From a virus: 64,000 nucleotides of DNA. Shown here piece after piece: positions 1 through 64,000 of this stretch. Within the stretch, counting starts at the first letter, position 1; every line of letters begins with the position of its first letter. Under the pieces are notes generated by a model that made no database searches, was not told the origin of the DNA, and was given only the letters and a program-made list of their open reading frames with translations. The stretch spans positions 1-64,000 of IMG/VR virus record IMGVR_UViG_3300028394_000049, one strand, 5' to 3'. The position numbers were made by a program, and so were the translations under genes.

Positions 1-2
1 AT

Positions 3-170
3 ACCAATATCAGTATTATACAAGGTGTAAATGATACTCAAAATACCAATATCAGTATTATACAAGGTGTAAATGATACTCAAAACACCAATATCAGTAT
101 TATACAAGGTGTAGATGCAACTCAAAACACCAATATCAGTATTATACAAGGTGTAGATGCAACTCAAAAC
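3..170 (+). repeat. Four tandem 42-bp in-frame repeats
   Basis: Four consecutive 42-bp units start at 3, 45, 87 and 129. Units 1-2 are identical, and units 3-4 are identical to each other, differing from 1-2 by a few bases that change Asn-Asp to Asp-Ala. A fifth unit starts at 171 but diverges after about nine bases. The units are coding (14 residues each) and may continue left of the window. Confidence 0.95.
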
Positions 171-599
171 ACCAACATCACAACAGCCAACAATGCTGCT
201 TGGGCTGCTTTTACTAAAGCCAATAATGCTTTGGCCAATACAACAGGATCTTGGACTGTAACAACAGGTGCTAACACCTACAGTTTCACAATTCCATCAG
301 ACGGAACTTACACCATGTGGGTCAAGGGCACTATTCCTAATGGCATTATTATTTGGAATGCTACATTAAGCATATCAAATAGCAATGTACCGGCAATAGG
401 CACACAGTATGCTTGGAACTATACCGGTGGTGGATCACCTATATTACTGACAACATTACCTAATCAGATCAGGGGTACTGCGAACACTATTAGTACAGAT
501 AATACTTATGTGGGTTCAACTAGCAATAGGTTTGATTTTGGTATTAGTAATTCCAGCGGATCATCGCAAACGATTTACTATGGATACACCAAGATTTAA
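3..599 (+). CDS. Tail fibre protein, C-terminal part (5' partial)
   Basis: The reading frame is open at the left edge and ends at a TAA at 597-599, so only the last ~198 residues are seen. They begin with four 14-residue repeats (TNISIIQGVNDTQN, later TNISIIQGVDATQN), then an Asn/Ala-rich linker, then a ~120-residue Gly/Ser/Thr-rich beta-type domain. Two-heptad repeats of this kind are typical of trimeric fibre shafts. The gene lies directly before the terminase genes, where related phages carry fibre or neck genes. The exact fibre type cannot be decided. An internal ATG at 231 is not a likely start because the frame runs through it. Confidence 0.7.
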   Translation, partial: TNISIIQGVNDTQNTNISIIQGVNDTQNTNISIIQGVDATQNTNISIIQGVDATQNTNITTANNAAWAAFTKANNALANTTGSWTVTTGANTYSFTIPSDGTYTMWVKGTIPNGIIIWNATLSISNSNVPAIGTQYAWNYTGGGSPILLTTLPNQIRGTANTISTDNTYVGSTSNRFDFGISNSSGSSQTIYYGYTKI

Positions 600-610
600 C
601 GGCAAATAAT

Positions 611-1027
611 ATGAATACTTTTGATAAGAAAATGGAAGAAGTTTTTGATTTGGCACCAATTAAAGAAGAAAAAAAAGAAAAACTTCCTACGATATCGGTG
701 TCTTATAACAAACCCGATTTAAAACAAGATTTGACTGATGCATATCAACAGTCAAAAGAAAACCTACAAACCATCATTGATCAAGGTCAAGAAGCAATGG
801 ATGAAATTCTAAACATTGCTAAAGCAGGCCAACACCCAAGAGCGTTTGAAGTTTATGGAACTCTATTAAAAAATATGGTTGATGCCAACAAAGAACTTTT
901 AAACATTCAAAAACAAATGCGTGATATGGATGAAGAAAAGAAACAAAAGACTGGCACAAATATTGACAAAGCCATATTTGTTGGTTCTACTGCTGAGTTG
1001 AATAAACTTATCAAAGGCAAAGATTAA
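611..1027 (+). CDS. 16: Terminase small subunit gp16
   Basis: This 138-residue protein is the small packaging subunit that forms the oligomeric regulator of the terminase motor. It has a charged N-terminus, a central helical coiled-coil region and the motif HPRAFEVYGTLLKNMVDANK (residues ~76-95), which is characteristic of T4-like gp16. T4 gp16 is slightly longer (164 residues). The stop overlaps the start of the large subunit by one base, so the two are probably translationally coupled. Position directly before gp17 supports the call. Confidence 0.88.
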   Translation: MNTFDKKMEEVFDLAPIKEEKKEKLPTISVSYNKPDLKQDLTDAYQQSKENLQTIIDQGQEAMDEILNIAKAGQHPRAFEVYGTLLKNMVDANKELLNIQKQMRDMDEEKKQKTGTNIDKAIFVGSTAELNKLIKGKD

Positions 1028-2712
1028 TGGTCACCAATACAAAAGATTCGTATCGTGACAATCCACTCTTAAAAAAAGTAGGTGTAGAACACCAGTACAC
1101 AGAAGAACAGGTACAAGAATACATTAAGTGTTCTAAAGACCCTGTGTATTTCTGTATGAATTACATCAAGATCGTAAACGTTGATGAAGGTCTGATGTCA
1201 TTTAGAATGTGGGACTTTCAAAAAGAAATGATTAATCTTTTTAAAGATAATCGTTTTGTTATCACTAAATGTCCTCGACAAGTTGGTAAAACTACCACAA
1301 CAGTTGGTTATCTTCTTTGGGCAACAATTTTTACTGATGCACAAAACGTTGCCGTTCTTGCCAACAAAGGTGCCTTAGCTAGAGACATCTTGGCAAAATA
1401 TCAACTCGCATATGAAAACTTACCGCAATGGTTACAACAAGGTGTTGTCACATGGAATAAAGGTAACGTAGAATTAGAAAATGGATCTAAAGTAATTGCA
1501 GCATCAACATCAAGTTCTGCAATTCGAGGAGGTTCTTTTAACATCGTATTTTTGGATGAATTTGCGTTCGTACCCAACAACATCGCCAACGAATTCTTTA
1601 ACTCTGTTTATCCTGTAATTTCATCAGGTAAAACTTCCAAGATTATTATTGTTTCTACTCCTAACGGCATGAATCTGTTCTATAAACTTTGGATGGATTC
1701 ACTAGAAAAGAGAAACGACTATAAGAATTTTGAAATTCATTGGTCGATGGTACCAGGACGTGATGAAAAGTGGAAAGAAGAAACCATACGAAACACTTCA
1801 CAAAGGCAGTTCGACCAAGAGTTTAATACCGAATTTTTGGGTTCTTCAAATACACTCATTTCTGGTTACAAATTACAACAGTTAAGATATATCGATCCTA
1901 TATCTGAACATGATAAGATGAAGATATATGAATATCCTATCAAAGAAAACGGGGAAGATATCAAGTCGGATCATTTGTATTGTGTTACGGTTGACGTTTC
2001 TGAAGGAAAAAATCTAGACTCATCAGCATTTTCTATTTTTGACATATCTACCACACCATATAAACAAGTTGCAACTTATTCCAGTTCTTCAATATCACCT
2101 ATTTTATTTCCTACTGTTATCGTAAACGCAGCCAGATTATACAACGATGCGTACATTTTGGTAGAAATAAATAACAATCCTCAGGTGGCAGATTTTATAC
2201 ACTCAGATTTAGAATACGAAAACTTATTAAAAGTATTTACTGGCAATAAAAAACCGCAGCAACTATCGGCTGGTTTTGCCAGAGGTATACAAATGGGTTT
2301 GAAAATGTCTCCTCAAGTTAAAGCAATTGGTTGTTCCAACCTGAAAACTTTAATTGAAGGTGATAAGTTATTGATTAATGATTTTGAGACTTATTCAGAA
2401 TTGACTACTTTTGTACAACACAAAACATCGTTTGCAGCTGAAGATGGTGCAAATGATGACATGGCCATGACTTTGGTTTTATTTTCTTGGGCAACTACTC
2501 AAAAATACTTTAGAGAAATTGTTAACCATGATTTAAGAAAACAAATTCAATTGGAACATATGAATCAATATGATGAAGAAGTTTTACCAGCTCCCATCAT
2601 AGAAAATGGTTTAGAAAACGATTTTATGGTTGAAGGTGGTGATGTTTGGGAAGTTTCTGGTTCCAAAGATGTTTATGAACAATATACTAAAAACTTCTTT
2701 GAAAAGTTATAA
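1027..2712 (+). CDS. 17: Terminase large subunit gp17 (ATPase-nuclease)
   Basis: This 561-residue protein is the packaging motor that cuts concatemers and pumps DNA through the portal. The N-terminal ATPase carries Walker A CPRQVGKTT (82-90), Walker B IVFLDE (173-178) and the coupling motif STP (210-212). The C-terminal RNase H-like nuclease shows Asp323 (VTVDVSEG), Glu380 and Asp477/Asp478 (GANDDMA) as likely metal ligands. T4 gp17 is 610 residues. It overlaps gp16 by one base. All key motifs are intact. Confidence 0.97.
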   Translation: MVTNTKDSYRDNPLLKKVGVEHQYTEEQVQEYIKCSKDPVYFCMNYIKIVNVDEGLMSFRMWDFQKEMINLFKDNRFVITKCPRQVGKTTTTVGYLLWATIFTDAQNVAVLANKGALARDILAKYQLAYENLPQWLQQGVVTWNKGNVELENGSKVIAASTSSSAIRGGSFNIVFLDEFAFVPNNIANEFFNSVYPVISSGKTSKIIIVSTPNGMNLFYKLWMDSLEKRNDYKNFEIHWSMVPGRDEKWKEETIRNTSQRQFDQEFNTEFLGSSNTLISGYKLQQLRYIDPISEHDKMKIYEYPIKENGEDIKSDHLYCVTVDVSEGKNLDSSAFSIFDISTTPYKQVATYSSSSISPILFPTVIVNAARLYNDAYILVEINNNPQVADFIHSDLEYENLLKVFTGNKKPQQLSAGFARGIQMGLKMSPQVKAIGCSNLKTLIEGDKLLINDFETYSELTTFVQHKTSFAAEDGANDDMAMTLVLFSWATTQKYFREIVNHDLRKQIQLEHMNQYDEEVLPAPIIENGLENDFMVEGGDVWEVSGSKDVYEQYTKNFFEKL

Positions 2713-2723
2713 AATTCATGTTA

Positions 2724-2731
2724 CATAAATA
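2724..2731 (+). promoter_or_regulatory. Candidate late promoter upstream of gp18
   Basis: CATAAATA lies 54 bases before the gp18 start, one mismatch from the T4 late consensus TATAAATA. The same variant occurs at 57878 before another virion gene. Confidence 0.5.
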
Positions 2732-2784
2732 TGATTATGGTATTTTAACTGCCAAGAACAAAATAATAATTCAAGGAGAATAAA

Positions 2785-4485
2785 ATGGCGTTTCAACTCT
2801 CTCCAGGCGTAAATGTTTCCGAAATTGACTTAACTACAGTCGTTCCTTCGGTCGTTTCTAGTACTGGTGCTTATGCTGGAACATTTAATTGGGGTCCAGC
2901 TCAAAAAATTATACAGGTTGATAGTGAAAAAACGCTATACAACATGTTCACACCGGATAATCCTGATTCAAATTCCGCAATTTCGTTTTTTACTAGTTCC
3001 AGTTTCTTAGCTTACGGCAATGATTTACGAATTGTTCGTGCGGTTGGTGCAAACAGTAAGAATTCAGATTCAAATACTTCCGTTACAAACGTACAAGTTG
3101 CTAACGAAGATGTGTTCCAAGCTAGTTACATGTTAACTAACAATGCAAACACATACGGTCCATTCATGGCAAAGTATCCAGGTGCAATAGGAAACTCTTT
3201 GAAAGTTTCTTTGTGTGATGATCCAACAGCATTTACTTCTTGGACATACAAAGGATATTTTAGCAGTGCTCCAGGAACATCAGAATACGTTTCTAATGCT
3301 GGTGGTAGCCAAGATGAATTACACGTAGTTGTTGTAGACGAAGATGGTTTGTTTACAGGCGTTGCCGGAACAGTTTTAGAAACTTATCCTTTCTTGTCAA
3401 AAGCTGGTGATGCCGTAAACAACGGTGCTCCAAGTTACTACAAACAAGCAATTTTTGATAACTCAAATTACATCTATGCAATTGATCCTCCAGATTATGC
3501 AAATACTTCTTCTACATGGGGTAACACTGCTGCTGGAACAACTTATGCTAGATTGGCAAGAGCTTTCACAACATCATTGGCTGGCGGTACAGATGAAGTT
3601 CCAAATGATGCAAAACTCCAACAAGCATGGGATTTGTTTGCAAACAAAGAAGCGGTCGAAGTTTCTTTATTGTTAACTGCAAATTACAGCATTGCATTAC
3701 AACAATATGTAATCGACAACGTTGCAAACGCACGTAAAGATTGTGTTGCTTTCATTTCACCTCCTTATTCAGCAGTTGTTAATCAAGGTGGCGGAGAAGC
3801 AGGTAACATTACAACATGGTTAACCTCTTTAGCTCGTTCATCTTCATATGTTGTTGCCGACTCTGGTTGGAAATATATGTACGACAAGTACAACGCAACA
3901 TATCGTTGGATTCCATTGAATGCTGACGTTGCTGGTCTATGTGCATATACCGACACAATTCGTGATCCATGGTGGTCACCAGCTGGTTTCAACCGTGGTA
4001 ACATCAAGAATGCTATTAAATTGGCATGGTCACCAAGCAAAACTTATCGTGACACAATTTACAGCGCAGGCGTTAATCCTGTTTGTTCTTTCCCAGGAAA
4101 TGGTATCGTATTGTTTGGCGACAAAACATTACAAGCAAAACCATCAGCCTTTGACAGAATCAACGTTCGTAGATTGTTTATCACTCTAGAAAAAGCAATT
4201 GCTAAAGCTGCACAATACTCATTGTTTGAATTTAACGATGATTTCACCCGTGCTCAGTTTGTTGCATTAGTTACTCCTTTCTTGCGTGAGATTCAGGGTC
4301 GCCGTGGCATTTATGACTTCCGTGTTGTTTGTGATACAACAAATAACACAGGATTTGTAATTGATAGTAATCAATTCGTTGGTGACATCTATATCAAGCC
4401 TGCTCGTTCAATTAACTTCATTCAATTGAACTTTGTTGCAGTTGGAACTAGTGTTGACTTTACAACAATCGTTGGTCAGTTCTAA
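2785..4485 (+). CDS. 18: Contractile tail sheath protein gp18
   Basis: This 566-residue protein is the sheath subunit that contracts around the tail tube. The N-terminus FQLSPGVNVSEIDLTTVVP and the C-terminal region with SINFIQLNFVAVGTSVDFTTIVG match T4-type sheath proteins. T4 gp18 is 659 residues; the shorter length is common in non-enteric relatives that lack one protruding domain. An AAGGAG ribosome site precedes the ATG and the late-promoter-like CATAAATA lies upstream. gp19 follows after 28 bases. Confidence 0.96.
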   Translation: MAFQLSPGVNVSEIDLTTVVPSVVSSTGAYAGTFNWGPAQKIIQVDSEKTLYNMFTPDNPDSNSAISFFTSSSFLAYGNDLRIVRAVGANSKNSDSNTSVTNVQVANEDVFQASYMLTNNANTYGPFMAKYPGAIGNSLKVSLCDDPTAFTSWTYKGYFSSAPGTSEYVSNAGGSQDELHVVVVDEDGLFTGVAGTVLETYPFLSKAGDAVNNGAPSYYKQAIFDNSNYIYAIDPPDYANTSSTWGNTAAGTTYARLARAFTTSLAGGTDEVPNDAKLQQAWDLFANKEAVEVSLLLTANYSIALQQYVIDNVANARKDCVAFISPPYSAVVNQGGGEAGNITTWLTSLARSSSYVVADSGWKYMYDKYNATYRWIPLNADVAGLCAYTDTIRDPWWSPAGFNRGNIKNAIKLAWSPSKTYRDTIYSAGVNPVCSFPGNGIVLFGDKTLQAKPSAFDRINVRRLFITLEKAIAKAAQYSLFEFNDDFTRAQFVALVTPFLREIQGRRGIYDFRVVCDTTNNTGFVIDSNQFVGDIYIKPARSINFIQLNFVAVGTSVDFTTIVGQF

Positions 4486-4491
4486 TAAATA
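4484..4491 (+). promoter_or_regulatory. Weak candidate late promoter upstream of gp19
   Basis: AATAAATA overlaps the gp18 stop and lies 23 bases before gp19. It is one mismatch from TATAAATA, but chance matches are frequent in AT-rich DNA. Confidence 0.3.
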
Positions 4492-4513
4492 ACCACGACA
4501 ACAGGAGATAACA

Positions 4514-5056
4514 ATGGCATTCAATGTAACAGAATTCAGAAGTCAAATGGTTGGTGACGGTGCTCGTCCCAACTTATTCCAAGTTACTTTAACCTTCCCA
4601 GCAATTGCGGCTAACGGCTCAGTTGCTGGCCAAAAAGCAACTTTCATGGCCAAAGCCGCACAATTACCAGGTTCAACAGTTGGTACTGTGCCGGTTTATT
4701 ACTTTGGTCGTGAATTGAAGTTTGCAGGTAACAGAACTTTCACCGACTGGACATTACAGATCATTAATGATGAAGATTTCGTAATTAGAAATTCTTTAGA
4801 GTCATGGATGAACGCAATAAATAGTCACAGTAGTAACATAAGAAATAGCGCAGCAGGTACCCCTACAGGTTACACAGTTGACGCATCAGTTTCTCAGTAC
4901 GGTAAAACTGGTAATATTTTGAAAACTTACAAATTTATTGGTTTGTTTCCACTCGATGTTGCTCCAATTGATTTGGATTGGCAGAATAATGACACTATTG
5001 AAGAATACTCAGCAACTTTTGCTTATCAATGGTGGGAAGCTGAAACAACTAATTAA
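4514..5056 (+). CDS. 19: Tail tube protein gp19
   Basis: This 180-residue protein is the subunit of the inner tail tube through which DNA passes. Features of the T4-like gp19 family include the N-terminal FRSQMVGDGARPNLFQVTL segment, the YYFGRELKFAGNRTF strand region and the C-terminal EEYSATFAYQWWEA. T4 gp19 is 163 residues. It follows gp18 and is closed by a hairpin at 5069, so gp18-gp19 probably form a highly expressed late unit. Confidence 0.94.
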   Translation: MAFNVTEFRSQMVGDGARPNLFQVTLTFPAIAANGSVAGQKATFMAKAAQLPGSTVGTVPVYYFGRELKFAGNRTFTDWTLQIINDEDFVIRNSLESWMNAINSHSSNIRNSAAGTPTGYTVDASVSQYGKTGNILKTYKFIGLFPLDVAPIDLDWQNNDTIEEYSATFAYQWWEAETTN

Positions 5057-5068
5057 TTATTTTTTACT

Positions 5069-5103
5069 GGGAATACATTTCGTATTCCCTTTATGTTTTT
5101 TTG
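5069..5103 (+). terminator. Rho-independent terminator after gp19
   Basis: A perfect 8-bp stem GGGAATAC/GTATTCCC (5069-5076 and 5082-5089) with a 5-base loop is followed by a broken T-tract (TTTATGTTTTTTT). Confidence 0.75.
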
Positions 5104-5122
5104 AATTGGAAAATTAAATAAT

Positions 5123-6811
5123 ATGGCAGCTTTAAATAAATTCTCTCTATTTGGATTCGAGATTGCACGGAAAAAATCTGAAGAAGATCAATCCGTGCAA
5201 CAAACGTTTTCGCCCCCATCAAATGATGATGGTGCTTTGCAAATTACATCAGCTGCATATTACGGCACATATGTTGATTTAGACGGTACGGCCAAAAATG
5301 AAGTAGAATTAATTTCTCGTTACAGAGAAATGGCTATGCAACCAGAAATTGAGTCTGCGATAGATGATATTATGAACGAAGCCATCGTACAAGATGATGA
5401 TGGCAAGATTATCAATATTGTTTTGGATGATCTAAAACAAACAGATAAGATTAAAAAAGCAATCAAAGAAGAATTTAATGTAGTTCTTAGATTGTTGAAC
5501 TATAACAACATGGCACATGATATCTTCCGTAGATATTATATTGATGGCAGATTATTCTATCATATCATTATCGATAGAGAAAACCCTACTCAGGGTATTA
5601 AAGAATTAAGATATATCGATCCACGCAAAATACGTAAAGTGCGTGAGATGAAAAAGAAAAAAGATGAACGAACTGGTGTAGAAATGATGGATGTGGTAAA
5701 TGAATACTACATCTACAACGATAAAGTTGTTACAGGCAGTTCGTCAAATTATGGTCCTGTTGGTGTTCGTATCACTACAGATTCTATCATATCAGTTGTT
5801 TCTGGTTTGATGGACTCACGTAGAGCAGTTGTACTATCATACTTACACAAAGCAATTAAGCCATTGAACCAATTACGTATGATTGAAGATGCAACTGTTA
5901 TCTACCGTATCAGTCGTGCGCCAGAAAGACGTATTTTTTATATTGACGTAGGTAATTTGCCAAAATTAAAGGCTGAACAGTACTTACGTGATATTATGGT
6001 CAAGTATAAAAATAAACTTGTGTATGATGCAAACACAGGTGAAGTTCGTGATGATCGCAAATTCTTATCCATGATGGAAGACTTTTGGTTACCACGTAGA
6101 GAAGGTGGCAAAGGAACAGAAATTACTACATTACCTGGTGGTCAAAACTTAGGTGAGTTAGAAGATGTTAAGTACTTCCAAAAGAAACTTTATGGTTCTT
6201 TGAACGTTCCAATATCACGTTTAGAACCAGGTGAAGGATTCTCTTTAGGTCGTAGCACAGAAGTTACTAGAGATGAATTAAAATTTTCTAAATTTGTAGA
6301 TAGAATTCGCAATCGTTTTTCAGATTTGTTTGATCAAGCTTTACGTGTACAATGTGTATTAAAAGGCATTTGTACCAATGATGAGTTTGAAGAATTCAAA
6401 GAATACATTCACTATGACTTTATGAAAGACAACAACTTCAGCGAACTAAAAGAAGCTGAGTTGATGACTAATCGTTTAAGTTTGTTAGGTGCTGTTGATC
6501 CATATACAGGACGTTATTTCTCACAAAAATGGATTCAACAAAATGTTCTGCGTTTAACAGATGATGATATTGAAGAAATGCAGAAACAAATTGAACAAGA
6601 GAAAAAAGATGGTTTAGGATTGCCTGTTTCTGTTACAAATGATGTTGCACAACAACAGATGATGAGTCAAGTACCAGGTCAACCACAGAATCCAACAGAC
6701 CAACAGCACCAAGCAGATATGCAACAAGCTCAGTTGGATCAGCAAAAAGATGCACAGAAGAAGGAAGAAAGAACTTCCGATGTATTCACAAAATTGAAAC
6801 AAATTTTATAA
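5123..6811 (+). CDS. 20: Portal protein gp20
   Basis: This 562-residue protein forms the portal ring at the capsid vertex and docks the terminase. Recognisable T4-like segments include EPEIESAIDDIMNEAI-like (QPEIESAIDDIMNEAIV, ~75-91), the region YIDPRKIRKVREM, and EPGEGFSLGRSTEVTRDELKF, the most conserved stretch of the family. The last ~60 residues are rich in Gln, Pro and Lys. T4 gp20 is 524 residues. It sits between the gp19 terminator and the prohead-core genes, as in T4. Confidence 0.96.
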   Translation: MAALNKFSLFGFEIARKKSEEDQSVQQTFSPPSNDDGALQITSAAYYGTYVDLDGTAKNEVELISRYREMAMQPEIESAIDDIMNEAIVQDDDGKIINIVLDDLKQTDKIKKAIKEEFNVVLRLLNYNNMAHDIFRRYYIDGRLFYHIIIDRENPTQGIKELRYIDPRKIRKVREMKKKKDERTGVEMMDVVNEYYIYNDKVVTGSSSNYGPVGVRITTDSIISVVSGLMDSRRAVVLSYLHKAIKPLNQLRMIEDATVIYRISRAPERRIFYIDVGNLPKLKAEQYLRDIMVKYKNKLVYDANTGEVRDDRKFLSMMEDFWLPRREGGKGTEITTLPGGQNLGELEDVKYFQKKLYGSLNVPISRLEPGEGFSLGRSTEVTRDELKFSKFVDRIRNRFSDLFDQALRVQCVLKGICTNDEFEEFKEYIHYDFMKDNNFSELKEAELMTNRLSLLGAVDPYTGRYFSQKWIQQNVLRLTDDDIEEMQKQIEQEKKDGLGLPVSVTNDVAQQQMMSQVPGQPQNPTDQQHQADMQQAQLDQQKDAQKKEERTSDVFTKLKQIL

Positions 6812-6814
6812 ATA
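6807..6814 (+). promoter_or_regulatory. Late promoter TATAAATA at the gp20 stop
   Basis: An exact TATAAATA overlaps the gp20 TAA and lies 20 bases before the small gp67-like gene, so late transcripts would start just before the prohead-core genes. Confidence 0.65.
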
Positions 6815-6833
6815 TTTGAATTGGAGATAAAAA

Positions 6834-7013
6834 ATGAACGAAACAACAAAAGCTATTATTGATTATGCATTTGAAGATGATGCCAAACAGATGCGGGATG
6901 CTCTGTATTCTGATATTCAAGATAGAGTTATGGCTCACCTTGATGCAAAAAAACAAGAGATTGCTAGAAATTTAATTGCGCCAGTTCCAGTAGAAGATAA
7001 TACAGAGGAATAA
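6834..7013 (+). CDS. 67: Prohead core protein gp67-like (59 aa)
   Basis: A 59-residue acidic, helical protein starts with ATG after GGAGAT and contains MRDALYSDIQDRVMAHLDAK and a C-terminal PVPVEDNTEE. T4 gp67 (80 residues) is a small acidic internal core protein encoded directly after gp20. Position, size and charge match, although sequence identity is too low to prove by eye. It lies just downstream of an exact late promoter. Confidence 0.65.
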   Translation: MNETTKAIIDYAFEDDAKQMRDALYSDIQDRVMAHLDAKKQEIARNLIAPVPVEDNTEE

Positions 7014-7014
7014 G

Positions 7015-7248
7015 TTGAAATCTTTTAAAGAGTTTATTTCTGAAAGTCGTTCAGCGAAACCTAAAGTTCCGCAGGATCCTCCTGCCGTTTTACTTATGAA
7101 ACGTAAAGCAATTAGAATGTTTCCAAATGGCCAAAGAGTAGCACTTTACTATGTGGATAAAATTAATAAATACGTAACAGTACCTTACGAAGCTATGCAT
7201 TGGTCTAGCTCTGTACCGAACGAATTCAAGAATATTACATTAGGATAA
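7015..7248 (+). CDS. Prohead core protein, gp68 position, TTG start
   Basis: This 77-residue protein starts with TTG two bases after the previous stop; an AGGA in the preceding gene end (AGAGGAATAAG) is the likely ribosome site, and no ATG gives the conserved N-terminus. It begins MKSFKEFISES, closely like the T4 internal-protein capsid-targeting sequence MKTYQEFIAE, with ISE|S as a candidate gp21 cleavage site. The position matches gp68, but T4 gp68 is 141 residues. The rest (MKRKAIRMFPNGQRVALYYV) is a basic beta-type segment found in related phages. Confidence 0.65.
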   Translation: MKSFKEFISESRSAKPKVPQDPPAVLLMKRKAIRMFPNGQRVALYYVDKINKYVTVPYEAMHWSSSVPNEFKNITLG

Positions 7249-7251
7249 AAA

Positions 7252-7797
7252 ATGGCAAATTCATTTACATTTCAGCTTATTAAAGATACAACAGAACATA
7301 CGGTTATTAAAATAACTGGTTCTTTTGATGGAACAGGCCAAGAAAGCAATACCGCAAGAATTCAAGCCAATACACTGTATGGTGCTTTGGATGCAAATAA
7401 TGTGCCGTTGCGTTCCGCTTTAAGCGTTAGTAATACCGCAAAGCCTTACTATGGACTATCACTAAATCGTTTGTGGTACGACTGTGCAGCTGGCGGTGAC
7501 GTTCAGTTATTTTGGAGAGCAAATACTAACGTTCCGTTGATCATCATGAATGGTAACGGTGAATTCGATGGTATGGGCAACTGGACAACAATACCAAACA
7601 ATTCTGCTGGTAATCCAGGTTCTACTGGAGATATTGGTATCGTAACTAGAGGTATGGCCGCAAACGACAGTTATACAATGGTTGTTGAATTGCGTAAAGA
7701 CAATGCTCACTATCAACGTGGTCAGTTTAATGATCCACAAGCATTCAACTACCCACCATATTCTATCACTCCAACACCTGATAATCCAGGTCATTAA
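7252..7797 (+). CDS. Putative virion structural protein in prohead operon
   Basis: This 181-residue, Asn/Gly-rich protein has predicted beta-strands (SFTFQLIKDTTEHTVIKITG at the N-terminus) and a Pro-rich tail (YPPYSITPTPDNPGH). I cannot assign a T4 gene number. A protein in this place between the core genes and gp21 is common in cyanophage-type T4 relatives and is annotated only as structural. Its setting among capsid assembly genes argues for a head or head-decoration role. Confidence 0.6.
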   Translation: MANSFTFQLIKDTTEHTVIKITGSFDGTGQESNTARIQANTLYGALDANNVPLRSALSVSNTAKPYYGLSLNRLWYDCAAGGDVQLFWRANTNVPLIIMNGNGEFDGMGNWTTIPNNSAGNPGSTGDIGIVTRGMAANDSYTMVVELRKDNAHYQRGQFNDPQAFNYPPYSITPTPDNPGH

Positions 7798-7817
7798 AAG
7801 AAAGTAGATGGAAAACA

Positions 7818-8462
7818 ATGAAACTTATTAAAGAAGTTTTCGAAACAATTAACTACCTTGTCGAAGAAAAAGACGGCAAGAAAAATCTATACATTGAAGG
7901 ACCATTTCTACAAACAGAAGTGGTTAACCGTAATAACCGAAAGTATCTCAAAGAAACTATGGCCAAAGAAGTGCAAAGATACACAGAAGAATATATTAAT
8001 AAAAACCGTGCCTTTGGTGAATTAGGACATCCTGATACACCATCAATCAATCTTGATAGAGTCTGTATGATAACTACAGGTTTACGCCAAGAAGGCAATG
8101 ATTGGATAGGCAAAGCAAAAATTCTTGAAACCCCTATGGGTAACATTGTCAAAAGCTTACTTGACGGAGGCGCACAAGTTGGTGTGTCATCCCGTGGATT
8201 AGGTTCTTTGAAAGCCGTTAACGGTATCAATGTTGTTCAGGATGATTTTCGTCTGGCCACAGCGGCAGATATTGTAGCTGATCCTTCTGCACCCAATGCT
8301 TTTGTACAGGGTATTATGGAAGGTAAAGAATGGATGTTGGTAAATGGTGTTTGGACTGAACAGGACTACACTCAAGCTAAGACACAAATTCGCCAAGCTA
8401 CTCAGGGAGAAATCGAAGAAGTGAGTCTACGCATATTCGAAAACTTCCTCAAAAAACTTTAA
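7818..8462 (+). CDS. 21: Prohead maturation protease gp21
   Basis: This 214-residue serine protease cleaves scaffold, core and capsid proteins and itself during head maturation (T4 gp21 is 212 residues). The family motifs are His71 in GELGHPDTP and the active Ser124/Ser125 in VGVSSRGLG. The N-terminal IEGPFLQTEVVNRNNR segment is typical. It cuts after Glu in (Leu/Ile)-x-Glu contexts in T4, which matters for several candidate substrates in this window. It lies between core genes and the gp22 scaffold. Confidence 0.95.
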   Translation: MKLIKEVFETINYLVEEKDGKKNLYIEGPFLQTEVVNRNNRKYLKETMAKEVQRYTEEYINKNRAFGELGHPDTPSINLDRVCMITTGLRQEGNDWIGKAKILETPMGNIVKSLLDGGAQVGVSSRGLGSLKAVNGINVVQDDFRLATAADIVADPSAPNAFVQGIMEGKEWMLVNGVWTEQDYTQAKTQIRQATQGEIEEVSLRIFENFLKKL

Positions 8463-8463
8463 A

Positions 8464-8471
8464 TATAAATA
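8464..8471 (+). promoter_or_regulatory. Late promoter TATAAATA before gp22
   Basis: An exact TATAAATA lies 29 bases before gp22. A second near copy, TATAAATC, follows at 8478-8485, just before the AAGGAG ribosome site. Confidence 0.75.
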
Positions 8472-8499
8472 TCCAATATAAATCAAGGAGATTTTCAAA

Positions 8500-9687
8500 A
8501 TGGCAAAATTTAATCTGTCCGAAGCCGCTAAAGACATCCTTTCAGGAAACGTTTCTGCTAAGCAGAGTGGTCAAGATAAACCATCCAAGTTGTCTGGTGA
8601 TGTTGCATACGGCACTAAAGAAGTTGGCGACATCGGCACACAAGTAACTAAAACTACTGACGGTGGACCTGATGCATACAAAGGTGCACCAACAGCAACA
8701 CCTCCTGGTGCAAAACCACCTGTTGGTTCTGAACCAATGAAAAAATTAAAAGGTCAACCTTCTGACCAAGGTTCTGTTGAAGAACCAGAAGGCAAGCCAA
8801 TGAAGCAAACTATGTCTATGAATAAAGGCGCAACTTTCCAACAGTACGAACAAACTGAAGAAGAAGATGATGTTTTTGCTGAAGAAAAAGAAGGTCATGA
8901 AGATGCTGCTCAAGATAAAGCGATGATTCAAAAAGCAGTTAAAAAAGAAAAAATGAAAGAAAAAATGAAAGAAGATGTTGATGCACTTCTTTCTGGTGAA
9001 AATCTTTCTGAAGAATTTAAAACTAAAGCAACAACCATCTTTGAAGCTGCCGTTATTGCTCGTGCAGAAGAAATTATTTCTGAAGCTGAAGAAACTTTAA
9101 CAGAACAATTTGAAGAAGCCATTGAACAAGTTAAAGAAGAATTAGCTTCTAAAGTTGATGACTATCTTAACTACATGGTTGAAGAATGGGTTAAAGAAAA
9201 CGAACTTGCAATCGAAAAAGGTTTACGTGCCGAAATCGTTGAAGATTTTATTTTCGGTCTAAAAGGTTTATTCGAAGAACACTACATCGACATTCCAGAA
9301 GATAAAGTTAATGTCGTTGAAGAACTAACAAACAAAGTTTCTGAGTTGGAAGACACACTTAATGAGCAAATTAAAGTTGCAGTTGAGATGAAAAAAGAAC
9401 TCAATGAACATAAGAAATTAGAGGCTATACATACAGCATGTGAAGGCCTAACTCAAACCCAAGTAGAAAAAATGAAATCACTCGCAGAGGGTGTAGACTT
9501 TACTACGGAAGGCGATTTTATGGAAAAACTTGACATCTTAAAAGAATCATATTTCAAAACAGATGTTAAGGTCGCACAAAATTCATCTTTTGAAGAAGTT
9601 TTAGTTGAAGAAGAAAAGAAGGCTGTTAAATCTTCTGACGCTTCAATGGAAATTTACGCAAAGACAATATCACAAACTTTGAAATAA
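8500..9687 (+). CDS. 22: Prohead scaffold protein gp22
   Basis: This 395-residue acidic protein is the assembly core around which gp23 polymerises, later degraded by gp21. The first ~130 residues are Gly/Pro/Lys-rich and disordered; the rest is Glu/Lys-rich and helical, with heptad patterns around VEELTNKVSELEDTLNEQIK. Candidate LxE cleavage points recur, such as LSE and LNE. T4 gp22 is shorter (269 residues). Order gp21-gp22-gp23 and the strong late promoter support the call. Confidence 0.9.
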   Translation: MAKFNLSEAAKDILSGNVSAKQSGQDKPSKLSGDVAYGTKEVGDIGTQVTKTTDGGPDAYKGAPTATPPGAKPPVGSEPMKKLKGQPSDQGSVEEPEGKPMKQTMSMNKGATFQQYEQTEEEDDVFAEEKEGHEDAAQDKAMIQKAVKKEKMKEKMKEDVDALLSGENLSEEFKTKATTIFEAAVIARAEEIISEAEETLTEQFEEAIEQVKEELASKVDDYLNYMVEEWVKENELAIEKGLRAEIVEDFIFGLKGLFEEHYIDIPEDKVNVVEELTNKVSELEDTLNEQIKVAVEMKKELNEHKKLEAIHTACEGLTQTQVEKMKSLAEGVDFTTEGDFMEKLDILKESYFKTDVKVAQNSSFEEVLVEEEKKAVKSSDASMEIYAKTISQTLK

Positions 9688-9694
9688 TAAAAAA

Positions 9695-9702
9695 TATAAA
9701 TA
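9695..9702 (+). promoter_or_regulatory. Late promoter TATAAATA before gp23
   Basis: An exact TATAAATA lies 35 bases before the gp23 ATG, which also has an AAGGAG ribosome site. Confidence 0.78.
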
Positions 9703-9737
9703 TTATTTCATAAAAGATACTAAACAAGGAGAACTAT

Positions 9738-11063
9738 ATGTATCTAACCGAAGAACTACAAAAGAAATGGGCTCCAGTTTTGGAACATCCAGAACTTGAA
9801 TCTATCAAAGACCCATACAAAAAAGCTGTTACAGCACTTGTTTTGGAAAACCAACAACAAGCTATGGCTCAAGATCGTCAACAATTGAACGAAACTATTG
9901 ATGGCCCAACCAACGCTACTGGTTCCGCTGTTGCTAATTTCGATCCAATTTTGATCTCTTTAGTTCGCCGTGCATTACCAAACCTTATCGCTTATGACGT
10001 TGCTGGCGTTCAGCCAATGACTGGTCCTACAGGTTTGATTTTCGCAATGCGTGCTCGTTACACAAACCAGTCTGGTACAGAAGCTTTCTACAACGAAGCA
10101 AACACAGCATACTCTGGCGTTACTTCTGTTGCTAACCCATACGGTTTCCGTGGTACTGCTGTTACTGACGTTGCAACAAACCCTGTTGCTGACTTGACTG
10201 CTAACGCTTTCACAACTGGTATTGCACGTACTACTGCTACTGCTGAATTCTTAGGTTCAGATAGCAACGCAATTTTCCAACAAATGGCATTCTCTATTGA
10301 GAAAGTTACTGTAACTGCTCAAAGCCGTGCGTTGAAAGCTGAATACTCTCTAGAACTTGCACAAGACTTGAAAGCAATTCACGGTCTTGATGCTGAAACA
10401 GAATTGTCTAACATTCTGTCTACAGAGATTCTTTCCGAAATCAACCGTGAAGTTATCCGTACAATCTACACTACTGCTGTAGTTGGTGCCAAATACGGTA
10501 CAACAACTCAAGGTTACTTTGACTTAGACACAGACTCTAACGGTCGTTGGTCTGTAGAACGTTTCAAAGGTTTGATTTTCCAAATCGAACGTGATGCTAA
10601 CGTTATTGCTAAAGAAACTCGTCGTGGTAAAGGTAACGTTCTGATCGTTTCTTCAGACGTTGCTTCCGCTATGGCAATGGCTGGTGTATTACAATATACT
10701 CCTGCTCTACAAGCTGACCTACAAGTTGATGATACAGGCAATACTTTTGCTGGTATGTTACACGGTCGTATCAAAGTTTACATCGATCCATATTTTGGTG
10801 GTTACACATCTAACCAAGAATTGGTAACTGTAGGCTACAAAGGTTCATCACCATACGATGCTGGTTTGTTCTACTGCCCATACGTACCACTACAGATGGT
10901 TCGTGCAGTTGACCAATTCACATTCCAACCAAAGATTGGTTTCAAGACTCGTTACGGCATGGTTGCAAACCCATTTGCTGAAGGTTCTGGTGCTGGTCTA
11001 GGTCTATTAAATGCACGTACTAACAAGTACTATCGTATTTTTGGCGTGAAAAACTTGATGTAA
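9738..11063 (+). CDS. 23: Major capsid protein gp23
   Basis: This 441-residue protein forms the capsid hexamers. Diagnostic T4-like segments are VRRALPNLIAYDVAGVQPM (~75-93), LKAEYSLELAQDLKAIHG, SEINREVI and YGMVANPFAEG near the C-terminus. T4 gp23 is 521 residues; the shorter form lacks part of the insertion domain, as in cyanophage relatives. A candidate gp21 site is LNE|T after Glu52, comparable to cleavage after residue 65 in T4. Codons are unusually rich in C-ending and optimal forms, as expected for the most abundant virion protein. No gp24 paralogue is seen nearby. Confidence 0.97.
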   Translation: MYLTEELQKKWAPVLEHPELESIKDPYKKAVTALVLENQQQAMAQDRQQLNETIDGPTNATGSAVANFDPILISLVRRALPNLIAYDVAGVQPMTGPTGLIFAMRARYTNQSGTEAFYNEANTAYSGVTSVANPYGFRGTAVTDVATNPVADLTANAFTTGIARTTATAEFLGSDSNAIFQQMAFSIEKVTVTAQSRALKAEYSLELAQDLKAIHGLDAETELSNILSTEILSEINREVIRTIYTTAVVGAKYGTTTQGYFDLDTDSNGRWSVERFKGLIFQIERDANVIAKETRRGKGNVLIVSSDVASAMAMAGVLQYTPALQADLQVDDTGNTFAGMLHGRIKVYIDPYFGGYTSNQELVTVGYKGSSPYDAGLFYCPYVPLQMVRAVDQFTFQPKIGFKTRYGMVANPFAEGSGAGLGLLNARTNKYYRIFGVKNLM

Positions 11064-11093
11064 TCAAGAAGTTCCCGTTAAGAGGAACATTTT

Positions 11094-11122
11094 AAAGACC
11101 ACCTTCGGGTGGTCTTTTTTTT
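11094..11122 (+). terminator. Strong terminator after gp23
   Basis: A 10-bp stem AAAGACCACC/GGTGGTCTTT (11094-11103 and 11108-11117) with a stable TTCG tetraloop runs into eight Ts. It closes the capsid operon. Confidence 0.95.
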
Positions 11123-11128
11123 GGCTCC

Positions 11129-11134
11129 TAAATA
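11129..11134 (+). promoter_or_regulatory. Weak candidate late promoter
   Basis: TAAATA within CCTAAATAC directly follows the gp23 terminator and lies about 35 bases before the next gene. It matches only the 3' six bases of TATAAATA. Confidence 0.3.
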
Positions 11135-11165
11135 CACATATGAAACTAACTAAGATAAATCATAA

Positions 11166-11696
11166 ATGACAGCACTCACTAGAGCACCTCAAAACACAAA
11201 CTTGTTACAAGCTACCAAGTTTTTAATGACGTTTAGTAGAATACCAACGACAACATATTTTTGTCAAACTGTTAATTTGCCAGGTATCTCTGTTAGTCAA
11301 GCACAAATAGCATTTCCATCTATTACTGCATATAGTCCAGGTAATCAAATATCTTATAACAATTTTAATATTTCATTTACCATCGATGAAGAATTGTTAT
11401 CTTGGAGAGAAATTCATAAATGGATGCTTTCTTTTGCTTCACCAAAAGGCACAGATGAAAGAAACAGATTAACGGCACAACAAAATCAAAACACTTTGAA
11501 CAGTACCAATCTGAAACAATATTCTGATGGTACTTTGACTATTTTAAATGCTTTGAATAATCCGGTATCAAGAATACAATTTTACAATATGTTTCCATCT
11601 TCTCTTTCCGATTTGAATTTCGATACCAAATTATCGGCAGATGATATCATTACTGGCGATGCCACATTTTATTTTGAAAGTTACGACTTTATCTAA
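11166..11696 (+). CDS. Tail-tube-fold virion protein (gp3/gp54/gp19-like)
   Basis: This 176-residue protein has the pattern of T4 tube-fold proteins: LLQATKFLMTFSRIPTTTYF, the CQTVNLPGIS turn, and a C-terminal ITGDATFYFESYDF strand like the end of gp19. Proteins after gp23 in related phages are annotated as gp3 (tail completion) or as tube proteins. I therefore infer a tail-tube cap, initiator or completion protein, but cannot choose among gp3, gp54 or a gp19 paralogue from sequence alone. Confidence 0.6.
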   Translation: MTALTRAPQNTNLLQATKFLMTFSRIPTTTYFCQTVNLPGISVSQAQIAFPSITAYSPGNQISYNNFNISFTIDEELLSWREIHKWMLSFASPKGTDERNRLTAQQNQNTLNSTNLKQYSDGTLTILNALNNPVSRIQFYNMFPSSLSDLNFDTKLSADDIITGDATFYFESYDFI

Positions 11697-11704
11697 CATT
11701 AGGC

Positions 11705-11733
11705 TTGCATTTTAACATTGGTTATGTTAGTAT
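11705..11733 (+). promoter_or_regulatory. Sigma70-like promoter upstream of uvsY
   Basis: TTGCAT (11705-11710), a 17-base spacer and TAGTAT (11728-11733) lie ~30 bases before uvsY, suggesting early or middle expression of the uvsY-uvsW group. Confidence 0.5.
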
Positions 11734-11764
11734 GTTGAATTGGTGTTAGACTATTGAATATATT

Positions 11765-12199
11765 ATGGAAAACTTAGAACAAGTATTAAAAAATTGGGAA
11801 CGTGATGCAGAGATCGACCAGACGGAACCTGGCAAAGAACTCATCAAGATACCCACATTACACAACAAATACCTTTCTATTCTCACAAAGCACAAGATTG
11901 CCTCAAAGAAGGCACATTTTGATTATCTCCGTATGCGGAAGATTAAGTGGGAATATTACACAGGTAAAATGTCCCAAGAAGAACTAGAACAGTACGGTTG
12001 GGAACCTTTTCAATTCACACTCAAATCTGATATCACCACTTATTTGGAAGCAGACTCCGATTTAATTAAATTATTGGAGAAAAAAGTTTACCATGAAGAA
12101 GTTGTATCAGTAATTGAATCTATCATGCAAGAACTGAAATCAAGAACTTTCCAGTTGCGTGACTTTATTAGCTGGGAGAAATTCATAGGTGGACAGTAA
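11765..12199 (+). CDS. uvsY: UvsY recombination mediator
   Basis: This 144-residue protein loads UvsX onto gp32-coated single-stranded DNA (T4 UvsY is 137 residues). It shows the T4 UvsY layout: an N-terminal helix, a basic central stretch (KHKIASKKAHFDYLRMRKIKWEYYTGKM) and a C-terminal helical region (EEVVSVIESIMQELKSRTFQLRDFISWEKF) corresponding to the hexamerisation part. It overlaps uvsW by 11 bases, as the pair is adjacent in T4. Confidence 0.88.
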   Translation: MENLEQVLKNWERDAEIDQTEPGKELIKIPTLHNKYLSILTKHKIASKKAHFDYLRMRKIKWEYYTGKMSQEELEQYGWEPFQFTLKSDITTYLEADSDLIKLLEKKVYHEEVVSVIESIMQELKSRTFQLRDFISWEKFIGGQ

Positions 12200-13676
12200 A
12201 GAACACGTTTTAATTGAAAAGGTAAATGAGGTATATTTACAAGTTGGGTGTGAAAAACATTTAGCTAAAGAGTTATCAGAATTCTTTACGTTTTTTGTAC
12301 CTGGACATCAATTCGTTCCTGCATATCGTAACAAAATATGGGACGGAAAGATTCGCCTTTTTGATTTACGCAATAACAATCTTTACATTGGACTACTACC
12401 TTATCTAGAACAGTTTTGTGTTGAACGAAATTACACATACTCTCATAGTTTTGTTGAAGATGAGTTCTCAGTATATCATGCAAATAAGTTTATTGAAAGC
12501 CTCAAGATACATGGAAGAGGTGAACCATTAGAAGTTCGTGAACATCAACTCAATGCATTTGTTCACTCTATGCAGTCTAAACGTTCTTTGTTAGTATCTC
12601 CCACAGCATCTGGCAAATCTCTCATCATTTATTTGTTGTTTAGACAACTGCAACAATATCAAAATTTAAAAGGTTTGGTTATTGTTCCAACCACATCTTT
12701 AGTCGAACAGTTGTATTCAGACTTTGCAGATTACAACAACGATAATATGGAGCCATATCTTCATCGGATATATCAAGGCAAAGACAAGAACACAGACAAA
12801 GCTTTGACCATCTCTACATGGCAATCTTTATACAAGATGCCTAAAGAATACTTTGAACAGTTTGATTATGTGATAGGCGATGAAGCACACTTGTTCAAGG
12901 CACAATCACTAACAACAATATTGACATCGTGTATTAATGCCAAATATCGTATTGGATTAACAGGAACTTTAGACGGTACCAAGACACACAAGTTGGTATT
13001 AGAAGGGTTGTTCGGTCCAGTAAAACAAGTCACAACGACAAAACAATTGATAGACAAGAAACAACTTGCAGAATTTCAAATCAAGTGTCTAGTTTTAAAA
13101 CACGATGAAGATATAGCTAAAGAACTTCGAGAAAAAACCTATCATGAAGAAATTGACTATTTGATATCAAATGAAAAAAGAAATAAATTCATAAAAAATC
13201 TTGCAGTAAGTCTACAAAATAATACACTGGTTTTGTATCAAATGGTTGACAAACATGGGCAAATACTGTATGATCTAATTAGAGAAACCAAGAATATTGG
13301 CGAAAGAAAAGTTTTCTTTGTTCATGGAGGAACAGACACTACAGACAGAGAAGAAATTAGAAAAATAATGGAGATAGAAAATGATGCGATTGTTGTGGCT
13401 AGTTTTGGTACCTTTTCTACTGGTATCAACATACGAAATTTACACAATATCATCTTCGCTAGCCCAAGCAAAAGTAGAGTTAGAAATTTACAAAGCATTG
13501 GTCGAGGGTTGCGGCAAGCAGAAGGAAAAGATATTGCCACACTCTACGACATCGCAGATGATTTGAGAGTTGGAAAACACATGAACTTTACTTTAAAACA
13601 CTTCGTGGAAAGAACACGTATATATAATGAGGAGAGATTCCCATTCAAAATCTACAAGATAGGACTAAAAAAATGA
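12189..13676 (+). CDS. uvsW: UvsW DNA/RNA helicase
   Basis: This 495-residue superfamily 2 helicase unwinds R-loops and branched DNA and drives the switch to recombination-dependent replication (T4 UvsW is ~500 residues). Motif I is SPTASGKS (137-144), motif II DEAH (231-234), motif III TGTL (~254) and motif VI QSIGRGLRQ. The start is GTG inside the uvsY 3' end; the N-terminal DSKEHVLIEKVNEVYLQV continues without an ATG alternative. Confidence 0.95.
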   Translation: MDSKEHVLIEKVNEVYLQVGCEKHLAKELSEFFTFFVPGHQFVPAYRNKIWDGKIRLFDLRNNNLYIGLLPYLEQFCVERNYTYSHSFVEDEFSVYHANKFIESLKIHGRGEPLEVREHQLNAFVHSMQSKRSLLVSPTASGKSLIIYLLFRQLQQYQNLKGLVIVPTTSLVEQLYSDFADYNNDNMEPYLHRIYQGKDKNTDKALTISTWQSLYKMPKEYFEQFDYVIGDEAHLFKAQSLTTILTSCINAKYRIGLTGTLDGTKTHKLVLEGLFGPVKQVTTTKQLIDKKQLAEFQIKCLVLKHDEDIAKELREKTYHEEIDYLISNEKRNKFIKNLAVSLQNNTLVLYQMVDKHGQILYDLIRETKNIGERKVFFVHGGTDTTDREEIRKIMEIENDAIVVASFGTFSTGINIRNLHNIIFASPSKSRVRNLQSIGRGLRQAEGKDIATLYDIADDLRVGKHMNFTLKHFVERTRIYNEERFPFKIYKIGLKK

Positions 13677-14047
13677 ACAATATCAGAATAGTTCGACTAA
13701 AGAGTGGTGAAGATATAATTGGAAACATATGTGATCAAAACGGTATGATACAATTAGACTCTCCGATGTCAGTTTCTTTGGTTACAAAAAACGGAACTAA
13801 AGGAATGTTGGTTATGAATCATTGGTTGCCAATACAATTAATTAAAAAGAATGAAATAAAAATTTCTTCTAACGATGTGTTAACAACTTTTGAACCAACC
13901 GATGAACTCTCTGAGTACTACTCCGATACAGTAAAAAAACTTGCATCATTGTTGGAAGCTAAAGAACTTGCAGATCAAATGAGAGATGAAGATATTCAGG
14001 AAATTATGGATGCCTTAGAAGAAGGTACTGGAGAAACAATACATTGA
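13673..14047 (+). CDS. Sm-like (Hfq-related) small protein 1
   Basis: This 124-residue protein starts NNIRIVRLKSGEDIIGNIC, an Sm1-like strand pattern, and is followed by an acidic helical tail (LLEAKELADQMRDEDIQEIMDALEEG). A paralogue at 34751 shares the (L)K-x-(S/T)GED-hydrophobic-hydrophobic-G core. Sm-fold proteins bind RNA in other systems; in related phages this family has no proven role. It overlaps uvsW by four bases (ATGA). Confidence 0.65.
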   Translation: MNNIRIVRLKSGEDIIGNICDQNGMIQLDSPMSVSLVTKNGTKGMLVMNHWLPIQLIKKNEIKISSNDVLTTFEPTDELSEYYSDTVKKLASLLEAKELADQMRDEDIQEIMDALEEGTGETIH

Positions 14048-14131
14048 TACTGAAGCAGCAACACACCGAAATTTACACGTTGTCAAGCTGTTTGTCAATA
14101 CATTAAATGGTATATTTGAAATGGAATTATT

Positions 14132-14668
14132 ATGACAAAGCAAACACATTATATAAACAACCAAGATTTTCTCAAGGCCTTGATTGAATATCAATCAGCT
14201 AGTGATTTGGCAAAAAAAGAAAATCGTACCGCACCTGCAATACCAAATTATATTGGTGAATGCTTTATGAAGATTGCAGAAGGTCTATCTCACAAACCTA
14301 ACTTCATTAACTATACTTATAGAGATGAAATGGTATCCGATGGTATTGAAAATTGTTTACAGTACTTTGCAAACTTTGATCCAACCAAGTCAAGTAATCC
14401 TTTTGCATACTTCACACAAATCATTTACTTTGCTTTTCTTAGAAGAATACAAAAAGAAAAGAAACAGTTATATGTTAAATATAAATCAGCTGAACAAACT
14501 GGTATACTAGATGAACATGAGTTTATGGAACTGGAAGATGGCACATTTAAACAGTTTCAATTATACGATAATATTGCCGAATTTATAGAGAATTTTGAGG
14601 TAGCTAAAGAAGCCAAAAAGGCAACAACTAAAAAAGTAAAAGGTTTGGAGAAATTTTTAGATGAGTAA
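14132..14668 (+). CDS. 55: Late-transcription sigma factor gp55
   Basis: This 178-residue protein is the phage sigma factor that recognises TATAAATA late promoters together with the gp45 clamp and gp33. The family pattern is visible in GIENCLQYFANFDPTKSSNPFAYFTQIIYFAFLRRIQKEKKQ (shown in T4 gp55 as the sigma region 2-like core; residues ~72-113). T4 gp55 is 185 residues. Possible upstream promoter: TTGTCA (14080), 17 bases, TTAAAT, which is weak. The many late promoters in this window fit its presence. gp33 was not identified. Confidence 0.92.
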   Translation: MTKQTHYINNQDFLKALIEYQSASDLAKKENRTAPAIPNYIGECFMKIAEGLSHKPNFINYTYRDEMVSDGIENCLQYFANFDPTKSSNPFAYFTQIIYFAFLRRIQKEKKQLYVKYKSAEQTGILDEHEFMELEDGTFKQFQLYDNIAEFIENFEVAKEAKKATTKKVKGLEKFLDE

Positions 14669-15089
14669 AATGAAAATAGGATTCACTTGTTCCACATTTG
14701 ATTTGTTTCATGCCGGCCATATGATGATGTTGAAAGAGGCAAAAAAACAATGTGACCACCTTATAGTTGGATTACAAACCGATCCAACCATAGACCGTCC
14801 TGATACCAAAAATAAACCGGTACAAACATTATTTGAAAGGTTTGTGCAGTTGGATTCCTGCAAATATGTGGATGAAGTAATTCCATATTCTACCGAAAAA
14901 GAATTGATGGACATATTGCTTTCTTATCCAATTGATGTTAGAATTATAGGAGAAGAATACAAAGATAAACCTTTCACAGGTCGTGAATTAGATATTGATG
15001 TATATTATAACTCTCGCAAACATAGTTTTAGCACAACTTCTTTGCGTAAAAGAGTTCGTGAGTCTGAGGAAAGGAAACAAAATGTATAA
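14661..15089 (+). CDS. Glycerol-3-phosphate cytidylyltransferase-like (TagD family)
   Basis: This 142-residue protein belongs to the cytidylyltransferase superfamily that joins CTP to an alcohol phosphate. Motifs are GFTCSTFDLFHAGHMMML (HxGH at the nucleotide site) and STTSLRKRV near the C-terminus (the ISTTxxR signature), with RFVQLDSCKYVDEVIPY between. Length equals TagD-type single-domain enzymes (~130 residues). Such genes are common in T4-like marine phages and may feed polar-head or glycan synthesis. The substrate is not proven. It overlaps gp55 by eight bases. Confidence 0.8.
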   Translation: MSKMKIGFTCSTFDLFHAGHMMMLKEAKKQCDHLIVGLQTDPTIDRPDTKNKPVQTLFERFVQLDSCKYVDEVIPYSTEKELMDILLSYPIDVRIIGEEYKDKPFTGRELDIDVYYNSRKHSFSTTSLRKRVRESEERKQNV

Positions 15090-15249
15090 GGTATGTTATT
15101 ACCCAACTAACACAGAAACATCAGTTTTTTTTAAGTGGTTTAAATCACTACAAGAAGCCGTATCATTTACTAATACTAGACCCATCAATTCAGTTTTAGA
15201 AATTAAATATTATGACGATGTTGACCACAAAAAACCAGACCGAAACTAA
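15082..15249 (+). CDS. Small conserved phage protein (55 aa)
   Basis: A 55-residue protein begins MYKVCYYPTNTETSVFFKW and contains INSVLEIKYYDD near its end. The ATG at 15082 follows GAGGAAAGGA, a good ribosome site; longer in-frame starts lie inside the preceding gene and are unlikely. It overlaps both neighbours (8 bases 5', 38 bases 3'), typical of compact T4-like replication clusters. Its function is unknown. Confidence 0.6.
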   Translation: MYKVCYYPTNTETSVFFKWFKSLQEAVSFTNTRPINSVLEIKYYDDVDHKKPDRN

Positions 15250-16327
15250 AGTTGCCATTATAACGGATCAACACTTCGGTGCCAGAAACGATTCTGTTCA
15301 TTTTTTAGACTTTTATGAAAAGTTCTATCGTGACACATTTTTTCCAAAATTAAAACAGGAAAACATTAAAACTGTATTGATACTTGGTGACACTTTTGAT
15401 CGCCGAAAGTATGTCAACTTTTATTCTTTGAAACGAACAAAAGAAATGTTCTTTGACATTTTGGCAAAAGAATCAATCGATGTTTATATGTTGGCAGGAA
15501 ATCACGATACGTATTTTAAAAATACTAACGATGTAAATTCTGTTGACTTGTTATTGCGTGAATATGACAACATCACAGTAATCGATACTCCACAAACCAT
15601 ACATCTAGAGTATGGAGATGTAAGCTCCGACGTTTGCATGATTCCTTGGATTTGTGCAGAGAATTATGAACAATCTCTGGCAGAAATTAAAAACACATCA
15701 GCCACACTTTGCATGGGACACTTTGAAATTGCTGGTTTCGCTATGCATCGTGGCATGCCTTCAGCGGAAGGATTGAATCGTGATATATTCAGACGATTCG
15801 ATAAGGTGTTTAGTGGTCACTACCATCATCGTTCGAGTTCGGACAACATCACCTATCTTGGCAATCCTTACGAACTAACTTGGCAAGATTACAATGATGT
15901 TCGTGGATTCCATATTTTTGATTTGGCTGATAGGAATTTAGAATTTATTCCCAATCCTAATGTAATGTTTCACCGAATCATTTATAATGATAAAGAGGAA
16001 TCAATTACAGAAATCAACAACAAAGACCTATCAAAATATACCAACACATATGTGAAAGTTGTGGTATTGAATAAGACTAATCCTTATCTGTTTGATAAGT
16101 TTATGAACAATTTATACAATATCAATCCAGTCGATATTACCATTGCTGAAGATTTTACTGACTTGACAGAAGGCGTTGAAGATGATATGATAGATCAAGC
16201 AGAAGATACCATCACAATCATTAATAAGTTTGTGGATGGAATCAAAGAAGAACACATTGATAATGAAAAATTGAAAACTATAATGCGTGAATTGTATGTG
16301 GAAGCATTGAATCTGGATCAAGCATGA
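15212..16327 (+). CDS. 47: Recombination endonuclease subunit gp47 (Mre11-like)
   Basis: This 371-residue metallophosphoesterase is the nuclease of the gp46/gp47 end-resection complex. Conserved motifs are ITDQHFG (D19, H21), ILGDTFDRR (D60), AGNHD (96-99), CMGHFEI and FSGHYHHRS. T4 gp47 is 339 residues. The start may be 15212 or the second in-frame ATG at 15218. It is followed by a 2OG oxygenase and then gp46, so the pair is split by one inserted gene. Confidence 0.95.
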   Translation: MTMLTTKNQTETKVAIITDQHFGARNDSVHFLDFYEKFYRDTFFPKLKQENIKTVLILGDTFDRRKYVNFYSLKRTKEMFFDILAKESIDVYMLAGNHDTYFKNTNDVNSVDLLLREYDNITVIDTPQTIHLEYGDVSSDVCMIPWICAENYEQSLAEIKNTSATLCMGHFEIAGFAMHRGMPSAEGLNRDIFRRFDKVFSGHYHHRSSSDNITYLGNPYELTWQDYNDVRGFHIFDLADRNLEFIPNPNVMFHRIIYNDKEESITEINNKDLSKYTNTYVKVVVLNKTNPYLFDKFMNNLYNINPVDITIAEDFTDLTEGVEDDMIDQAEDTITIINKFVDGIKEEHIDNEKLKTIMRELYVEALNLDQA

Positions 16328-16875
16328 ACTGGAAAATTGTAGATAATATTTTTACTTCTGAAGAATTGGATAAACTGTGTGATTATTTTAGTACACATGG
16401 AAAACTATCCAAAGGTACCACACCATTAAACACAGGAAAGTGGAGAATATGTGATACATGTGACTATTCAAGAGATAATGAAGATTTGAAATGGTTTTTT
16501 AAAAAATTAGATTCTGCAATTTTAAAGATCAATCGTGAAGTGTTCAATTTCAAGTTGATGGGTTATTACAATATTATGTATTCTGTTTATAATGATTTTG
16601 AAAATGGCCAGTACAAGTTTCATCCAGATACAGCTGAAGGTCGATTGGGTGTCAGGAAATTATCTTTATCTTTAATCTTAAATGAACCTGGAACCGACTT
16701 TGAAGGCGGCGATTTCTTATTCAATCTAGGTAACGAATCCAAACCACACAAAGCATCTTTGAAGCGGGGTTCTATGGTTCTTTTTCCTTCCTATATGTTA
16801 CATGCTGTTTCACCAGTTACTAAAGGCACCAGAAAATCTGTTGTTGTTTGGGTTGAGGGTCCTGAGTTCGTATGA
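16324..16875 (+). CDS. 2-oxoglutarate/Fe(II) dioxygenase 1 (prolyl-hydroxylase type)
   Basis: This 183-residue enzyme has the double-stranded beta-helix ligand set: His100 and Asp102 (KFHPDT), His160 (YMLHAVSPV) and Arg170 (GTRKSVVVW) for 2-oxoglutarate. It contains FEGGDFLFNLG, typical of the family. The substrate may be protein, nucleic acid base or small molecule and cannot be told. It is inserted between gp47 and gp46, overlapping each by four bases. Two further enzymes of the fold are encoded at 38712 and 40402. Confidence 0.88.
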   Translation: MNWKIVDNIFTSEELDKLCDYFSTHGKLSKGTTPLNTGKWRICDTCDYSRDNEDLKWFFKKLDSAILKINREVFNFKLMGYYNIMYSVYNDFENGQYKFHPDTAEGRLGVRKLSLSLILNEPGTDFEGGDFLFNLGNESKPHKASLKRGSMVLFPSYMLHAVSPVTKGTRKSVVVWVEGPEFV

Positions 16876-18587
16876 TAACTTTTCAATGTGTTAGATGGAA
16901 GAATTTTCTTTCCACTGGTAATTCATTTACCGAAATTAATTTTTTAAAATCTCCAAACACACTTATTATTGGTAACAATGGTGCTGGAAAATCAACCATC
17001 TTAGATGCGTTGTGTTTTGCGTTGTTTGGTAAACCTTTTCGTAAAATCAATAAACCACAATTATTAAATTCTATTAATCAGCAGCAGTGTGTTGTTGAAG
17101 TTGAATTTTTGGTGGGTAAAAAACAATACAAAGTTATTCGTGGCATTAAACCAAATATCTTTGAGGTTTATTGTGATGGTGTTATGGTCGACCAAGATGC
17201 CAAGGCAAAAGACTATCAAGAGCACTTAGAGAAATTTATTCTCAAAATAAATTACAAGTCTTTCACGCAAGTTGTCATCCTTGGTTCGGCTTCTTTTGTT
17301 CCATTCATGCAATTGTCTCCAGCTGATCGTAGAGCTATTATTGAAGATTTGCTTGACATTCAAATTTTTTCATCGATGAATGGAATCGTAAAAGAAAAAA
17401 TGGTTAATATAAAAGATACTTCTGGTAAGTACAAATATGCCATGGACTTGGCATCTGAAAAGATCAAGATGCAGCAAGGCGCTATTGAGGAACACAAGAA
17501 ACATAATAATGCCGAAATAGAAAAGAAACAAAAAGAAATCGAAGAATCACAAGTACAGATTACCAAGTTAAATTCAGACATCGAATTGATTCAAAAACAT
17601 ATTAATTCCTTAAATACTAAAATTTCTGATAAATTGTTAATAGAAAAGAAAAGTTCTAAACTAGTACAATTAGAATCTAAACTTGAAACCAAATTACGAA
17701 AATTAGAAAAAGAAGAAAAATTCTATGAAGAAAACCACGACTGTCCGACCTGCAAACAAAGTATCGATGACACATTCAGAAGTAACCAACTTGGTGGAAT
17801 CAATCAAACAAAAGGAGAAGTTGGAGTTGCAGTTAAAGATATCGAAACTAAAATCGAAGAAACAAACCAACGCATCGAAGAAATCCAAAAAATAGTTAAA
17901 CACATACAGGCACATAACAATGAGATTGTCAAACACACCTCCACGATTTCTGCCGTCAACATCTACATCGGCAAACTCAATTTGGAAGTTAAAAATCTTT
18001 CAACGCATAAGGATAGCTTGGAAGATGAAAATGAAAAGCTTAAGGAACTCAAAGGAGATTTGTCCGTGCTGCTCAGACAGATGGAAGAATTATCGTTAGA
18101 GAAGCAATACTATGAGTTTGCTGGTAACCTATTGAAAGATACTGGCATTAAAACAAAAATCATTCGTCAGTATTTGCCTATTATGAACAAGTTGATTAAC
18201 AAGTATCTGACTGCAATGGATTTCTTTGTTAACTTCAATATTAATGAAAACTTTGAAGAAACAATTAAGAGTCGGCACCGTGATGAATTTTCTTATGCCA
18301 ATTTCTCCGAAGGTGAGAAGATGCGTATTGATTTGGCATTGCTGTTTACATGGCGTCAGATTGCCAAGTTGAAGAACAGTACAAATACCAATCTACTAAT
18401 TTTAGATGAGGTCTTTGATTCATCACTAGATGGTGTTGGTACAGAAGAATTTTTGAAATTGATACATGAAATGGGAACAGATACCAATGTGTTCGTTATT
18501 TCACATAAAGGTGACCAACTATTCGATAAGTTCAGGTCGGTTATTAAATTTGAGAAACATAATAATTTTAGTAGGATTGCAAAATGA
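16872..18587 (+). CDS. 46: Recombination endonuclease subunit gp46 (Rad50-like)
   Basis: This 571-residue SMC-type ATPase partners gp47 in DNA end resection and host DNA breakdown (T4 gp46 is 560 residues). Walker A is GNNGAGKST (34-42), the zinc-hook CPTC is at 291-294 between two long coiled coils, and the signature (FSEGEKMRIDLALLF) and Walker B (LLILDEVFDSSLD) are in the C-terminal lobe. All motifs are intact. Confidence 0.96.
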   Translation: MITFQCVRWKNFLSTGNSFTEINFLKSPNTLIIGNNGAGKSTILDALCFALFGKPFRKINKPQLLNSINQQQCVVEVEFLVGKKQYKVIRGIKPNIFEVYCDGVMVDQDAKAKDYQEHLEKFILKINYKSFTQVVILGSASFVPFMQLSPADRRAIIEDLLDIQIFSSMNGIVKEKMVNIKDTSGKYKYAMDLASEKIKMQQGAIEEHKKHNNAEIEKKQKEIEESQVQITKLNSDIELIQKHINSLNTKISDKLLIEKKSSKLVQLESKLETKLRKLEKEEKFYEENHDCPTCKQSIDDTFRSNQLGGINQTKGEVGVAVKDIETKIEETNQRIEEIQKIVKHIQAHNNEIVKHTSTISAVNIYIGKLNLEVKNLSTHKDSLEDENEKLKELKGDLSVLLRQMEELSLEKQYYEFAGNLLKDTGIKTKIIRQYLPIMNKLINKYLTAMDFFVNFNINENFEETIKSRHRDEFSYANFSEGEKMRIDLALLFTWRQIAKLKNSTNTNLLILDEVFDSSLDGVGTEEFLKLIHEMGTDTNVFVISHKGDQLFDKFRSVIKFEKHNNFSRIAK

Positions 18588-19159
18588 GTGATACAATTGT
18601 TTTTAATACGGAAGATACATTAAAAGGTACCAGTTATGCTAAAACTTTTTCTATACCTTTGTTTGATTTGGTAGGAGAAGATAATCCAATTCTCAAAGAA
18701 GTTATGCCAGAATTTGATTTTAAAAATGCTCCTGTAAATCCTATGGAATTCGCATCTTCTTTGGTTGAAACCTGCAAGAAACACAAAGGATATGGATTGT
18801 CCGCCAACCAATGCGGTTTTAGGTATCGAGTATTCGTTATGGGTGCCGAAGATAACTTTGTGGCATTCTTTAATCCAAAAATTACCGCAACATATGATGA
18901 GTCACATATTGTTGAAGGATGCCTATCTTTCCCATTACTAGGACTTAGAATTACCAGACCTGCTGCCGTAGATGTAGAATACCAAGACTTTAATGGAGAA
19001 AATAAAACAGCACATTATACTGGTATATCTGCAAGATGTTTTCTTCATGAGCTTGACCACATGAACGGAATAGTATATACTGAAAGAGTGAAACCACTTG
19101 CGTTGCAAATGGGTATGCAGAAGCGTAACAAACTAATCAAGAAATTGCGTATAAAATAA
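18584..19159 (+). CDS. def: Peptide deformylase
   Basis: This 191-residue metalloenzyme removes the formyl group from nascent N-terminal fMet. All three motifs are present: GYGLSANQ (69-76, variant of GxGLAAxQ), EGCLS (111-115, metal Cys113) and HELDH (155-159, metal His and catalytic Glu156). An N-terminal extension of ~20 residues precedes the usual domain. Deformylases occur in marine T4-like phages, where they can replace host activity late in infection. This phage also encodes an initiator-type tRNA at 34656. Confidence 0.94.
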   Translation: MSDTIVFNTEDTLKGTSYAKTFSIPLFDLVGEDNPILKEVMPEFDFKNAPVNPMEFASSLVETCKKHKGYGLSANQCGFRYRVFVMGAEDNFVAFFNPKITATYDESHIVEGCLSFPLLGLRITRPAAVDVEYQDFNGENKTAHYTGISARCFLHELDHMNGIVYTERVKPLALQMGMQKRNKLIKKLRIK

Positions 19160-20424
19160 TGGCGACACCAGTTGAATTTGTGGACAAACAATGGGTAGAA
19201 TGGCAAGAGTCCAACCCAACAAGTAAGTTTGAACACATAGATAAAGAAGAATTGACCAAGACTCTAATTGGAGACTTGACCAAAGCTTCTCAGATGGATG
19301 TTCGTGAATATACTTTATACCAAAAATGGTGCGAAGTTAAAGAACGATATCCCGTCTTTGAGGCCTCAACTCTTTGGGGTACAGAAGTTCAGATGGTTAA
19401 TCCTGAACAAAAAGAATTGATTGAAAAAGTCAAATCTAATTTTTGGATGCCAGAATCACCTGACGATTTTGAAAAATTAAAACCTGTGATGAAATTATCA
19501 AATGGTCCATTGGCAGAAACTTGGAATGCCATACGTACCTTTTCATCCACAATGAAAAACAATTCTAACATTGGTCGTAATCTATTTTATACGGTTACTG
19601 ATGATGTGACAGGTAAATATCTTGGTGTTATTTGTATATCATCAGATTTTTTAGACTTAACTCCAAGAGACAAGGCCATCGGTTGGTCAAGAGAAGTTAA
19701 GACACAACAAGGCATGATTAATCACACCGCAATTGGTTCTACTATCGTGCCCCTACAACCTTTGGGGTTTAATTATATGGGCGGTAAATTACTTGCCTTG
19801 TTGTGCCTTTCTGATACCGTCCAAAAAGACTGGAAAGAACGATATGACGATGTTCTAGTCGGAGTGACTACCACATCACTTTATGGTGCTACGAAGGCTG
19901 GAGGCCTATCCCAATACGATGGACTCGAACATTGGAATAAAATGGGTTTTAGTTCAGGTTCGGTTGCGTTTGAACCATCCAGAAAAACCATGAATATGGT
20001 ATTTGATTGGATTAAAGAAAATCATACTCGTAAATATTTTGAATGGTGGGAAGCCAAAAATCAAAATGGTTTACCACTTAAACGTGACCATAAAAATAGA
20101 TCATTGAACTTTGCCTACCCAAAATTAGGTATCGATAAAAAATTAATTCGTACCGAACATCAACGTGGTATCTATTTTAGTCCTCTCTATAATAATACCA
20201 ATGAATTTCTCCGTAAGGAGATTACCGATTCTGAACTGGTAAAATCGTTTGATACCAGTGAAGAAGCCCTTGCCAATATTTGGAAAACCAAGTATGCTAA
20301 GGGTCGAATTAGGCAATTACAGAAAAAGAATAATGTTTCTTACGATTCTCTTTTCTATGATGACCTGATTTATTTGTCTTGGGAAGAAACCAAGGCAAAA
20401 TATCTACCACAAGTTGGTAGATAA
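19159..20424 (+). CDS. DruA-like DUF4338 protein 1
   Basis: This 421-residue protein contains the DUF4338 core: KYLGVICISSDFLDLTPRDKAIGW, then PLQPLGFNYMGGKLLALLCLSD and VTTTSLYG...SQYDG. The family includes DruA of the Druantia defence system, but phage members are free-standing and of unknown function. It is one of two in this window; the other at 42680 keeps the GFNY-GGKLLA and TTSLYG motifs. N- and C-terminal regions are phage-specific. It overlaps the deformylase stop by one base. Confidence 0.7.
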   Translation: MATPVEFVDKQWVEWQESNPTSKFEHIDKEELTKTLIGDLTKASQMDVREYTLYQKWCEVKERYPVFEASTLWGTEVQMVNPEQKELIEKVKSNFWMPESPDDFEKLKPVMKLSNGPLAETWNAIRTFSSTMKNNSNIGRNLFYTVTDDVTGKYLGVICISSDFLDLTPRDKAIGWSREVKTQQGMINHTAIGSTIVPLQPLGFNYMGGKLLALLCLSDTVQKDWKERYDDVLVGVTTTSLYGATKAGGLSQYDGLEHWNKMGFSSGSVAFEPSRKTMNMVFDWIKENHTRKYFEWWEAKNQNGLPLKRDHKNRSLNFAYPKLGIDKKLIRTEHQRGIYFSPLYNNTNEFLRKEITDSELVKSFDTSEEALANIWKTKYAKGRIRQLQKKNNVSYDSLFYDDLIYLSWEETKAKYLPQVGR

Positions 20425-20446
20425 ACACAAGTATACCACAATATGC

Positions 20447-20476
20447 TTGACACACACACATATATAATGTTATGAT
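20447..20476 (+). promoter_or_regulatory. Sigma70-like early promoter before HTH gene
   Basis: TTGACA (20447-20452), an 18-base spacer and TATGAT (20471-20476) lie ~57 bases before the HTH gene. The consensus -35 marks it as a host-polymerase promoter. Confidence 0.75.
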
Positions 20477-20532
20477 GTGAGAACTTGCTAACAAGGCAAG
20501 AATTTTTATTACTTTAATATGGAGTTTTTACT

Positions 20533-20787
20533 ATGAAACAATCTGCTAAACAAAAAATCATTACCTTCTTGAGCAAAAAAGAAGGTTACAACACACTTAC
20601 AACCGCACAAGCTCGTGCTCGTTTTGGAATTCAAAACGTTTCTGCTCGTATCGATGAGTTGCGCCAAGAAGGCCACGTTATCTACACTAACACCAAAACC
20701 CGTGGTGATGGTTCCAAAGTTGCTTCTTACCGCTTAGGTAAGCCAACTAAAGCAATGGTTCGTGCTGCCTATTCAGTAGGTTTCTAA
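20533..20787 (+). CDS. Small winged-helix DNA-binding protein
   Basis: This 84-residue basic protein has a helix-turn-helix pattern (LTTAQARARFGIQNVSARID) followed by a wing (GHVIYTNTKTRGDGSKVASYRLG). It stands alone between its own sigma70-like promoter and a strong terminator, so it is a monocistronic, probably early and abundant gene. Homologues are widespread in T4-like marine phages. Target sites are unknown; a transcription regulator or nucleoid-binding protein are both possible. Confidence 0.75.
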   Translation: MKQSAKQKIITFLSKKEGYNTLTTAQARARFGIQNVSARIDELRQEGHVIYTNTKTRGDGSKVASYRLGKPTKAMVRAAYSVGF

Positions 20788-20802
20788 TCAAGCGTTAGTA
20801 TA

Positions 20803-20834
20803 GGGAGAGGTCAAATTACCTCTCCCTTTTTTTT
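20803..20834 (+). terminator. Strong terminator after HTH gene
   Basis: A perfect 9-bp stem GGGAGAGGT/ACCTCTCCC (20803-20811 and 20818-20826) with a 6-base loop is followed by eight Ts. Confidence 0.95.
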
Positions 20835-20854
20835 ATTAAAACATTGGAGTCCAA

Positions 20855-21673
20855 ATGGAAATATCAATTAAAAAAGAAGAACTGCAAAAGAAAAGTATAT
20901 TCGTTGCTACCCCAATGTATGGCGGCATGAATCATGGACTTTATGCAAAAGCCTGTCTAGATTTACAAGGCATCTGTATGCAATATGGCGTACAGGTCAA
21001 ATTCTCATTTTTGTTTAATGAGTCCCTAATTACCCGAGCAAGAAATTATCTTGTTGATGAGTTCTTGCATCGTTCAGAATGTACACACATGTTGTTTATT
21101 GATTCTGACATTCACTTTAATCCACAAGACGTAATTGCTTTGTTGGCACTTGATAAAGAAATCATCGGTGGTCCTTATCCAAAGAAAGCGATCAAGTGGA
21201 AATCTATTGCTACAGCATTGAAGAAGAATCCAAATATTGATATTGGCAACCTAGAAAAAATTACTGGAGATTATGTTTTCAATCCAGTTAAAGGTACCGC
21301 ACAATTTTCTGTTACAGAACCTTTAAGTGTTTTGGAAATTGGTACTGGTTATATGATGATCAAACGTGAAGTGTTTTCTAAAATGCAAGAAGCATATCCT
21401 TCAATTAAATACAAACCAGATCATATCGGTCAAGCCCACTTTGACGGATCACGTTATATCCATGCCTTCTTTGATACTGTAATCGACACTAAAGATTCTA
21501 TTACAGGTGGTGGTTCTGAACGTTATCTTTCAGAAGATTACATGTTCTGCCAAATGTGGCGTAAAATTGGTGGAGAAATCTTCTTGTGTCCTTGGATGAA
21601 AACATCACACATTGGTACATATCACTTCCAAGGAGATATGCCAGCAGTTGCAAATTTTGTTGGTGAGATGTAA
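20855..21673 (+). CDS. GT-A fold glycosyltransferase
   Basis: This 272-residue protein resembles family 2-like phage glycosyltransferases. It has SIFVATPMYGGMNHGLYAKA at the start, NESLITRARNYLVDEFL, and the metal-binding DSD (83-85, MLFIDSDIHF), with a late LSEDYMFCQMWRKIGG that resembles the ED acceptor-base motif. The acceptor may be DNA base, LPS or virion protein. It lies directly before the dNTP-hydrolase and clamp genes, a replication context that makes a DNA-modifying role worth considering. Confidence 0.75.
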   Translation: MEISIKKEELQKKSIFVATPMYGGMNHGLYAKACLDLQGICMQYGVQVKFSFLFNESLITRARNYLVDEFLHRSECTHMLFIDSDIHFNPQDVIALLALDKEIIGGPYPKKAIKWKSIATALKKNPNIDIGNLEKITGDYVFNPVKGTAQFSVTEPLSVLEIGTGYMMIKREVFSKMQEAYPSIKYKPDHIGQAHFDGSRYIHAFFDTVIDTKDSITGGGSERYLSEDYMFCQMWRKIGGEIFLCPWMKTSHIGTYHFQGDMPAVANFVGEM

Positions 21674-22023
21674 TGTCTGAATTGACCAAAGGTCGTAAAT
21701 TTGATGGAGGCAAATTAGAGTATGGTTTGCTTCCACCACTTGCGTTAGAAGAAACTGTAAAAGTTCTTACCTTTGGAGCTCAAAAATATGAGCGTGATAA
21801 TTGGCAAAAAGTACCTGAATCAAAACGCAGGTACTTTGATGCACTACAACGACATGTTTGGTCCTGGAAACAAGGTGAACAAATTGATCCAGAATCAGGA
21901 TTACACCACTTAGCTCACGCTATGTGTTGTTTAATGTTTTTGTATGAACATGATGTCAAGTATTCCAAAGAAAGTATTGACGTTGAACTTGAACAAGTGT
22001 ATGATACAAATGTTTTTATATAA
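21673..22023 (+). CDS. dATP/dGTP diphosphohydrolase-like (MazZ-related)
   Basis: This 116-residue all-helical protein has the family signature GRKFDGGKLEYGLLPPLALEE, then LTFGAQKYERDNWQ and SGLHHLAHAMCCLMFL. The family (PF18909) includes MazG-like enzymes that split dATP or dGTP, and MazZ of phages with 2-aminoadenine DNA. No PurZ-like synthetase is in this window, so nucleotide-pool balancing is the safer reading. It lies just before the gp45 clamp. Confidence 0.75.
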   Translation: MSELTKGRKFDGGKLEYGLLPPLALEETVKVLTFGAQKYERDNWQKVPESKRRYFDALQRHVWSWKQGEQIDPESGLHHLAHAMCCLMFLYEHDVKYSKESIDVELEQVYDTNVFI

Positions 22024-22034
22024 TGGAGTAATAA

Positions 22035-22706
22035 ATGAAACTTTCTAATGAAACCCTTTCCGTTTTGAAAAACTTTGCAGGAATCAATTCTGGCATCGAA
22101 TTCAAAAAAGGTAATAAACTTACCACGATCTCATCAGGTAAAACTGTTTTGGCAAAAGCCACACTTAAAGATGAGTTCCCACAAGACTTTTGTGTGTACG
22201 ATTTGAATCAATTTTTGAATGTACATTCTTTAAACAAAGATACCGAAGTTGATTTTGATGAATCTAATATCATCTTTAAATCTGGCCGCAGCAAAGCCAA
22301 GTATCGAAAAACTGCCAGAGAAATGATTGTAACCGCACCTGATAAGGCTTTGAGTTTGCCATCAGTTGATATCGCTTTTACACTAACAGAAGAAGATTTT
22401 GGTTCCATTCTAAAAAGTGCAAACATCCTTCAATCACCTAATATTGCTGTTGAGTCTACCGGTGACAAGATTTGTTTGACTGCTTTTAATGCAAAAGACG
22501 ATTCTGCACACACGAATTCAATTGAAGTTGCTGATGGCAACGACAATAAATTTAAAATGGTCTTTTTGACCGAAAACCTGAAAATGATTTCTGGTTCTTA
22601 TGATGTTGAGATTTCTTCAAAAGGTCTTGCATCTTTCAAAAATAAGAATGTAGATATTCAATATTGGGTCGCAACCGAATCGAAAGATTCAAAATTTGGA
22701 GAATAA
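22035..22706 (+). CDS. 45: Sliding clamp gp45
   Basis: This 223-residue protein (T4 gp45 is 228) is the trimeric processivity ring for gp43 and also the mobile activator of late transcription with gp55. It starts MKLSNETLSVLKNFAGINSG and ends with VDIQYWVATESKD, both typical of the family. It heads the clamp and clamp-loader group gp45-44-62-regA, the same order as in T4. A GGAGT ribosome site precedes the ATG. Confidence 0.95.
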   Translation: MKLSNETLSVLKNFAGINSGIEFKKGNKLTTISSGKTVLAKATLKDEFPQDFCVYDLNQFLNVHSLNKDTEVDFDESNIIFKSGRSKAKYRKTAREMIVTAPDKALSLPSVDIAFTLTEEDFGSILKSANILQSPNIAVESTGDKICLTAFNAKDDSAHTNSIEVADGNDNKFKMVFLTENLKMISGSYDVEISSKGLASFKNKNVDIQYWVATESKDSKFGE

Positions 22707-22709
22707 AAC

Positions 22710-22895
22710 ATGTTCGTATATCTTAATGAAGCAACTACAGACCAACCTATCGCTATCAATCCGCAACATGTCGTTGCTGTTTTTGAGGCAGCTGAAGGTG
22801 AAATGCAAGGAAAAACTATTGTTAACTTAGTTAATGGTGGTTGGGCAGTTAGTCAGACACAACTCGAAGTTGTTGGAATATTGAATAGTCAATAA
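22710..22895 (+). CDS. Small hypothetical protein after clamp (61 aa)
   Basis: A 61-residue beta-rich protein, MFVYLNEATTDQPIAINPQH, with GGWAVSQTQLEVVGIL at its end. It sits three bases after gp45 and has a good ribosome context. Similar short proteins of unknown role occur in T4-like phages. The hairpin at 22905 ends this unit. Confidence 0.6.
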   Translation: MFVYLNEATTDQPIAINPQHVVAVFEAAEGEMQGKTIVNLVNGGWAVSQTQLEVVGILNSQ

Positions 22896-22904
22896 ACTTG
22901 AGAC

Positions 22905-22926
22905 ATGCACAATTTAGGTTGTGCAT
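22905..22926 (+). other. Perfect 8-bp hairpin in clamp/clamp-loader gap
   Basis: ATGCACAA/TTGTGCAT with a 6-base loop TTTAGG follows the 61-residue gene. No immediate T-run follows, so it may be a weak terminator or an RNA-stability element. Confidence 0.6.
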
Positions 22927-22930
22927 TAAA

Positions 22931-22959
22931 TTGATTTAGTTTTGTATTTTTTTTATATT
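22931..22959 (+). promoter_or_regulatory. Candidate sigma70-like promoter for gp44
   Basis: TTGATT (22931-22936), 17 bases and TATATT (22954-22959) end 13 bases before gp44. The spacer contains a long T-tract. Confidence 0.4.
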
Positions 22960-22972
22960 ATGGGAATTTTGA

Positions 22973-23905
22973 ATGACACATCATGTTTTGTGGGTGGAGA
23001 AGTATCGCCCCTCTAAAGTACAAGACTGTATTTTGCCTGAACTGGTTAAAACCACCTTTCAGGAATATGTTAACAAAAAAGAAATACCCAACCTACTTCT
23101 TTCGGGTGGTGCTGGCGTAGGCAAGACTACAATCGCCAAAGCATTATGCGAAGAAGTTGGTTGTGACTATATTGTTATCAATGGTTCGGATGAGAATGGC
23201 GTTGATACCATTCGTATCAAAATTAAAAACTATGCTTCATCGGTAAGTTTGATGGGTGGCCGCAAGGTCATTATTCTTGATGAAGCAGATTATCTAACGC
23301 CTAATGCACAGGCTATTCTACGTGCTTCTATTGAAGAATTTGCAAGTAATTGTTCCTTTATCTTTACTTGTAACTTCAAAAATCGCATTATTGATCCAAT
23401 ACATTCTCGTTGCACCGTCATTGACTTTCGAGTTAACGGTCAGAAAGCCAAATTGGCTGCACAGTTTTTCAAACGTGTAGAATGGATACTTGGTGAAGAA
23501 AACATCACTTATGATAAAGAAGTGGTTGCTGCTGTTATCACCAAACACTTTCCCGATAATCGTAGAATTTTAAATGAACTTCAACGATATGCGGTATCTG
23601 GCACTATCGACAAAGGTATTCTTGCAGCAGTAAGTGATATTCAATTAAATGAACTCACTAAAGCCTTGAAAGAGAAAGACTTTGCATCATGTCGTAAATG
23701 GGTCACCAATAACTTGGACAACGATCCTGCACGAATCTTCCGTAAGTTATATGATGGTCTGTATGAACTATTGAAACCAGACACCGTACCCGCACTGGTT
23801 CTTATTCTCGCTAAGTATCAGTATCAAGTGGCTTTTGTTGCTGATTCTGAAATCAACTTGATTGCTTGTTTGACAGAAATTATGGTGGACTGTGAGTTTA
23901 AGTAA
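22973..23905 (+). CDS. 44: Clamp-loader ATPase gp44
   Basis: This 310-residue AAA+ protein (T4 gp44 is 319) forms the motor of the gp44/62 clamp loader. It has the RFC-type N-terminus WVEKYRPSKVQD, Walker A GGAGVGKTT (45-53), Walker B LDEAD (102-106) and SRC (145-147) for the arginine finger. It is followed by an inserted endonuclease gene and then gp62. All motifs are intact. Confidence 0.96.
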   Translation: MTHHVLWVEKYRPSKVQDCILPELVKTTFQEYVNKKEIPNLLLSGGAGVGKTTIAKALCEEVGCDYIVINGSDENGVDTIRIKIKNYASSVSLMGGRKVIILDEADYLTPNAQAILRASIEEFASNCSFIFTCNFKNRIIDPIHSRCTVIDFRVNGQKAKLAAQFFKRVEWILGEENITYDKEVVAAVITKHFPDNRRILNELQRYAVSGTIDKGILAAVSDIQLNELTKALKEKDFASCRKWVTNNLDNDPARIFRKLYDGLYELLKPDTVPALVLILAKYQYQVAFVADSEINLIACLTEIMVDCEFK

Positions 23906-24330
23906 TGTGCGAGATCATATCAATTAATACCGTATTTGGTGAAGAAGAATTTCAAACAAAAACTTGTATCTATTGTAAAAAAAAATTACCTATTTGGGAA
24001 TTCGCTAAGCACTCACAGAAGGTGGATGGATATGACACCAGATGCAGACTTTGTGTTAAAGAACGAAAATCAATAGTTAATAAAATTAGAGAAAATGCTC
24101 CGCCTCAACCACAAACTTGTGAGTGTTGCGGAAAGCCACCAAATAAAGGTTCTAATGCAAACCCTAGAAGAAGGATTATGGGATTAATGTTGGATCATGA
24201 TTCTCAGACTAATACTTTTAGAGGTTGGTTGTGTGGTGATTGTAATAGAGCAATTGGTTCTTTGGGTGATAATATTGAAGGCGTGGAAAAAGCCTTAAAT
24301 TATTTAAAAAGGAATCAAAAAAATGCCTGA
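23905..24330 (+). CDS. Endonuclease VII-family HNH nuclease
   Basis: This 141-residue protein has two CxxC zinc pairs (CIYCKKKLP and CRLC), a second CECCGKPP, and the EndoVII core LDHDSQTNTFRGWLCGDCNRAIGSLGDN. T4 gp49 is a 157-residue resolvase that cleaves Holliday junctions before packaging, and this may be its equivalent. The same family also supplies free-standing homing nucleases, and the location between gp44 and gp62, genes adjacent in T4, would suit insertion. I cannot decide between them. Confidence 0.85.
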   Translation: MCEIISINTVFGEEEFQTKTCIYCKKKLPIWEFAKHSQKVDGYDTRCRLCVKERKSIVNKIRENAPPQPQTCECCGKPPNKGSNANPRRRIMGLMLDHDSQTNTFRGWLCGDCNRAIGSLGDNIEGVEKALNYLKRNQKNA

Positions 24331-24709
24331 TTTATTCAAAGAAATCATTCCATCCATACTCACAACTAAAAAATCTGTAATCTATGATGAGTTAGATTTA
24401 AAGGACTATCATCCTTTCCTGGTCAACCGTGCCTTGTCTTATCACATGGATTGTGTTCTATATGCAAATGAAATTAATCTTCACCCACATCTAGACAAGG
24501 ATCTACAATATCACTATCTTCTAAATACTGTAAGGTCGATGAAACGGAAATTTCAACCGTGGCAGAAATCATCAACCGATAAAGACATAGAATCCGTTAA
24601 AACTTATTTTGGTTACTCAAATGAGAAGGCCAAAGAAGCTCTGCGTATTCTTAATGAAGAACAACTCGCTGAAATAAGAAAAAAAACAGATAAAGGCGGA
24701 ACAAAGTGA
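24323..24709 (+). CDS. 62: Clamp-loader small subunit gp62
   Basis: This 128-residue protein is the non-ATPase subunit of the clamp loader. It carries LFKEIIPSIL and YHPFLVNRALSYHMDCVLYANE, strongly conserved among T4-like gp62. T4 gp62 is 187 residues; the short form is usual in cyanophage relatives. It lies directly before regA, as in T4, and overlaps the RegA start (TGATG). Confidence 0.9.
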   Translation: MPDLFKEIIPSILTTKKSVIYDELDLKDYHPFLVNRALSYHMDCVLYANEINLHPHLDKDLQYHYLLNTVRSMKRKFQPWQKSSTDKDIESVKTYFGYSNEKAKEALRILNEEQLAEIRKKTDKGGTK

Positions 24710-25122
24710 TGATTAATATTACAGACTTAGTTGAAGTGACTTTAAAAGAAAAAGACGATTTTCTCAAAGTTCGTGAAACGTTAACACGAATTGGTGTCGC
24801 ATCAAAAAAAGAAAACATACTATATCAATCTTGCCATATTTTACATAAACAAGGCAAGTACTACATCGTACATTTTAAAGAATTGTTTGCTTTAGATGGC
24901 AAACCAACAGACATTTCCGAAAATGATTTGTCACGCAGAAATGCAGTTGCTAAACTACTACAGGATTGGGGTCTTGTGGGTATTGTGAACGTAACGAAAA
25001 TTGAAAACCCACCTCCAATTTTCTTATCACAAATAAAAATTATTCCACACAAAGAAAAAGACAAGTGGGAATTAGTACCAAAATACCAAATCGGTAAAAA
25101 AGGTCCTGCAAAAGAATCTTAA
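24709..25122 (+). CDS. regA: RegA translational repressor
   Basis: This 137-residue protein binds initiation regions of early mRNAs and blocks translation. It matches T4 RegA closely: EKDDFLKVRETLTRIGVASK, then LYQSCHILHKQGKYYIVHFKELF and a C-terminal KWELVPKYQIGKKG. The preferred start is ATG at 24709; a GTG one codon upstream is also possible. In T4, RegA represses gp44, gp45 and gp62, which lie just upstream here. Confidence 0.95.
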   Translation: MINITDLVEVTLKEKDDFLKVRETLTRIGVASKKENILYQSCHILHKQGKYYIVHFKELFALDGKPTDISENDLSRRNAVAKLLQDWGLVGIVNVTKIENPPPIFLSQIKIIPHKEKDKWELVPKYQIGKKGPAKES

Positions 25123-25155
25123 TCCGGTAAACATCCGACTAGTGTGTTGGATTTA

Positions 25156-25185
25156 TTGACACATTAGTATAAATACTAATATAAT
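25156..25185 (+). promoter_or_regulatory. Overlapping sigma70-like and late promoters before hsp20
   Basis: TTGACA (25156-25161), 18 bases and TATAAT (25180-25185) form a consensus-like host promoter. Its spacer contains an exact late motif TATAAATA at 25168-25175. The gene would thus be readable early and late. The leader to the ATG at 25246 is ~50 bases. Confidence 0.7.
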
Positions 25186-25245
25186 TATGGTGCCGTGCTC
25201 ATCGAGGCGGCAATTTTTAAAACTCGCTTAACTAAGGAGAAAGCA

Positions 25246-25695
25246 ATGACTTACATTAAAGATGTATTCGGTAAAGACCTTTTTGGTCAATTTCAACCAT
25301 TCACGGTCGGTTTCGATCAAACTCTAGACACACTCAAACAAATTGCGGAACAATCTGCAAAAGTTGCTGGGTATCCTCCATACAACATCAGACAAGTCAA
25401 AGATAACAAATATGTTATTGAAATGGCTGTTGCTGGATTTGGAAAATCTGATATTGAAATGACACTAGATGGCAACAAACTAGTCATCAAAGGTGCAACA
25501 AAGGATGATCCGGAAACTGATTATCTATACAAAGGTATTGCAAATCGTTCTTTTGAACGCACTTTTACTTTAGCTGATAAAGTCGAAATTAAAGATGCGG
25601 AATTGGTAAACGGCATGCTTAAGGTTTGGTTGGAGAACATGATCAAAGCTCAAGATGCAATTAAAAAAATTACAATTAAAGAAAAGAACGAATAA
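25246..25695 (+). CDS. Small heat-shock protein (Hsp20/IbpA family)
   Basis: This 149-residue protein has an alpha-crystallin domain: PPYNIRQVKDNKYVIEMAVAG, then ELVNGMLKVWLENMIKAQDA as the A-x-x-x-G-x-L strand. The ATG at 25246 follows AAGGAGAAAG and gives the usual IbpA-like N-terminus (YIKDVFGKDLFGQFQPF); a longer in-frame extension to 25195 is unlikely. Hsp20 genes are a hallmark of cyanophage-type T4 relatives and probably protect folding of capsid proteins. It has the composite promoter at 25156. Confidence 0.92.
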   Translation: MTYIKDVFGKDLFGQFQPFTVGFDQTLDTLKQIAEQSAKVAGYPPYNIRQVKDNKYVIEMAVAGFGKSDIEMTLDGNKLVIKGATKDDPETDYLYKGIANRSFERTFTLADKVEIKDAELVNGMLKVWLENMIKAQDAIKKITIKEKNE

Positions 25696-25784
25696 TGAAA
25701 AACCTTCTTAAAAATCTTTATCATACTTGGTTAGAAGTTCGTAAGATGCAAACTGAATACGCTTATCGCACCCGTGGGGTCTGA
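25695..25784 (+). CDS. Candidate micropeptide (29 aa)
   Basis: A 29-codon frame starts at an ATG overlapping the hsp20 stop and reads MKNLLKNLYHTWLEVRKMQ followed by TEYAYRTRGV. It is an amphipathic, basic helix. No strong ribosome site is seen except purine-rich AAAGAA, so translation would rely on coupling. Conservation is unknown. Confidence 0.35.
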   Translation: MKNLLKNLYHTWLEVRKMQTEYAYRTRGV

Positions 25785-25785
25785 T

Positions 25786-25851
25786 ATGTGTAATTGGTGG
25801 CCCGTATCTGACGAAGAATGGGAAAATTTAAATTTTCCTAAAAACAAATAA
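25786..25851 (+). CDS. Candidate micropeptide (21 aa)
   Basis: A 21-codon frame follows the previous stop by one base: MCNWWPVSDEEWENLNFPKN, ending Lys. A GGGGT lies upstream. The high Trp content is not typical of random AT-rich DNA, and its tight packing in the hsp20 unit is suggestive, but support is limited. Confidence 0.35.
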   Translation: MCNWWPVSDEEWENLNFPKNK

Positions 25852-25865
25852 GTGGTAAATAAATG

Positions 25866-25894
25866 GGGGATTGTTGACAATCCCCTATTTTTTT
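25866..25894 (+). terminator. Terminator ending the hsp20 unit
   Basis: GGGGATT/AATCCCC (25866-25872 and 25879-25885) with a 6-base loop GTTGAC is followed by TATTTTTTT. The following promoter is embedded in it. Confidence 0.8.
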
Positions 25895-25902
25895 GTTATA
25901 CT
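25874..25902 (+). promoter_or_regulatory. Sigma70-like promoter embedded in a terminator
   Basis: TTGACA (25874-25879) sits mostly in the terminator loop; the 17-base spacer holds the second stem arm and T-tract; TATACT is at 25897-25902. The predicted start is near 25909, only a few bases before the ATG at 25912. Confidence 0.72.
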
Positions 25903-25911
25903 CCAGTGATT

Positions 25912-26115
25912 ATGAAAAAATTGACCCAAAATCCCAAAGAAGTCCTAAAAAAAGTTCGTTCTCGCACGAACCTGGATACCTTTTATACATACTCCCACTG
26001 GCCATCTAAAGAAATTGATGGTGTCACTTTTGTTCCTGTGGTAAAAAACTTGCCAGGGGTCCAAACCCAAACGCTACACTATATGCGTAAAGATAATTTG
26101 GAATATGTCAGATGA
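25912..26115 (+). CDS. Small hypothetical protein (67 aa)
   Basis: A 67-residue protein, basic at the N-terminus (KKLTQNPKEVLKKVRSRT), continuing HWPSKEIDGVTFVPVVKN and ending MRKDNLEYVR. I choose the ATG at 25912; a GTG at 25852 would read through the terminator. A transcript from the embedded promoter would have almost no leader, and no clear ribosome site is seen. Its stop overlaps the carbamoyltransferase start (ATGA). Confidence 0.55.
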   Translation: MKKLTQNPKEVLKKVRSRTNLDTFYTYSHWPSKEIDGVTFVPVVKNLPGVQTQTLHYMRKDNLEYVR

Positions 26116-27035
26116 AAATTTTGGGAATCAACACCTCACATAACGCTTCGATTTGCCAAATTACAGACGGCAAAATTGATTTCTATCTAGAGGAAGATAG
26201 GTTCAATAAGATAAAAAATTATTGTCCACATCATTCTGAAAAAACAGAATATCTATCGATTAAACCTCATGCAAATACCTTTTATGATAAGGTAATCCTT
26301 TCATCTTTTGATAGGTTTTTACCTTTCAAAGAAAACTCCCAAAATTGGGATGATATTATTAATGAAGATTTATTGAAACAATTAAATAACTTTAATTCAT
26401 CTTACTTTAGTCTTAGACATCACCACTTGTATCACGCTTATTGTGGTTTCTATTTTTCCAAATTTGATGAAGCTTTATGTATCGTTATGGATGGTGGTGG
26501 AACACAACCATATAAACCAGGTTTCCAAGAAATTGAAAGCGTTTACTTTCTGACAAAAAAAACAAATACTTGTCGTTATAAACACATGACAAATTCTCGA
26601 TTCATCAACAGACCATTTGAACCTATCGAACCAGAATATGATAATGTTGATGGAGTTGACTTACAATTTTCTTCCAAACACAGCTCAGGCCAACAATTTA
26701 GTATTTTAACTTCTCAGTTAGGATTTGGATCAGGTTCAGAAGCTGGAAAAACTATGGGACTAGCTAGTTACGGTAATAAATCTGGTAATAAACCAGAAGA
26801 TGAAGCCAAACGATTGCAAATCTCAACAAAAAAAGATACAATTAAATTAATTAAAAAGGCAATGTCATACAACAAATGTAAAAACATTGTGTTGTCTGGT
26901 GGTTATTCTTTAAATTGTGTAAACAATTATGAATATGTTAAAGAATTTCCTAATTATAATTTCTTTGTAGATCCTGTTGCACATGATGGTGGTACTGCTA
27001 TTGGAGCAGCTCTTTGGGCCTATCAAAATGGTTAA
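26112..27035 (+). CDS. Carbamoyltransferase, N-terminal half
   Basis: This 307-residue protein matches the N-terminal, ASKHA-fold part of NodU/CmcH/TobZ carbamoyltransferases. It begins KILGINTSHNASICQITDGK and has HHHLYHAYCGFYFS (metal-binding histidines), VMDGGGTQ, EAGKTMGLASYG and LSGGYSLNCVNN, ending in VDPVAHDGGTAIGAALWA. These enzymes carbamoylate hydroxyls of sugars or antibiotics using carbamoyl phosphate. Full-length enzymes are ~550-600 residues; the C-terminal domain is a separate overlapping gene at 27028. Confidence 0.88.
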   Translation: MKILGINTSHNASICQITDGKIDFYLEEDRFNKIKNYCPHHSEKTEYLSIKPHANTFYDKVILSSFDRFLPFKENSQNWDDIINEDLLKQLNNFNSSYFSLRHHHLYHAYCGFYFSKFDEALCIVMDGGGTQPYKPGFQEIESVYFLTKKTNTCRYKHMTNSRFINRPFEPIEPEYDNVDGVDLQFSSKHSSGQQFSILTSQLGFGSGSEAGKTMGLASYGNKSGNKPEDEAKRLQISTKKDTIKLIKKAMSYNKCKNIVLSGGYSLNCVNNYEYVKEFPNYNFFVDPVAHDGGTAIGAALWAYQNG

Positions 27036-27558
27036 TATAACAAACAAAACTGTAGCGGTTGATCATTTGATTGATCAAAAAGTAGTTGCAATATTTCAAG
27101 GACAATCTGAATGGGGTCCTAGAGCTCTAGGTAATCGTTCAATTCTTTTTGATCCTAGGAATCCAAATGGCAAAGACATTATTAATGGTATCAAAAAACG
27201 TGAATGGTTTAGGCCTTTTGCTGGAACAATCATGTTGGAACATGTACATGATTACTTTGAAATGTTGACCATAAAGGAATCACCTTACATGACTTTTGCT
27301 GTTCAAGCAAAAGAAAAAGCAATTAAAGAAGTACCATCAATTATTCACGTTGACAATACTTGCAGAATACAAACAGTCACTAGAGAACAAAATAAACACT
27401 TCTATGAATTGATTGAAGAATTTTACAAAAGAACAGGAACACCGATTCTATTCAATACTTCATTCAATTTGGCTGGAGAACCTTTGGTTGAAACCCTTGA
27501 AGATGCGATTAGTACCGTGAATAGGTCAGGAATTGATTACTTATATTTACCGGAATAA
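27028..27558 (+). CDS. Carbamoyltransferase, C-terminal half
   Basis: This 176-residue protein matches the C-terminal Sua5/YrdC-like domain of the same enzymes: AIFQGQSEWGPRALGNRSIL, REWFRPFAGTI, and FNTSFNLAGEPLVETLEDA. The ATG at 27028 overlaps the stop of the N-terminal gene by eight bases in another frame. No frame change is needed to give both halves intact motifs, so this looks like a natural split with translational coupling rather than decay. Confidence 0.85.
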   Translation: MVNITNKTVAVDHLIDQKVVAIFQGQSEWGPRALGNRSILFDPRNPNGKDIINGIKKREWFRPFAGTIMLEHVHDYFEMLTIKESPYMTFAVQAKEKAIKEVPSIIHVDNTCRIQTVTREQNKHFYELIEEFYKRTGTPILFNTSFNLAGEPLVETLEDAISTVNRSGIDYLYLPE

Positions 27559-27562
27559 AAAA

Positions 27563-27748
27563 ATGTTACAAACTATTTACAATTGGATAAGATATTCTGG
27601 AGTGAATATCACAATTAAATTAAATCCACTTCATTGGAGAATTAATTGTGGTTTTAAATCAACAAACGAAATTTGGGAAGTCGATTATTTTATTTTAGAA
27701 TTTTTACCTATAACTATACGTGTGTGGTTTGACAATGGCGATTGGTAA
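27563..27748 (+). CDS. Small hypothetical protein (61 aa)
   Basis: A 61-residue aromatic-rich protein starting MLQTIYNWIRYSGVNITIKL and ending TIRVWFDNGDW. Similar small proteins of unknown function with a terminal DNGDW-type motif occur in T4-like phages. It overlaps the next gene by 14 bases. An earlier in-frame start at 27533 lies inside the carbamoyltransferase gene and is not favoured. Confidence 0.55.
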   Translation: MLQTIYNWIRYSGVNITIKLNPLHWRINCGFKSTNEIWEVDYFILEFLPITIRVWFDNGDW

Positions 27749-28142
27749 AAAAATAATTGTCAATGGTACGTTCGATATACTTCATGTTGGACATATTGCG
27801 CTTTTAGAATATGCTAGAAGTCTCGGTGACCAACTGTTGGTCTGTATAGATAGTGATAGGCGAGTAAAAGAATTAAAAGGTGAGTCTAGACCAATCAATA
27901 ATCAATACGACAGAATAAGAATGTTGTGTGCATTAAGATGTGTTGATATGGTTTGGATGTTTGATAGTGAACAAAATTTAATTGATCAGATTAAATTATA
28001 TGAACCAGATATTATGGTTAAAGGTTCCGATTACGTAGGAAAACCAATAATCGGACAATCGATGTGTAAGGAGATATTATTTTATGACAAAACAGAACAT
28101 TCAACAACAAGTACCATTCAAAATATTATTGATAGGCGATGA
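27735..28142 (+). CDS. HldE-type cytidylyltransferase/adenylyltransferase domain protein
   Basis: This 135-residue protein matches the C-terminal nucleotidyltransferase domain of HldE (RfaE): VNGTFDILHVGHIALLEYAR (HxGH), SDRRVKELKGESRPINNQYDR, then PDIMVKGSDYVG and EHSTTSTIQNII near the end. HldE-C adenylylates heptose-1-phosphate to ADP-heptose. In bacteria it is usually fused behind the kinase; here it is separate and comes first. The start at 27735 gives MAIGKKIIVNG; an upstream start is unlikely. Confidence 0.85.
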   Translation: MAIGKKIIVNGTFDILHVGHIALLEYARSLGDQLLVCIDSDRRVKELKGESRPINNQYDRIRMLCALRCVDMVWMFDSEQNLIDQIKLYEPDIMVKGSDYVGKPIIGQSMCKEILFYDKTEHSTTSTIQNIIDRR

Positions 28143-28845
28143 TTGCCTTGATGAGTATCAATATGGTGTTGTAGAGAGATTAAGTCCTGAAGCACCAGTT
28201 CCGGTTTTTAAGTTTCAGCGAAAAGATCAAAAGCCAGGAATGGCTGCTAACGTATATCAGAATCTTATGAATCTAGGTTGTAAAGTTAATAGAATTTTTG
28301 GCAACCAATCTAAAAAAACAAGATTGATTGATTTAAAATCCAAACAACACATCGTTCGTATTGATGAAGATTTAATCAGTAAACCATTAGTTATTGAACC
28401 TGATCTATTACAAGATTATGACGCAATTGTTGTGAGCGACTATAACAAAGGTACAGTTTCTTATGAAACACTAGAGAATTTGCAAAACGTTTTTTCTGGT
28501 CCAATTTTTGTTGATACGAAAAAAACTGAACTTGATAGAATGAACAAATGTATTGTAAAAATTAATACTCCTGAGTTCATGGCATCAAAAAGCAAGTGCG
28601 AAGAATTAATTGTAACTGCCGGAGAACAAGGCGCTTACTACAAGGGAACAAGATATCCCGCAATGCCTGTGGAAGTTGCCGATGTCTGTGGTGCAGGCGA
28701 TACATTTTTGGCAGCACTTACATACAAATATTTGCAAACAAATAGTATTGAACAATCTATTCCTTTTGCGATTCGAGCAGCCTCTATAACCGTGCAACAT
28801 TTGGGTGTATATGCACCAGATTTGGGAGAAATAAATGCGTCTTGA
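28084..28845 (+). CDS. HldE-type heptose-7-phosphate kinase (PfkB family)
   Basis: This 253-residue sugar kinase matches the HldE N-terminal domain: LIGDDCLDEYQYGVVERL, SPEAPVPVFK, GMAANVYQNLMNLGCKV, VVSDYNKGT and the catalytic DVCGAGDTFLAAL. Bacterial kinase domains are ~315 residues, so it is trimmed. HldE kinase phosphorylates heptose-7-phosphate at C1. It overlaps the nucleotidyltransferase gene by 59 bases with both frames conserved. The two genes rebuild HldE in reversed order. Confidence 0.86.
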   Translation: MTKQNIQQQVPFKILLIGDDCLDEYQYGVVERLSPEAPVPVFKFQRKDQKPGMAANVYQNLMNLGCKVNRIFGNQSKKTRLIDLKSKQHIVRIDEDLISKPLVIEPDLLQDYDAIVVSDYNKGTVSYETLENLQNVFSGPIFVDTKKTELDRMNKCIVKINTPEFMASKSKCEELIVTAGEQGAYYKGTRYPAMPVEVADVCGAGDTFLAALTYKYLQTNSIEQSIPFAIRAASITVQHLGVYAPDLGEINAS

Positions 28846-29191
28846 AGGTTTTGTTGAAAAGGGTTGGGGGCATGAATTTATTTTTGCAACCAACGACAAG
28901 TATTGCGGCAAATTATTAAAGTTTAATAAAGATGCCAAATTCAGTATGCACTTTCATAGTGTCAAAGATGAAACTTGGTATGTGATGGATGGCAAGTTTA
29001 AAGTTATTTGTATTAATACTGCCAACGCCACACAATATGAACATGAACTAAATCCTGGTGATACATGGCACAATCCGCCTTTACTTCCACATCAAGTTAT
29101 TTGTCTTGAAGAAGGCACTTTAATTGAAGTCAGCACTTCTGATTCAGTAGAAGATAATTATCGTGTAATGAAAGGCGATAGTCAAAAGTGA
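28835..29191 (+). CDS. Cupin protein (sugar isomerase/epimerase-like)
   Basis: This 118-residue single-domain cupin has two metal motifs: FSMHFHSVKDETWYVMDGK (motif 1, HxH...E) and NPGDTWHNPPLLPHQVICLEEG (motif 2, PxxxH). It starts GFVEKGWGHEFIFATND, like mannose-6-phosphate isomerase type II domains. In this operon a sugar-phosphate or nucleotide-sugar isomerase role is plausible; a missing heptose-pathway step is a guess only. Confidence 0.75.
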   Translation: MRLEGFVEKGWGHEFIFATNDKYCGKLLKFNKDAKFSMHFHSVKDETWYVMDGKFKVICINTANATQYEHELNPGDTWHNPPLLPHQVICLEEGTLIEVSTSDSVEDNYRVMKGDSQK

Positions 29192-29979
29192 ATATCTTAT
29201 TAACAGGTCACCGTGGATTTATCGGTTCACATTTACTCAAAGCGTTAGAAGAAAAAGGACATAATGTATCGACCTATGAATGGGGTGATGGCAATATGCC
29301 TAGCGTTATGGAACAAGATTGGGTAATGCATGTTGGTGCAATTAGTTCTACAACCGAAAAAGATGTTGAAAAAGTGATGCGACAAAATGTTGACTTTACT
29401 GAACAGTTGTATAATGCATGTAGGACATACGGAGTTAACTTTCAATTCTCTAGCTCAGCATCAGTCTATGGGTTAACTAGTACGTTTAAGGAAGATGATC
29501 CTGTTGATCCAAAGACACCTTATGCTTGGTCGAAGTATCTAAGTGAAAGATACATCAATAGGCACATGGGTGGTAACATCACTCAGATGTTTAGATATTT
29601 TAATGTGTATGGTCCAGATGGTGAAGAACACAAGGGTGACCAAGCAAGTCCATATTTTAAATTCACTAAACAAGCCAAAGAAAAAAGAAGAATTAAACTT
29701 TTTGATGGCAGCAATAATTATCATAGAGATTTTATTCATGTTAGTAAAATAGTTGATACACACCTTAAATTTTTAAATATCAAAGAATCTGGTACTTGGA
29801 ATGTTGGTACTGGAACAACCAAAAGTTTTATGCATGTTGCATCAGAAGTATCAAAAACATGGCCTTCTATTGTTGAATTCATTTCAATGCCAAAAGAATT
29901 GGAACAATCTTATCAAAAATATACTTGTGCTGATATGACAAAGATGAACAAGACATTAGAAGCTTTGCAAAGTGAGTGA
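29188..29979 (+). CDS. HldD-like ADP-heptose epimerase (SDR family)
   Basis: This 263-residue extended short-chain dehydrogenase binds NAD(P) through TGHRGFIGSHLL and has the catalytic Ser region SSSASVYG and YxxxK in PYAWSKYLSE. RYFNVYGPDGEEHKGDQASP closely resembles HldD (ADP-L-glycero-D-manno-heptose 6-epimerase), which is ~310 residues. In context it would finish ADP-heptose made by the split HldE. Another sugar-nucleotide epimerase activity is possible. Confidence 0.8.
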   Translation: MNILLTGHRGFIGSHLLKALEEKGHNVSTYEWGDGNMPSVMEQDWVMHVGAISSTTEKDVEKVMRQNVDFTEQLYNACRTYGVNFQFSSSASVYGLTSTFKEDDPVDPKTPYAWSKYLSERYINRHMGGNITQMFRYFNVYGPDGEEHKGDQASPYFKFTKQAKEKRRIKLFDGSNNYHRDFIHVSKIVDTHLKFLNIKESGTWNVGTGTTKSFMHVASEVSKTWPSIVEFISMPKELEQSYQKYTCADMTKMNKTLEALQSE

Positions 29980-30436
29980 TGAAACAAATTTATTAAAGGG
30001 TCGTAATAGTTACGATAGTAATATTGGCGGCAGTTTGGTGGCGTTTTTAAACAGAAATGTGACGCCTTACCCTACAGAATCTAGTGGTCCAAAATTTGAT
30101 CTAGTTCCTGTTACTGAGCAAAAAGATTTGATGCTGAATGTGGCTCGTATGCACGCTCAGCAAGAATATGATAGAATCATGGACTTGGTACAGGTGTTAC
30201 AAAAACAAGCTGAACAAATCAAACGTAGATTATACATTACTGATGCAGTACATGCCGCCAAATATGATTTTAAAACTTATCCTGGTCAATGTTATTGGTT
30301 GATCTATGATACAGAAAAAAATATAACTAGACTAGTTAGAAATGGTCCAAATGATTGGAGTTCATCGGCTCCAGAAAATTATGATTATGTTTGCCAAGTT
30401 AAATGGTTAGGCGATTTTACCTGGATTGAAGTTTGA
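29972..30436 (+). CDS. DUF2452 family protein
   Basis: This 154-residue protein carries the DUF2452 pattern, ending in YPGQCYWLIYDTEKNITRL and VCQVKWLGDFTWIEV. It begins with GTG inside the 3' end of the epimerase gene. DUF2452 proteins are found in bacteria and T4-like phages; function is unknown. The middle is a long helix (LNVARMHAQQEYDRIMDLVQ). Confidence 0.75.
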   Translation: MSDETNLLKGRNSYDSNIGGSLVAFLNRNVTPYPTESSGPKFDLVPVTEQKDLMLNVARMHAQQEYDRIMDLVQVLQKQAEQIKRRLYITDAVHAAKYDFKTYPGQCYWLIYDTEKNITRLVRNGPNDWSSSAPENYDYVCQVKWLGDFTWIEV

Positions 30437-30957
30437 TGAAACAAAAATTTATTGATGCTTATATGGATGTGGCACATCGATTTGCACAGTTATCAAGTGC
30501 AAAGCGTTTAAAGGTCGGTGCTATAATTGTCAAAGATGATCGAATTATTTCAATTGGTTATAATGGTATGCCATCTGGTTGGACAAATGAATGTGAAACT
30601 AAAGAATACATGAGTGACGATGCTGGTGGTTGGTTAAGTCCAGATGAAATTGAACAACGATGGCCTAACCAAGAACAACAGTTGCCAAAAGATTCAAATA
30701 TTTGGAAGCGGTATTCTCTTAAAACCAAAGATGAAGTCATTCATGCCGAAGCCAATGCAATCGCCAAACTTGCTAAATGTACCGAATCTGGTGATGGATC
30801 CACCATGTTTTTAACTCATGCACCATGCATACATTGTGCCAAACAAATCTATACCGCAGGCATTAAAACGGTATACTTCGGTTCGGCATATAGGGACGAT
30901 GCGGGCTTGACATTCTTAAAAAAATGTGATATACTAGTGAATCAGGTGAGTAAGTAA
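30436..30957 (+). CDS. cd: dCMP deaminase
   Basis: This 173-residue enzyme converts dCMP to dUMP for dTTP supply (T4 Cd is 193 residues). Zinc ligands and base are HAEAN (His103, Glu105) and PCIHCAK (Cys131, Cys134). An insertion with a GYNGMPSGWTNECE region is typical of dCMP deaminases. The ATG at 30436 overlaps the DUF2452 stop. The intrinsic hairpin at 30997 follows. Confidence 0.93.
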   Translation: MKQKFIDAYMDVAHRFAQLSSAKRLKVGAIIVKDDRIISIGYNGMPSGWTNECETKEYMSDDAGGWLSPDEIEQRWPNQEQQLPKDSNIWKRYSLKTKDEVIHAEANAIAKLAKCTESGDGSTMFLTHAPCIHCAKQIYTAGIKTVYFGSAYRDDAGLTFLKKCDILVNQVSK

Positions 30958-30996
30958 TTTCGCCTGATGAAATTGGTTTTTTACCTAAATATTGGG

Positions 30997-31021
30997 AAAC
31001 TTACTATCTCGTAAGTTTTTT
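30997..31021 (+). terminator. Terminator after dCMP deaminase
   Basis: A perfect 8-bp stem AAACTTAC/GTAAGTTT (30997-31004 and 31011-31018) with a 6-base loop is followed by Ts to 31021. Confidence 0.75.
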
Positions 31022-31043
31022 GAATTGTGCATAAAGGTCTAAA

Positions 31044-31592
31044 ATGAAACTGAGCATAATCGGATGTCCTGAAAAGAAAAAATTTCGTCCCTACGTTAAA
31101 AAAGCAGCATTATTCTATGCTGATCTGTTGTTCACACAAAAAATGACGGAAAATCTTTTTTTGCAAATCAAATTTAATAAAAAAATTGATGTGTTTGGAT
31201 ATGCATCAATTACTGGTTATAATGATAGTGCTAAACCTAGAGATTTTTTAATTGAACTAAATCCAAATGTTGCCGCTTATGATATATTGAAAACGTTAGC
31301 CCATGAAATGGTTCACGTAAAACAATACGCATATTCAGAAATGGATGAAAAAGGATTAAGATGGAAAGGATCGCATGTCGATCCTTCAAAAACAGATTAT
31401 TGGACTGAACCGTGGGAAGTAGAAGCTTATGGTTTAGAACCTGGAATGTTTACAAAGTTTGCAGTTAAAGAAAAATTGTGGACAGTATTTAAAAACGTTA
31501 CTAATCCAAATGATATAATAAAGCCGGAACCTTTAGGGTTCTTGGAAGAAACTGTTGTTGCAGAAATACAACAAATAGAAAATAATGCTTGA
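31044..31592 (+). CDS. SprT-like zinc metallopeptidase
   Basis: This 182-residue protein has the zincin motif HEMVH (His87, Glu88, His91) in TLAHEMVHVKQYA and a later acidic stretch EPWEVEAYGLEPG that may supply the third ligand. SprT/Spartan-type proteins act on DNA-bound proteins in other systems; phage versions are common but untested. The tRNA promoter TTGACA overlaps its stop codon. Confidence 0.75.
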   Translation: MKLSIIGCPEKKKFRPYVKKAALFYADLLFTQKMTENLFLQIKFNKKIDVFGYASITGYNDSAKPRDFLIELNPNVAAYDILKTLAHEMVHVKQYAYSEMDEKGLRWKGSHVDPSKTDYWTEPWEVEAYGLEPGMFTKFAVKEKLWTVFKNVTNPNDIIKPEPLGFLEETVVAEIQQIENNA

Positions 31593-31616
31593 CAATTTTA
31601 TTGGTTTGTGTAGAAT
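31589..31616 (+). promoter_or_regulatory. Sigma70-like promoter P1 of the tRNA cluster
   Basis: TTGACA (31589-31594), 16 bases and TAGAAT (31611-31616); the predicted start is ~2 bases before tRNA-Ser(TGA). It is nearly identical to P2 at 32010. Confidence 0.85.
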
Positions 31617-31624
31617 AGATATAT

Positions 31625-31712
31625 GGAAGTGTGGATGAGTGGTTTAAATCAGCAGTCTTGAAAACTGCCGGCTGTAAAAGGTCCGTGAGTTCGAATCTCA
31701 CCGCTTCCGCCA
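31625..31712 (+). tRNA. tRNA-Ser(TGA)
   Basis: Acceptor GGAAGTG/CGCTTCC with discriminator G and encoded CCA. Anticodon loop CTTGAAA gives TGA. The long variable arm is typical of tRNA-Ser. Confidence 0.96.
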
Positions 31713-31718
31713 GATTTT

Positions 31719-31806
31719 GGAGAGTTGGTAGAGTGGTTAATACAACGGATTGCTAATCCGTCATCCAGAAATGGGTGCATAGGTTCGATTCCTATACTCT
31801 CCGCCA
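31719..31806 (+). tRNA. tRNA-Ser(GCT)
   Basis: Acceptor GGAGAGT/ACTCTCC, discriminator G and encoded CCA. Loop TTGCTAA gives GCT. A long variable arm is present. Confidence 0.96.
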
Positions 31807-31812
31807 AATTTC

Positions 31813-31887
31813 CTCGCTTTCGTATAATGGATAATACAGTAGGCTTCTACCCTACGAATATGGGTTCGATTCCTGTAGGCGAGGCCA
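31813..31887 (+). tRNA. tRNA-Arg(TCT)
   Basis: Acceptor CTCGCTT/AGGCGAG with one G-T pair, discriminator G and encoded CCA. Loop CTTCTAC gives TCT, reading AGA, the favoured Arg codon of AT-rich genes. Confidence 0.93.
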
Positions 31888-31895
31888 GAGTTTAT

Positions 31896-31972
31896 GTGGG
31901 TGTGCAGCTGAATGGTTAGGCACCGGATTGCAAATCCGTATTATGCAGGTTCGAGTCCTGTCACCCACTCCA
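31896..31972 (+). tRNA. tRNA-Cys(GCA)
   Basis: Acceptor GTGGGTG/CACCCAC, discriminator T and encoded CCA. Loop TTGCAAA gives GCA. Confidence 0.95.
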
Positions 31973-32009
31973 AGTTTGTTGTTTAAATACAACACCCAGT
32001 AAAAAGTGC

Positions 32010-32037
32010 TTGACAATTTTACTGGTTCATGTACAAT
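32010..32037 (+). promoter_or_regulatory. Sigma70-like promoter P2 inside the tRNA cluster
   Basis: TTGACA (32010-32015), 16 bases and TACAAT (32032-32037), 57 bases before tRNA-Glu. It matches P1 at 24 of 28 positions including the spacer. Confidence 0.85.
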
Positions 32038-32093
32038 ACGTACTATCGATTGAGAAATCAATCATTGTTCTTTAAAAGTTTGATGCAGTATGT

Positions 32094-32169
32094 GCTCGGT
32101 TCATCTAGTGGCCTAGGATAGTGCCCTTTCACGGCATTCACACCGGTTCGAATCCGGTACCGAGTACCA
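32094..32169 (+). tRNA. tRNA-Glu(TTC)
   Basis: Acceptor GCTCGGT/ACCGAGT with a first G-T pair, discriminator A and encoded CCA. Loop CTTTCAC gives TTC. Confidence 0.95.
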
Positions 32170-32380
32170 TATTAAAGTTTATTGCGTTGATAAGTCCATT
32201 AGGGGATTGTTCAAGATAACGGGACGGCGGTCACCGGTCTATGAACACTCATGATAGCCGTTACGAAGGTGATGGGTTGCTTGTTTGTAATGACCGCATA
32301 CAGCGCAGGATCGCAGCCTGTGAAAAAGAAGTATGCAAGGTTCGCAATAAATTTTAATATGGTACATAGAAAAAAATAAA
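32170..32380 (+). other. tRNA-free gap with possible RNA structure
   Basis: These 211 bases between tRNA-Glu and tRNA-Leu hold no convincing ORF or tRNA. Two perfect stems can be drawn, TAACGG/CCGTTA (32217, 32258) and GCGGTCA/TGACCGC (32227, 32291), which cross each other; such matches are near chance level in this length. A small RNA is possible but unproven. Confidence 0.3.
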
Positions 32381-32465
32381 GCCCTCTTGGCGGAATTGGT
32401 AGACGCACCGGATTTAGGTTCCGGCGCCGTAAGGCGTGAGAGTTCGACTCTCTTGGAGGGCACCA
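32381..32465 (+). tRNA. tRNA-Leu(TAG)
   Basis: Acceptor GCCCTCT/GGAGGGC, discriminator A and encoded CCA. Loop TTTAGGT gives TAG. A long variable arm is present. Confidence 0.95.
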
Positions 32466-32474
32466 AATTTAAAT

Positions 32475-32557
32475 GCGACTGTGGTGAAATAGGTAAACAC
32501 AGCAGACTTAAAATCTGCCGCTTCGGCTTGCCGGTTCGATTCTGGCCAGTCGCACCA
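32475..32557 (+). tRNA. tRNA-Leu(TAA)
   Basis: Acceptor GCGACTG/CAGTCGC, discriminator A and encoded CCA. Loop CTTAAAA gives TAA. A long variable arm is present. Confidence 0.95.
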
Positions 32558-32612
32558 AATTGGAAAAGTTTTTGGTTGTTCTAAAAAGCAAGGCCACGCT
32601 GAAAAGCAAAAA

Positions 32613-32663
32613 GGTCGAGCGGAGAACATTAAATGGAGACGACCGCTCCAGCCATTCAATGTT
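32613..32663 (+). ncRNA. Candidate structured RNA between tRNA-Leu and tRNA-Asp
   Basis: A 12-base arm at 32625-32636 pairs with 32652-32663 at 11 of 12 positions. A second stem, GAGCGG (32617-32622) with CCGCTC (32643-32648), crosses it, giving an H-type pseudoknot order; alternatively GGTCG/CGACC (32613, 32640) forms. The element ends two bases before tRNA-Asp. No expression evidence is available. Confidence 0.45.
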
Positions 32664-32665
32664 TT

Positions 32666-32740
32666 GGTCCCATAGTATATCGGTTAGTATAGCGGCTTGT
32701 CACGCCGTTGAGGCGAGTTCGACTCTCGCTGGGACCGCCA
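32666..32740 (+). tRNA. tRNA-Asp(GTC)
   Basis: Acceptor GGTCCCA/TGGGACC, discriminator G and encoded CCA. Loop TTGTCAC gives GTC. Confidence 0.96.
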
Positions 32741-32747
32741 AGTTTAT

Positions 32748-32823
32748 TCCTCAGTAGCACAGCGGTAGTTGCGTCTGGCTGTTAACCAGAATGTCGGTGG
32801 TTCGATCCCATCCTGAGGAGCCA
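32748..32823 (+). tRNA. tRNA-Asn(GTT)
   Basis: Acceptor TCCTCAG/CTGAGGA, discriminator G and encoded CCA. Loop CTGTTAA gives GTT. Confidence 0.96.
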
Positions 32824-32827
32824 AATT

Positions 32828-32911
32828 GGAGATGTGGCAGAGTGGTCGATTGCAGCAGACTGTAAATCTGTTCTTAACAGCACGGTGGTTCGAATCCATC
32901 CGTCTCCACCA
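32828..32911 (+). tRNA. tRNA-Tyr(GTA)
   Basis: Acceptor GGAGATG/CGTCTCC, discriminator A and encoded CCA. Loop CTGTAAA gives GTA. A long variable arm is present, as in bacterial tRNA-Tyr. Confidence 0.96.
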
Positions 32912-32921
32912 TTTATTATTT

Positions 32922-32995
32922 GCCTCCTTAGTTTAATGGTAGAACTCCGTCTTTACACGGCGGTTACGGCAGTTCGATTCTGTCAGGAGGTACCA
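32922..32995 (+). tRNA. tRNA-Val(TAC)
   Basis: Acceptor GCCTCCT/AGGAGGT, discriminator A and encoded CCA. Loop TTTACAC gives TAC. Confidence 0.94.
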
Positions 32996-33001
32996 AGTTT
33001 C

Positions 33002-33076
33002 GCCCGATTAGCTCAGTGGTAGAGCAACCGCCTTGTAAGCGGTAGGTCGTCTGTTCAATCCAGACATTGGGCACCA
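33002..33076 (+). tRNA. tRNA-Thr(TGT)
   Basis: Acceptor GCCCGAT/ATTGGGC with one G-T pair, discriminator A and encoded CCA. Loop CTTGTAA gives TGT. Confidence 0.95.
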
Positions 33077-33082
33077 TTTCAT

Positions 33083-33159
<77 letters not shown>

Positions 33160-33164
33160 ACTAT

Positions 33165-33240
33165 GGGGGATTAGCTCAGCTGGGAGAGCAGTAGCTTTGC
33201 AAGCTAAAGGTCAACGGTTCGATCCCGTTATCCTCCACCA
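33165..33240 (+). tRNA. tRNA-Ala(TGC)
   Basis: Acceptor GGGGGAT/ATCCTCC, discriminator A and encoded CCA. Loop TTTGCAA gives TGC. Confidence 0.95.
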
Positions 33241-33243
33241 ATC

Positions 33244-33320
33244 GCCTCAATAGCTCATTCGGTTAGAGCACCGTCTTGATAAGGCGGGGGTGCCTAGTTC
33301 GAATCTAGGTTGAGGCACCA
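33244..33320 (+). tRNA. tRNA-Ile(GAT)
   Basis: Acceptor GCCTCAA/TTGAGGC, discriminator A and encoded CCA. Loop TTGATAA gives GAT. Confidence 0.96.
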
Positions 33321-33324
33321 ATAT

Positions 33325-33398
33325 ATCTCGATAGTGTAACGGCAGCATACCGGTCTCCAAAACCGTTGGTCGGGGTTCAAATCCCTGTCGGGATGCCA
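33325..33398 (+). tRNA. tRNA-Trp(CCA)
   Basis: Acceptor ATCTCGA/TCGGGAT, discriminator G and encoded CCA. Loop CTCCAAA gives CCA. Confidence 0.95.
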
Positions 33399-33401
33399 AA
33401 T

Positions 33402-33475
33402 GCGGGGTTAGTTTAATGGTAAAACTGTAGATTTCCAATCTTCCGTTGAGAGTTCGATTCTCTCACTCCGCTCCA
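33402..33475 (+). tRNA. tRNA-Gly(TCC)
   Basis: Acceptor GCGGGGT/ACTCCGC, discriminator T and encoded CCA. Loop TTTCCAA gives TCC. One mismatch lies in the anticodon stem. Confidence 0.92.
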
Positions 33476-33495
33476 ATTATAAGAAGGACCTTATC

Positions 33496-33966
33496 ATGCG
33501 TAAATTAAATCTAGACAACGTTATTTCTTTCATTGAACAGCAATCACCTGAAACCAAAGTTTATATTGGTTGTGATTCTGAGAGAGTAATGGTTGATGGA
33601 ACACCTTATGCAGATTATGTTCTTGCTATCGTAGTACATATTAATGGAAATAATGGATGCAAAATTTTTGGTGAAGTTATTCGTGAAAGAGATTTTGACC
33701 AGAAACGAAGTAAACCTAGATATAGATTAATGAATGAAGTTTACAAAGTTTCAGAGTTGTATTTGAAACTTGCAAATGTTCTAGTTGATCGTGATATTGA
33801 AGTGCATTTGGACATTAATCCAAATGAAATGCACGAATCGTCTTGTGTCATTAATGAAGCTGTTGGATATATAAAAGGAACGTGCAATGTTATTCCTTTA
33901 GTTAAACCCGAAGCCTTTGCTGCTACGTATGCAGCAGACAGATTTAAGACACTAAAAGCAGCATAA
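33496..33966 (+). CDS. RNase H-like protein (DUF458/YkuK family)
   Basis: This 156-residue protein has an RNase H fold pattern: VYIGCDSERV (first acidic residue), YVLAIVVHINGN, HLDINPNEMHESS and FAATYAADRF (late acidic residue). DUF458/YkuK proteins are uncharacterised RNase H-like proteins. It is embedded in the tRNA cluster between tRNA-Gly(TCC) and tRNA-Gly(GCC), which makes an RNA-processing role conceivable; primer removal is another option. It has an AAGGAC ribosome site. Confidence 0.75.
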   Translation: MRKLNLDNVISFIEQQSPETKVYIGCDSERVMVDGTPYADYVLAIVVHINGNNGCKIFGEVIRERDFDQKRSKPRYRLMNEVYKVSELYLKLANVLVDRDIEVHLDINPNEMHESSCVINEAVGYIKGTCNVIPLVKPEAFAATYAADRFKTLKAA

Positions 33967-33971
33967 CAAAT

Positions 33972-34047
33972 GCGGGAATAGCTCAGTTGGTAGAGCACTT
34001 CCTTGCCAAGGAAGATGTCGAGAGTTCGAACCTCTTTTCCCGCTCCA
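33972..34047 (+). tRNA. tRNA-Gly(GCC)
   Basis: Acceptor GCGGGAA/TTCCCGC, discriminator T and encoded CCA. Loop TTGCCAA gives GCC. Confidence 0.96.
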
Positions 34048-34102
34048 ATTAACAACACCCCAAAAGCCTATCACAGAAGCTCAAACCTTGGGGTTACTTT
34101 AT

Positions 34103-34178
34103 GGTGTCTTTAGTGTAGTGGCCTGCACCCTGCTCTGTGAAAGCGGTAGTACCGGATCGATACCGGTAAGACACCCCA
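34103..34178 (+). tRNA. tRNA-His(GTG)
   Basis: Loop CTGTGAA gives GTG. The diagnostic extra G(-1) at 34103 pairs with discriminator C73, and CCA is encoded. Confidence 0.95.
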
Positions 34179-34183
34179 TTTTC

Positions 34184-34261
<78 letters not shown>

Positions 34262-34278
34262 AATTTACCAAAAATAAC

Positions 34279-34307
34279 TTGACAAAGCGATATAAGTATA
34301 GTAGAAT
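34279..34307 (+). promoter_or_regulatory. Sigma70-like promoter P3 for the tRNA-like RNA
   Basis: TTGACA (34279-34284), 17 bases and TAGAAT (34302-34307). The expected start (~34314) is within ~3 bases of the tRNA-like element at 34317. TATAAATG at 34310 also resembles a late promoter. Confidence 0.82.
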
Positions 34308-34316
34308 GATATAAAT

Positions 34317-34383
34317 GCGGTGTGTAATAGTACGGCGTAGGATTCCCTCTTACGTTACCTGAGCAAAGCAGAACACCGCTCCA
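34317..34383 (+). ncRNA. 67-nt tRNA-like RNA with terminal CCA
   Basis: A closing stem GCGGTGT/ACACCGC (34317-34323 and 34373-34379) is followed by T and CCA, exactly like a tRNA acceptor. Inside is an 8-bp hairpin (with G-T pairs) GGCGTAGG/CTTACGTT around a 7-base loop ATTCCCT, and minimal hairpins GTA/TAC and CTG/CAG in the places of the D- and T-arms. It lacks a GTTCRANNC T-loop and is ~8 bases shorter than the tRNAs around it. If decoded, the loop would give TCC (Gly). Confidence 0.6.
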
Positions 34384-34404
34384 TTTCTATTAAAGGCCTT
34401 CATC

Positions 34405-34650
34405 ATGAATTTAAAACCAACTGCATCAAACGTATATATTACCAGAATCGCTTCAGAGAAGCAAACATCTTCTGGTATTATTTTAAAAAGTTCCGAAGAG
34501 CCAGATAAAGCAAGAGTCGAATCTATCGGCAAAGATGTAACCGACCTTTCTATCGGCGATATCATTCTTGTTAATTGGAACAAAGCAATCAAAATTGAAA
34601 AAGAATCATACATCATCCCATCAGAAGATGTGGTTTTGGTGTTCGAATAA
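34405..34650 (+). CDS. GroES-like co-chaperonin (gp31 analogue)
   Basis: This 81-residue protein matches GroES-type sequence: LKPTASNVYITRIASEKQTS, then SGIILKSSEEPDKARVESIG, GDIILVNWNKA and SYIIPSEDVVLVFE. The mobile loop corresponds to the KQTSSGIIL stretch, as in GroES. T4 gp31 (111 residues) replaces GroES to fold gp23, so this is its likely analogue. It sits between the tRNA-like RNA and the initiator tRNA. Confidence 0.85.
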   Translation: MNLKPTASNVYITRIASEKQTSSGIILKSSEEPDKARVESIGKDVTDLSIGDIILVNWNKAIKIEKESYIIPSEDVVLVFE

Positions 34651-34655
34651 AATAT

Positions 34656-34730
34656 AGCGGGGTAGCGCAGTAGTAGAGCGCCGGGCTCATAATCCGGAGG
34701 TCGGTGGTGCGATTCCACCTCCCGCAACCA
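34656..34730 (+). tRNA. Initiator-type tRNA-fMet(CAT)
   Basis: Loop CTCATAA gives CAT. The 1-72 position is unpaired (A1 with A72), the hallmark of bacterial initiators, and the end CGCAACCA equals that of E. coli tRNA-fMet. The anticodon stem CCGGG/TCCGG keeps the initiator G29-G30-G31 run, with one G-T pair. The acceptor body GCGGGG also matches initiators. Confidence 0.85.
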
Positions 34731-34750
34731 AATAAAGAAAGAGATATAAA

Positions 34751-35062
34751 ATGGAAATCTTGGCACTCAAATTAATTACTGGCGAAGATGTTTTGGGTGA
34801 AGTTGAATCTCAATCCGAAACCGAATTTGTAATTTGTAATCCTGTTGGAATCTCTATCGTTCGAGGTAAAGATGGCCAACCCAACGTAGGATTCTCACCT
34901 TTTCCACTACACGCTGAACAAAAAACAGGCACAACTATTGCCTTGGCGAAGAAAAATGTAGTATACTCATACACTCCTGCGGAAGATTTTATTTCAAATT
35001 ACAATCAAATTTTTGGTTCAGGTATTATTCTTCCGCAAACTAAATCATTGATTACGGGATAA
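34751..35062 (+). CDS. Sm-like small protein 2
   Basis: This 103-residue protein starts MEILALKLITGEDVLGEVES, similar to the 13673 protein in its LK-(S/T)GED core, but lacks the long acidic tail. The C-terminal part includes AKKNVVYSYTPAEDFISNYN. An Sm-type fold and RNA binding are inferred only. Its stop lies three bases before the DNA polymerase TTG start, and the frames are the same, separated only by the stop codon. Confidence 0.6.
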   Translation: MEILALKLITGEDVLGEVESQSETEFVICNPVGISIVRGKDGQPNVGFSPFPLHAEQKTGTTIALAKKNVVYSYTPAEDFISNYNQIFGSGIILPQTKSLITG

Positions 35063-35065
35063 CAG

Positions 35066-37603
35066 TTGAGTTCTAATTTTTATACTAATGTACAATGCTT
35101 CGGTAATCACATACTTTATCGTGGCATTAAAGATGGAAAAAGAGTCAAAGAGAGGGTAGATTATTCACCCTCTCTTTATGTTCCATCCAAACGTATAACA
35201 AATTTTACCTCACTTGAAGGTGTATATCTCGACCAGAAAACATTTGAAACAATACGTGAGTCCCGTGATTACATTAAACAATTTGAAAGTGTTCAAAATG
35301 CTCCGAAGATTTATGGTCAAACTCGATTCGAATATGCGTTTATTGCGGATCAACATCGAGGTATGGTTGATTATGAACAGGATAAAATATCGATTGCGGT
35401 AGTCGATATTGAAGTTGCTTCTGAAAATGGATTTCCTGATCCATACGAAGCGAATGAACCAATCACAGCTATTTGTATCAAGTACATTAACGGCGATACA
35501 TATGTTTTCGGTTGCGGAATATATGAAACAAAAGGCAAAGAAATTTATGTAAAGTGTAGGGACGAATACTCACTTTGCAAACAGTTTATGGCTTTGTGGA
35601 CTAAAAAGTGTCCTGATATTCTCACTGGTTGGAATACAAAGTTCTTTGATGAACCTTACATTATCAATCGTTTCCGTAAAATTCTTGGTGAAGATGAAAC
35701 CAAAAAATTGTCTCCATGGAATTACATCGGAGAAAGAAACACCTTTGTAAACAATCGTTCAATGATTGCTTATAATTTGATGGGTGTCGAATCACTCGAC
35801 TACATCGAACTGTACAAATGGTATGCGCCAGGTGGCAAATCGCAAGAATCATATCGTCTAGATGCGATTGCTCAAGTTGAATTGGGTGAAGGTAAAATTT
35901 CTTATGACGAATACGATAATCTACATTCACTCTATCGTTTGAACTTTCAAAAGTTTATTGAATATAACATCAAAGACGTTGAACTGATTATCAAGCTAGA
36001 AGAAAAACTTAAACTCATCGAATTGGCAGTTACACTTGCGTATGATACCAAGACAAACTATCAGGATGTGTTTGCACAAACCCGTATGTGGGATTCAATG
36101 ACATATGCCTATCTATTTGAGAAAGGCATTATTGTTCCTCCACGTATCGTCAAAGAAAAAGATTCCGCATTTGAAGGTGCATATGTTAAAATACCTCAGG
36201 TGGGATTGCATGATTGGGTGGCATCTTTTGACTTAAACAGTCTATATCCTCATTTGATGATGCAGTATAATATCTCGCCCGAAACATTGATTGAACCACA
36301 AGATTACACGGATGAAATGCGTGAGGTTCTTTCACAAGGAATTTCTGTTGAAAAACTGTTGAAAAAACAAATCAATACTTCAAGTTTACAAAAGGCAACA
36401 CTAACACCTAACGGTCAATTTTTCCGTACAGATATTCAAGGCTTCTTGCCTAAGATGATGGAAGAAATGTACGAAGATCGGAAAAAGTTTAAAAAGTTGA
36501 TGCTTCAGGCTAAACAGGAATATGAAAATGAATCTGACGGATCCAAAAAATATGAAATTGAAAAACGAATTGCCAAGTATAACAACATACAACTTGCAAA
36601 GAAGGTTTCTCTCAATTCTGCTTATGGTGCTCTTGGTTCTCAGTATTTCAGATTTTATGATTTGCGAATGGCTCTTGGGGTCACTACTGCTGGCCAGTTG
36701 TCTATTCGGTGGATTGAAAACAAAATAAATGAGTACATGAACAAATTGCTCAGTACAGATAAAGATTATGTAATCGCTTCTGATACTGATTCGATTTATC
36801 TACGCATGGGTGAATTGGTGAATAAGTTCATCAAAGATACTTCTGACAAACAGAAGGTGATTTCTCTCATGGATAAAATTTGCGAAGAAAAACTACAACC
36901 ATATATCGACAAATCGTATAAAGAGTTGGCAGATTACGTACACGCTTACCAGCAAAAGATGGAGATGAAACGTGAAGGTTTATCGGACAAAGGCATCTGG
37001 ACAGCCAAGAAGCGTTATATCCTAAACGTGTACAATAACGAAGGTGTTCAGTATAAAGAACCACAGATGAAAGTTATGGGTTTGGAGATGATTAAATCTT
37101 CAACTCCTTCTTCTATTCGTGAGAAGATGAAAGAAGCAATCGAACTCATGGTAAATGGCACACAAGAAGATATACACACATTTATTGCCAGTTTCAGAAA
37201 AGATTTCAAAGAGTTACCAGCTGAAGAAATTTCTTTCCCTAGAGGTCTGAACGGACTAAACACTTACTCGGATGCTGTCACACTATATAAAAAGGGAACA
37301 CCGATTCACGTTAAAGGTGCTATACTATATAATCATTACCTTAAACAAAAAGATTTAACTAAAAAATATCCGCTCATCCAAGAAGGCGAAAAACTAAAAT
37401 TTACTTATCTAAAAATGCCTAACCCATTTAAAGATACCGTTATATCATACCCGTCACGTTTACCTAAAGAGTTCGAATTACAGGAATACATCGATTATGA
37501 TATGCAATTTGATAAGGCCTTTTTAGAACCGATTAAGGTGATTCTAGATTGTATGGGCTGGTCTACCGAAAAAACAAGTTCCATCGAGGATTTCTTTGTA
37601 TGA
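35066..37603 (+). CDS. 43: DNA polymerase gp43 (family B), TTG start
   Basis: This 845-residue replicative polymerase (T4 gp43 is 898) has the exonuclease DIE (114-116) and GWNTKFFDEPYI, then the polymerase motifs A DLNSLYP (389-395), B KVSLNSAYGALGS and C SDTDS (572-576). The C-terminal SSIEDFFV is a clamp-binding peptide like the T4 end. The frame opens right after the upstream stop and the N-terminus (SNFYTNVQCFGNHILYRG) aligns with T4, so TTG at 35066 is the start. Non-ATG use may limit synthesis. Confidence 0.97.
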   Translation: MSSNFYTNVQCFGNHILYRGIKDGKRVKERVDYSPSLYVPSKRITNFTSLEGVYLDQKTFETIRESRDYIKQFESVQNAPKIYGQTRFEYAFIADQHRGMVDYEQDKISIAVVDIEVASENGFPDPYEANEPITAICIKYINGDTYVFGCGIYETKGKEIYVKCRDEYSLCKQFMALWTKKCPDILTGWNTKFFDEPYIINRFRKILGEDETKKLSPWNYIGERNTFVNNRSMIAYNLMGVESLDYIELYKWYAPGGKSQESYRLDAIAQVELGEGKISYDEYDNLHSLYRLNFQKFIEYNIKDVELIIKLEEKLKLIELAVTLAYDTKTNYQDVFAQTRMWDSMTYAYLFEKGIIVPPRIVKEKDSAFEGAYVKIPQVGLHDWVASFDLNSLYPHLMMQYNISPETLIEPQDYTDEMREVLSQGISVEKLLKKQINTSSLQKATLTPNGQFFRTDIQGFLPKMMEEMYEDRKKFKKLMLQAKQEYENESDGSKKYEIEKRIAKYNNIQLAKKVSLNSAYGALGSQYFRFYDLRMALGVTTAGQLSIRWIENKINEYMNKLLSTDKDYVIASDTDSIYLRMGELVNKFIKDTSDKQKVISLMDKICEEKLQPYIDKSYKELADYVHAYQQKMEMKREGLSDKGIWTAKKRYILNVYNNEGVQYKEPQMKVMGLEMIKSSTPSSIREKMKEAIELMVNGTQEDIHTFIASFRKDFKELPAEEISFPRGLNGLNTYSDAVTLYKKGTPIHVKGAILYNHYLKQKDLTKKYPLIQEGEKLKFTYLKMPNPFKDTVISYPSRLPKEFELQEYIDYDMQFDKAFLEPIKVILDCMGWSTEKTSSIEDFFV

Positions 37604-38706
37604 TATACATAACACTACTTTCAGCAATACTGCTATCCGGTATCGCAGCATATTATTCCGTTATAGGTCTTGCTGCTATTTTTACTGGCGCATTTTGGCC
37701 TATTGTTTTTATGGGTTCCGTACTTGAACTCAGTAAACTAGTTACAACTTCTTGGTTGTATAGGAACTGGAAAACTTGTCCAATTCTACTCAAAACATAT
37801 TTGACTGCTGCTGTAGTTATATTGATGTTGATTACCAGTATGGGTATTTTTGGATTCTTGTCTAAATCACATATCGATTCTACATTGGATGCTGGTGCCA
37901 ATTCAGTTGAAATTAAAACACTAACACAACAGGAAAAAATCACTAAAGAGAGATTGGATTATTTGCTTGCTCGTGCTAAAGATCCATCAACCGCAAGCAA
38001 TAAACTAGACAAACAAATTCAAGATACGCAAAAAGAATTAAAACAAATTGCAAATAAAAAACTACCATTACTACGTGAAGAAAATAAATTAATTGCAGAA
38101 GTTGGGCCAATCAAATATGTTGGTGAAATGGTATATGGTAGTGAAGATGATAATGCCATCGATAAAGCAGTTCGTTTGGTAATCATGTTGATCATGGTTG
38201 TATTTGACCCTCTAGCTGTGTTATTATTAATAGCAGCAAATATGTCCATGAAAAAACCAGAAGTTGAAGAAGAAATCAAAGAAGAAACACCAGATCCATA
38301 TGTTGCTGATGTAGGAGAAAAACCAACCGAAGAAGAAAAACAAATTGTAGAAGAAACACCTAGTGAAGTGATTTTGACCGAAGAAAAAATAATTGAAATG
38401 GCAAATGAGATAAACGATAAAATACAGGAACTCAATAATAATATTGCCAAGATGAATGAAAACAAAGATGAATCGACCATCAATGTTGACAAAGAAAACG
38501 TAACAACAATAGAAGAAAATAAACCAGAACCATTTGCATATGATCCTGTGACAGATGAAGAAGTTATTTTAGAACCGGTTCGTAGAGAAGAACATCATGC
38601 TCCTGGTGTATATACCGAACACCATGAGGTTGTTGAGGTAAAAAAAAAGTTGGAACCAAAATATGATTATACTGCTGAGTACGCTTTTAAAGAAAAAGAA
38701 AAATAA
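37600..38706 (+). CDS. Multi-pass membrane protein with coiled coil and long acidic tail
   Basis: This 368-residue protein begins at an ATG overlapping the gp43 stop. It has three N-terminal membrane segments (from ~3, ~25 and ~64: ILLSGIAAYYSVIGLAAIFT, FWPIVFMGSVLELSKL, VVILMLITSMGIFGFL), a ~100-residue coiled coil, another membrane segment (LVIMLIMVVFDPLAVLLLIA) and a ~170-residue Glu/Pro-rich tail. This family follows gp43 in many T4-like marine phages. Its role is unknown; an inner-membrane function in replication anchoring or lysis control is conceivable. Confidence 0.75.
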   Translation: MIYITLLSAILLSGIAAYYSVIGLAAIFTGAFWPIVFMGSVLELSKLVTTSWLYRNWKTCPILLKTYLTAAVVILMLITSMGIFGFLSKSHIDSTLDAGANSVEIKTLTQQEKITKERLDYLLARAKDPSTASNKLDKQIQDTQKELKQIANKKLPLLREENKLIAEVGPIKYVGEMVYGSEDDNAIDKAVRLVIMLIMVVFDPLAVLLLIAANMSMKKPEVEEEIKEETPDPYVADVGEKPTEEEKQIVEETPSEVILTEEKIIEMANEINDKIQELNNNIAKMNENKDESTINVDKENVTTIEENKPEPFAYDPVTDEEVILEPVRREEHHAPGVYTEHHEVVEVKKKLEPKYDYTAEYAFKEKEK

Positions 38707-38711
38707 TCATA

Positions 38712-39314
38712 ATGTCTAATATAGAAAAATATGGTTTTCATGTTGTGCCTAATATTGTAGGAAAAGAGACTTGTGAATTAATTTCCAGGTCTTTATTGCT
38801 TTTGAGGTCGAATTATAACCATGAAAATAACTTGAGTGATGATTCTTTTAAAGGTGATGGTTTAGTTGAAAAATCTTTTAGTAAGTATGGAGTAAATTGT
38901 TTGGAAGCATTGTCTGAGATGTTGTTGCCAAAAGTCGAAGAAATTGTAGGTAAACGACTAGTACCAACATACACATACACTAGAATATATTTTAATGGTG
39001 CTGAAATGCAAGAGCATACGGATCGACCGAGCTGTCAATATTCAGCAACACTAACACTATCAATTTCCGACAAACCTTGGGAGATTCATTTTAGGGACAT
39101 TACAAAAAAAGAAAGATCAATAAGTTTGGACGTAGGTTCAATGTGTGTTTATAGAGGTATGGATGTTCCTCATTGGCGAAATAGATATGAAGGCAAAGAA
39201 CAAATTCAAGCCTTCATTCATTATGTTGATATTGATGGTCCATATGCAAAATTTAAGTATGACGGTCGACCAATGTTGGGACTACATCCCAGCACAAGGC
39301 GTAAAGACATTTAA
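38712..39314 (+). CDS. 2-oxoglutarate/Fe(II) dioxygenase 2
   Basis: This 200-residue protein keeps the facial triad His102-x-Asp104 (EHTDRPSCQY) and His154 (DVPHWRNRYEG). It has TYTYTRIYFNGAEM before the triad, as in phage PKHD-like oxygenases. A QIQAFIHYVD stretch replaces the usual Arg-containing strand. It lies between the membrane protein and UvsX. The substrate is unknown. Sequence is distinct from the enzymes at 16324 and 40402, so they are not recent duplicates. Confidence 0.78.
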   Translation: MSNIEKYGFHVVPNIVGKETCELISRSLLLLRSNYNHENNLSDDSFKGDGLVEKSFSKYGVNCLEALSEMLLPKVEEIVGKRLVPTYTYTRIYFNGAEMQEHTDRPSCQYSATLTLSISDKPWEIHFRDITKKERSISLDVGSMCVYRGMDVPHWRNRYEGKEQIQAFIHYVDIDGPYAKFKYDGRPMLGLHPSTRRKDI

Positions 39315-39326
39315 TAAGGTGATTAC

Positions 39327-40400
39327 ATGAGCATTTTAGACAAAATTAAAAAGAATAGCAGCATCAAAGAATCTGCAATTTTATCCAAGTCGAAGTTCTT
39401 CACGGACAAAGACATGATCCCCACAGCGATTCCAATTATCAATGTGGCACTTTCTGGTAAGTTAGATGGTGGCTTAACTCCTGGTCTTACAATGTGGGCA
39501 GGTCCATCAAAACATTTTAAAACCGCATTTAGTCTGTTGATGGCTAAATCTTATTTGGAGAAATATCCCGATGCTGCTCTTTTATTTTACGATTCTGAGT
39601 TTGGCACTCCTCAATCTTACTTTGATTCATTCGGTATTGATACCAATAGGGTGTTCCATACTCCTCTTACTGATATCGAGCAATTAAAGCACGATGTTAT
39701 GCAACAATTAACTCAAATTGAACGTAGTGATAAGTTAATTATTATTATTGATTCAATTGGAAATTTAGCATCCAAGAAAGAAGTTGATGATGCTGTTGAG
39801 GGAAAAACTGTTGCAGATATGAGTCGTGCAAAACAAATCAAATCATTGTTCAGAATGGTCACACCACATCTAACGATGAAAGATATTCCTATGATTGTTG
39901 TGAACCATACATATAAGGAAATTGGTATGTTCCCGAAAGATATTGTTGGTGGTGGCACAGGAAGTTATTATTCGGCTGATAATATCTTTATTCTTGGTCG
40001 TCAACAAGAAAAAGAAGGAACAGAAGTCGTTGGTTACAATTTCATAATTAATGTTGAGAAGTCTAGATATGTTAAAGAAAAATCTAAAATCCCTGTTACT
40101 GTATCTTTTGATGGTGGCATCAGCAAGTGGTCTGGTCTACTTGATATCGCACTCGAATCAGGACACGTTGTTAAACCCAGTAATGGTTGGTATTCCAAAG
40201 TAAACAAAGATACTGGTGAAATAGAAGATAAAAAATACCGCATCAAAGAAACAGATACAAAAGATTTTTGGTTGCCTATCATAAAACAAAAAACTTTCCG
40301 AGAATTTGTTGAAGGAAAATATAGAATCGCTACAGGTAACATTATGAAATCGGAAGATGTAGAAGAAGCATTTAATGTAGAAACGATTAACGGTGCCTAA
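39327..40400 (+). CDS. uvsX: UvsX recombinase (RecA-like)
   Basis: This 357-residue ATPase catalyses strand invasion with UvsY (T4 UvsX is 391 residues). The Walker A is GPSKHFKT (59-66), a T4-type variant; Walker B is in KLIIIIDSIGNLAS; and loop regions MSRAKQIKSLFRMVTPHL and GGGTGSYYSADNIFILGRQ match UvsX. The N-terminus has the oligomerisation-type SILDKIKKNSSIKES. It is intact. Confidence 0.95.
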   Translation: MSILDKIKKNSSIKESAILSKSKFFTDKDMIPTAIPIINVALSGKLDGGLTPGLTMWAGPSKHFKTAFSLLMAKSYLEKYPDAALLFYDSEFGTPQSYFDSFGIDTNRVFHTPLTDIEQLKHDVMQQLTQIERSDKLIIIIDSIGNLASKKEVDDAVEGKTVADMSRAKQIKSLFRMVTPHLTMKDIPMIVVNHTYKEIGMFPKDIVGGGTGSYYSADNIFILGRQQEKEGTEVVGYNFIINVEKSRYVKEKSKIPVTVSFDGGISKWSGLLDIALESGHVVKPSNGWYSKVNKDTGEIEDKKYRIKETDTKDFWLPIIKQKTFREFVEGKYRIATGNIMKSEDVEEAFNVETINGA

Positions 40401-40401
40401 A

Positions 40402-41022
40402 ATGGACATTCAATGTCTGGAGAATCCTCCTCATGTTTTTGTTATTGAAAATTTTTATACAGAAGATGAATTAAACAAAATATGGGAAGAATTGGATGAC
40501 CTTTACGATAAAAATTTTTTAGATAATTCTTCTAATGTGGGTCCAGCAAGGACCCGTGACGGTATTTCTTTAAAGAAAGCTAACGGTGTTTTTTTATATG
40601 AAAGTAAATTTCCAAATTCAAATATAATAAAATTAAATAAAAAAATAAAAGAGTGTTCTTTACTATTTGCTCAACAAGATAAAACATACGCAAAACTTGG
40701 TGAATGTGTTTACAATACTTTGATATCATATTATAGTAATGGTCACTATTACAAACCGCACGACGACCAATCAATATTTACCGCTTGTAGTTATTTTTTT
40801 AAAGAACCTAAAAAATTCTCCGGTGGAAATTTTATTCTAAATGATTTCAATAAAGAGTTTGAAATAAAAAATAACATGGTGATTATTTTTCCTGGAAAAT
40901 ATACACATCAAGCAAGAAAAGTTGAATTGAAGAAAGAATTTCCAGATTACGGAAGATATTGTATATCACAATTTTTTAATATTCCTGTACCAGAAGAATC
41001 CGAGGAGAAAAAAAATGATTGA
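40402..41022 (+). CDS. 2-oxoglutarate/Fe(II) dioxygenase 3
   Basis: This 206-residue protein shows His120-x-Asp122 (YKPHDDQS), His169 (KYTHQARKV) and Arg185 (YGRYCISQFF), the set of prolyl-hydroxylase-like enzymes. FSGGNFILNDFN matches the GG-D strand seen in the 16324 enzyme. I prefer the ATG at 40402; a GTG nine bases upstream overlaps the uvsX stop. The third enzyme of this fold here; the substrate is unknown. Confidence 0.85.
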   Translation: MDIQCLENPPHVFVIENFYTEDELNKIWEELDDLYDKNFLDNSSNVGPARTRDGISLKKANGVFLYESKFPNSNIIKLNKKIKECSLLFAQQDKTYAKLGECVYNTLISYYSNGHYYKPHDDQSIFTACSYFFKEPKKFSGGNFILNDFNKEFEIKNNMVIIFPGKYTHQARKVELKKEFPDYGRYCISQFFNIPVPEESEEKKND

Positions 41023-41338
41023 AGGAATAGACTATTGTTTCATCTATCCAAAAGATGATGCGGCCTCAGTACACGTTAGATTACTTGATGGACCTTACAA
41101 AAATACCATCTTCAAATATGGCAAAGTAAAGTTTGAGGAAAAGAATGAGCAAATGTATTTACTTTTTGGTTACGATGTGTTAGAATCTGATGTGAGTACA
41201 CCGAAAAAGTTAGAAAAGAGTGGTGAGTTTAAGAACCATATTGGTGACCTTTTGGTACAAATAATGTCATCTAACATTGAACAGGAAATTATTGATGAAG
41301 TTGGAACAAACGATTCTCAAGAATCTATTTTACAATGA
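41015..41338 (+). CDS. Hypothetical protein preceding gp41
   Basis: This 107-residue protein contains DYCFIYPKDDAASVHVRLLD and GPYKNTIFKYGKVKFEE, a beta-rich core. It overlaps the oxygenase (8 bases) and gp41 (44 bases). Similar proteins sit before gp41 in cyanophage-like T4 phages without a known role. The long overlap with gp41 suggests coupled translation. Confidence 0.6.
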   Translation: MIEGIDYCFIYPKDDAASVHVRLLDGPYKNTIFKYGKVKFEEKNEQMYLLFGYDVLESDVSTPKKLEKSGEFKNHIGDLLVQIMSSNIEQEIIDEVGTNDSQESILQ

Positions 41339-42683
41339 AGATTATCTCAGAAAAGTATTACCATTTTTAAAACCGGAATATTTTACCTCGAATACTGAAA
41401 AAGTTTTATTTGATGAAATTACATCATTCACACAGACTTACAATAACACACCAACGATTGAAGCAGTTGCATTGGCCGTCAAAGAAAGGCGCAATCTCAC
41501 AGATGACGAAGTGGAAAAGTGTTCGTCTTATCTTAAAGAAATTGAATCTACTAAAAGCGAAGAATCCAAAATTCAATGGCTTGTTGATAAAACCGAACAA
41601 TTTTGCCAAGAGAAAGCCATATACAATGCAGTATTGGGGTCTATTTCTATTCTCGATGGAAAAGACAAGACCCACGAAAAAGGTCAGATTCCCAAGATAT
41701 TATCGGACGCCTTGGCGGTAAGTTTCGATAACTCGGTTGGTCACGATTATTTGGAGAATTCAGATGAGCGTTACGAATTCTACCACCGAAAAGAAGAACG
41801 TATTCCTTTTGATCTGGAATACTTCAACAAAATCACAAAAGGCGGCCTGCCTGCCAAGACACTCAATATCGCTCTAGCGGGTACTGGTGTCGGTAAATCA
41901 TTGTTCATGTGTCACGTTGCTTCGTCTTGCATGGTACAAGGTAAAAACGTATTGTACATCACACTTGAAATGGCAGAAGAAAAAATTGCTGAACGTATTG
42001 ATGCAAATTTATTAAACGTGACGATTGATGATTTGATGCAACTACCTAAAGACATGTATGACAAGAAAGTTGCTCGGGTCCGTGAAAAGACTACAGGTAA
42101 ACTTATCATCAAAGAATATCCAACCGCATCAGCTTCAACAATTCATTTTAGGACATTATTAAATGAACTTAATCTTAAGCGCTCTTTCGTTCCTGATATT
42201 ATCTTTGTGGATTATCTTAATATATGTTGTAGTTCTCGGATTAAGGCTGGTGCGAATATTAACTCATACACATACGTTAAGTCCATCGCAGAAGAGCTTC
42301 GAGGCCTTGCCGTTGAACATAATGTTCCTATTGTATCTGCGACTCAAACTACCAGAAGCGGATTTACATCGTCTGATCCGGGCTTGGAAGATACGAGTGA
42401 ATCGTTCGGGTTACCTGCTACCGCCGACCTGATGTTTGCTTTGATTTCTTCCGAAGAATTGGAAGAACTTGGCCAACTTATGGTCAAACAATTGAAAAAT
42501 CGTTACAATGATCCAACATATTACAAAAGATTCACGGTTGGTATTGACAGGTCTAAAATGAAGTTGTATGATATCGAACAGGCTGCTCAAATTGGAATTG
42601 CAGATGCTGGCCACGATAAGCCAATAAACACATTTGGTGACCGTGAAAGACAACCTAAAAAGTTTAGTGGATTTAAAGTATGA
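41295..42683 (+). CDS. 41: Replicative DNA helicase gp41 (DnaB-like)
   Basis: This 462-residue hexameric 5'-3' helicase (T4 gp41 is 475) moves on the lagging strand with the primase gp61. Walker A is AGTGVGKSLF (~195-204), followed by YITLEMAEEKIAERIDANLL, Walker B IIFVDYLNI and ESFGLPATADLMFALI, all close to T4 gp41. The ATG at 41295 gives MKLEQTILKNLFYNEDYL, comparable to the T4 start; the TTG 18 bases upstream is less likely. Confidence 0.96.
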   Translation: MKLEQTILKNLFYNEDYLRKVLPFLKPEYFTSNTEKVLFDEITSFTQTYNNTPTIEAVALAVKERRNLTDDEVEKCSSYLKEIESTKSEESKIQWLVDKTEQFCQEKAIYNAVLGSISILDGKDKTHEKGQIPKILSDALAVSFDNSVGHDYLENSDERYEFYHRKEERIPFDLEYFNKITKGGLPAKTLNIALAGTGVGKSLFMCHVASSCMVQGKNVLYITLEMAEEKIAERIDANLLNVTIDDLMQLPKDMYDKKVARVREKTTGKLIIKEYPTASASTIHFRTLLNELNLKRSFVPDIIFVDYLNICCSSRIKAGANINSYTYVKSIAEELRGLAVEHNVPIVSATQTTRSGFTSSDPGLEDTSESFGLPATADLMFALISSEELEELGQLMVKQLKNRYNDPTYYKRFTVGIDRSKMKLYDIEQAAQIGIADAGHDKPINTFGDRERQPKKFSGFKV

Positions 42684-43786
42684 CGTTGACCTTTGAAGAT
42701 GCAGTACATTGTGCCAAAGTATTCGAAGATTATTTTGGGAATTTTGATCGCATCGATGAGTACATGAGAGATCAGAAATTAAATTCTCTGGCCGAACTTC
42801 CATCCAATCCTTTATTTCCAATTGAAGATGAATTATTTCAAAACTTTACGATGCATCCAAAAGATATGGATTTTGAAGTACTTGAAATAGATAATGAAAC
42901 ATGGACTAATCTACTGAACATTACCTCATCACACGTAAACATTCCACCAGTTGGTCGTAATGTCAAGTTGGCCGTGCGTGAGAAGAATACAGGAAAGTAC
43001 GTAGGATTCATCCGACTTGGTTCACCAGTCATCAACTGTAAACCCCGTAATGACATGCTTGGACAAGTGTTTACACAAAATCCTGACTGGGGTAAACGAT
43101 TCAACGACTCTGCAATGATGGGTTTTGTTATTGTACCGGCACAACCATTTGGTTATAATTATCTTGGTGGTAAACTTCTAGCTGCAATCTGTACATCACA
43201 TGAAGTCCGTCAAATCGTCAACAAGAAATACGGAATGAATTTGTGTCTTTTTGAGACTACTAGTTTATATGGTAGTTCAAAAACAGTATCACAATATGAT
43301 GGTATGAAACCCTATATCAGATATAAAGGTCTTACCGATTCCGATTTTTTACCCATGATGCACGGCAAACCATATTCTGATTTACGTGACTTTGTGGAAA
43401 GTAAAGTTGGTAAACTTGTCGATGAAGATGCGTCTAGTAAGAAACTAAAAATCTCTATGAAGATTATATCACTCACTAAAGCAGCACTTAAAGGTACATC
43501 TGAGGGCGGCACATTCCAAGCAACGATTGAGAAGGCTAAGGGGTTGACAGAACAGAAAAGATATTATATAAGCGACTATGGTTTTAAGAACATGGTTGAT
43601 TATGTAAACTGTAAGACGGACGTACTTGTTCCTGGTGAAAACTATGAAAAACATAAAATGGTAAACTTGATTGAATGGTGGCGAAATAAAGCTTGCAATC
43701 GGTATGAAACACTATACAATGAAAACAGGTTAAGAAACGAACTTGAAATCTGGACATCAGGAAAAGATATTCAGATTATCAGATAA
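42680..43786 (+). CDS. DruA-like DUF4338 protein 2
   Basis: This 368-residue protein shares with the 19159 protein the segments KYVGFIRLGSP, PAQPFGYNYLGGKLLAAICTS and ETTSLYGSSKTVSQYDG, the DUF4338/DruA core. N- and C-terminal regions differ, so the pair is ancient or separately acquired. It overlaps gp41 by four bases. Its location in the replication unit argues for DNA-related action, which is inference. Confidence 0.7.
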   Translation: MTLTFEDAVHCAKVFEDYFGNFDRIDEYMRDQKLNSLAELPSNPLFPIEDELFQNFTMHPKDMDFEVLEIDNETWTNLLNITSSHVNIPPVGRNVKLAVREKNTGKYVGFIRLGSPVINCKPRNDMLGQVFTQNPDWGKRFNDSAMMGFVIVPAQPFGYNYLGGKLLAAICTSHEVRQIVNKKYGMNLCLFETTSLYGSSKTVSQYDGMKPYIRYKGLTDSDFLPMMHGKPYSDLRDFVESKVGKLVDEDASSKKLKISMKIISLTKAALKGTSEGGTFQATIEKAKGLTEQKRYYISDYGFKNMVDYVNCKTDVLVPGENYEKHKMVNLIEWWRNKACNRYETLYNENRLRNELEIWTSGKDIQIIR

Positions 43787-43789
43787 ATA
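43782..43789 (+). promoter_or_regulatory. Candidate late promoter before the 43808 gene
   Basis: GATAAATA overlaps the preceding stop and lies 19 bases before the next ATG; one mismatch from TATAAATA. Confidence 0.4.
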
Positions 43790-43807
43790 CTTTCATTTGA
43801 GATTAAT

Positions 43808-45064
43808 ATGGCCACCAAAATCCATCCTGTCATTAAGGTGTTGAATAGTTTTCCTTCCGAGTTAAAGAAAAAGACTCGAAATAAGGAAGTTTATGTTGTT
43901 AAATCCAGCAACAGAGAACAAACACAAAAAGAAATTGAAGGCCTTTTAACTAAAATTAAAATCTACAATTATAGAAAAAAAGATCCTTCTTTATCAGGCA
44001 GCACAGAAGTTACAGTCATCGATGATCCTGTAGTAAAAAATAATCAGATCGTTTTAGTGTTTAAACCTGCTGCCGGTGGTATGCAAGAAACAACTTTGAA
44101 TTCTACTATAACTGAACTTGCGCCTGCGGTTGGATTCACACAAAAAATAACACCAAAAGATTTCAAAGATTTTTATGATAAGGTCAAGGCAACCGATCCA
44201 AAGAAATTAACAGTATATGTTAATGACAAAGATAGAAAATCAGGAACAGATTTCATCAATAATTTTCCAAAGTCATCCAAATTCGAAATTAAAATGAAAA
44301 ATGCAATTGGTGTTTTGAATTGGTTAAAAGATGAAAATAAAAAAAATCCCATAGCAAATGTTATTTGGGGTTATCGTGCCAAACCTGAAGGTGTAGATTC
44401 AAAACATAAAGGTGATTTGTTTGTAGAATATAAAACTGGAAAAATGTTAGGTGTGTCACTTAAAGCGGGTGATGAAAATACTAGTGAACCAAAATTAAAT
44501 ACTTATGTCAAACCTATTTTAGAAAAACTGAATGAATCAGAAATACAAAAATTAAGAAATAAATTGTATGATGAAATTTATTTCAAATTCAGTACATCAA
44601 AAGATGGTTACGATAAGATAGCCAAAAGGCAAACTATTTCTAAGTTGGCTGAGCTTGAAAAGGTTGACGTTAACGGATACAATGAACTTTACGATAAAAG
44701 TCTTGATATTATACGCAACGCCTTAGTTAAAATTTTTCCTAAAAATACTACCAAAACAGTTAATTATCTAAGAGAAGCTATTACAGGACAAGCTGGAGAT
44801 GTTCCTCTAATAGTTTTAAAAGCTTTCAACAGCTCAGTTAAAGTGTTGACTGATGAAGATGATGTTGAAGTATTTTTGAACAAAACCAAATCAATTAATT
44901 CTTATGCATCAACAACATCGAAACAAGATTTTTTTATTGAATTGGTTGCTAGTTCTTCAGATAAATTACTAATGAAATTTTCAGTACGTACAAACAAAAC
45001 TGGAGATGAACATAAATTAGGACAATTTTTTAACTTGTCTGTAAAATTTAATGGAGTTAAATGA
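43808..45064 (+). CDS. Putative PD-(D/E)xK-type nuclease, otherwise unknown
   Basis: This 418-residue Lys-rich protein is not recognised with certainty. Around residues 195-225 it has KHKGDLFVEYKTGKMLGVSL followed by KAGDE, which fits the order Asp ... hydrophobic-x-Lys of restriction-like nuclease cores. The N-terminal part is basic (SELKKKTRNKEVYVVKSS). It could be an endonuclease acting on host or competitor DNA; this is inference from one motif. Confidence 0.5.
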   Translation: MATKIHPVIKVLNSFPSELKKKTRNKEVYVVKSSNREQTQKEIEGLLTKIKIYNYRKKDPSLSGSTEVTVIDDPVVKNNQIVLVFKPAAGGMQETTLNSTITELAPAVGFTQKITPKDFKDFYDKVKATDPKKLTVYVNDKDRKSGTDFINNFPKSSKFEIKMKNAIGVLNWLKDENKKNPIANVIWGYRAKPEGVDSKHKGDLFVEYKTGKMLGVSLKAGDENTSEPKLNTYVKPILEKLNESEIQKLRNKLYDEIYFKFSTSKDGYDKIAKRQTISKLAELEKVDVNGYNELYDKSLDIIRNALVKIFPKNTTKTVNYLREAITGQAGDVPLIVLKAFNSSVKVLTDEDDVEVFLNKTKSINSYASTTSKQDFFIELVASSSDKLLMKFSVRTNKTGDEHKLGQFFNLSVKFNGVK

Positions 45065-45345
45065 TGGCGTTAATAGACTTTGACAAACTTGCGAAAGAGT
45101 TTGAAACTAACGATAATGATTTTGGTTTTTCTGCTGTGTCTGAAGAAGAATATAATTCAATTATCAATAAGACAGCACAAACTGCCGATGATTATAAAGA
45201 AAGATTAACGGAATTAGAAAAAATTATTGTTCCGTTTCTCACCAAGTTACATTCGACCGGAGATAAAGAATACATATACTGGCCGAATAGAAAACCACTA
45301 ATCGAAAAGCAGATAGAAAAAATACTTAAATTGACAAGGAATTAA
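45061..45345 (+). CDS. Small hypothetical protein (94 aa)
   Basis: A 94-residue protein starting MMALIDFDKLAKEFE, with AQTADDYKERLTELEKIIVP and a C-terminal WPNRKPLIEKQIEKIL. Similar proteins with an ADDYK...WPNR pattern occur in T4-like marine phages. Two ATG codons in tandem make either start possible; the first overlaps the previous stop (ATGATG). Function is unknown. Confidence 0.6.
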   Translation: MMALIDFDKLAKEFETNDNDFGFSAVSEEEYNSIINKTAQTADDYKERLTELEKIIVPFLTKLHSTGDKEYIYWPNRKPLIEKQIEKILKLTRN

Positions 45346-45347
45346 TT

Positions 45348-46061
45348 ATGAAAGCAACAGTGATTATACCCACCACGGGTGCATTTGAAGTACGTGATGC
45401 AATCGATTCTGTACTTGACCAAACAATAGAGACACAAGTTTATCTTGTTTGTGACGGTGATAACTTTAAAGGTAAAGTTAAAGTTATTTCTGATGACTAC
45501 GCAGGAAATCCATTCGTAAAAGTTTGTTATCTGCCTATCAACGTTGGTGGTAATGGTTTTTACGGACACCGTATATATGCTTCCTTCACACATTTGATTA
45601 ACACCGATTATGTTTTTTATTTGGACCAAGATTGTTGGTTTGAAACTAATCACGTAGAAGAATGTATCAAAACAATAGAAGAAAATGATCTGAGTTGGTC
45701 TTATTCTTTGCGTAAAGTTACAAATAAAGAAGGCGAATACATTTGTAATGATGATTGTGAATCTTTAGGCAAATGGAAAACATATCACGGCATCAATCAT
45801 ATAGATACAAATTCGTATTGCCTTAAAACTGATGTTGCGATAAAATTGGCTAGTGTATGGCATGGTGGTTGGGGTCAAGACCGTGTTTTCTTTGGGACCC
45901 TTGCTCAACACTTTGCAAGATTTCATTGCACAGGACAATATACAGTAAATTATCGTGTAGACGGGAATCCAGGTTCAGTTAACGCCGAATTCTTTTTGAA
46001 TGGTAATAAAGTAATGAATGAAAAATATAATGGAGAATTCCCATGGCGCAAAAAAATCTAA
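45348..46061 (+). CDS. Family 2-like glycosyltransferase
   Basis: This 237-residue protein starts MKATVIIPTTGAFEVRDAID and SVLDQTIETQVYLVCDGDNF, the family 2 nucleotide-binding fold, with metal-binding DQD at 93-95 (YLDQDCWF). The later WHGGWGQDRVFFGTL probably supplies the catalytic base region. It opens the eight-gene glycan cluster, which runs with overlaps or tiny gaps to 51401. The sugar donor and acceptor are unknown. Confidence 0.8.
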   Translation: MKATVIIPTTGAFEVRDAIDSVLDQTIETQVYLVCDGDNFKGKVKVISDDYAGNPFVKVCYLPINVGGNGFYGHRIYASFTHLINTDYVFYLDQDCWFETNHVEECIKTIEENDLSWSYSLRKVTNKEGEYICNDDCESLGKWKTYHGINHIDTNSYCLKTDVAIKLASVWHGGWGQDRVFFGTLAQHFARFHCTGQYTVNYRVDGNPGSVNAEFFLNGNKVMNEKYNGEFPWRKKI

Positions 46062-46900
46062 TTATCGGTGGTTACACAAACTACGGCATCAACCAACTTA
46101 AACCTTGGGTATTATCTGCAAAAGAAGTTTCAGGTGAAAACGATGTTGTTTTAGTTGCTGGTAAAACATCAAAAGAAACGGTGGAGTGGTTACAGGAACA
46201 AGGTGTGGTTGTTGTTCCGATGATATCGGTCAACAATGTTCCTATCCACGTATTGCGTTTTCTTTCCATTTATGATTACTTAAACAATCATTGGAAAGAT
46301 TATGAATATGTTGTCACAACAGATGTGAAAGATGTTTACTTTCAAACAGACCCGTTTTATCCAATGACACGTTATCTTAAAGATGATTATAAACTTATTA
46401 TTGCTTCTGAAGGATTGAAATACAAAGATGAATCTTGGGGCAATGAGAATTTAATGCAGTCTTATGGACCTTATGTCTATGAGAAGTTTAAAGATAACGA
46501 AATCTTTAATGTTGGAACGTTCGGTGGTGTCTCTGAGTATGTGAAAGATATGGTGTTCAACATCTTCACTAATGCAATCAACAGGCCAATTCCTATCTGC
46601 GACCAAGCGGTCTTTAACGTACTAATAAATACACAACCATTTAAGAATATCGTTTTCAAGACATCAACTTGGGCATGTGAAGCGGGTACGGTTGCTGATC
46701 CATCAAAGATTGATAACTTTAGACCAAATCTATTATTTAAAGAACCTATTGTAAAAAATGGTATTGTTTTAAGTGATGATGACTGCGAAATACCTTTTCC
46801 AATTGTTCACCAATATGATCGTGTACCTGATTGGAAAAAATTTGTCCAAGAAAAATATGGCCAAGAAGATGAATCGGAATATTTTATTTACAGGGCTTAA
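46043..46900 (+). CDS. Putative glycosyltransferase (TDVKD motif)
   Basis: This 285-residue protein has a GT-A-like layout: NLIIGGYTNYGINQLKPWVL, then FLSIYDYL and VVTTDVKDVYF (TDVKD at 93-97) as a DxxD-type metal motif, and later NVGTFGG and CDQAVFNVLI. No family can be fixed by eye. It overlaps the previous gene by 19 bases, which ties it to the same glycan unit. Confidence 0.65.
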   Translation: MAQKNLIIGGYTNYGINQLKPWVLSAKEVSGENDVVLVAGKTSKETVEWLQEQGVVVVPMISVNNVPIHVLRFLSIYDYLNNHWKDYEYVVTTDVKDVYFQTDPFYPMTRYLKDDYKLIIASEGLKYKDESWGNENLMQSYGPYVYEKFKDNEIFNVGTFGGVSEYVKDMVFNIFTNAINRPIPICDQAVFNVLINTQPFKNIVFKTSTWACEAGTVADPSKIDNFRPNLLFKEPIVKNGIVLSDDDCEIPFPIVHQYDRVPDWKKFVQEKYGQEDESEYFIYRA

Positions 46901-46902
46901 TT

Positions 46903-47466
46903 ATGAAAACTTTAGTTGATATCATGGTCGAAAAAAATTTAAGAAACGACACACACTATGAATTTGGAACGGACAAAGAATTTAATCACAGATATTGCAC
47001 CGCTTTTTACGATAAAGAGTTTCCGAAATATCGTGACAAGAGAATTCGTTTATTGGAGATTGGAGTACACCGTGGCGGTGGTCTCGCAGTATTCCACGAA
47101 TATTTTTCCGATGCTGACATCTATGGTGTAGATCCTTTTGAGTTTGGTGCTGCAAAGAATTGTTTGCCTTATCCTAGAGTTAGAGTATTTACTGCTGACG
47201 GGTATAGTAAAGAATTTGCAGACACACTTCCAAAATTTGATATCATTATTGATGATGGTCCACATACAAAAGAGAGTCATCTAAAGTCATTACAAATTTA
47301 CCTCAACAAATTGAATGATGGTGGCGTTTTTATTATTGAAGATATTTCAGAAATGGAATGGACAGAAGAATATAAAGCTTTAGTTCCTCCTTGGATGACA
47401 TATGAAATTATTGATGCTCGAGAAATCTCTGGCATGTCAGATTCTATTATGTTTGTAGTAAGATAA
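46903..47466 (+). CDS. SAM-dependent methyltransferase
   Basis: This 187-residue class I methyltransferase has motif I LLEIGVHRGGGLAVF, motif II DIYGVDPFEFG and post-motif DIIIDDGPHTKESH, matching CmcI or macrocin-type O-methyltransferases. VFIIEDISEMEWTEEY follows. In this cluster it probably methylates a sugar of the glycan being built. Both neighbours are glycosyltransferase-like. Confidence 0.82.
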   Translation: MKTLVDIMVEKNLRNDTHYEFGTDKEFNHRYCTAFYDKEFPKYRDKRIRLLEIGVHRGGGLAVFHEYFSDADIYGVDPFEFGAAKNCLPYPRVRVFTADGYSKEFADTLPKFDIIIDDGPHTKESHLKSLQIYLNKLNDGGVFIIEDISEMEWTEEYKALVPPWMTYEIIDAREISGMSDSIMFVVR

Positions 47467-47467
47467 A

Positions 47468-48196
47468 ATGTCATCACTATCTTTTTTACACCTAGCTTCT
47501 GCGAATAAAAAAATATCAACAGGCCATATTGTATCAAATATAAGGAAATATCATCCTGATGCATACTACTTTTTAGGTTCTGATGCAGCTGATGATTTAT
47601 CTGAAATCGCTGCAACCAACAATTGTGACTATGTTTATTACACAAATAAAATAGGATATCCAAGTTACAAAATCGAAAAGGTTATTTTGTGGTTAGAGAG
47701 ATTTCGTTATGCTTGCGAAAAATCAAATACTACACATATTATGATGGTCGAAGATGATGTGTGGATCAAAAAGCCAGTAACAGTACTCGATGAATGGGAA
47801 ATGTCCTGTCATCACATCACACACGGTAATGAAATGCCGCCTCAAGTTATTGATTTGATCGAAAACTTTTCCGGTAAAAGACCTCTCACAAATTATTATG
47901 GCGGCGGTGGAGGTTCAATATATAAAGTAGACACGTTTCTAAACAACTATGAACGTGTATTGGATTGGTTTAAAACTCATCATAACGACATTCAAAGTTA
48001 TTATGAACCGTTTGGTTTTATGGACTGTTATATGGTAGCATACTACATGCTGTGTGGAAAAGATTACAACGTCAATCCATACATGACAGATACACACCAT
48101 CACAGAAATAATGGTTTTGATTGGGATGAATTTGTTGAAACTAGAAAAGAAAATATTGAAATTGTAAATAACTATAAGAAATATTATTGGGTATGA
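47468..48196 (+). CDS. Putative glycosyltransferase (EDD motif)
   Basis: This 242-residue protein has IMMVEDDVWIKKPV (EDD at 95-97) as a likely metal-binding motif, and YYGGGGGSIYKVDTFL typical of GT-A enzymes that survey a Golgi-like fold. FGFMDCYMVAYYML and a C-terminal His-rich HHHRNNGFDWDEF follow. Donor and acceptor are unknown. Confidence 0.68.
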   Translation: MSSLSFLHLASANKKISTGHIVSNIRKYHPDAYYFLGSDAADDLSEIAATNNCDYVYYTNKIGYPSYKIEKVILWLERFRYACEKSNTTHIMMVEDDVWIKKPVTVLDEWEMSCHHITHGNEMPPQVIDLIENFSGKRPLTNYYGGGGGSIYKVDTFLNNYERVLDWFKTHHNDIQSYYEPFGFMDCYMVAYYMLCGKDYNVNPYMTDTHHHRNNGFDWDEFVETRKENIEIVNNYKKYYWV

Positions 48197-48987
48197 ATAA
48201 CATAAGTATCGTTACTGCTTTCTTTGACATTGGTCGAGGTGATTGGACTCCAGACAAAGGATTACCACATTATCTACAAAGAAGTACAGACACCTATTTT
48301 CAAAGATTTGCACACTTAGCCAAATTAGAAAATCACATGGTAGTCTTTACCTCCGAAGAATTTGTTGACAAAATCAAAGAGCTACGTGGCAGTAGACCGA
48401 CACAAATACTTCCTTTAGATTTCAAAAATTCTTTTGATAAACTACGTGAAGAAATTTCTAGGGTACAAAAGTTACCGCAGTATCAATCAAAAATCAATCC
48501 AAGTCAGGTTAAAAATCCAGAGTATTGGAATGCCGATTACGTGCTTGTAAATTTATTAAAATCATCTTTTGTAACTAAGGCCATGGAGTTAGGTTATGTA
48601 CCAACTGAATTGGTTGCATGGATCGATTTTGGTTATTGCAGAGAACCTCTAAAAACTATAGAATGGTCTTACGACTTTAATCCAGAGAAGATACATTTCT
48701 TCAATATCAAAGATTGGGTTGAGGGTACATACATTCAAGATGTGATTGCAAATAATGATGTTCACATTACAGGACCTTGTATTGTTGGTGGCAAAAAATG
48801 TTGGCCAATATTAGAACATCTTGTACACCACTCTGTAAATGAATTATTGAAAAATGATTTAATTGATGATGATCAAACACTACTTTTAATGTCGTATCTA
48901 TATAAACCACAGATGTTTGATTTACATAAAGTTTCGCCTGATAATTGGTTTGTTGCATTTGAGGATTATAATGAAAGTATATCTTAG
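48193..48987 (+). CDS. HtrL/YibB-like glycosyltransferase-family protein
   Basis: This 264-residue protein resembles the HtrL/YibB (WlaTC) family: ISIVTAFFDIGRGDW, then YFQRFAHLAKLENHMVVFT and AWIDFGYCR. WlaTC-like genes sit in LPS biosynthesis clusters. I prefer the ATG at 48193, which overlaps the previous stop (ATGA); a TTG two codons upstream is the alternative. Confidence 0.7.
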   Translation: MNNISIVTAFFDIGRGDWTPDKGLPHYLQRSTDTYFQRFAHLAKLENHMVVFTSEEFVDKIKELRGSRPTQILPLDFKNSFDKLREEISRVQKLPQYQSKINPSQVKNPEYWNADYVLVNLLKSSFVTKAMELGYVPTELVAWIDFGYCREPLKTIEWSYDFNPEKIHFFNIKDWVEGTYIQDVIANNDVHITGPCIVGGKKCWPILEHLVHHSVNELLKNDLIDDDQTLLLMSYLYKPQMFDLHKVSPDNWFVAFEDYNESIS

Positions 48988-49711
48988 TTCTACCGCCAAT
49001 CTTGGTGACTTCATCAATGGCATGCCTGTACTTTCGGGCTTACGCAAATCTTATGGAAAATTTGAACTTGTCATTAAAGGTGAAATGAAAAAATTTAATG
49101 GTATAAAAGAATTTCTTATGTACCAAGATTTGTTTACTGAAGTTAATTTTGATTCTGATATATGGATGTATGGTTCAATCATCAACCTTAGTTCTTGGAC
49201 CAGAGAAGATAAAAGACATCCTGATAGACCAATCGAGACATGCCGATATGAGAATTGGTTGAAAGAACAATATGGAATGGAATTTGATGTTGATGATGGT
49301 TTTATTGTAAAAACTCCAGAGTTTGACATTGAAATAAAAGATGATTATTATGTTGGTGATCGTTGGGATGTAGGCAACATTGATGATCGTAGAGAAACAC
49401 ACATTCTATCGCATCTTGACAAATACGAATTTATTGATTACAATAAAACGATGTTGGAGAACGCATACATTATTAAGAATCTAAAGAAACCTTTCATCAC
49501 AAACTTTACTGGTGTTGGTATGCTTGCTGATATGTGTAATGTTCCTTTGTATTGTGTTTGGAAGGCAGAAGATTGGAAACCTGAATTCCGCAGAGGTGAG
49601 GATGTGTCTTGGGATGATGGTAAAAATATCAACAAAGTCTTTGAGAAACATTTCTATTTAAATCGTCAAGCAAAACTGGTTCATGCCAAAGACTTAGAAA
49701 CATTATTATGA
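48971..49711 (+). CDS. GT9-like (heptosyltransferase-related) protein
   Basis: This 246-residue protein begins MKVYLSSTANLGDFINGMPV followed by LSGLRKSYGKFELVIKG, the GDxxxxxP...LR pattern at the start of GT9 heptosyltransferases. Later GVGMLADMCNVPLYCVWKA falls in the place of the donor-binding half. It is shorter than bacterial GT9 enzymes (~340 residues). The ATG at 48971 is chosen over an upstream in-frame start inside the previous gene. Confidence 0.55.
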   Translation: MKVYLSSTANLGDFINGMPVLSGLRKSYGKFELVIKGEMKKFNGIKEFLMYQDLFTEVNFDSDIWMYGSIINLSSWTREDKRHPDRPIETCRYENWLKEQYGMEFDVDDGFIVKTPEFDIEIKDDYYVGDRWDVGNIDDRRETHILSHLDKYEFIDYNKTMLENAYIIKNLKKPFITNFTGVGMLADMCNVPLYCVWKAEDWKPEFRRGEDVSWDDGKNINKVFEKHFYLNRQAKLVHAKDLETLL

Positions 49712-50397
49712 TTATTAATATTCAGCCAGATACATTTGGTACAATTAGAAATGGTGATATGATTGCTGCAGCGAATGCTGTTGCTTATCTAAGAAAACAA
49801 CAACAAAAAGATATCAAATTTTATTTTGAACCAGGATCAATCAGCCCAGCAAAACATTGCCAAGATTTTCACTCTTGGTTGATTGAACACACAGACTATT
49901 TTTCTGCACAAGAGGGTGTTGATAAGTTATTGTGGAAAAAAGTTAATCTTTGGGATTTCAGGGATATATCCGGTGATCTGGTCAAAATACCAAATCCACA
50001 CGCAAGAGAAAAAAAGATTGTTATATGTCCAATTTTTGATGCACCATATAACAAATATCGTAATTGGCCAACAGATTTATTTTTAGAAATAATTAAAAAG
50101 TATGATAAATTTGATGGTCAAAAAATTATAATCAGCGAAAAGAATTTCAATATTGAAGGATGGACCGATAGTACCAATTTTATAGAGAGTCTGAAACATA
50201 TCATGACTGCTGAACTATATGTCGGTGGTGATACAGGACTTTCACATTTTGTTGGTGCTTTAGAGGGTGGTCCTGTTCCAATCTATTATACGTCTAGCCG
50301 AGGACTCCTACATACTACTCCATTTTATTGGATGACAGAAAAAAAAGGTATAATGAAAACATATTGGTTAGATTTTGAAGGGACAAGATGGCAATGA
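49708..50397 (+). CDS. GT9-like heptosyltransferase
   Basis: This 229-residue protein contains FGTIRNGDMIAAANAVAYLR (donor-side N-terminal pattern) and ELYVGGDTGLSHFVGALEGG, which corresponds to the GT9 signature near SNDTGxxHxAAA. That motif binds ADP-heptose in WaaC and WaaF. The phage also encodes an ADP-heptose-like pathway at 27735-29979. Length is short for GT9, so activity needs proof. Confidence 0.68.
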   Translation: MIINIQPDTFGTIRNGDMIAAANAVAYLRKQQQKDIKFYFEPGSISPAKHCQDFHSWLIEHTDYFSAQEGVDKLLWKKVNLWDFRDISGDLVKIPNPHAREKKIVICPIFDAPYNKYRNWPTDLFLEIIKKYDKFDGQKIIISEKNFNIEGWTDSTNFIESLKHIMTAELYVGGDTGLSHFVGALEGGPVPIYYTSSRGLLHTTPFYWMTEKKGIMKTYWLDFEGTRWQ

Positions 50398-51401
50398 AAA
50401 AAGTATTCATAACAGGTGTTGCAGGATTTTTAGGTAGTCATTTAGCTGATGCATTTTTAGCTAAAGGATATAATGTTGCTGGTATTGATAATTTATTAGG
50501 GGGTTATCGTGATAATGTGCCTGATAGCGTTGAATTTTATGATTGCGATCTATTGCATTTCGACAAACTAAAAGAAATGATGAAAGGTTGTGATGTTGTA
50601 TATCACACAGCCTGTACCGCCTACGAAGGCCTATCTGTATTCTCACCTTCACTTATTGTTCAGAACACAACTCAAATTGCTGTTAATGCTATGACTGCGG
50701 CCATCCAAGCTGGCGTACCAAAGTTTGTACATTGCTCATCGATGGCAAGATATGGTACACAAGAAATTGTTCCGTTTACAGAAGATATGACTCCGAAACC
50801 GCAAGACCCTTATGGTATTGCCAAGTGGGGTACAGAACTTCTTTTAAAGAATCTGGCAGAAATTCACGGTGTTGAATTAGTAATTGCAGTACCACACAAC
50901 ATCATTGGTCCCCGTCAGAAGTATGATGACCCGTTCCGAAATGTTGCTAGTATTATGGTCAACCTGATGTTACAAGGCAGACAACCAATCATTTATGCTG
51001 ACGGATCACAGACTAGGTGCTTCTCCGATATATCAGATGACGTAGATTGTCTTGTTGAATTTGCAGAGAATCCTAAGGCGGTTGGAGAGATTTTTAACAT
51101 CGGTCCTGATGAGAATCCAGTAACTATTTTGGAACTTGCACAAGTAATTTCTGGTCTACTGAACTTCAAGTTGGATCCAGTATTCATGCCAGGACGACCA
51201 CAAGAAGTTAAACATGCGAATTGTTCTGCCAATAAAATCAGAGAATTTTTTGGTTACGAAACAAAAACCACTTTGGAACAGTCATTACAAAAGCAAATTG
51301 ACTATATCCAAACACGGGGTACCAAACCTTTTCAGTACCACTTAGACATAGAAATCGTTTCCGATAAGACACCGAAAACTTGGACACAGAGATTGTTCTA
51401 A
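50388..51401 (+). CDS. NAD-dependent sugar-nucleotide epimerase/dehydratase
   Basis: This 337-residue extended SDR enzyme has FITGVAGFLGSHLADAFLAK (GxxGxxG) and GIDNLLGG, the catalytic SSMARYG and YxxxK in PYGIAKWGTE. The C-terminal half (IGPRQKYDDPFRNVASIMV) matches UDP-glucose 4-epimerase-like members. It closes the glycan cluster. The start may be 50388 or an ATG six bases on. It differs from the HldD-like enzyme at 29188. Confidence 0.88.
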   Translation: MAMKKVFITGVAGFLGSHLADAFLAKGYNVAGIDNLLGGYRDNVPDSVEFYDCDLLHFDKLKEMMKGCDVVYHTACTAYEGLSVFSPSLIVQNTTQIAVNAMTAAIQAGVPKFVHCSSMARYGTQEIVPFTEDMTPKPQDPYGIAKWGTELLLKNLAEIHGVELVIAVPHNIIGPRQKYDDPFRNVASIMVNLMLQGRQPIIYADGSQTRCFSDISDDVDCLVEFAENPKAVGEIFNIGPDENPVTILELAQVISGLLNFKLDPVFMPGRPQEVKHANCSANKIREFFGYETKTTLEQSLQKQIDYIQTRGTKPFQYHLDIEIVSDKTPKTWTQRLF

Positions 51402-51437
51402 AAACCCAACAATCGTGAGACTATGTATCTAACCCAA

Positions 51438-51462
51438 TTTTTACACCTTTTAGGTGTGAAAA
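51438..51462 (+). other. Long hairpin before late head region
   Basis: TTTTTACACCT pairs with AGGTGTGAAAA across a 3-base loop (one G-T pair). It ends the glycan cluster, but has no T-tract after it, so a terminator role is doubtful. Confidence 0.5.
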
Positions 51463-51473
51463 TATGGATGTTG

Positions 51474-51481
51474 TATAAATA
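51474..51481 (+). promoter_or_regulatory. Late promoter TATAAATA before the ligase-like gene
   Basis: An exact TATAAATA lies 59 bases before the ATG at 51540, consistent with late expression of the following four genes. Confidence 0.75.
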
Positions 51482-51539
51482 GTATGTCCATATAACATTT
51501 TGGTAACCATAGTGTGATACCAATTCAGTAAGGAAACCC

Positions 51540-52730
51540 ATGTTAACATTCAAAACCTATTTAACGGAAGAAGCCGAAGAATCTTCCCAACTTAAACATA
51601 TTCATCATGCTGAAGATAGGCCGTTGATGCATGGCCATGCTGGTTTTGAACACGCATATGGTGCTTTACAAAAAGCTCACGAACACATTAAGGCTGGTCA
51701 AAAAAGTTCCAACCTGACGATGAAATATGATGGTTCTCCATCAATCGTTTTTGGTCATCATCCAAAAACCGGTAAATTCTTTGTTGCAACCAAATCAGCG
51801 TTCAATAAAAACCCAAAAATTAATTATACAGAAAAAGATGTTGAAAAGAATCACGGACATGCTCCTGGTCTTGCCAAAACTCTTAAACATGCTCTTAAAC
51901 ACTTACCAAAAGTGTCACCCAAATCTGGTGTTTATCAGGGTGATTTGATGCATCACGCAGAAACAAAAACGCTTCACGAAGAATATATTGCGGAAGCAAA
52001 AGGTGACGTTTCGTTTACACCAAATACAATCACCTATACTGCTAAAGGTGAAAATGCAAAAAAAATTAAAAGATCAAAAGTTGGTGTTGTCGTACATCAC
52101 AAGTATGATGATGAATTAAAACATGCTTCACCTCATGTTGATCACCAGAATTTCAAAGAACATCCTGATGTTCATATTCATGGTGCAGAACATGACACAA
52201 GCAAAGTAAAACATTCAGCTGCCAACGAATCTGGTTTTAATAAACATATGGCTGCAGCCAAAGAGATTCATGACACCCATGGACATAAGATGTATGATGC
52301 CGTTCACCCAAAACACTCTGGTGAACATGGACACTTATCTACCTATATCAATAAGACTGTAAGAACCGATGAAGTTCCTTCTGTTAAAGGATTCAAAGAA
52401 CATTTGAAATCTGAACACGATAAACAAGCTGCAAAAGTTAAAACTGAAAAATCTAAAGCTGAAAAAACAAAAGAAGGTGAATCACAAATTGCTCATGTTG
52501 AAAAACACAAAGCGCAGTATGGCAATTTGTTGAGTATGCATCACCATCTACACCAAGCAAAGAATCATTTGGTTAAATCATTAGAAACACATGAAGGTGA
52601 TTATGAGCACCACATCGAAGGTAAGAAATCCAAGCCAGAAGGCTTTGTTGTACACCATGATAATGAACCAACTAAACTAGTTAATCGTGCAGAATTTGCC
52701 AAACAAAATCTGTTAAAGGTTAGGAAATGA
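51540..52730 (+). CDS. Ligase-like covalent nucleotidyltransferase with capsid-targeting-like N-terminus
   Basis: This 396-residue His/Lys-rich protein has KYDG at residues 62-65 (MKYDGSPSIVF), matching ligase motif I where the Lys takes AMP, then GVYQGDLMHH, and EGFVVHHDNEPTKLVNR near the C-terminus resembling motifs IV and V. It is DUF6267-like. The N-terminus MLTFKTYLTEE resembles T4 capsid-targeting sequences, with LTE|E as a possible gp21 site. A late promoter precedes it and the next gene overlaps it, so I infer a late, possibly packaged DNA/RNA ligase-like enzyme. Confidence 0.7.
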   Translation: MLTFKTYLTEEAEESSQLKHIHHAEDRPLMHGHAGFEHAYGALQKAHEHIKAGQKSSNLTMKYDGSPSIVFGHHPKTGKFFVATKSAFNKNPKINYTEKDVEKNHGHAPGLAKTLKHALKHLPKVSPKSGVYQGDLMHHAETKTLHEEYIAEAKGDVSFTPNTITYTAKGENAKKIKRSKVGVVVHHKYDDELKHASPHVDHQNFKEHPDVHIHGAEHDTSKVKHSAANESGFNKHMAAAKEIHDTHGHKMYDAVHPKHSGEHGHLSTYINKTVRTDEVPSVKGFKEHLKSEHDKQAAKVKTEKSKAEKTKEGESQIAHVEKHKAQYGNLLSMHHHLHQAKNHLVKSLETHEGDYEHHIEGKKSKPEGFVVHHDNEPTKLVNRAEFAKQNLLKVRK

Positions 52731-54553
52731 AATCTTTTTTAGATTTAATTAAAGAACAAGAAGAATATGAGAAACATCATGTGATAACCTTTGGTCGCAT
52801 GAATCCGCCTACGACCGGTCATTTAAAATTAATTAATAAAGTTAAAGAGATTGCCAAAAAACACAAGGCATCATATGAAATTATCGTTTCTCATTCTCAA
52901 GACAGTAAGAAAAATCCATTAAGTTCTGAACAAAAAGTTAAACATTTAACTAGGTACATGGCTTCTCCAAAAATAGAAGAAGCTGTTTCCATCAAATCGT
53001 CAGTACATAAAATTGCATCTAAACCAAAAATTACTGCTGCATCAAAAGAAAAACCAACTATATTACATCACGCAGTAGCATCATATAAGAATGGAGTAAC
53101 GCATCTCCACGTTGTTGTTGGATCGGATCGTGTTAAGGAAATGCATGATCTATTACATAAGTATAATGGCGTTAAAGCTGGTCATGGAGAATACCACTTT
53201 AAAAGTATAAAAATTCACTCAGCAGGTCATCGTGATCCTGATGCTGAAGGTACAGAGGGTATGTCCGGAAGTAAGATGCGTGAACATGCCAAAAATAAAG
53301 ACTTTAAAGAATTTAGAAAAGGCGTTCCTTCCCATGTGTCGGATGAACATGCCAAAGAATTGATGCATGATACACGCAAAGGTATGGGTTTACATGAGAG
53401 CCATTATCATGGAATGTTCAAAGCTGTTTTTGTAACTGGTGGTCCTGGCTCTGGAAAAGATGTTGTTATTCGTGAATCTATTCCACTATCAAACGCAGTT
53501 GAAATAAATTCAGTACAGGCTTTTGAATATCTTGCAGACAAACATACTTTGTCACAAAGAACTTCTGATTTTCGTAGAGAATCGATTCGTAACCGTGGTC
53601 CATTAATTATCAACGGACCAGCAGATGATATCGAAAGAATTTCTCACATTAAAGAAGAACTAGAAGATTTAGGTTACGATACACTTATGGTGTTTGTTAA
53701 CACAACGGATGAAGCCAGTAAAGAAAGAAATTCTAGACTAAAAAGAATGATGAGTGAGTCCATTAGACATGATAAATGGATAAAATCTCAGGAAAACAAA
53801 GATTTTTTCCTCGAAAGGTTCTCATTCTTCAAAGAAATCGATAACAATCAAACAATACAACAGATTGAAGAAGATATTACTGACACATATCAATTTATAA
53901 ATAGGTTCATAAATGATCAATTCTATAGTGATATAGCTACAGATTGGTTTACAAGACGTAATAAATCAAATATATTTGAGGATAAAAATGTTAAAAGCTA
54001 TAGTCAATTTTCTAAAATTAAAACCTCGGGTAACCGAGCAGAAGGACCTAGTGATATCCCAGCCGACAATCGAGCAGGAGCCACAGACACCGGTGACGAC
54101 ATCCGTGGAAACACCTTCCCAAGAAAAAACACAAACAAAACCTACACGTTCAAAACCTACAGCGAAGAAAACAACCCCAAGCTCACCATCAACCCGAGCC
54201 CCAAGGAAACAAACTTCTCCAAGGACAAAGAAAAAAGTAGATTAAAGAATAAAAGATTCTCTGATTCTCCTACACAAAATCAGAGAATGAGAAATGCAAC
54301 AGGTATAGGTCCAGAATTTGATACTCGCCAGCAGGGAACAGTATATCCCATGTCCGGTCTAGGCGATGTGACTTACCGAGAGCAAAAAGAAATTATTAGT
54401 TTTAGGAAATTTAGAGAAGCGATTGATGATCCAGGAGCTGTTGACATGGGAGTTGGTGGAACACTTAATGGATCAACAAATAAAGAGCCTATGCAAACTT
54501 ATAAAGACTCGGATAGAAATATTAACATTCAAATCAAAAAGAAAAAGAAATAA
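52727..54553 (+). CDS. NMNAT/cytidylyltransferase-like and P-loop kinase fusion, virion-associated candidate
   Basis: This 608-residue protein has three parts. Residues ~15-200 are a nucleotidyltransferase (TFGRMNPPTTGHLKLINKV, VVVGSDRVKEM, GMSGSKMREHAK), like NMNAT. Residues ~230-400 are a P-loop kinase-like domain with GGPGSGKD (238-245). The remainder is low-complexity, ending with the family motif FDTRQQGTVYPMSGLGDVTY. The N-terminus MKSFLDLIKEQ resembles capsid-targeting sequences (IKE|Q). The C-terminal third overlaps another plausible gene at 53988. Expression is from the late promoter at 51474. Confidence 0.75.
   Translation: MKSFLDLIKEQEEYEKHHVITFGRMNPPTTGHLKLINKVKEIAKKHKASYEIIVSHSQDSKKNPLSSEQKVKHLTRYMASPKIEEAVSIKSSVHKIASKPKITAASKEKPTILHHAVASYKNGVTHLHVVVGSDRVKEMHDLLHKYNGVKAGHGEYHFKSIKIHSAGHRDPDAEGTEGMSGSKMREHAKNKDFKEFRKGVPSHVSDEHAKELMHDTRKGMGLHESHYHGMFKAVFVTGGPGSGKDVVIRESIPLSNAVEINSVQAFEYLADKHTLSQRTSDFRRESIRNRGPLIINGPADDIERISHIKEELEDLGYDTLMVFVNTTDEASKERNSRLKRMMSESIRHDKWIKSQENKDFFLERFSFFKEIDNNQTIQQIEEDITDTYQFINRFINDQFYSDIATDWFTRRNKSNIFEDKNVKSYSQFSKIKTSGNRAEGPSDIPADNRAGATDTGDDIRGNTFPRKNTNKTYTFKTYSEENNPKLTINPSPKETNFSKDKEKSRLKNKRFSDSPTQNQRMRNATGIGPEFDTRQQGTVYPMSGLGDVTYREQKEIISFRKFREAIDDPGAVDMGVGGTLNGSTNKEPMQTYKDSDRNINIQIKKKKK
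53988..54245 (+). CDS. Candidate overlapping gene in the +1 frame (85 aa, Pro/Lys/Thr-rich)
   Basis: An ATG preceded by GAGG (8 bases away) opens an 85-codon frame inside the kinase-fusion gene. The product starts MLKAIVNFLKLKPRVTEQKD and becomes Pro/Thr/Lys-rich, ending SPRTKKKVD. Over ~69 codons of the host frame I count about half ending in C and only ~7 in T, contrary to this AT-rich genome, whereas the overlapping frame uses mainly A-ending codons (ACA, CCA, AAA, TCA). This suggests both frames are constrained. Its function is unknown; a basic DNA-binding tail is possible. Confidence 0.5.
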   Translation: MLKAIVNFLKLKPRVTEQKDLVISQPTIEQEPQTPVTTSVETPSQEKTQTKPTRSKPTAKKTTPSSPSTRAPRKQTSPRTKKKVD

Positions 54554-54565
54554 CGGGAGAAAATT

Positions 54566-56515
54566 ATGTTTGTCAAAAACACCAAAATCGAATCTATTGC
54601 TGAAGCAGTTAAACAAGTTGTTGAAGCTTCACCTGTAAAAATTCCTACTCCAACAGGAACAAGAGTTCTTGGTACAAGTTATGGAAATTCTGCAAAGACC
54701 CATCGTGATCAAATATCTGATCCTTTTGCTGCTGTTAAAGGTCCAGGTAAAAAAGATTTGGAAAATATTGAGAAACCAAAGAAAAAACAAGAGAGTTTTT
54801 CTGCCTTCACAAACAAATTGCTCAATAGTTTAGAAGAAGATAAACAAATTCAGAAACAGATTGATGAAGTTCTTAAAAAAGATGCATCAGCTGGTGATTG
54901 GATTCACGATTTTGTACATTCAGACAATCCTAAATTTGCAGGTAAATCTAAAGCCGAGCGCAAGAAAATGGCTCTTGGTGCCTACTATGCAAAACAAAAT
55001 GAAGAAGTTGAGCAATTTGACGAAGCCACAATGACACATATTACTCTTGGTAAAAAAGTCAAAAATGATGATGGTGGCCATAACCAAGACGTTCATTACA
55101 AAGGTAAAAAAATAGGTTCTATCGAATCCTATAAACATAGAACAGGTTTACGTTATGGTGGCAAACATGATGCGACCGGCGATATGGAGGCAGGTTCTAG
55201 AAGTCCAGAAGAAGCAATCCATTTTGTTAGAACTTCACACGCTGACCATTTAAAAAGCATGAAAGAAGAAGTTGAGCAATTTGACGAAGCAGCCAAGCCT
55301 AACGAACTTCATGTAGTCGATGATGGCGTCGGCAGGTATAAAGTCCGTGCCGTTGGATCTAACCACGCTCACGATATCAAGGTTGGTGAACATCTAACCA
55401 ATAAACATCTGGATGATTTCCACGATAAGGGTGTTAGGGTGATGATTCATGATTATTTTGATGATTCCGCCGAACGGTTGAAACATAAACAGGTTGGTGA
55501 AGCCAAAAAAGAATCTAAAAAAGATTTTGATGACCGCCAGAAAAGATTGGCTGCAGCTAGTAGTGAAACTGCAAAAGATCCAGAGCGTTTAAAAAAATTA
55601 TCGAAGATTCCTGGTTATACTGCTGCAATGGATTTGGCTAAAAAAACAACAAAAGAAGAAGTTGAGCAGATCGATGAGATCGGTAATACACCAGCCGGTC
55701 AAAAAGCACTTCAAGCAGTAAATGCTAGAGGCACCAAAGCAATGGATACTTGGAATAAAAAACCAGAAAGTGGTTATAGTTCTGTACCTAAAAAGACCAC
55801 ACGACAATTTGCGGGGGCAATGAATGCCGACCGTAGACAGCGTGGATTTGGAATTGATGCCAGCGCCAAAGGTCGAGCTCAAAGACAGATTGATTATGCA
55901 AAAAGGATGCGTGGTGAGGAAGTTGAACAGGTTGATGAAGCAGTAACACGTAAACACTTCCAACAAGTTGCAGATTTAATTAAAGCACATGATAATCCAG
56001 GTAAACGTAAAGAGTTAGCACAACATCATGCTGAAATCTTTAAACAACAAAATCCACGTTTTGACCATGGAAAATTCATGAAAGCTTGTAATGTAAATGA
56101 ATGGAAAGAAGAAGTTGAACAACAAGACGAAGCTTTGATTGGTAATCAGAAAAAAATTGATAAGAATCACAATGGTAAAATTGATGCACAAGATTTTAAG
56201 ATTCTTCGTGGCAAAAAAGTTGATGAAGTTTTAAACCCTTCAAATAAAACTATTGACACATTAGCGGGTCGTAGTAAAAAAGTTCCTGCTGAAGCCAAGT
56301 TGGATAATAGCCACACTTCAGCAAAAACTCAATTAAAAACTGAAGCAAAAACTCCAGAACATGACGATGTGCCTTTTGATCCTCCATACAGAAGAACATC
56401 CGATGACGATACAGTAACAGACAAGTCTGGTGCAAAGCATACACCAATGTCCCGTGCTAAACACTTGGCTCAAACGGCATTACAACGTGTAAAGAGTGAC
56501 CTAAAGGCAAAATAA
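54566..56515 (+). CDS. Mosaic head-region protein with five EEVEQ-x-DE repeats
   Basis: This 649-residue charged protein is a chain of small modules separated by EEVEQFDEA (146-154, 234-242), EEVEQIDEI (364-372), EEVEQVDEA (451-459) and EEVEQQDEA (515-523). Modules include SAGDWIHDFVHSDNPKFAGK (108-127), common in marine phages, and an EF-hand-like loop DKNHNGKIDAQD (532-543). The hydrophobic-D-E|A form resembles gp21 sites, and IAE|A occurs at 11-13. A maturation-processed virion protein is inferred. Confidence 0.6.
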   Translation: MFVKNTKIESIAEAVKQVVEASPVKIPTPTGTRVLGTSYGNSAKTHRDQISDPFAAVKGPGKKDLENIEKPKKKQESFSAFTNKLLNSLEEDKQIQKQIDEVLKKDASAGDWIHDFVHSDNPKFAGKSKAERKKMALGAYYAKQNEEVEQFDEATMTHITLGKKVKNDDGGHNQDVHYKGKKIGSIESYKHRTGLRYGGKHDATGDMEAGSRSPEEAIHFVRTSHADHLKSMKEEVEQFDEAAKPNELHVVDDGVGRYKVRAVGSNHAHDIKVGEHLTNKHLDDFHDKGVRVMIHDYFDDSAERLKHKQVGEAKKESKKDFDDRQKRLAAASSETAKDPERLKKLSKIPGYTAAMDLAKKTTKEEVEQIDEIGNTPAGQKALQAVNARGTKAMDTWNKKPESGYSSVPKKTTRQFAGAMNADRRQRGFGIDASAKGRAQRQIDYAKRMRGEEVEQVDEAVTRKHFQQVADLIKAHDNPGKRKELAQHHAEIFKQQNPRFDHGKFMKACNVNEWKEEVEQQDEALIGNQKKIDKNHNGKIDAQDFKILRGKKVDEVLNPSNKTIDTLAGRSKKVPAEAKLDNSHTSAKTQLKTEAKTPEHDDVPFDPPYRRTSDDDTVTDKSGAKHTPMSRAKHLAQTALQRVKSDLKAK

Positions 56516-57876
56516 TGTATAATACTGCCAAAAAACTTAAAGAGATTGTCAAGGGACCTGCACCAAAATCAACTTTTGGTACAGACCCTAGAGATCCTTG
56601 GTCAGCTAAAGCCGGTATTACTGAAGGCGCCTTAGAACAATATTTGATGTCAAGAGGAATTAATCCAAACTTTGTTTCTAAAGATACTAAAATCTCTCAT
56701 GCAAAATCATCATCTTTCCTGAAATGGAAACGTGATCATATGGTGGAAGAAACTGATAAAAAAGACACAGTAGTTTTGGACATTCCTCTTTTAATTCGTG
56801 TTCTAGAATTGGCCAGAGAAGATATTAAAACTGACATGGACTTACACCGTGTAGTTGAGAAACTAATCTCAATACGTACTAAGGGTGTGTTGACCATGGA
56901 CGATTACAATACTATTGCTGACATCAAAGAGAATCACATTGCAATCGCTATGGGTAAGATGTTAGATGATGAAGGAAGTATGGTTCTTGATCAGATGGAT
57001 CAATTGGAACGTGCTATCACAATGATTCGCAACCATATTGGCAAAGACTATGAGAAACAACTTCCAGCATGGGTTCAGTCCAAGATAACACTTGCAACAG
57101 ATTATGTTGATACTGTTGGTAACTATTTGTCTACCAAAAATGAAGAAGTGGTTTCAGAAGTTAGTTCTGAACTATTGGATCGTTACAAAGAGAAAGCCAA
57201 GAAGTCTGCTGATGAGTTGACAGCTAAAGGCCAACATAAAAAGTCCACAGACCGTTGGATGAATGTTATGAAGGCAACTGGTAAACAAATTGAAAAAACT
57301 ACCGGAAACATTAGAAAAGCTTTAAACAAAGAAGATAAGTTTCAAGATACCTATGCAGCTACACAGACAGTAGGTCCAGAAGTTGAAAGTGCTGATAATA
57401 ATTCAAATAAAATGTCCAAATCAGCAAAAATTATCAAATCTTTATATAAAAATAAAGGTGTGGAGGAAGGCTTGAAATCTATGTATCACAATGCTGTTGC
57501 TAAACATTATGGTCGTAAAGCAGACGATGCGTTTGACAATGGCGATGAGGAGGGCTTCAAAAAGTCTATGGACAAAAACATCAGCCATAAACTGAAAGCA
57601 GGCGAAAAGATTCCTCAAGTCCGCGATCCTAAAAAGTTTCAGCAAGGCATGGCGGAAGATATGTATGATACCGAAAAAGAAGATAAGTCGGTCGCATCGT
57701 ATGGTAGACCACCAAAAATGTCATCGATAAATCCAAATAAAAATATTGGTGACAAAGCTCAGGCTGCAGCAGTTTTAACTGGTGGAAAAACTTTGACAGG
57801 AAAAACCAGAGATACGTTAGAGATTGATCCTATAATGCGAAAAGCAGGACCTTTGGATCAGAATAAAAAAATATAA
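56515..57876 (+). CDS. Virion-associated modular protein (453 aa)
   Basis: This protein is charged and largely helical. It starts MYNTAKKLKEIVKGPAPKST with a conserved-looking FGTDPRDPWSAKAGI, has a central helical domain (LDIPLLIRVLELAREDIKTD to VDTVGNYLSTK, ~95-205) and then EEVVSEVSSELLDRYKEKAK, a module related in style to the EEVEQ-linked segments of the previous gene. The C-terminal ~60 residues (SYGRPPKMSSINPNKNIGD) are low-complexity. It overlaps the previous gene by one base. No T4 equivalent is assigned. Confidence 0.55.
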   Translation: MYNTAKKLKEIVKGPAPKSTFGTDPRDPWSAKAGITEGALEQYLMSRGINPNFVSKDTKISHAKSSSFLKWKRDHMVEETDKKDTVVLDIPLLIRVLELAREDIKTDMDLHRVVEKLISIRTKGVLTMDDYNTIADIKENHIAIAMGKMLDDEGSMVLDQMDQLERAITMIRNHIGKDYEKQLPAWVQSKITLATDYVDTVGNYLSTKNEEVVSEVSSELLDRYKEKAKKSADELTAKGQHKKSTDRWMNVMKATGKQIEKTTGNIRKALNKEDKFQDTYAATQTVGPEVESADNNSNKMSKSAKIIKSLYKNKGVEEGLKSMYHNAVAKHYGRKADDAFDNGDEEGFKKSMDKNISHKLKAGEKIPQVRDPKKFQQGMAEDMYDTEKEDKSVASYGRPPKMSSINPNKNIGDKAQAAAVLTGGKTLTGKTRDTLEIDPIMRKAGPLDQNKKI

Positions 57877-57877
57877 A

Positions 57878-57885
57878 CATAAATA
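57878..57885 (+). promoter_or_regulatory. Candidate late promoter before the 57919 gene
   Basis: CATAAATA, the same variant as before gp18, lies 34 bases before the ATG, which also has an AAGGAG ribosome site. Confidence 0.55.
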
Positions 57886-57918
57886 GTACCATAACCAGAG
57901 GTTAACAAGGAGATTAAA

Positions 57919-58575
57919 ATGCCATCATGGGGAAATACAGATTCGGCGAATAACAAACCACATTTCTCATCATTGAGAGAAGTTGTTCCTGTTACATCGC
58001 TAGTAACAGCAAACGCAACGACTGGTGGTAACACAATCGTGTTCACTTCCAATGCAAACTTTTCAGTATTAACAACTGGAATGTTTGTTTACTCAGCCGA
58101 TGCCAACAATGCAGTTTCACGTAACCAAAAAGATTTATCTATTTTGGATGGAAATGAAGCAGCATTTTGGAAATCAAATAACACAATCGCTAGAATTGAT
58201 ACTGCAAACTCATTAATTCAGATTAGAAACGTTGTAATGGGAACACTTGCAACCGGTTCAACTGTTTGGGTTGGTAATAACATTTCTTATCAAGCCACTT
58301 CAGATGAAGCTGGTTTTGGTGCTGCAAACGATGTTATTTTAGTTACAGCAACTCGGATGGCCAACACACAAGGCACAACTGGTGCTGGTGGTTCAAATGT
58401 ATCAAACACCAAACTAGGTAGTGTAAATGCAGGTTGGAACCGTATCACTCAGAAAATTAACAATGACGGTACAGTTCGTTTCTTAAAAGAAACATTGGTT
58501 GCTCTTGCTAATCCAGTAGCTTCCAATACAAGTTCTGCTAATACTAGTGCTAACGCTATTTTTGGTGGTCTATAA
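57919..58575 (+). CDS. Putative abundant virion structural protein
   Basis: This 218-residue Asn/Thr/Ala-rich beta-type protein begins MPSWGNTDSANNKPHFSSLR and has several strand-rich segments (GGNTIVFTSNANFSVLTTGM, GTLATGSTVWVGNN). It has its own late-type promoter, a strong ribosome site and a strong terminator, the arrangement of a highly expressed structural gene. Homologues with the same MP-x-WGNTDSA start are annotated as structural in cyanophage-like genomes. Its location in the virion is unknown. Confidence 0.65.
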   Translation: MPSWGNTDSANNKPHFSSLREVVPVTSLVTANATTGGNTIVFTSNANFSVLTTGMFVYSADANNAVSRNQKDLSILDGNEAAFWKSNNTIARIDTANSLIQIRNVVMGTLATGSTVWVGNNISYQATSDEAGFGAANDVILVTATRMANTQGTTGAGGSNVSNTKLGSVNAGWNRITQKINNDGTVRFLKETLVALANPVASNTSSANTSANAIFGGL

Positions 58576-58588
58576 TTCACTATAAAGT

Positions 58589-58621
58589 AACCTTGCGGAT
58601 TAAACTCCGCAAGGTTTTTTT
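58589..58621 (+). terminator. Strong terminator after the 57919 gene
   Basis: A perfect 11-bp stem AACCTTGCGGA/TCCGCAAGGTT (58589-58599 and 58606-58616) with a 6-base loop is followed by Ts to 58621. Confidence 0.95.
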
Positions 58622-58641
58622 GAAACATAATAATAAAAATA

Positions 58642-59028
58642 ATGATTGATGATTTGAATGAAGAAAATTTCATGATATATGCAATGAAGTGTTATAATTC
58701 ACCTCATTGTATTATGTCTGAATTTGAAGGTGATATCAAAAGAACAAAATATTTAAAGAGATTGTTCCGTAGATATAAAATCACCAAATCTCTAAAAGAG
58801 AGATTAATACTTAATCACATTATTTTATTGAATAATGTTTTTGGTCCGTTGGCGACATCGAGAATATTATTCTATAAAACCGATGAAAGAGACTACGATA
58901 TACTTAAAACGTTTTTGTCGTACCTTGATATTATGCCGGAAGAAATTAAGGGTATTAGAGGTATGAATTTGCATACATCCAGTATTCCTTTAGAACCTAA
59001 TGTTGTAGAAATATTAAGACGCATATGA
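58642..59028 (+). CDS. Conserved phage protein (DUF7207-like)
   Basis: This 128-residue helical protein has YNSPHCIMSEFEGDIKRTKY, then LKRLFRRY and NNVFGPLATSRILFYK, a pattern seen across T4-like marine phages next to head and tail genes. Its role is unknown. The start MIDDLNEENFMIYAMKCY has no strong ribosome site; the gene begins 20 bases after a terminator, so read-through or a hidden promoter is needed. Confidence 0.65.
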   Translation: MIDDLNEENFMIYAMKCYNSPHCIMSEFEGDIKRTKYLKRLFRRYKITKSLKERLILNHIILLNNVFGPLATSRILFYKTDERDYDILKTFLSYLDIMPEEIKGIRGMNLHTSSIPLEPNVVEILRRI

Positions 59029-59468
59029 AAACCTTTAGACAATTCATCAATGAAAACTCTTATTGTGTTACAGCTTTAGAAAAAGGCTTAAAACAATTAG
59101 ATAAACATGATTATGATTCAATTAATAAATTGATGATGGATATATCTAAAAAAAACAACACTACCGGTAAAGATTTACACAACGATTTTGTATCCAAACA
59201 CGGCAAAACTCCCGATGAATGGATTAAACAAGGTTTGAAAGAAGATTTAAGAAAATGGTTTAAACAAAAGTGGGTTCGCATGGACACCAAAGGTAATATT
59301 AAAGGTGATTGTGCTAGAGAACCCGGTGAAGGTAAACCAAAATGTCTACCTCAAGCAAAAGCTCAGGCTATCGGTAAAGATGCTCGTGCTTCTGCTGCTC
59401 AAAGAAAACGTAGGGAAGATCCAAATCCAGAACGCCGTGGCGCACCAATCAATGTTAGAACCAAATGA
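59025..59468 (+). CDS. DUF5872-like protein with capsid-targeting-like N-terminus
   Basis: This 147-residue basic protein starts MKTFRQFINENS, close to T4 MKTYQEFIAE, with INE|N as a possible gp21 site. The C-terminal part (KQKWVRMDTKGNIKGDCARE, then KPKCLPQAKAQAIGKDARAS) matches DUF5872-type phage modules. The mature part is strongly basic and could bind packaged DNA. It overlaps both neighbours by four bases, all three with the same style of N-terminus. Confidence 0.65.
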   Translation: MKTFRQFINENSYCVTALEKGLKQLDKHDYDSINKLMMDISKKNNTTGKDLHNDFVSKHGKTPDEWIKQGLKEDLRKWFKQKWVRMDTKGNIKGDCAREPGEGKPKCLPQAKAQAIGKDARASAAQRKRREDPNPERRGAPINVRTK

Positions 59469-60064
59469 AAACTTTTAAAGAATTCCAAGACCATTTGTTT
59501 GAAAAAAATGTTCCAACCAGTCCAGAAAAGTGGGCTGCTGCAAAAGCTGCAGCTAAATCTAAATTTGCTGTTTATCCTTCTGCTTATGCGAACGGATGGG
59601 CTTCGAAGAAATATAAATCTATGGGTGGTGGATGGAAAAGTGTTAGTGAGGAATTTGAACAATCTGTATTGATAGATTTGGAAGAATTATTTGATTCTAT
59701 TGAAGATATCGTTGAACATGTTGCCGAAAGACATGGAATGGATTCAGAAATGTTGTGGGAAGAACTCGAATCTATAACTGACGAAGAATTAATAGAAGCT
59801 ACCGCAGCATGGCAAAGATCAGCAGGTAAAGACCCTAAGGGTGGATTGAACCGTAAAGGAATTGCTTCTTATCGTAGAGAACATCCAGGTTCTAAGTTAT
59901 CTATGGCTGTTACAACAAAACCATCAAAATTAAAACCTGGATCGAAGGCTGCTAAACGTAGAAAATCTTTCTGCGCTCGTATGGGCGGAATGCAAGGTGC
60001 GATGAAGAAACCAAATGGCAAACCAACCCGCAAAGCATTAGCTTTAAGGAAGTGGAACTGTTAA
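59465..60064 (+). CDS. Basic two-module protein with capsid-targeting-like N-terminus
   Basis: This 199-residue protein starts MKTFKEFQDHLFEK, with LFE|K as a possible gp21 site. Module 1 (PEKWAAAKAAAKSKFAVYPS, YANGWASKKYKSMGGGWK) and module 2 (WQRSAGKDPKGGLNRKGIAS through RRKSFCARMGGMQGAMKKPN) are known phage domains (module 2 is DUF6321-like), linked by an acidic helix. The C-terminal part is very basic. An internal head protein is inferred. Confidence 0.65.
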   Translation: MKTFKEFQDHLFEKNVPTSPEKWAAAKAAAKSKFAVYPSAYANGWASKKYKSMGGGWKSVSEEFEQSVLIDLEELFDSIEDIVEHVAERHGMDSEMLWEELESITDEELIEATAAWQRSAGKDPKGGLNRKGIASYRREHPGSKLSMAVTTKPSKLKPGSKAAKRRKSFCARMGGMQGAMKKPNGKPTRKALALRKWNC

Positions 60065-60306
60065 TGAAAACATTAAAACAATTTCGTGAAGCTTGTTGGT
60101 CAGGTTACAAACGCAAAAAAGGCACACAAGAATACGAAAAAGGCAGCTGCGTCAGAGAAGATGGTGTTGCTGTTGCTGGACCAACTAACGCAGTAAGTTC
60201 CGGTGCTATTGCTGGTTCTGGTGGTGCAGGTGGAGAACCTGGTGTTCATCTAAAGAAAAAGAATCCTATTATTTTGCCTATGGGTAAAAGAAAGTTGCCT
60301 GTCTAA
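60064..60306 (+). CDS. Small basic protein with capsid-targeting-like N-terminus (80 aa)
   Basis: This 80-residue protein begins at the ATG at 60064, which overlaps the previous TAA; an in-frame start at 60052 is less likely because the MKTLKQF N-terminus parallels its neighbours. MKTLKQFREACWSGYKRKKG is followed by a Gly/Ala-rich linker and GVHLKKKNPIILPMGKRK. No clear (L/I)xE cleavage point is seen near its start, unlike the two preceding proteins. Confidence 0.6.
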   Translation: MKTLKQFREACWSGYKRKKGTQEYEKGSCVREDGVAVAGPTNAVSSGAIAGSGGAGGEPGVHLKKKNPIILPMGKRKLPV

Positions 60307-60752
60307 TGTGGTTATTATCTTGGTTGCCTGATTGGTTATTCTACACAATATTTTTTGTTGGACTATTAGGTCTTTTGGTAACTTATGTTGTAAAATTTAT
60401 ACCTTTCATAAACACATTTCAAGAACCTATAAGATTAGTTTCGATGGTTGCAATTATTTTTGCAACATACATGATTGGTGGAATATCAAATGAAGCTTCA
60501 TGGAAAGAAAAAGTTGCTGAGATGGAAAAGAAAGCATCTATTGCACAAGTAGAATCATCAAAGCAAAATGTAAAGATTGTTGAAAAAGTAGTTAAGAAAA
60601 CAGAATATATTACACGCAGAGGTCAAGATATTGTTACGTATGTCGATAGAGAAGTAACAAAATATGATACAAAATTTGCACCAGGTGGTATATGTGAGAT
60701 ACCAAAAGAATTTATTAAAGCGCATAATGATGCAGCTGAGGCACCAAAATGA
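60306..60752 (+). CDS. Two-TM inner-membrane spanin-like protein
   Basis: This 148-residue protein has two membrane segments (WLFYTIFFVGLLGLLVTYVV, ~10-29, and VSMVAIIFATYMIGGI, ~46-61), then a ~55-residue coiled coil (WKEKVAEMEKKASIAQVESS to KKTEYITRRGQ) and a small end with KFAPGGICEIP. It overlaps the lipoprotein gene by four bases, like Rz/Rz1. An inner-membrane spanin normally has one membrane segment, so this may add a holin-like part. Confidence 0.68.
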   Translation: MWLLSWLPDWLFYTIFFVGLLGLLVTYVVKFIPFINTFQEPIRLVSMVAIIFATYMIGGISNEASWKEKVAEMEKKASIAQVESSKQNVKIVEKVVKKTEYITRRGQDIVTYVDREVTKYDTKFAPGGICEIPKEFIKAHNDAAEAPK

Positions 60753-61012
60753 AATACATTGCCTGTTTGTTTATTGTTCTGTTATCAGGTTGTTCTACGG
60801 TTGTTCCCGTTTCGATGAAATTTCCTGATGTACCCGAAAGGTTGTTACAAAAGTGTTCTACACTTGAGAAATTGGAAAATGAATCAAAACTTAGTGATAT
60901 ATCGAAAACGATTACAAATAACTATACAACATATTATGAATGTGCAGTAAAAACTGACGCATGGATTGAATGGTATAATATACAAAAAAATATATTCAAT
61001 GGAGTAAAATAA
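60749..61012 (+). CDS. Outer-membrane lipoprotein spanin (Rz1-like)
   Basis: This 87-residue protein has a lipoprotein signal MKYIACLFIVLLSGC with the lipobox LSGC (Cys15 as acylated residue), followed by a short periplasmic part with two more Cys residues (QKCSTLEKL, YECAVKTDAW). Together with the preceding coiled-coil protein it would form a spanin bridge that fuses the two membranes at lysis. The presence of the lipobox argues for a Gram-negative host. Confidence 0.78.
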   Translation: MKYIACLFIVLLSGCSTVVPVSMKFPDVPERLLQKCSTLEKLENESKLSDISKTITNNYTTYYECAVKTDAWIEWYNIQKNIFNGVK

Positions 61013-61626
61013 TGGAATTAACATTAGACAAACTAAAAAAAATTATGGGTAATAACCAATATATCGAATATTGGTACCAAGCTTTTGAGAAAATATTACC
61101 AGAGTATGAAATTGATTCTGCTCCACGGATAGCAGCTTTCTTAGCGCAATGTGGCCACGAATCTGGTAATTTCACAGCACTCCAAGAAAATTTAAATTAC
61201 AAAGCAGAATCTTTGATGCGTGTTTGGCCTAAATACTTCCATGATATTGATACTGCAAATCATTATGCACATAAACCAGAAATGATTGCAAACAGAGCAT
61301 ACGCAAATCGTATGGGTAATGGACCAGAAGAAACTGGTGATGGTTGGAAATTTTGCGGTAGAGGTCTAATTCAATTGACAGGTAAATCAAACTACCAAGC
61401 TTTTGCTGATAGTTTGGAGATGGATTTAGAAGAAGTTCCTGCATATCTTGGAACATTTGAGGGTGCAATTCAATCTGCTTGTTGGTTTTGGGAAGCCAAT
61501 AACCTTAATAAGTTTGCAGACTCAGATGATATCAAAGGTATGACAAAGGTCATCAATGGCGGATATCTAGGTCTGGAAGATCGTGAGAAACACTATCATC
61601 ATGCAATCGAAATACTAAGTTCTTAA
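61012..61626 (+). CDS. GH19 family endolysin
   Basis: This 204-residue protein is a chitinase-fold peptidoglycan hydrolase. It has AAFLAQCGHESGNFTALQEN with catalytic Glu50 and Glu59, GDGWKFCGRGLIQLTGKSNY, and SACWFWEANNLNKFAD, all GH19 marks. No signal peptide is seen, so export relies on a holin; no separate holin gene is evident nearby. It overlaps the o-spanin gene by one base, so the lysis cassette reads spanins then lysin. Confidence 0.93.
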   Translation: MELTLDKLKKIMGNNQYIEYWYQAFEKILPEYEIDSAPRIAAFLAQCGHESGNFTALQENLNYKAESLMRVWPKYFHDIDTANHYAHKPEMIANRAYANRMGNGPEETGDGWKFCGRGLIQLTGKSNYQAFADSLEMDLEEVPAYLGTFEGAIQSACWFWEANNLNKFADSDDIKGMTKVINGGYLGLEDREKHYHHAIEILSS

Positions 61627-61645
61627 ATAAATTTTTTGCGAATTT

Positions 61646-61653
61646 TATAAATG
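61646..61653 (+). promoter_or_regulatory. Candidate late promoter after the endolysin
   Basis: TATAAATG (one mismatch from TATAAATA) lies 58 bases before the exported protein at 61704. Confidence 0.4.
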
Positions 61654-61703
61654 GCACCTTTGGAGTATGTTATGAACTATCTTACTAAGGGAAATTATAA
61701 AAA

Positions 61704-62198
61704 ATGCAATCAAAAAAGTACGGTAAAATATTCGCTGCCGCATTATTAGTATTCTCAACATTCACATATGCTGATGCAATCGTAACAGATTCCACATCAA
61801 GAAGTTATAGTGATTCAAATTCAACAACAACGGTAAAATCTCCGCCTCCAACAGCAGTTGCGCCAACAATCACATCCATCAATAACGATTTATGTATTGT
61901 TGGCGCTTCAGGTGCAGTTCAGACACAAATCTTGGGTATGTCGTTCGGTTCGACCACAAGAGATATGAATTGTGAAAGAATCAAGCTATCTAAAAATCTA
62001 TATGATATGGGTATGAAGGTAGCCGCAGTTGCAACTCTATGCCAAGACGAAAGAGTTTTCATTGCAATGATGAACGCAGGAACACCTTGCCCAATCGATG
62101 GCAAGATTGGTACTGAAGCAAGAGAATTGTGGGAACAAAATCCTTCCCGTCAGCCAAAAAATTCAGAAGAAAAATCTGTAGTAACAAATCGTAAATAA
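61704..62198 (+). CDS. Exported protein of unknown function (164 aa)
   Basis: A Sec signal peptide (KKYGKIFAAALLVFSTFTYA, cleavage after ADA, ~residue 25) leads a Ser/Thr-rich segment (SRSYSDSNSTTTVKSPPPTA) and a folded part with four Cys residues (LCIVGASGA, MNCERIKLSKN, LCQDERVF, TPCPIDG). It could sit in the periplasm or on the virion. Its stop overlaps the next exported protein by one base, so the two are probably partners. Confidence 0.65.
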   Translation: MQSKKYGKIFAAALLVFSTFTYADAIVTDSTSRSYSDSNSTTTVKSPPPTAVAPTITSINNDLCIVGASGAVQTQILGMSFGSTTRDMNCERIKLSKNLYDMGMKVAAVATLCQDERVFIAMMNAGTPCPIDGKIGTEARELWEQNPSRQPKNSEEKSVVTNRK

Positions 62199-63892
62199 TG
62201 AAAAGCCTTTTGTTATGTCTGGCATTTTTTTGTGTTGGTGCTAATGCTCAGATAGTTTCTATACCAATTCCTGGAAGTCCACTTTCTTTAAGTGTGCTTG
62301 CTAATCCTCAGCCTTTACAGGAACTAAAAAACAATCCATTAGCAACTGCTCACTATCTAGGAGATGATGGTTGGGCAAATGTACCGCTGCCATTTGCTTT
62401 CCCCTTCTACGGACAATCATTCAATGCATCCACCATGTATAGTAATGGTGCAGTACAGTTTGGTGCAAATCGTTCCGCTTCTAACAATAGTTTTTGTTGT
62501 GCGGGGTTGCAACTCTCCTCATCAATGGGTCCACAATATAACTATTCCATAATGCCATTATGGACCGACTTGATTGGTGCTGAGGGAAACAATCACTACA
62601 CACTAGGAACAACTAACTCTATGACCTATGGATGGTATGGGGTTCAACAGTACGGCAGACCTGACAGTAGAAGCAGTTTTGAATTGAAGGTTGATTCCTC
62701 TGGTGGTATCGATATGCGATGGTCTGGTGCTATGGTAACTGCACATCCTGTGACCATCGGAACGATTGGTAATTCTGCACTGGGTGAATTCACACAAAAC
62801 TATTTCAGTCCATCAGGTATCAACATTACTAATCCCACTCAGCTTAGTACCGGCGGCATCGATATGTGTCTTTTGAGTCCTTTAAGTTCACCAACTTGTC
62901 CTAGTTATCAAGAAGCGTACAGAACACAACAATGTACAATTAATGTGTTATATGACCAGTCTTGTCCTGGTTATCAAATGGCATATTTCAATCAACAATG
63001 TTCAATCAATCCTCTGTATAATATAGACTGTCTAGGTTATGCACCAGCATATCTAAATGCACAATGCAGGTCAAATCCATTATATTCAACTACGTGTGAA
63101 GGATATGAACAAGCATATTTAAATGCTGAATGTATTAAAGATTCTTTGTATAGTAAATTATGTTCTGGTTATGCAACAGCTTATGCAATTAAGTATCTTG
63201 TTCCAAATATTGATTCAACAGCAGTAAACTCATCTTTATCCTCTACAGCTGCAACCAGAGCGAGTGATCCAACTAGCATCAATACAAACGGTAGAGTATC
63301 AACTACCATGGCATCCACAACAATAAACAATGATGGTTCAATAACGACCGGTGTATCACCAACAGGTAATAGTAACGTTGATTCTGTCATACAGAATAGA
63401 GCAACCTCAGCAACAGGAACATCTCCTGCCGCAGCAGTTCAATTATCTCCACAACCACCACAAAACACACCTACAACTCAGAGACAAGAACAAAAACCTG
63501 AAGGTGGCCAACAAAATGCTCAAGGCGGATCTCAACAAGATAAAAAAGATCAACCTAAAAGTGCGAGACAAGAATTACAAGAACGTAGAGAAGCTGCAGC
63601 TAAAAAAGAGGCTGTTGAAAAATCGAAAGACTTAGCTAATCAAATGTCCCAAGCTGAAAGTATGCAACAACAGGTTGCTGTTCAAAATATTGTAATACAA
63701 GCGATGGGATTTACTCCAGGTTTCGATGTGTACAACAGAACAATTGTTCCTGATGGAAAAATGTATCGACCATACACCGTTTACAATAATCAACAAAACG
63801 TTGACAATCGTAGAGCAAATATTGGTTTGTTTGGAACAACAAATTCAAAATATGAAGAATTGTTAAATTCGCAGTATGAGGTAGGAAAATAA
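62198..63892 (+). CDS. Exported NIDO-like protein with five Cys-rich repeats
   Basis: This 564-residue protein has a signal peptide (MKSLLLCLAFFCVGANA, cleavage after ~17). Residues ~45-225 resemble a NIDO-type domain (PFAFPFYGQSF, MYSNGAVQFG, IMPLWTDLIG). Residues ~225-330 hold five ~23-residue repeats of the form C-x-(G/S)-Y-x-x-A-Y-x3-(Q/E)-C-x5-LY-x3-C. A Gln/Lys-rich helical region follows and a C-terminal end FDVYNRTIVPDGKMYRPYTV. Adhesion or envelope modification is a guess. Confidence 0.68.
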   Translation: MKSLLLCLAFFCVGANAQIVSIPIPGSPLSLSVLANPQPLQELKNNPLATAHYLGDDGWANVPLPFAFPFYGQSFNASTMYSNGAVQFGANRSASNNSFCCAGLQLSSSMGPQYNYSIMPLWTDLIGAEGNNHYTLGTTNSMTYGWYGVQQYGRPDSRSSFELKVDSSGGIDMRWSGAMVTAHPVTIGTIGNSALGEFTQNYFSPSGINITNPTQLSTGGIDMCLLSPLSSPTCPSYQEAYRTQQCTINVLYDQSCPGYQMAYFNQQCSINPLYNIDCLGYAPAYLNAQCRSNPLYSTTCEGYEQAYLNAECIKDSLYSKLCSGYATAYAIKYLVPNIDSTAVNSSLSSTAATRASDPTSINTNGRVSTTMASTTINNDGSITTGVSPTGNSNVDSVIQNRATSATGTSPAAAVQLSPQPPQNTPTTQRQEQKPEGGQQNAQGGSQQDKKDQPKSARQELQERREAAAKKEAVEKSKDLANQMSQAESMQQQVAVQNIVIQAMGFTPGFDVYNRTIVPDGKMYRPYTVYNNQQNVDNRRANIGLFGTTNSKYEELLNSQYEVGK

Positions 63893-63893
63893 A

Positions 63894-64000
63894 ATGGCAG
63901 CAACAGCTTTTGTTATTGGTTTTTTTACAGCATTAGGTTGGTGGTCTGCTGGAAAAATAACCAAAACGATTGACACTCCACCAGCAATAGTTAAACAAGA
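63894..64000 (+). CDS. Membrane protein, 3' partial
   Basis: The frame starts two bases after the previous stop and runs off the window. The first residues, AATAFVIGFFTALGWWSAGK, form one membrane segment, followed by ITKTIDTPPAIVKQ. It continues the exported-protein operon. Function cannot be assessed. Confidence 0.6.
   Translation, partial: MAATAFVIGFFTALGWWSAGKITKTIDTPPAIVKQ

Follow-up and report, generated by a model that had tools for sequence, protein, structure and literature searches.

A tRNA-Gly-like RNA family in freshwater and marine T4-like phages retains glycine identity bases and lacks decoding features

Introduction

The 64,000 nt of viral DNA analyzed here (the window) contain, at positions 34317-34383 of the plus strand, a 67-nt element that stands after a run of tRNA genes and before a gene for a GroES-like co-chaperonin (34405-34650, plus strand; PHROG GroES, E 1.7e-12). 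The element closes like a tRNA and encodes CCA, and the question it raises is what such an RNA is for. A first-pass annotation, whose coordinates and sequence for the element agree with ours, had left three readings side by side, namely a degenerate tRNA-Gly(TCC), a decoy for tRNA enzymes and a new regulatory RNA. Here we describe the fold, the promoter, the relatives and the gene neighborhood of this element, and weigh the roles that it could have.

Results

The 5' half of the element reads GCGGTGT GTA ATAG TAC G GCGTAGGA TTCCC, and it continues after the TTCCC as TCTTACGT TA CCTG AGCAAAG CAGA ACACCGC T CCA. The minimum-energy fold of the 67 nt is exactly a cloverleaf (-21.3 kcal/mol, z -2.2, with 6 of 200 shuffles folding as well), in which the 5' strand of the acceptor stem, GCGGTGT (34317-34323), pairs with 34373-34379, and the 3' strand continues into U73 and CCA (34373-34383). 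The D-like hairpin, GTA-ATAG-TAC (34324-34333), is without G18G19. In the anticodon-like hairpin (34335-34355), an 8-bp stem carries a 5-nt loop, TTCCC (34343-34347), which amounts to a 7-nt loop with positions 32-38 paired, and the equivalents of C35-C36 lie at 34345-34346. The T-like hairpin, CCTG-AGCAAAG-CAGA (34358-34372), has four pairs in most relatives and three in the window, where the first pair is a mismatched C.A (U-A, C-G, A-U, U-G or G-U in relatives); its loop, AGCAWAG, is not a T-loop, as the first-pass annotation had recognized in reporting that the T-arm consensus is missing. The fold energy alone is modest support for the element, and the comparative evidence presented below is decisive.

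A consensus scan placed a sigma70-type promoter on the plus strand at 34279-34307, with TTGACA at 34279-34284, a 17-nt spacer and TAGAAT at 34302-34307, matching 11 of 12 consensus positions and ending about ten bases 5' of the element; transcription would be expected to start at about 34314, 2-3 nt 5' of the element. The arrangement recurs in relatives: of the 27 close ones that have no upstream tRNA within 60 nt, 16 carry a promoter scoring 9 or more out of 12, versus 6.6% in shuffles, and in 12 of the same 27 the -10 box ends exactly 8-9 nt 5' of the RNA. The earlier proposal of a tRNA-like element with its own promoter stands. The gene setting of the RNA varies: some copies lie within tRNA clusters and others by themselves, with a promoter and a terminator of their own; in one record (G015) it lies away from tRNAs, with the promoter present and a terminator-like hairpin behind.

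Annotation programs pass over the element. The window holds 20 tRNA genes according to ARAGORN and 21 according to Rfam, each count taking in one tRNA-Met downstream of GroES, and ARAGORN did not call the element among them. No Rfam family matches it, a permissive scan yielded nothing tRNA-like, and one Rfam match (S774, 17.7 bits against a threshold of 48) was rejected as chance; relatives in 10 further loci were not found by Rfam either. Rfam misses the family, and ARAGORN does so as a rule, the exception being a relative in the phage HTVC008M, which it calls tRNA-Gly(acc). Three other stretches of the same region were noted in passing. A tRNA-Cys(GCA) at 31896-31972, missed by ARAGORN, scores 42.8 bits with Rfam and brings the recognizable tRNA genes of the window to 21. 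A multi-branched fold that lacks CCA and is closed by a GCGGTCA...TGACCGC stem (32222-32304) lies in the 213 nt that separate tRNA-Glu from tRNA-Leu; its energy is near that of shuffles (z -1.5), and it could be another small RNA or nothing at all. A short GCGG...CCGCTCCA stretch at 32619-32650, from which most of the RNA is absent, is a possible remnant of another tRNA-Gly-like gene.

The first relatives, one close copy and several others, surfaced among loci fetched with the neighboring GroES and RNase H-like genes. A scan pattern that fixed only ATAG.AC, GAGCA.AGC.G and CCA then matched 116 IMG/VR stretches with 54 distinct sequences, all of which start with GCGG and end with CCGCTCCA; GCGG/CCGC and U73, neither fixed by the pattern, were present wherever a match closed with a proper stem. 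Among 47 distinct homologues that align without gaps, 96.7% of the cells are compatible with cloverleaf pairing, a value that falls to 32-36% when the structure is slid by one column, and double changes occur in 11 of the 22 pairs, with 113 double-changed cells versus a shuffled mean of 33 and none of 500 shuffles as high. RNAalifold independently gives the same cloverleaf. Compensatory changes were found in pairs 5 and 6 of the acceptor stem, the fifth being U-A in 38 of the 47 homologues, as it is in the window; the D-like hairpin keeps an invariant ATAG loop over a third pair that is A-U in 31 sequences and G-C in 16; and the anticodon-like hairpin has double changes in seven of its eight pairs, with 99.7% of cells paired. 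The first-pass annotation had described a 7-bp closing stem and had named its lack of conservation in homologues as the observation that would count against the element. The comparison was made and the stem is conserved, in six of its pairs, because the seventh is formed in only 19 of the 47 homologues. The element is a conserved structured RNA, and we regard it as practically certain that it represents a real structured RNA family.

Covariance models extended this set. A model built from the close family (R1, with which the element scores 87.1 bits) was used to search related phages, as the annotation had proposed, and brought up divergent relatives adjoining tRNA-Gly. With a broader family model (R2), the element scores 62.0 bits and the second-best match in the window is the canonical tRNA-Gly(TCC) at 33402-33475 on the plus strand (called by ARAGORN), with 34.5 bits; these scores are consistent with descent of the element from tRNA-Gly, of which this gene is the likely kind of ancestor. 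The relationship to tRNA-Gly suggested at first holds. A second pattern, which looked for a GCGG...CCGCTCCA element of 63-71 nt directly after a CGCTCCA end, matched at least 120 stretches, and a third pattern 43 more. Some large GC-rich matches of the second pattern (e.g. L218, L240 and L277) lie inside coding sequence and were left out of the counts as chance. With such non-structured coding matches removed, the freshwater family comprises at least 121 distinct members in several subfamilies, with the loop contexts TTCCC, TACCC, GTCCA and CTCCCC; in many contigs two different members stand in tandem, often a CCC-type member beside one whose loop is GTCCA. When the first loci were scanned without bias for non-canonical cloverleaves, whatever their acceptor sequence, no other amino-acid type with a minimal D arm appeared, and the remainder were mostly tRNA genes overlooked by ARAGORN. 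Three single cloverleaves of non-canonical form (L064 at 3035, L117 at 226 and L070 at 2997), which ARAGORN overlooks as well, carry Phe-, Thr- and Asp-type anticodons, odd T-loops, such as AGCGTAA, and fuller D arms. BLAST searches of isolated phages with three element types returned either nothing or chance matches of 18-21 nt; the single GTDB pattern match (Marinomonas, L209) is a chance one inside a glyoxalase-like ORF, and an R2 match in cyanophage S-SCSM2R (L596) is a canonical tRNA-Gly, not a family member.

Marine relatives were found with a separate pattern, which matched 99 stretches with 33 distinct sequences, extensive compensatory changes among them, and included the cultured SAR11 phages HTVC008M and Mosig. 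The pattern fixed ACCAA- or TCCAA-compatible loop positions and U73, so that neither is independent evidence in the marine set; 32 of the 33 sequences start with GCGG, which was not fixed. HTVC008M and Mosig each have a tRNA-Gly-like RNA of 74 nt that is divergent and has an ACC loop, at 91140-91213 of HTVC008M, between the CobS and S21 genes, where it is unannotated, and at 7779-7852 of Mosig. With R2 they score 25-27 bits, which does not exceed what canonical tRNA-Gly reaches, and the assignment therefore rests on loops, covariation and neighborhood. The Mosig RNA is overlapped by the predicted ORF Mosig_000011 (MT647606, 7774-7869), which is probably not a protein gene. The family is large and unnamed, occurs in freshwater and marine T4-like phages and in hundreds of aquatic phage contigs, and appears to be unannotated; no usable earlier report of this RNA turned up in the literature that was searched.

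Bacterial glycine identity elements are G1-C72, C2-G71, U73, C35 and C36 (PMC9976931), and the window element carries all of them. G1-C72, C2-G71, G4-C69 and U73 are invariant in the close family, as is the CC of the loop among the close relatives, and C35-C36, fixed by none of the three freshwater scan patterns, is present in all 121 distinct freshwater members among the matches listed (117 by automatic parse and 4 by eye). The features of a decoding tRNA have a different fate. The D-loop GG is found in 2 of the 121 members among the matches listed versus 158 of 158 distinct canonical tRNA-Gly of the same contigs. At least 153 of these 158 have a T-loop TTC, and the T-loops of the family are mostly TGNRAAT or AGCAWAG instead of UUCRANY; U55 is absent among the matches listed except in four members with TTTAAC loops, and U54 is retained in many subfamilies other than that of the window. 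Position 33 is U in the window and G or C in several subfamilies (G in the GTCCA ones), positions 32-38 of the anticodon-like loop pair, position 37 varies, and position 34 is often A, which gives the anticodon ACC of a tRNA-Gly described as universally missing (PMC8007984). Sequence conservation centers on the bases read by bacterial glycyl-tRNA synthetase (GlyRS), and the elbow and decoding features are gone. Because the identity bases are kept and the D-loop GG, T-loop and U33 features are lost, we infer selection for GlyRS recognition and release from decoding, and on this pattern of bases the RNA is likely to be recognized by GlyRS.

Two places recur among the surroundings of the RNA. GroES lies at most 700 nt downstream of about 44 distinct family members, that of the window included, and about 23 distinct members stand between a gene of the DruA family and one for a CobT-like peptidase. 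The same RNA subfamily occurs at both places, which argues for action in trans. Five loci (L221, L234, L239, L267 and L319) hold a pair of the RNAs within a conserved run of peptide deformylase, DruA, RNA, CobT-like peptidase and CobS-like ATPase. The deformylase-DruA-CobT-CobS run recurs in SAR11 phages with the RNA absent at that spot; inspection of the DruA-CobT gaps in HTVC008M and Mosig showed no such RNA there, and in both phages it lies further along.

The window encodes two proteins of the DruA/DUF4338 family (PF14236), a family described in the literature as of unknown function: paralogue 1, the candidate partner (19159-20424, plus strand, 79.1 bits, with a weak GNAT-fold match), whose orthologues in other lineages immediately precede the RNA on its 5' side, and paralogue 2 (42680-43786, plus strand, 33.0 bits). 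When seven RNA-bearing records were compared with six others, six gene clusters were present in all seven and in none of the six, two of them DruA/DUF4338. DruA was present in all 15 records in which the RNA had first been recognized. Of 15 records selected by DruA only, 14 have the RNA and the other is a 34-kb fragment, and 17 T4-like records without DruA have no family member either. One record of the first negative set (G003) turned out not to be RNA-free, a divergent 63-nt member having been found behind its DruA gene. DruA also occurs in further RNA-bearing contigs, in marine RNA-bearing records of at least 46 kb and, as relatives of paralogue 1, in the Pelagibacter phages Mosig and HTVC008M, and is absent from several smaller fragments. 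Many of the records compared are fragments, in which absence is weak evidence. No RNA of this family was detected in cyanophages that carry DruA relatives. Since other genes of the clade share its distribution and the cyanophage DruA relatives come without the RNA, the link between DruA and the RNA is a lead only, and could be a clade effect. The structure model of DruA has a mean pLDDT of 79.9, and all its top PDB fold matches are GNAT or MYST acetyltransferases, albeit weak ones (best E 0.026), while a PDB sequence search with DruA returned nothing convincing; the model of paralogue 2 is poor (mean pLDDT 60.9).

Discussion

The reading that we tentatively favor, and to which we give a little under an even chance, is that the element is a dedicated non-decoding mimic of tRNA-Gly that would act in trans as a glycine carrier off the ribosome. 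The RNA would derive from a phage tRNA-Gly and be charged with glycine by host GlyRS, EF-Tu and the ribosome would use it poorly, and the glycyl-RNA would serve in trans outside translation. It would most likely carry its glycine to an aminoacyl- or acyl-transferase, much as a tRNA-Gly of staphylococci supplies the synthesis of the cell wall. Among candidate enzymes we place first the phage DruA/DUF4338 protein, with its predicted GNAT-like fold, whose substrate could be DNA, protein or lipid; that DruA is the user of the glycyl-RNA is doubtful, perhaps a chance of one in four or five. It is more speculative still that SAR11-type and related freshwater T4-like phages share a glycyl-carrier system in which the mimic, often in two versions, would be charged by GlyRS and DruA would glycylate phage DNA or a host protein. 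Such a system would be a viral, ribosome-independent use of aminoacyl-tRNA and the first biochemical role for a DUF4338 protein. If the RNA is charged, it would represent a virus-encoded aminoacyl-RNA for use outside translation. The family may also give a first lead on DruA/DUF4338. Rfam does not contain it, tRNA finders pass over it, HTVC008M carries it without annotation and in Mosig a predicted protein gene overlaps it; its presence in cultured Pelagibacter phages opens its charging, expression and partner to experiment.

A decoy or sponge would need most of the same conserved bases as a carrier. It would occupy GlyRS or, more likely, a host defense toxin that attacks tRNA-Gly, such as an acetyltransferase of the TacT kind, which acts on glycyl-tRNA, or a toxSAS enzyme, which acts on the CCA end, and would thereby spare phage and host tRNA-Gly. 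Both U73 and G71, which TacT reads on glycyl-tRNA-Gly (PMC9976931), are kept in the RNA, the D/T elbow may be dispensable for binding by such toxins, and these phages carry large tRNA sets and, in many contigs, two different tandem mimics. FaRel2 reads G1-C72, C2-G71, G4-C69 and a purine at position 5 (PMC11559606); the first three are invariant here, but the fifth pair, usually U-A, breaks the purine rule, so that FaRel2-type toxSAS enzymes do not fit and TacT-type toxins do. A decoy of the acceptor end, however, has no need of C35-C36 unless, as with TacT, it must be charged, and an RNA present throughout a phage group points to an opponent that is constant and not specific to one host. We consider a decoy unlikely, if worth serious attention, and prefer the carrier given the precedent of the Staphylococcus aureus tRNA-Gly with altered D and T loops, which is reported (PMC4052509, PMC8007984) to be a substrate of GlyRS and a poor ligand of EF-Tu and to supply glycine for pentaglycine synthesis. 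A decoy would in turn point to a widespread defense aimed at tRNA-Gly.

The remaining explanations are less probable. Cloverleaf topology, CCA and an NCC anticodon are what a minimal working elongator tRNA-Gly, decoding GGN in the manner of armless mitochondrial tRNAs, would keep, and ARAGORN calls the HTVC008M relative a tRNA-Gly; but tRNA-Gly(TCC) and tRNA-Gly(GCC) are already among the tRNAs of the window, the GTCCA subfamilies have G33, position 34 is often A and position 37 varies, D-loop GG and U55/C56 are lost, and the reduced D arm was seen with no other amino-acid type in the unbiased scan of the same loci, all of which makes an elongator improbable. Slightly less probable again is a base-pairing sRNA, for which the tRNA shape would be just a stabilizer of an exposed, C-rich YWCCC loop that binds G-rich mRNA sites such as Shine-Dalgarno sequences, although the putative promoter of its own in many phages would suit it: only C35-C36 are kept family-wide while the loop context changes, and such an sRNA has no need of CCA and U73. 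Of the new regulatory RNA suggested at first, the base-pairing kind is thus less likely than a substrate of tRNA enzymes, because conservation extends to C35-C36 and the acceptor end but not to base 37 or the letters of the stems. The proximity of GroES to so many members could suggest a cis-acting leader of that gene, which we hold to be very improbable, given that the same subfamily stands also between DruA and the CobT-like gene or with a terminator-like hairpin behind, and that in the GroES-proximal relatives L012 and L346 a canonical tRNA lies between the RNA and the gene. Finally, the loss of tRNA consensus features by an RNA that adjoins tRNA-Gly in many contigs is what a decaying pseudogene would display, but the covariation contradicts this reading, with double changes that preserve pairing at a level reached by none of the shuffles, and the spacing of the promoter is conserved; decay, if that is what the word "degenerate" meant in the first-pass annotation, is hardly credible in the face of strong selection across hundreds of contigs.

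Among known systems, T4 encodes in its tRNA cluster the stable RNAs C and D, small stable RNAs that are not tRNAs. They resemble the element as small RNAs of a phage tRNA cluster, and no Rfam family of that kind matched it. With canonical tRNA (RF00005) the element shares the cloverleaf, a 7-nt T-like loop, CCA and the glycine identity bases; it differs in falling below the Rfam gathering score, in having neither D-loop GG nor a UUC T-loop, and in an 8-bp anticodon stem, with U33 and purine 37 not kept in the family. Phage tRNAs that escape tRNA-targeting defenses (PMC11559606) are likewise phage RNAs that could interact with tRNA-targeting toxins, but those are working isoacceptors and the RNAs described here appear unable to decode. 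The GNAT-like fold predicted, on a weak match, for DruA recalls phage Mu Mom and other DNA modifiers of the GNAT family (PMC7824862), and one cyanophage DruA relative is annotated as "methylcarbamoylase mom"; no sequence or strong fold match links DruA to Mom, and a literature search for Mom with glycyl-tRNA gave nothing usable. The closest parallel is the non-proteinogenic tRNA-Gly of S. aureus (Giannouli et al. 2009, as cited in PMC4052509 and PMC8007984), for which those citing passages give a UCC anticodon, altered D and T loops and a use of glycine off the ribosome. The staphylococcal RNAs are bacterial and come from recognizable tRNA genes, whereas ours are phage-encoded, mostly of 63-70 nt and with a 3-bp D-like hairpin. 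A dedicated transferase of the FemABX type would be expected to use a non-proteinogenic tRNA-Gly, and a FemAB-like enzyme (PF13480), sought in 12 phage records, was not found. What the two have in common, as far as those passages describe the staphylococcal RNA, is the sequence part of the likeness, the D-loop GG being lost and the T arm altered in the phage RNAs too, which would probably also be charged with glycine.
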